Source: an uncultured Lachnospiraceae bacterium (GTDB taxonomy: Bacteria; Bacillota_A; Clostridia; Lachnospirales; Lachnospiraceae). Taken from it: a stretch of 7,106 bases of DNA. Where the stretch lies: positions 1-7,106 of the forward strand of contig CADBNG010000440.1 of NCBI GenBank assembly GCA_902795985.1, read 5' to 3'. This document shows, piece by piece, positions 1-7,106 of the stretch. Below the pieces are notes generated by a model. It was not told where the DNA came from. It searched no databases and saw only the letters and a list, made by a program, of their open reading frames with translations. Both the position numbers and the translations under genes were made by a program. The number at the start of each line of letters is the position of its first letter. Position 1 is the stretch's first letter.

Positions 1-20
1 AAGCCCATTCTGCAGCCATG

Positions 21-91
21 CCCCGCCGCGCGGATCAAAGGGGCTCAAAGGGGACTGTCCCCTTTGAGCCCCTTTGATCCGCGCGGCAGGG
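21..91. repeat. Giant near-perfect palindrome upstream of the atp operon
   Basis: Bases 25-55 are the exact reverse complement of 57-87, giving 31-base arms around a single central T at 56. After one mismatch (24/88) three more pairs (21-23 with 89-91) extend it. Each arm contains two copies of TCAAAGGGG in tandem (35-43 and 45-53 on the left, mirrored on the right), and the outer end is the GC-rich word CCGCGCGG. It has no T-run directly after it, so it is not a textbook intrinsic terminator, although a hairpin this strong could stop or process a transcript arriving from upstream. Other possibilities are a REP/MITE-like mobile palindrome or a protein-binding dyad. It lies upstream of the predicted promoter and so is probably not in the atp mRNA. 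The structure is certain; its role is unknown. Confidence 0.95.
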
Positions 92-140
92 GTAATAATA
101 AAATTAACATTATTTTTATAATCCATCGTCTAACTCGCCC

Positions 141-169
141 TTGTTTTGTTTCTCCCGGAGTGATAGAAT
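141..169 (+). promoter_or_regulatory. Predicted sigma-A-type promoter of the atp operon
   Basis: A TTGTTT -35 box (141-146) is separated by exactly 17 bases from a TAGAAT -10 box (164-169). The -10 is preceded by TGA, giving an extended -10 TGn element. Transcription would start near 176, leaving a leader of about 55 bases before atpB. A second -10-like TATAAT lies at 117-122 but has no acceptable -35 at 16-18 bases spacing. No operator or riboswitch is recognisable. This is a prediction from consensus matching only. Confidence 0.6.
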
Positions 170-184
170 TTAATGCTATGAAAT

Positions 185-206
185 GCCTTCGTTTTTTACG
201 AACGGC
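185..206 (+). other. Small hairpin in the atpB leader
   Basis: In the predicted 5' leader, TTCGT (188-192) pairs with ACGAA (198-202) around a five-T loop. Three further pairs (185-187 with 204-206) form if C203 is bulged. It ends about 12 bases before the atpB ribosome site. It could stabilise the mRNA or affect translation, but small hairpins like this arise by chance and no function is claimed. Confidence 0.3.
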
Positions 207-217
207 TGCAGAACAAA

Positions 218-223
218 AGAGGA
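218..223 (+). promoter_or_regulatory. Ribosome binding site fixing the atpB start
   Basis: AGAGGA lies 8 bases before ATG 232, a good distance. The in-frame ATG at 178 has no such site and would sit almost at the predicted transcription start. The far-upstream in-frame ATG at 64 lies inside the palindrome and upstream of the promoter. This supports 232 as the real start. Confidence 0.75.
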
Positions 224-231
224 TCATTCAA

Positions 232-1392
232 ATGAACAAAAAGACATTGATCGTCAGCGTCTCTGTGATCGCGGCCTGGATTATCGTTATGGCAATCGGG
301 GCTTACGGAATTCACTGGGCTCCTGCCGCAAACGCAGGCACCCCCTCTTCCGTAAACAGAGTATGGCTGACCTGTTTTATTGTCGTCCTCGCGATCATCG
401 CCGCCGCAGCCCTCATCCGGCTGTTCGCGGTCCCGCGATTCAAAGTCGTCCCGGGCCGCTTTCAGGCCCTGATCGAAGGAATCGTCAAATTCTTCCGCCC
501 GAAAAAGCGCAAGAACGACCTGATGCCGAAAAAAGTCCGGATCACCGCAACGATCATTCTTGTGGCCTGGATCTTCATTTCCTTCTTCGGGTCCCTGATC
601 GCGGCAGGCAACGCCAAGACCGAAACCCTGGCCGAGACACTGCGGGATGCCGTCCTGCATGAGGCAAACAAGGTCTTCTTCTTCGGTATGGAGGTCAATC
701 CGGCTGTCCTTTCCAGCTTCATCATGGTCATTCTGATCCTGATCGGGGCGCTGCTGATCCGGATCTTCATTATTCCAAGGTTCAGCTACACTCCCGGGAA
801 GCTCCAGATCCTGGTGGAACTGCTCGTCAGCTTCTTTGACAATCAGGCGCATACCAAATCCAGAAAGCTCAACCGTTTCCTCGGCGCCTATATGCTGGCT
901 GCCGGCAGCTACATTTTCTGGGGCACCATGTCCGAGCTTCTGGGTATTCAGCTGAAAACCACGGAAGGCCACTTTATTGCCATGTCGGCGCCGCTGTCCG
1001 ATATCAACGGGGCCATCTGTCTCGGTGTTCTTTCCTATATTATCATTCTGGCCTCCGGTATCGCCGGCAACGGAGTCAAGGGAATCGGATATACCTTAAA
1101 GGAGTTTTCCCTTCCCATTTCCATGAGCTTCCGTCTTTTCGGCGCGCTGCTGTCCGGTCTTCTTGTTACGGAACTGGTCTACTACGTGCTGCAGCTCAGC
1201 TTTGTCCTGCCGGTTATCGTCGGCATCATGTTTACCTGTATTCACGCCATTATGCAGACCTACATTCTGTGCATGCTCGTATCCATGTATTCTGCGGAGG
1301 TCTCTGAGGACCATCCGAAGAAAATAAAAGTAAAAAAAGTCAGAAAAAAGAAACAAAAAAATATTCAGGTCCAGGCCGGAGCTGAGGGTTAA
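232..1392 (+). CDS. atpB: F-type ATP synthase subunit a, with duplicated N-terminal membrane module
   Basis: Subunit a forms the two ion half-channels beside the c-ring in the membrane part of the ATP synthase. The protein has 386 residues, against roughly 220-270 in most bacteria. Family signatures are in the C-terminal half: RLFG with the essential arginine at R301 (E. coli aR210), and MQTYI with Q342 (E. coli Q252). The excess length is N-terminal. Residues 41-88 and 155-202 are copies of the first conserved transmembrane segment plus its amphipathic PRF...PG..Q.L.E...FF stretch, and each copy is preceded by a further hydrophobic helix containing AWI (about 5-28 and 102-126). Around three extra membrane helices are therefore predicted. 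Residues 361-386 form a lysine-rich tail. At E. coli positions 214, 219 and 245 the protein has A305, L310 and T335, while E314 and H338 lie about one helical turn away. Identity is secure; the effect of the changes is inferred. It is the first gene of the operon; no atpI precedes it. Confidence 0.95.
   Translation: MNKKTLIVSVSVIAAWIIVMAIGAYGIHWAPAANAGTPSSVNRVWLTCFIVVLAIIAAAALIRLFAVPRFKVVPGRFQALIEGIVKFFRPKKRKNDLMPKKVRITATIILVAWIFISFFGSLIAAGNAKTETLAETLRDAVLHEANKVFFFGMEVNPAVLSSFIMVILILIGALLIRIFIIPRFSYTPGKLQILVELLVSFFDNQAHTKSRKLNRFLGAYMLAAGSYIFWGTMSELLGIQLKTTEGHFIAMSAPLSDINGAICLGVLSYIIILASGIAGNGVKGIGYTLKEFSLPISMSFRLFGALLSGLLVTELVYYVLQLSFVLPVIVGIMFTCIHAIMQTYILCMLVSMYSAEVSEDHPKKIKVKKVRKKKQKNIQVQAGAEG
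352..837 (+). repeat. Internal tandem duplication in subunit a (coding repeat)
   Basis: The segments encoding residues 41-88 (352-495) and 155-202 (694-837) align without gaps over 48 residues with about 23 identities by my count. These include the shared words LIR.F, PRF, PG, Q.L.E and FF. The second copy connects to the rest of subunit a and corresponds to the canonical first segment, so the first copy is the added one. The preceding hydrophobic helices (AWI at residues 15-17 and 112-114) also match, but the linkers differ in length (longer in the second copy). The DNA of the copies has diverged clearly, so the duplication is not recent and is not an assembly artefact. Confidence 0.9.
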
Positions 1393-1403
1393 AGGAGATT
1401 ATC

Positions 1404-1748
1404 ATGAAAAAAGTCAAAAGTATTGTCGGTTTACTGGTACTGCTTACCGTTGTTTTCGCGGTGTCCGCTCTCGTTTTCGCGGATGGCGGAGATGCTGCAG
1501 CCGCAGAAGCGGCCGCTTCCTCTTCCATCATGGGCAAGGCACTGGGCGCCGGTATTGCCATCGCCGTGGCGGCCGGTCTTGGCGCGCTCGGTATGGGACT
1601 TGCCACCGGACGTGCTGCCGAATCCATGGCCCGTCAGCCGGAGATCAAGGGCGATATCCGTACCAACCTGATCCTGGGTATCGTTTTCATGGAAACCGCG
1701 ATCATCTATGCCCTGATCGTAGCGATCCTGATTATCTTCGTAATGTAA
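1404..1748 (+). CDS. atpE: F-type ATP synthase subunit c with signal-peptide-like leader
   Basis: Subunit c is the membrane hairpin that oligomerises into the rotating c-ring and carries the ion on a carboxylate. At 114 residues it is longer than the usual 70-90. Residues 1-27 look like a signal peptide: basic KKVK, a hydrophobic stretch 7-25, and VFA before DGG. An Ala-rich linker (28-42) then leads to helix 1 (about 44-72, glycine-rich), the polar loop ARQPE (76-80, R77-Q78-P79) and helix 2 with carboxylate E97 in METAIIY. Aligned to the Ilyobacter sodium-type c subunit through the RQP loop, the position of Q32 is M64, while T98 and Y102 match S66 and Y70. The sodium site is thus incomplete and proton coupling is more likely. 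Leader-bearing c subunits are known, for example in Campylobacter. AAAGGAG overlaps the atpB stop, 6 bases before this ATG. Confidence 0.97.
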   Translation: MKKVKSIVGLLVLLTVVFAVSALVFADGGDAAAAEAAASSSIMGKALGAGIAIAVAAGLGALGMGLATGRAAESMARQPEIKGDIRTNLILGIVFMETAIIYALIVAILIIFVM

Positions 1749-1770
1749 TACTGGAAGGGAGTTTGCAGAT

Positions 1771-2259
1771 ATGTTAGGAATAGATATTCAGCAGATCTTT
1801 CTTCATTTACTGAATTTCGGCATCCTTTTCGGCGGACTGTATTTTATTCTCTACAATCCGGTCAAGAAATTCATGGACAAGCGCGTCGAGCATTACGCGC
1901 AGCTTGAAGATGAAGCCCAGGCAAAATTAAAAGACGCCGAAGCCTTAAAGGCCGAGCATGAAGAAAGCTTAAGCAACTTAAAGACCGAGCTTTCCGAAAA
2001 GCGCGCGGCCGCCGATAAGGAAATCAGCAAATACAGAGAAGAACAGACAAGAGAGGCCCGGGAAGAAGCTCAGAAAATCATCGACAATGCGACCCAGACC
2101 GCGAAGCGCGAGCACGACCGCATCATCGAACAGTCTTCTACCGAACTCACCGATCTTGCGGTAAAAGCAGCGAAAAAGGTTATGGAAGAGCCGGTTTCGG
2201 ATTCCTATGACCGCTTCCTGGATGCTGCGGAGAAGGAGCTTTTAAATGAGCAGTCTTGA
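1771..2259 (+). CDS. atpF: F-type ATP synthase subunit b
   Basis: Subunit b is the peripheral-stalk protein that links subunit a in the membrane to the F1 head. The 162-residue length is normal. One transmembrane helix covers residues 9-28, followed by the family motif NPVKKFMDKR (29-38) and a long charged coiled coil (about 38-130). The C-terminal part, with ELTDLAVKAAKKVM (125-138), is typical of the region that contacts delta. A ribosome site GGAAGGGAG precedes ATG 1771 by 9 bases. Only one b-type gene is present, so a b homodimer is expected. The C-terminus ends normally and contains nothing of the missing delta N-terminal domain, so this is not a b-delta fusion of the mycobacterial kind. 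The end overlaps the next gene by 14 bases, suggesting translational coupling. Confidence 0.97.
   Translation: MLGIDIQQIFLHLLNFGILFGGLYFILYNPVKKFMDKRVEHYAQLEDEAQAKLKDAEALKAEHEESLSNLKTELSEKRAAADKEISKYREEQTREAREEAQKIIDNATQTAKREHDRIIEQSSTELTDLAVKAAKKVMEEPVSDSYDRFLDAAEKELLNEQS
2233..2238 (+). promoter_or_regulatory. Ribosome binding site fixing the delta/alpha fusion start
   Basis: AAGGAG lies 7 bases before ATG 2246, inside the 3' end of atpF. It shows that translation starts ahead of the delta-like segment, so that segment is part of the product. No comparable site exists at the alpha boundary (around 2485-2495), where a separate alpha start would be expected. Confidence 0.8.
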
Positions 2260-3988
2260 GAATATGAACCAGGCTGTCCTCTGTTCTTCGGAAGCCCCTT
2301 CCGAGGAGCAGAAGCAGCGGTTTCTCGATTTTCTGAAAAAGAAATACCATGAGGATTTCGAGCTCGTCTGGGAAAAGGACGACTCCGTCCGCGCGGGCTT
2401 TATTTTAAAGGCCGCCGGCCAGATCTACGACTGGAGCGCCAAGGCCCGCTTTGAACAGCTGAAGCGGGACATCAAGAGCAAGGCGGCTTCCCGCGACCAG
2501 CTGATGCCGCTGATGCGCACCATGCTCTCCGACTGGAACGAAGACGTCGCCCCGATCGAAACCGGTACGGTCTTAAGCGTCGGCGACGGCATCGCCACTC
2601 TGAACGGGCTGGACGGCGCCACCTACGGTGAAATCCTTCTGTTTGAAAATGACGTGCGCGGCATGATCCAGGACTTCAAGGAGGACACCGTCGGCTGCAT
2701 CCTTTTCGGTGATGATGAAGAGGTGGAAGCCGGCAGCACAGCCCGCAGGACCGGCCGTACCGCCGGTATTCCGGTCGGCGACGCCTATCTCGGACGCGTT
2801 ATCGACTCCCTGGGTTATCCTGTGGACGGACTGGGCGAGATTGAAGCCGCGGACTACCGTCCCATGGAAGTTCCCGCGCCCGGAATTCTGGAAAGACAGA
2901 GCGTTAACACACCGATGGAAACCGGTATTCTTTCCATCGATTCCATGTTCCCCATCGGCCGCGGACAGCGTGAGCTGATCATCGGCGACCGTCAGACCGG
3001 AAAGACCGCCATCGCCCTGGATACGATCCTGAACCAGAAGGGCAAGGGCGTGGTCTGCATTTATGTTGCCATCGGCCAGAAGGCTTCTTCGGTCTCCCGT
3101 CTTGTGGGAACGCTGAAGAATCACGACGCGATGGACTATACCGTTGTAATCAACGCTTCGGCCAGCGATCCTGTGCCGCTGCAGTACATCGCCCCTTACA
3201 CCGGCTGTTCCCTGGCAGAGTATTTCATGTACAAAGGCCGTGACGTGCTGATTGTCTACGATGATCTTTCCAAGCACGCCATCGCCTACCGTGCTCTTTC
3301 CCTGCTGCTGGAACGCTCCCCCGGACGTGAGGCCTTCCCTGGAGACGTCTTCTATCTCCATTCCCGTCTTCTGGAACGGTCGGCCCGTCTTTCGGATGAG
3401 CTGGGCGGCGGCAGCATTACGGCCCTCCCGATCGTTGAAACCCAGGCCGGGGATATTTCGGCGTACATTCCGACGAATATCATTTCCATCACCGACGGAC
3501 AGATCTTCCTGGAAAGCGACCTGTTCTTTGCCGGCCAGCGTCCCGCGGTCAACGTCGGCCTTTCGGTTTCCCGAGTCGGCGGCGATGCCCAGACCAAGGC
3601 CATGAAGAAAGCGGCCGGTGCCCTGAAGCTGGATCTGGCCCAGTATCGTGAAATGGAAGTATTCACGCAGTTCTCCAGCGATCTGGATGACATTACGAAA
3701 CGTCAGCTGGTTTACGGCGCGGGTCTGATGCGGCTGCTTCGCCAGCCCCAGTACAAGCCCTATTCCCAGCATCAGCAGGTCATCCTCCTGGTTTCTGCCC
3801 TGGGTCATATTTTCGAAACAGTGCCGATCGAACGCATCAACAGCTTCTCGAAAGAGCTTCTGGAGCATTTTGAACTGACGAAGAGCTCCCTCTGCCGCAA
3901 TATTGACGAAAACGGACAGCTTCCGGATAACGTCAAAGAGGAAATTCTCGAAACGGCAAAGGCCTTTCTTGCGGAAACTGATTTATGA
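2246..3988 (+). CDS. atpA: F-type ATP synthase delta (C-terminal domain)/alpha fusion
   Basis: Alpha forms the non-catalytic nucleotide sites of the F1 hexamer. The protein has 580 residues against about 500-510 normally. Alpha itself begins near residue 84 and is intact: beta-barrel from GTVLSVGDG (107-115), Walker A GDRQTGKT (247-254), Walker B LIVYDD (335-340), GREAFPGDVFYLHSRLLER (360-378), and VGLSVSRVGG with the arginine finger R443. The first ~78 residues are not alpha. Residues 17-78 match the C-terminal domain of delta, with PSEEQ, DDSVRAGFIL, and D62 followed by S64AKARFEQL where E. coli delta has DGSVRGRLERL. The separate atpH gene expected between atpF and atpA is absent, as is the delta N-terminal domain. 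The start is fixed by AAGGAG at 2233-2238, in atpF. The alpha assignment is certain and the delta domain highly likely. The product would place three delta C-terminal domains on each enzyme. Confidence 0.97.
   Translation: MSSLENMNQAVLCSSEAPSEEQKQRFLDFLKKKYHEDFELVWEKDDSVRAGFILKAAGQIYDWSAKARFEQLKRDIKSKAASRDQLMPLMRTMLSDWNEDVAPIETGTVLSVGDGIATLNGLDGATYGEILLFENDVRGMIQDFKEDTVGCILFGDDEEVEAGSTARRTGRTAGIPVGDAYLGRVIDSLGYPVDGLGEIEAADYRPMEVPAPGILERQSVNTPMETGILSIDSMFPIGRGQRELIIGDRQTGKTAIALDTILNQKGKGVVCIYVAIGQKASSVSRLVGTLKNHDAMDYTVVINASASDPVPLQYIAPYTGCSLAEYFMYKGRDVLIVYDDLSKHAIAYRALSLLLERSPGREAFPGDVFYLHSRLLERSARLSDELGGGSITALPIVETQAGDISAYIPTNIISITDGQIFLESDLFFAGQRPAVNVGLSVSRVGGDAQTKAMKKAAGALKLDLAQYREMEVFTQFSSDLDDITKRQLVYGAGLMRLLRQPQYKPYSQHQQVILLVSALGHIFETVPIERINSFSKELLEHFELTKSSLCRNIDENGQLPDNVKEEILETAKAFLAETDL
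2270..2479 (+). other. Delta-subunit C-terminal domain encoded at the 5' end of atpA
   Basis: Residues 9-78 of the fusion. In E. coli, this part of delta binds the C-termini of the b dimer. The order of features matches the E. coli delta C-terminus: a helix starting with SEEQ, a Lys-rich segment KKKYHEDFEL, the DxSVxAGxIxxA strand, an ID/YD turn, and a final helix with RFEQLKRDI. About 100 residues of delta N-terminal domain would have to lie upstream, but that space is occupied by the end of atpF. The likely history is loss of the atpH 5' portion together with loss of its stop codon. Confidence 0.85.
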
Positions 3989-4010
3989 TTTAAAGGAACG
4001 GTAAAAGCTT

Positions 4011-6316
<2,306 letters not shown>

Positions 6317-6360
6317 TCCGGCGGACCTGCGCGGAATCCGGAAATTGAAAAGGAATTCCA

Positions 6361-6774
6361 ATGAATACATTTCATTTATCCATTTATGAATCGGACGGCG
6401 TCTTCTATGAAGGCGACTGCGAATCCCTGGTTGTCCCGACGGACACCGGAGACTTCGGAATTATGGCGAATCACGAGAACATCGTTATTGCCATTGTTTC
6501 CGGAGTCATGATGTACCGCACCCCGGAAGACGGCACCCATTATGCTTCCGTTTCGGACGGCATCTGCGTCATGGAGAACAATAAGGTCACCCTTCTCTGC
6601 CCGGCTATCGAGCATCCGGAGGAAATCGACGCGGAACGTTCCCGCCAGGACATCCTGGAAGCCGAAGAGACCCTGAAGATGAACAAGAGCAGGGCCGAAT
6701 ACTTCTCCGCGAAATCGATGCTGGCCAGAAACGCCAACCGGCTGAAGGTGAAGAACAAATACGGTTCGCGTTAA
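6361..6774 (+). CDS. atpC: F-type ATP synthase subunit epsilon
   Basis: Epsilon sits at the foot of gamma, couples it to the c-ring and can inhibit ATP hydrolysis. The 137-residue protein has both usual parts: an N-terminal beta-sandwich (about 1-84, with GDFGIMANHEN at 30-40 and SDGICVMENNKVTLL at 65-79) and a C-terminal two-helix arm (about 88-131, ending in RNANRLKVKNKYG). The sequence IDAERS (89-94) resembles the I(L)DxxRA ATP-binding motif described for Bacillus PS3 epsilon, except that the last Ala is Ser. ATP-sensitive inhibition is therefore possible but unproven. AAAAGGA lies 7 bases before the ATG. It is the last gene of the operon. Confidence 0.96.
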   Translation: MNTFHLSIYESDGVFYEGDCESLVVPTDTGDFGIMANHENIVIAIVSGVMMYRTPEDGTHYASVSDGICVMENNKVTLLCPAIEHPEEIDAERSRQDILEAEETLKMNKSRAEYFSAKSMLARNANRLKVKNKYGSR

Positions 6775-6848
6775 AAATGGTTCCGTGGGTTTATTTCCCT
6801 GATTCATTCGTAAAATACGTTTCATGCTGTTCTATCGGCAGATTTTAA

Positions 6849-6876
6849 CAGGCAGGCCTGCTTTGCAGCCTGCCTG
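6849..6876 (+). terminator. Strong GC-rich hairpin after atpC, probable operon end
   Basis: CAGGCAGG (6849-6856) pairs with CCTGCCTG (6869-6876), and after one bulged C (6857) CTGC (6858-6861) pairs with GCAG (6865-6868) around a TTT loop, giving 12 pairs. It begins 75 bases after the atpC stop. No run of T follows immediately; the next T-rich stretches are in the downstream repeat array. It may work as a weak intrinsic terminator, as a 3'-end stabiliser, or as the first element of the array, whose units carry a similar CCTGAC edge. Bases 6775-6848 show no other recognisable feature. Confidence 0.5.
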
Positions 6877-6878
6877 AC

Positions 6879-7106
6879 GCATCTGAGCTTTCCTGTTTTC
6901 TGCTTCTTAGATGCCCGAAGCAGGGTTCCCGCCCAGCCTGACGCATCTAAACTTCCACTTTTTCTTTCCTTAGATGCCCGGAACAGTGTTCCCGCTCACC
7001 CTGACGCATCTAATTCCCGACTTTTTTTCATTCTTAGATGCAGTCCCTGCTGCCCCAGCTGAATTTTTGCATCTAAGTTTCCATCTTTCTCTTCTTTTAG
7101 ATGCCC
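6879..7106. repeat. 63-base-period tandem array of interrupted palindromes (continues past window)
   Basis: The 8-mer GCATCTAA occurs at 6879 (as GCATCTGA), 6943, 7006 and 7069, and its reverse complement TTAGATGC at 6907, 6970, 7034 and 7097. Periods are 63 or 64 bases. Between left and right arm are 19-20 bases, always pyrimidine-rich on the + strand and containing TTCC. Between right arm and next left arm are 27-28 bases; units 1 and 2 agree at 23 of 28 positions there, while unit 3 has diverged. It is not a CRISPR array: the conserved parts are split inverted 8-mers, and the alternating gaps do not fit a repeat-spacer layout. No open reading frame of note crosses it. The function is unknown. 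Confidence 0.92.

Follow-up and report, generated by a model that had tools for sequence, protein, structure and literature searches.

A delta C-terminal domain fused to the alpha subunit in F-type ATP synthase operons of Clostridia

A single peripheral stalk and a single a-subunit have long been regarded as the rule for ATP synthases. Ueno et al. (2025) reasoned that the N-terminal domain (NTD) of delta, located on the three-fold axis, holds the enzyme to a single stalk, and they engineered a Bacillus PS3 enzyme, deltaDeltaN-alpha, in which the NTD is removed and the delta C-terminal domain (CTD) is fused to alpha (PMC12229609). The engineered enzyme averaged two stalks, with a maximum of three, and its a-subunits matched them; it had an H+/ATP ratio of 5.8 versus 3.0, and reached equilibrium at an almost halved ion-motive force (PMC12229609). 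Its cryo-EM data contained very few triple-stalk particles, and many particles had lost stalks (PMC12229609). The paper also names natural delta-alpha fusions, UniProt G4Q3K6 and A0A1I2C5T3, and describes one in Acidaminococcus fermentans explicitly as lacking the NTD (PMC12229609). Because natural and engineered cases are both stated there, the delta-alpha architecture is not new to print. We found no further paper on the fusion in a search that missed most subscription journals and bioRxiv; beyond the print found, what is new here is its breadth in Clostridia, its most likely repeated origin, the existence of full-length delta-alpha relatives, a doubled NTD, a doubled CTD, and the pairing with a second ATPase.

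We analyzed a stretch of 7,106 nucleotides from an uncultured Lachnospiraceae bacterium, called the window hereafter. It contains an operon in the order a-c-b-alpha-gamma-beta-epsilon (232-6774), in which neither the list of open reading frames (ORFs) nor Pfam, applied to the whole window, reveals a delta gene. Its features are as follows.

232..1392, + strand: atpB, subunit a, 386 aa (Pfam ATP-synt_A, E 6.1e-17)
1404..1748, + strand: atpE, subunit c, 114 aa, with a signal-like N-terminal extension (Pfam ATP-synt_C, residues 47-110)
1771..2259, + strand: atpF, subunit b, 162 aa, full length, with a C-terminal YDRFL stretch (Pfam ATP-synt_B, E 1.2e-19)
2233..2238, + strand: AAGGAG, putative ribosome-binding site of the fused gene (sequence; Shine-Dalgarno (SD)-like site in 72 of 80 loci)
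2246..3988, + strand: atpA, predicted delta CTD-alpha fusion, 580 aa (Pfam OSCP, ATP-synt_ab_N, ATP-synt_ab and ATP-synt_ab_C)
2255..2470, + strand: predicted delta/OSCP C-terminal domain, residues 4-75 (Pfam OSCP, E 2.4e-8 on the excised piece; fold match)
2495..3988, + strand: alpha proper, N-terminal helix first, from residue 84 (2qe7 alignment; TIGR00962, 728 bits)
4011..4922, + strand: atpG, gamma (Pfam ATP-synt, E 3.1e-82)
4919..6316, + strand: atpD, beta, with a GTG start (Pfam ATP-synt_ab, E 1.5e-73)
6361..6774, + strand: atpC, epsilon, both domains (Pfam ATP-synt_DE_N and ATP-synt_DE)

The order of these genes is that of canonical F-type operons (E. coli, locus L122), with the difference that in E. 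coli a gene for a free delta lies between those for b and alpha. The window subunit a carries about 100 extra residues and, in its N-terminal part, an internal repeat (residues 40-94 versus 154-212, 44% identity over 59 columns, E 5e-9). Subunit c has an E-T...Y motif, with M at the position where Na+ rings have Q. Of 71 relatives of b with 140-200 aa, 66 retain its C-terminal motif.

The ATG of atpA at 2246 sits 7 nt past AAGGAG (2233-2238), within the last codons of atpF. The two frames overlap by 14 nt (atpF stop, 2257-2259), leaving no room for a gene between them. The first-pass annotation had reported no stand-alone atpH at this position; the overlap bears this out, and no second atpH was found elsewhere in the window among the ORFs or by Pfam. 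Its reading of the first ~78 residues of alpha as the b-binding CTD of delta agrees with both profile and fold matches. Pfam OSCP matches the whole protein at residues 5-75 (profile positions 100-171 of 172, E 8.3e-7, 29.7 bits, cut-off 22.3) and the first 85 residues alone at residues 4-75 (profile positions 99-171, E 2.4e-8, 34.7 bits). TIGR01145 and NF004401 match the CTD part only and stay under their full-length cut-offs (31.9 bits versus 57.5 for TIGR01145). The delta NTD is missing, with no match to OSCP profile positions 1-98, and the atpA frame opens at the CTD. The remainder scores as F-type alpha (TIGR00962, 728 bits over residues 84-576, equivalog cut-off 484.45). Alpha homology begins at residue 84, opposite residue 6 of 2qe7, and the linker is therefore only a few residues. 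Across 29 fused CTDs, P10, F21, F44, L46 and W55 (aligned-piece numbering) are invariant, and W55 falls in a YDWS-like motif. As predicted from its sequence, the window alpha is a delta CTD fused to the N-terminus of alpha, distinct from the b-delta fusion of mycobacteria.

A model of residues 9-103 (pLDDT 77) gave seven Foldseek matches in the PDB at E ≤0.001; all are ATP synthase chains, and in six the entry calls the matching chain delta or OSCP. The CTD fold claim rests on this separate domain model because the look-up with the full-length model (pLDDT 73, weak in the nucleotide domain) covered mainly residues 102-580. The top PDB match of a 29-row profile of fused CTDs is 9jc1_I (E 7e-7; 580 aa). 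Its entry bears the title 'Engineering of ATP synthase', and by this title and the chain name we presume it to represent the Ueno et al. enzyme. This chain aligns with window residues 10-562 as one stretch, the natural junction being 3 residues shorter. The engineered PS3 FoF1 and the window share the CTD-alpha junction, the absence of an NTD and of a separate delta, and a length of 580 aa. The PS3 enzyme differs in being man-made, in coming from another species, and in the removal of the epsilon C-terminal domain, whereas the window epsilon is whole; moreover, the stalk number of the PS3 enzyme has been determined. Acidaminococcus fermentans shares the delta-alpha fusion lacking an NTD with the window, and a multi-stalk enzyme is predicted there (PMC12229609). 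A further published operon has the gene content and order of the window and likewise lacks delta; its description makes no mention of a delta domain on alpha.

Two other families also depart from a free-standing delta. In the mycobacterial enzyme (7jg5), the delta CTD is likewise covalently tied to a partner, and chain 7jg5_d matches the fused-CTD profile (E 6.6e-4), but the partner is b (445 aa) rather than alpha. The product of the window atpF is a 162-aa b with no OSCP match up to E 10 in a Pfam search, which rules out a mycobacterial-type b-delta fusion and upholds the distinction drawn in the first-pass annotation. N-ATPases (TIGR03321/TIGR03324) resemble the window in having no separate delta (PMC11738941, PMC5706428). 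Positions 176-245 of the N-ATPase b model resemble the CTD of the window (E 9.4e-7); the delta-like piece there is on b. Their gene order, beta-epsilon-X-X-a-c-b-alpha-gamma (PMC11738941), differs from the a-c-b-alpha-gamma-beta-epsilon of the window, and the window alpha scores 594.7 bits against TIGR03324, below the cut-off of 750.5. Gene order and alpha score together rule out an N-ATPase.

Judging from the chain counts of the Chloroflexus aurantiacus 9itj series, nature seems to have an enzyme with more than one stalk: six entries hold 18 alpha chains, six hold 12 delta chains, and eighteen hold 36 a chains. Per entry, this natural F-type enzyme thus averages three copies of alpha and two each of delta and subunit a, and it differs from the window in that delta is a separate 157-aa chain. 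No paper on the 9itj series was found in the literature searched.

A scan of one genome per species yielded at least 576 confirmed relatives, of which the best 80 were kept; selection by similarity to the fused query means that this set is not an unbiased one. Every one of the 80 encodes an alpha with an N-terminal CTD. The order is exactly a-c-b-[CTD]alpha-gamma-beta-epsilon and complete in 61, and the other 19 mostly reflect contig-end cuts or differing single-gene calls. In the 79 loci with a b gene, the b-to-alpha gap ranges from -116 to +232 nt, with overlap in 70. When five true canonical deltas were used as queries, no separate delta appeared among ORFs of at least 60 aa in the 80 loci; only the fused alphas matched. 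The single OSCP match in the genome of L001 (G001) is likewise the fused one. Record titles include Lachnospiraceae, Oscillospiraceae, Faecalibacterium, Flintibacter, Anaeromassilibacillus and Mogibacterium, and carriers of the CTD-alpha fusion include cultured strains, among them Flintibacter muris DSM 110149, in which only the fused form is seen, and Faecalibacterium gallinarum JCM 17207, in which both the fused and the canonical form occur.

Among 391 genomes sampled from the class of G001 (Clostridia), 37 contain a fused frame, 29 of them CTD-only and 8 full-length by OSCP profile range. The combination of OSCP with ATP-synt_ab, which the first-pass annotation had suggested for genome searching, recurs both here and in each of the 80 best-matching loci. 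The class count started from 41 genomes with a frame of at least 500 aa, and four were left out: in G274 and G168 stop codons separate delta from alpha, and in G271 and G203 the match is confined to the alpha side. In the full-length type the OSCP match starts at profile position 18-35 and frames are ~671-691 aa, and in the remaining carriers it mostly starts at position 94 or later. The OSCP match extends upstream across a stop codon in G165 and G240, and in G066 and G028 only a separate delta is matched by OSCP. Besides L001, 18 of the 37 frames were read, and all have 83-183 residues before the alpha core. Two samples of the order, which overlap partly with the class sample, gave fusions in 25 of 245 genomes (24 clear rows plus G619; G203, G458, G532 and G551 omitted) and in 29 of 246. 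The predicted delta-alpha fusion is common in Clostridia.

Searching with P0017 returned 231 proteins at E ≤1e-3, and among the 120 matches listed most are ~675 aa with delta plus alpha, that is, full-length fusions. In P0027 (782 aa) the NTD is present twice, as read by eye, and L123 (675 aa) carries two copies each of the CTD and of the alpha first-helix region. The fused alpha of L086, used as a query, retrieved 27 relatives, and no named Negativicutes species is among them.

We built a tree of the alpha core, with the delta part removed, from 58 rows; 19 of 77 rows were omitted as near-copies or for time. The window lies inside a CTD-only clade of 22 rows (support 100/98). A wider clade of 37 rows (100/99) encloses this clade, full-length fusions, and L101 and L105, whose operons have a separate delta. 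CTD-only fusions also fall outside the wider clade (L088, L089 and L090; L087; L093). AU tests rejected a single clade for all fusions (p 3e-13) and a single clade for all CTD-only forms (p 4e-54); these two groups were defined by architecture, yet their tests too followed inspection of the tree. In a third AU test (p 7e-6), the group itself was chosen after that inspection. Because single clades are rejected, multiple origins are most likely for both the fusion and the CTD-only state of these predicted proteins; the tree by itself does not tell gain from loss. Inspection of 14 fused loci by eye (11 CTD-only, 3 full-length; ORFs of at least 50 aa) revealed no NTD gene between c and alpha, and b is intact in all 14 operons.

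We surveyed 17 genomes picked from the 80 loci for a second rotary ATPase. Twelve have no other OSCP gene, and five also have a canonical delta, in operons that all read delta-alpha-gamma; four extend through beta and epsilon, and in L083 the contig breaks off behind gamma. The V/A-type D subunit (PF01813) occurs in 12 of 12 genomes lacking a canonical delta and in 0 of 5 with it, and V_ATPase_I exceeds its cut-off in 11 of 12 and 0 of 5, respectively, with one weak match in G011. All 17 picked genomes contain a second rotary ATPase, which is V/A-type in 12 and canonical F-type in 5. RnfC_N matches in 16 of the 17 genomes say little because controls such as Bacillus subtilis match too.

In the class sample, from which 18 genomes with weak OSCP matches were set aside as ambiguous for this count, a V/A-type enzyme is present in 20 of 25 fused-only genomes, 1 of 12 with both fused and canonical forms (G066), and 74 of 162 canonical-only genomes. 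Altogether, 32 of 37 fused genomes contain a second rotary ATPase, compared with these 74 of 162 in the canonical-only group (Fisher p 6e-6, uncorrected for kinship). Seven of the 12 canonical operons in dual genomes were read (L115-L121). In the other 5 of 37 fused genomes a second rotary ATPase was not found, which speaks against a low gear beside a second ATPase, and such absences are weak because many genomes are MAGs. The pattern matches a division of labour between two gears, without proving it.

Our preferred explanation, with a probability of roughly 0.6, is that each CTD-only alpha brings its own dock for b2, and that the enzyme has more than one stalk and a-subunit and serves as a low gear beside the second ATPase. 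Delta is reduced to its b-binding CTD and built onto alpha, and three alphas would offer three CTD docks for the b2 peripheral stalk. By homology and by analogy with the engineered PS3 enzyme, b2 would bind each CTD in the ordinary way. The NTD, which ordinarily lies on the three-fold axis, gripping the alpha N-termini and permitting one stalk only, would no longer be needed, and it is gone. An enzyme with more than one stalk and a-subunit would use more ions per ATP and work at low ion-motive force; in reverse, each ATP would drive many ions against a small gradient. For an assumed c10 ring, one, two and three stalks correspond to 3.3, 6.7 and 10 ions per ATP, and at an ATP potential of 45 kJ/mol they are balanced at 140, 70 and 47 mV. 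By analogy with the engineered enzyme, the CTD-only enzymes probably have more than one stalk and a high ion/ATP ratio. At about even odds, we regard the enzyme of gut Clostridia as a natural F-type with two or three b2-a units per F1, repeatedly evolved and placed beside a second rotary ATPase; low gear here means two or three times the usual ions per ATP, with the second ATPase geared differently. The ~100 extra residues of subunit a in the window could hinder three copies round the c-ring, which speaks against several stalks.

The main rival keeps a single stalk: of three CTDs one would engage b2 and two would stay idle, the fusion sparing a gene and securing the CTD to alpha. The operon has one atpB and one atpF, as usual, and many particles of the engineered enzyme had lost stalks (PMC12229609). 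Full-length delta-alpha relatives keep the NTD, and because their NTDs cannot all seat on the axis, the fusion alone is no proof of several stalks. Against this stands the engineered equivalent, which averaged two stalks, albeit with the epsilon C-terminal domain also removed (PMC12229609). CTD-only forms, moreover, occupy several positions in the tree, and the doubled CTD of L123 would be odd if three were already too many. We consider a single stalk possible but rather unlikely. Our searches turned up neither a stoichiometry nor a structure for any natural delta-alpha enzyme.

Two further alternatives concern how the protein is made. Internal initiation or proteolysis near residue 84 might leave about one-third of alphas with a CTD and give one dock per F1 in mixed hexamers. 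The window has in-frame ATGs at residues 87, 90 and 93, and in 22 of 80 genes the linker or first helix contains a start codon accompanied by an SD-like 4-mer, which makes an internal start conceivable there. None of the three window ATGs has an SD-like site, leaving an internal start for its alpha unsupported, and 30 of 80 genes have no ATG at all where an unfused alpha would begin; we regard mixed hexamers as improbable. Far less credible still is that the upstream frame is untranslated or the fusion is an artefact of assembly or annotation, a reading for which we found no support. The same arrangement recurs throughout the 80 best-matching loci, which come from numerous assemblies, isolates among them, and this argues against an artefact. 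In 72 of 80 loci the start codon lies N-terminal of the CTD and is preceded by an SD-like site (80 genes, namely the window plus 79 loci; L075, in which no motif was found, was set aside). The proposal that the site at 2233-2238 has the segment translated as part of alpha gains from this recurrence, and the CTD and alpha are most likely translated as one protein. Between the window and its nearest named relative, L001, pS and pN are 0.81 and 0.15 in the CTD and 0.61 and 0.10 in the alpha core; CTD pS/pN is 0.71/0.41 versus L002 and 0.75/0.42 versus L021. Because pN is far below pS in the comparison with L001, which also argues against an artefact, the CTD is constrained as a protein, and on the evidence of these substitution rates purifying selection acts on it.

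Should CTD-alpha enzymes have two or three stalks, as in our preferred explanation, the ion cost of ATP would be set by stalk number as well as c-ring size. A sizeable share of the class (29 CTD-only fusions in 391 genomes) would then hold a multi-stalk machine. Repeated CTD-only fusions would back, from evolution, the idea behind the engineered enzyme that the delta NTD enforces a single stalk. Since cultured strains carry the fusion, the question of natural multi-stalk enzymes is directly testable. By analogy with the engineered case, nature may already run such multi-stalk machines.

Two genes of the window operon, both encoding subunits of the ATP synthase, are as follows:

232-1392, atpB, subunit a (386 aa)
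1404-1748, atpE, subunit c with a signal-peptide-like N-terminal extension

The length of the window subunit a compares with mostly 264-325 aa across the 80 loci (the best 80 of 576 matches to the fused alpha query), and the subunit a of L001, the nearest named relative, is similarly long at 393 aa. The window protein contains an internal repeat, in which residues 154-212 match residues 40-94 with an E of 5e-9 and 44% identity across 59 columns, indicating that its N-terminal membrane part is partly duplicated. The extension on subunit c recurs in the loci where the delta C-terminal domain (CTD) is fused to alpha. A c gene was found in 74 of these best 80 loci, and the subunit c that it encodes measures 106-167 aa (median 125), compared with mostly 72-103 aa in the other loci read.

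Repeats flank the operon on both sides. Upstream, a near-perfect inverted repeat at 21-91, with 35-nt arms (97%), could serve as a terminator or be a mobile repeat. Degenerate direct repeats with AGATGC and GCATCT stretches follow atpC at 6869-7106, spaced 63-64 nt apart.

In two sampled genomes of the class, G165 (fused-alpha locus L092) and G240, the fused frame has an OSCP match that extends upstream past one stop codon, possibly by chance or as a remnant of an earlier N-terminal domain (NTD).

Entries of the PDB 9itj series, from Chloroflexus aurantiacus, average two delta and two a-subunits each; these chain counts suggest that a naturally occurring ATP synthase with two stalks has been deposited.

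Doubled delta domains were also observed on alpha. By eye, the 782-aa P0027, a full-length delta-alpha relative, reads as NTD-NTD-CTD-alpha. Another fused locus, L123, encodes a 675-aa alpha (5041-7068) bearing two tandem CTDs (CTD-CTD-alpha), an arrangement that would result in six potential stalk docks, the b2-binding CTDs, per F1.
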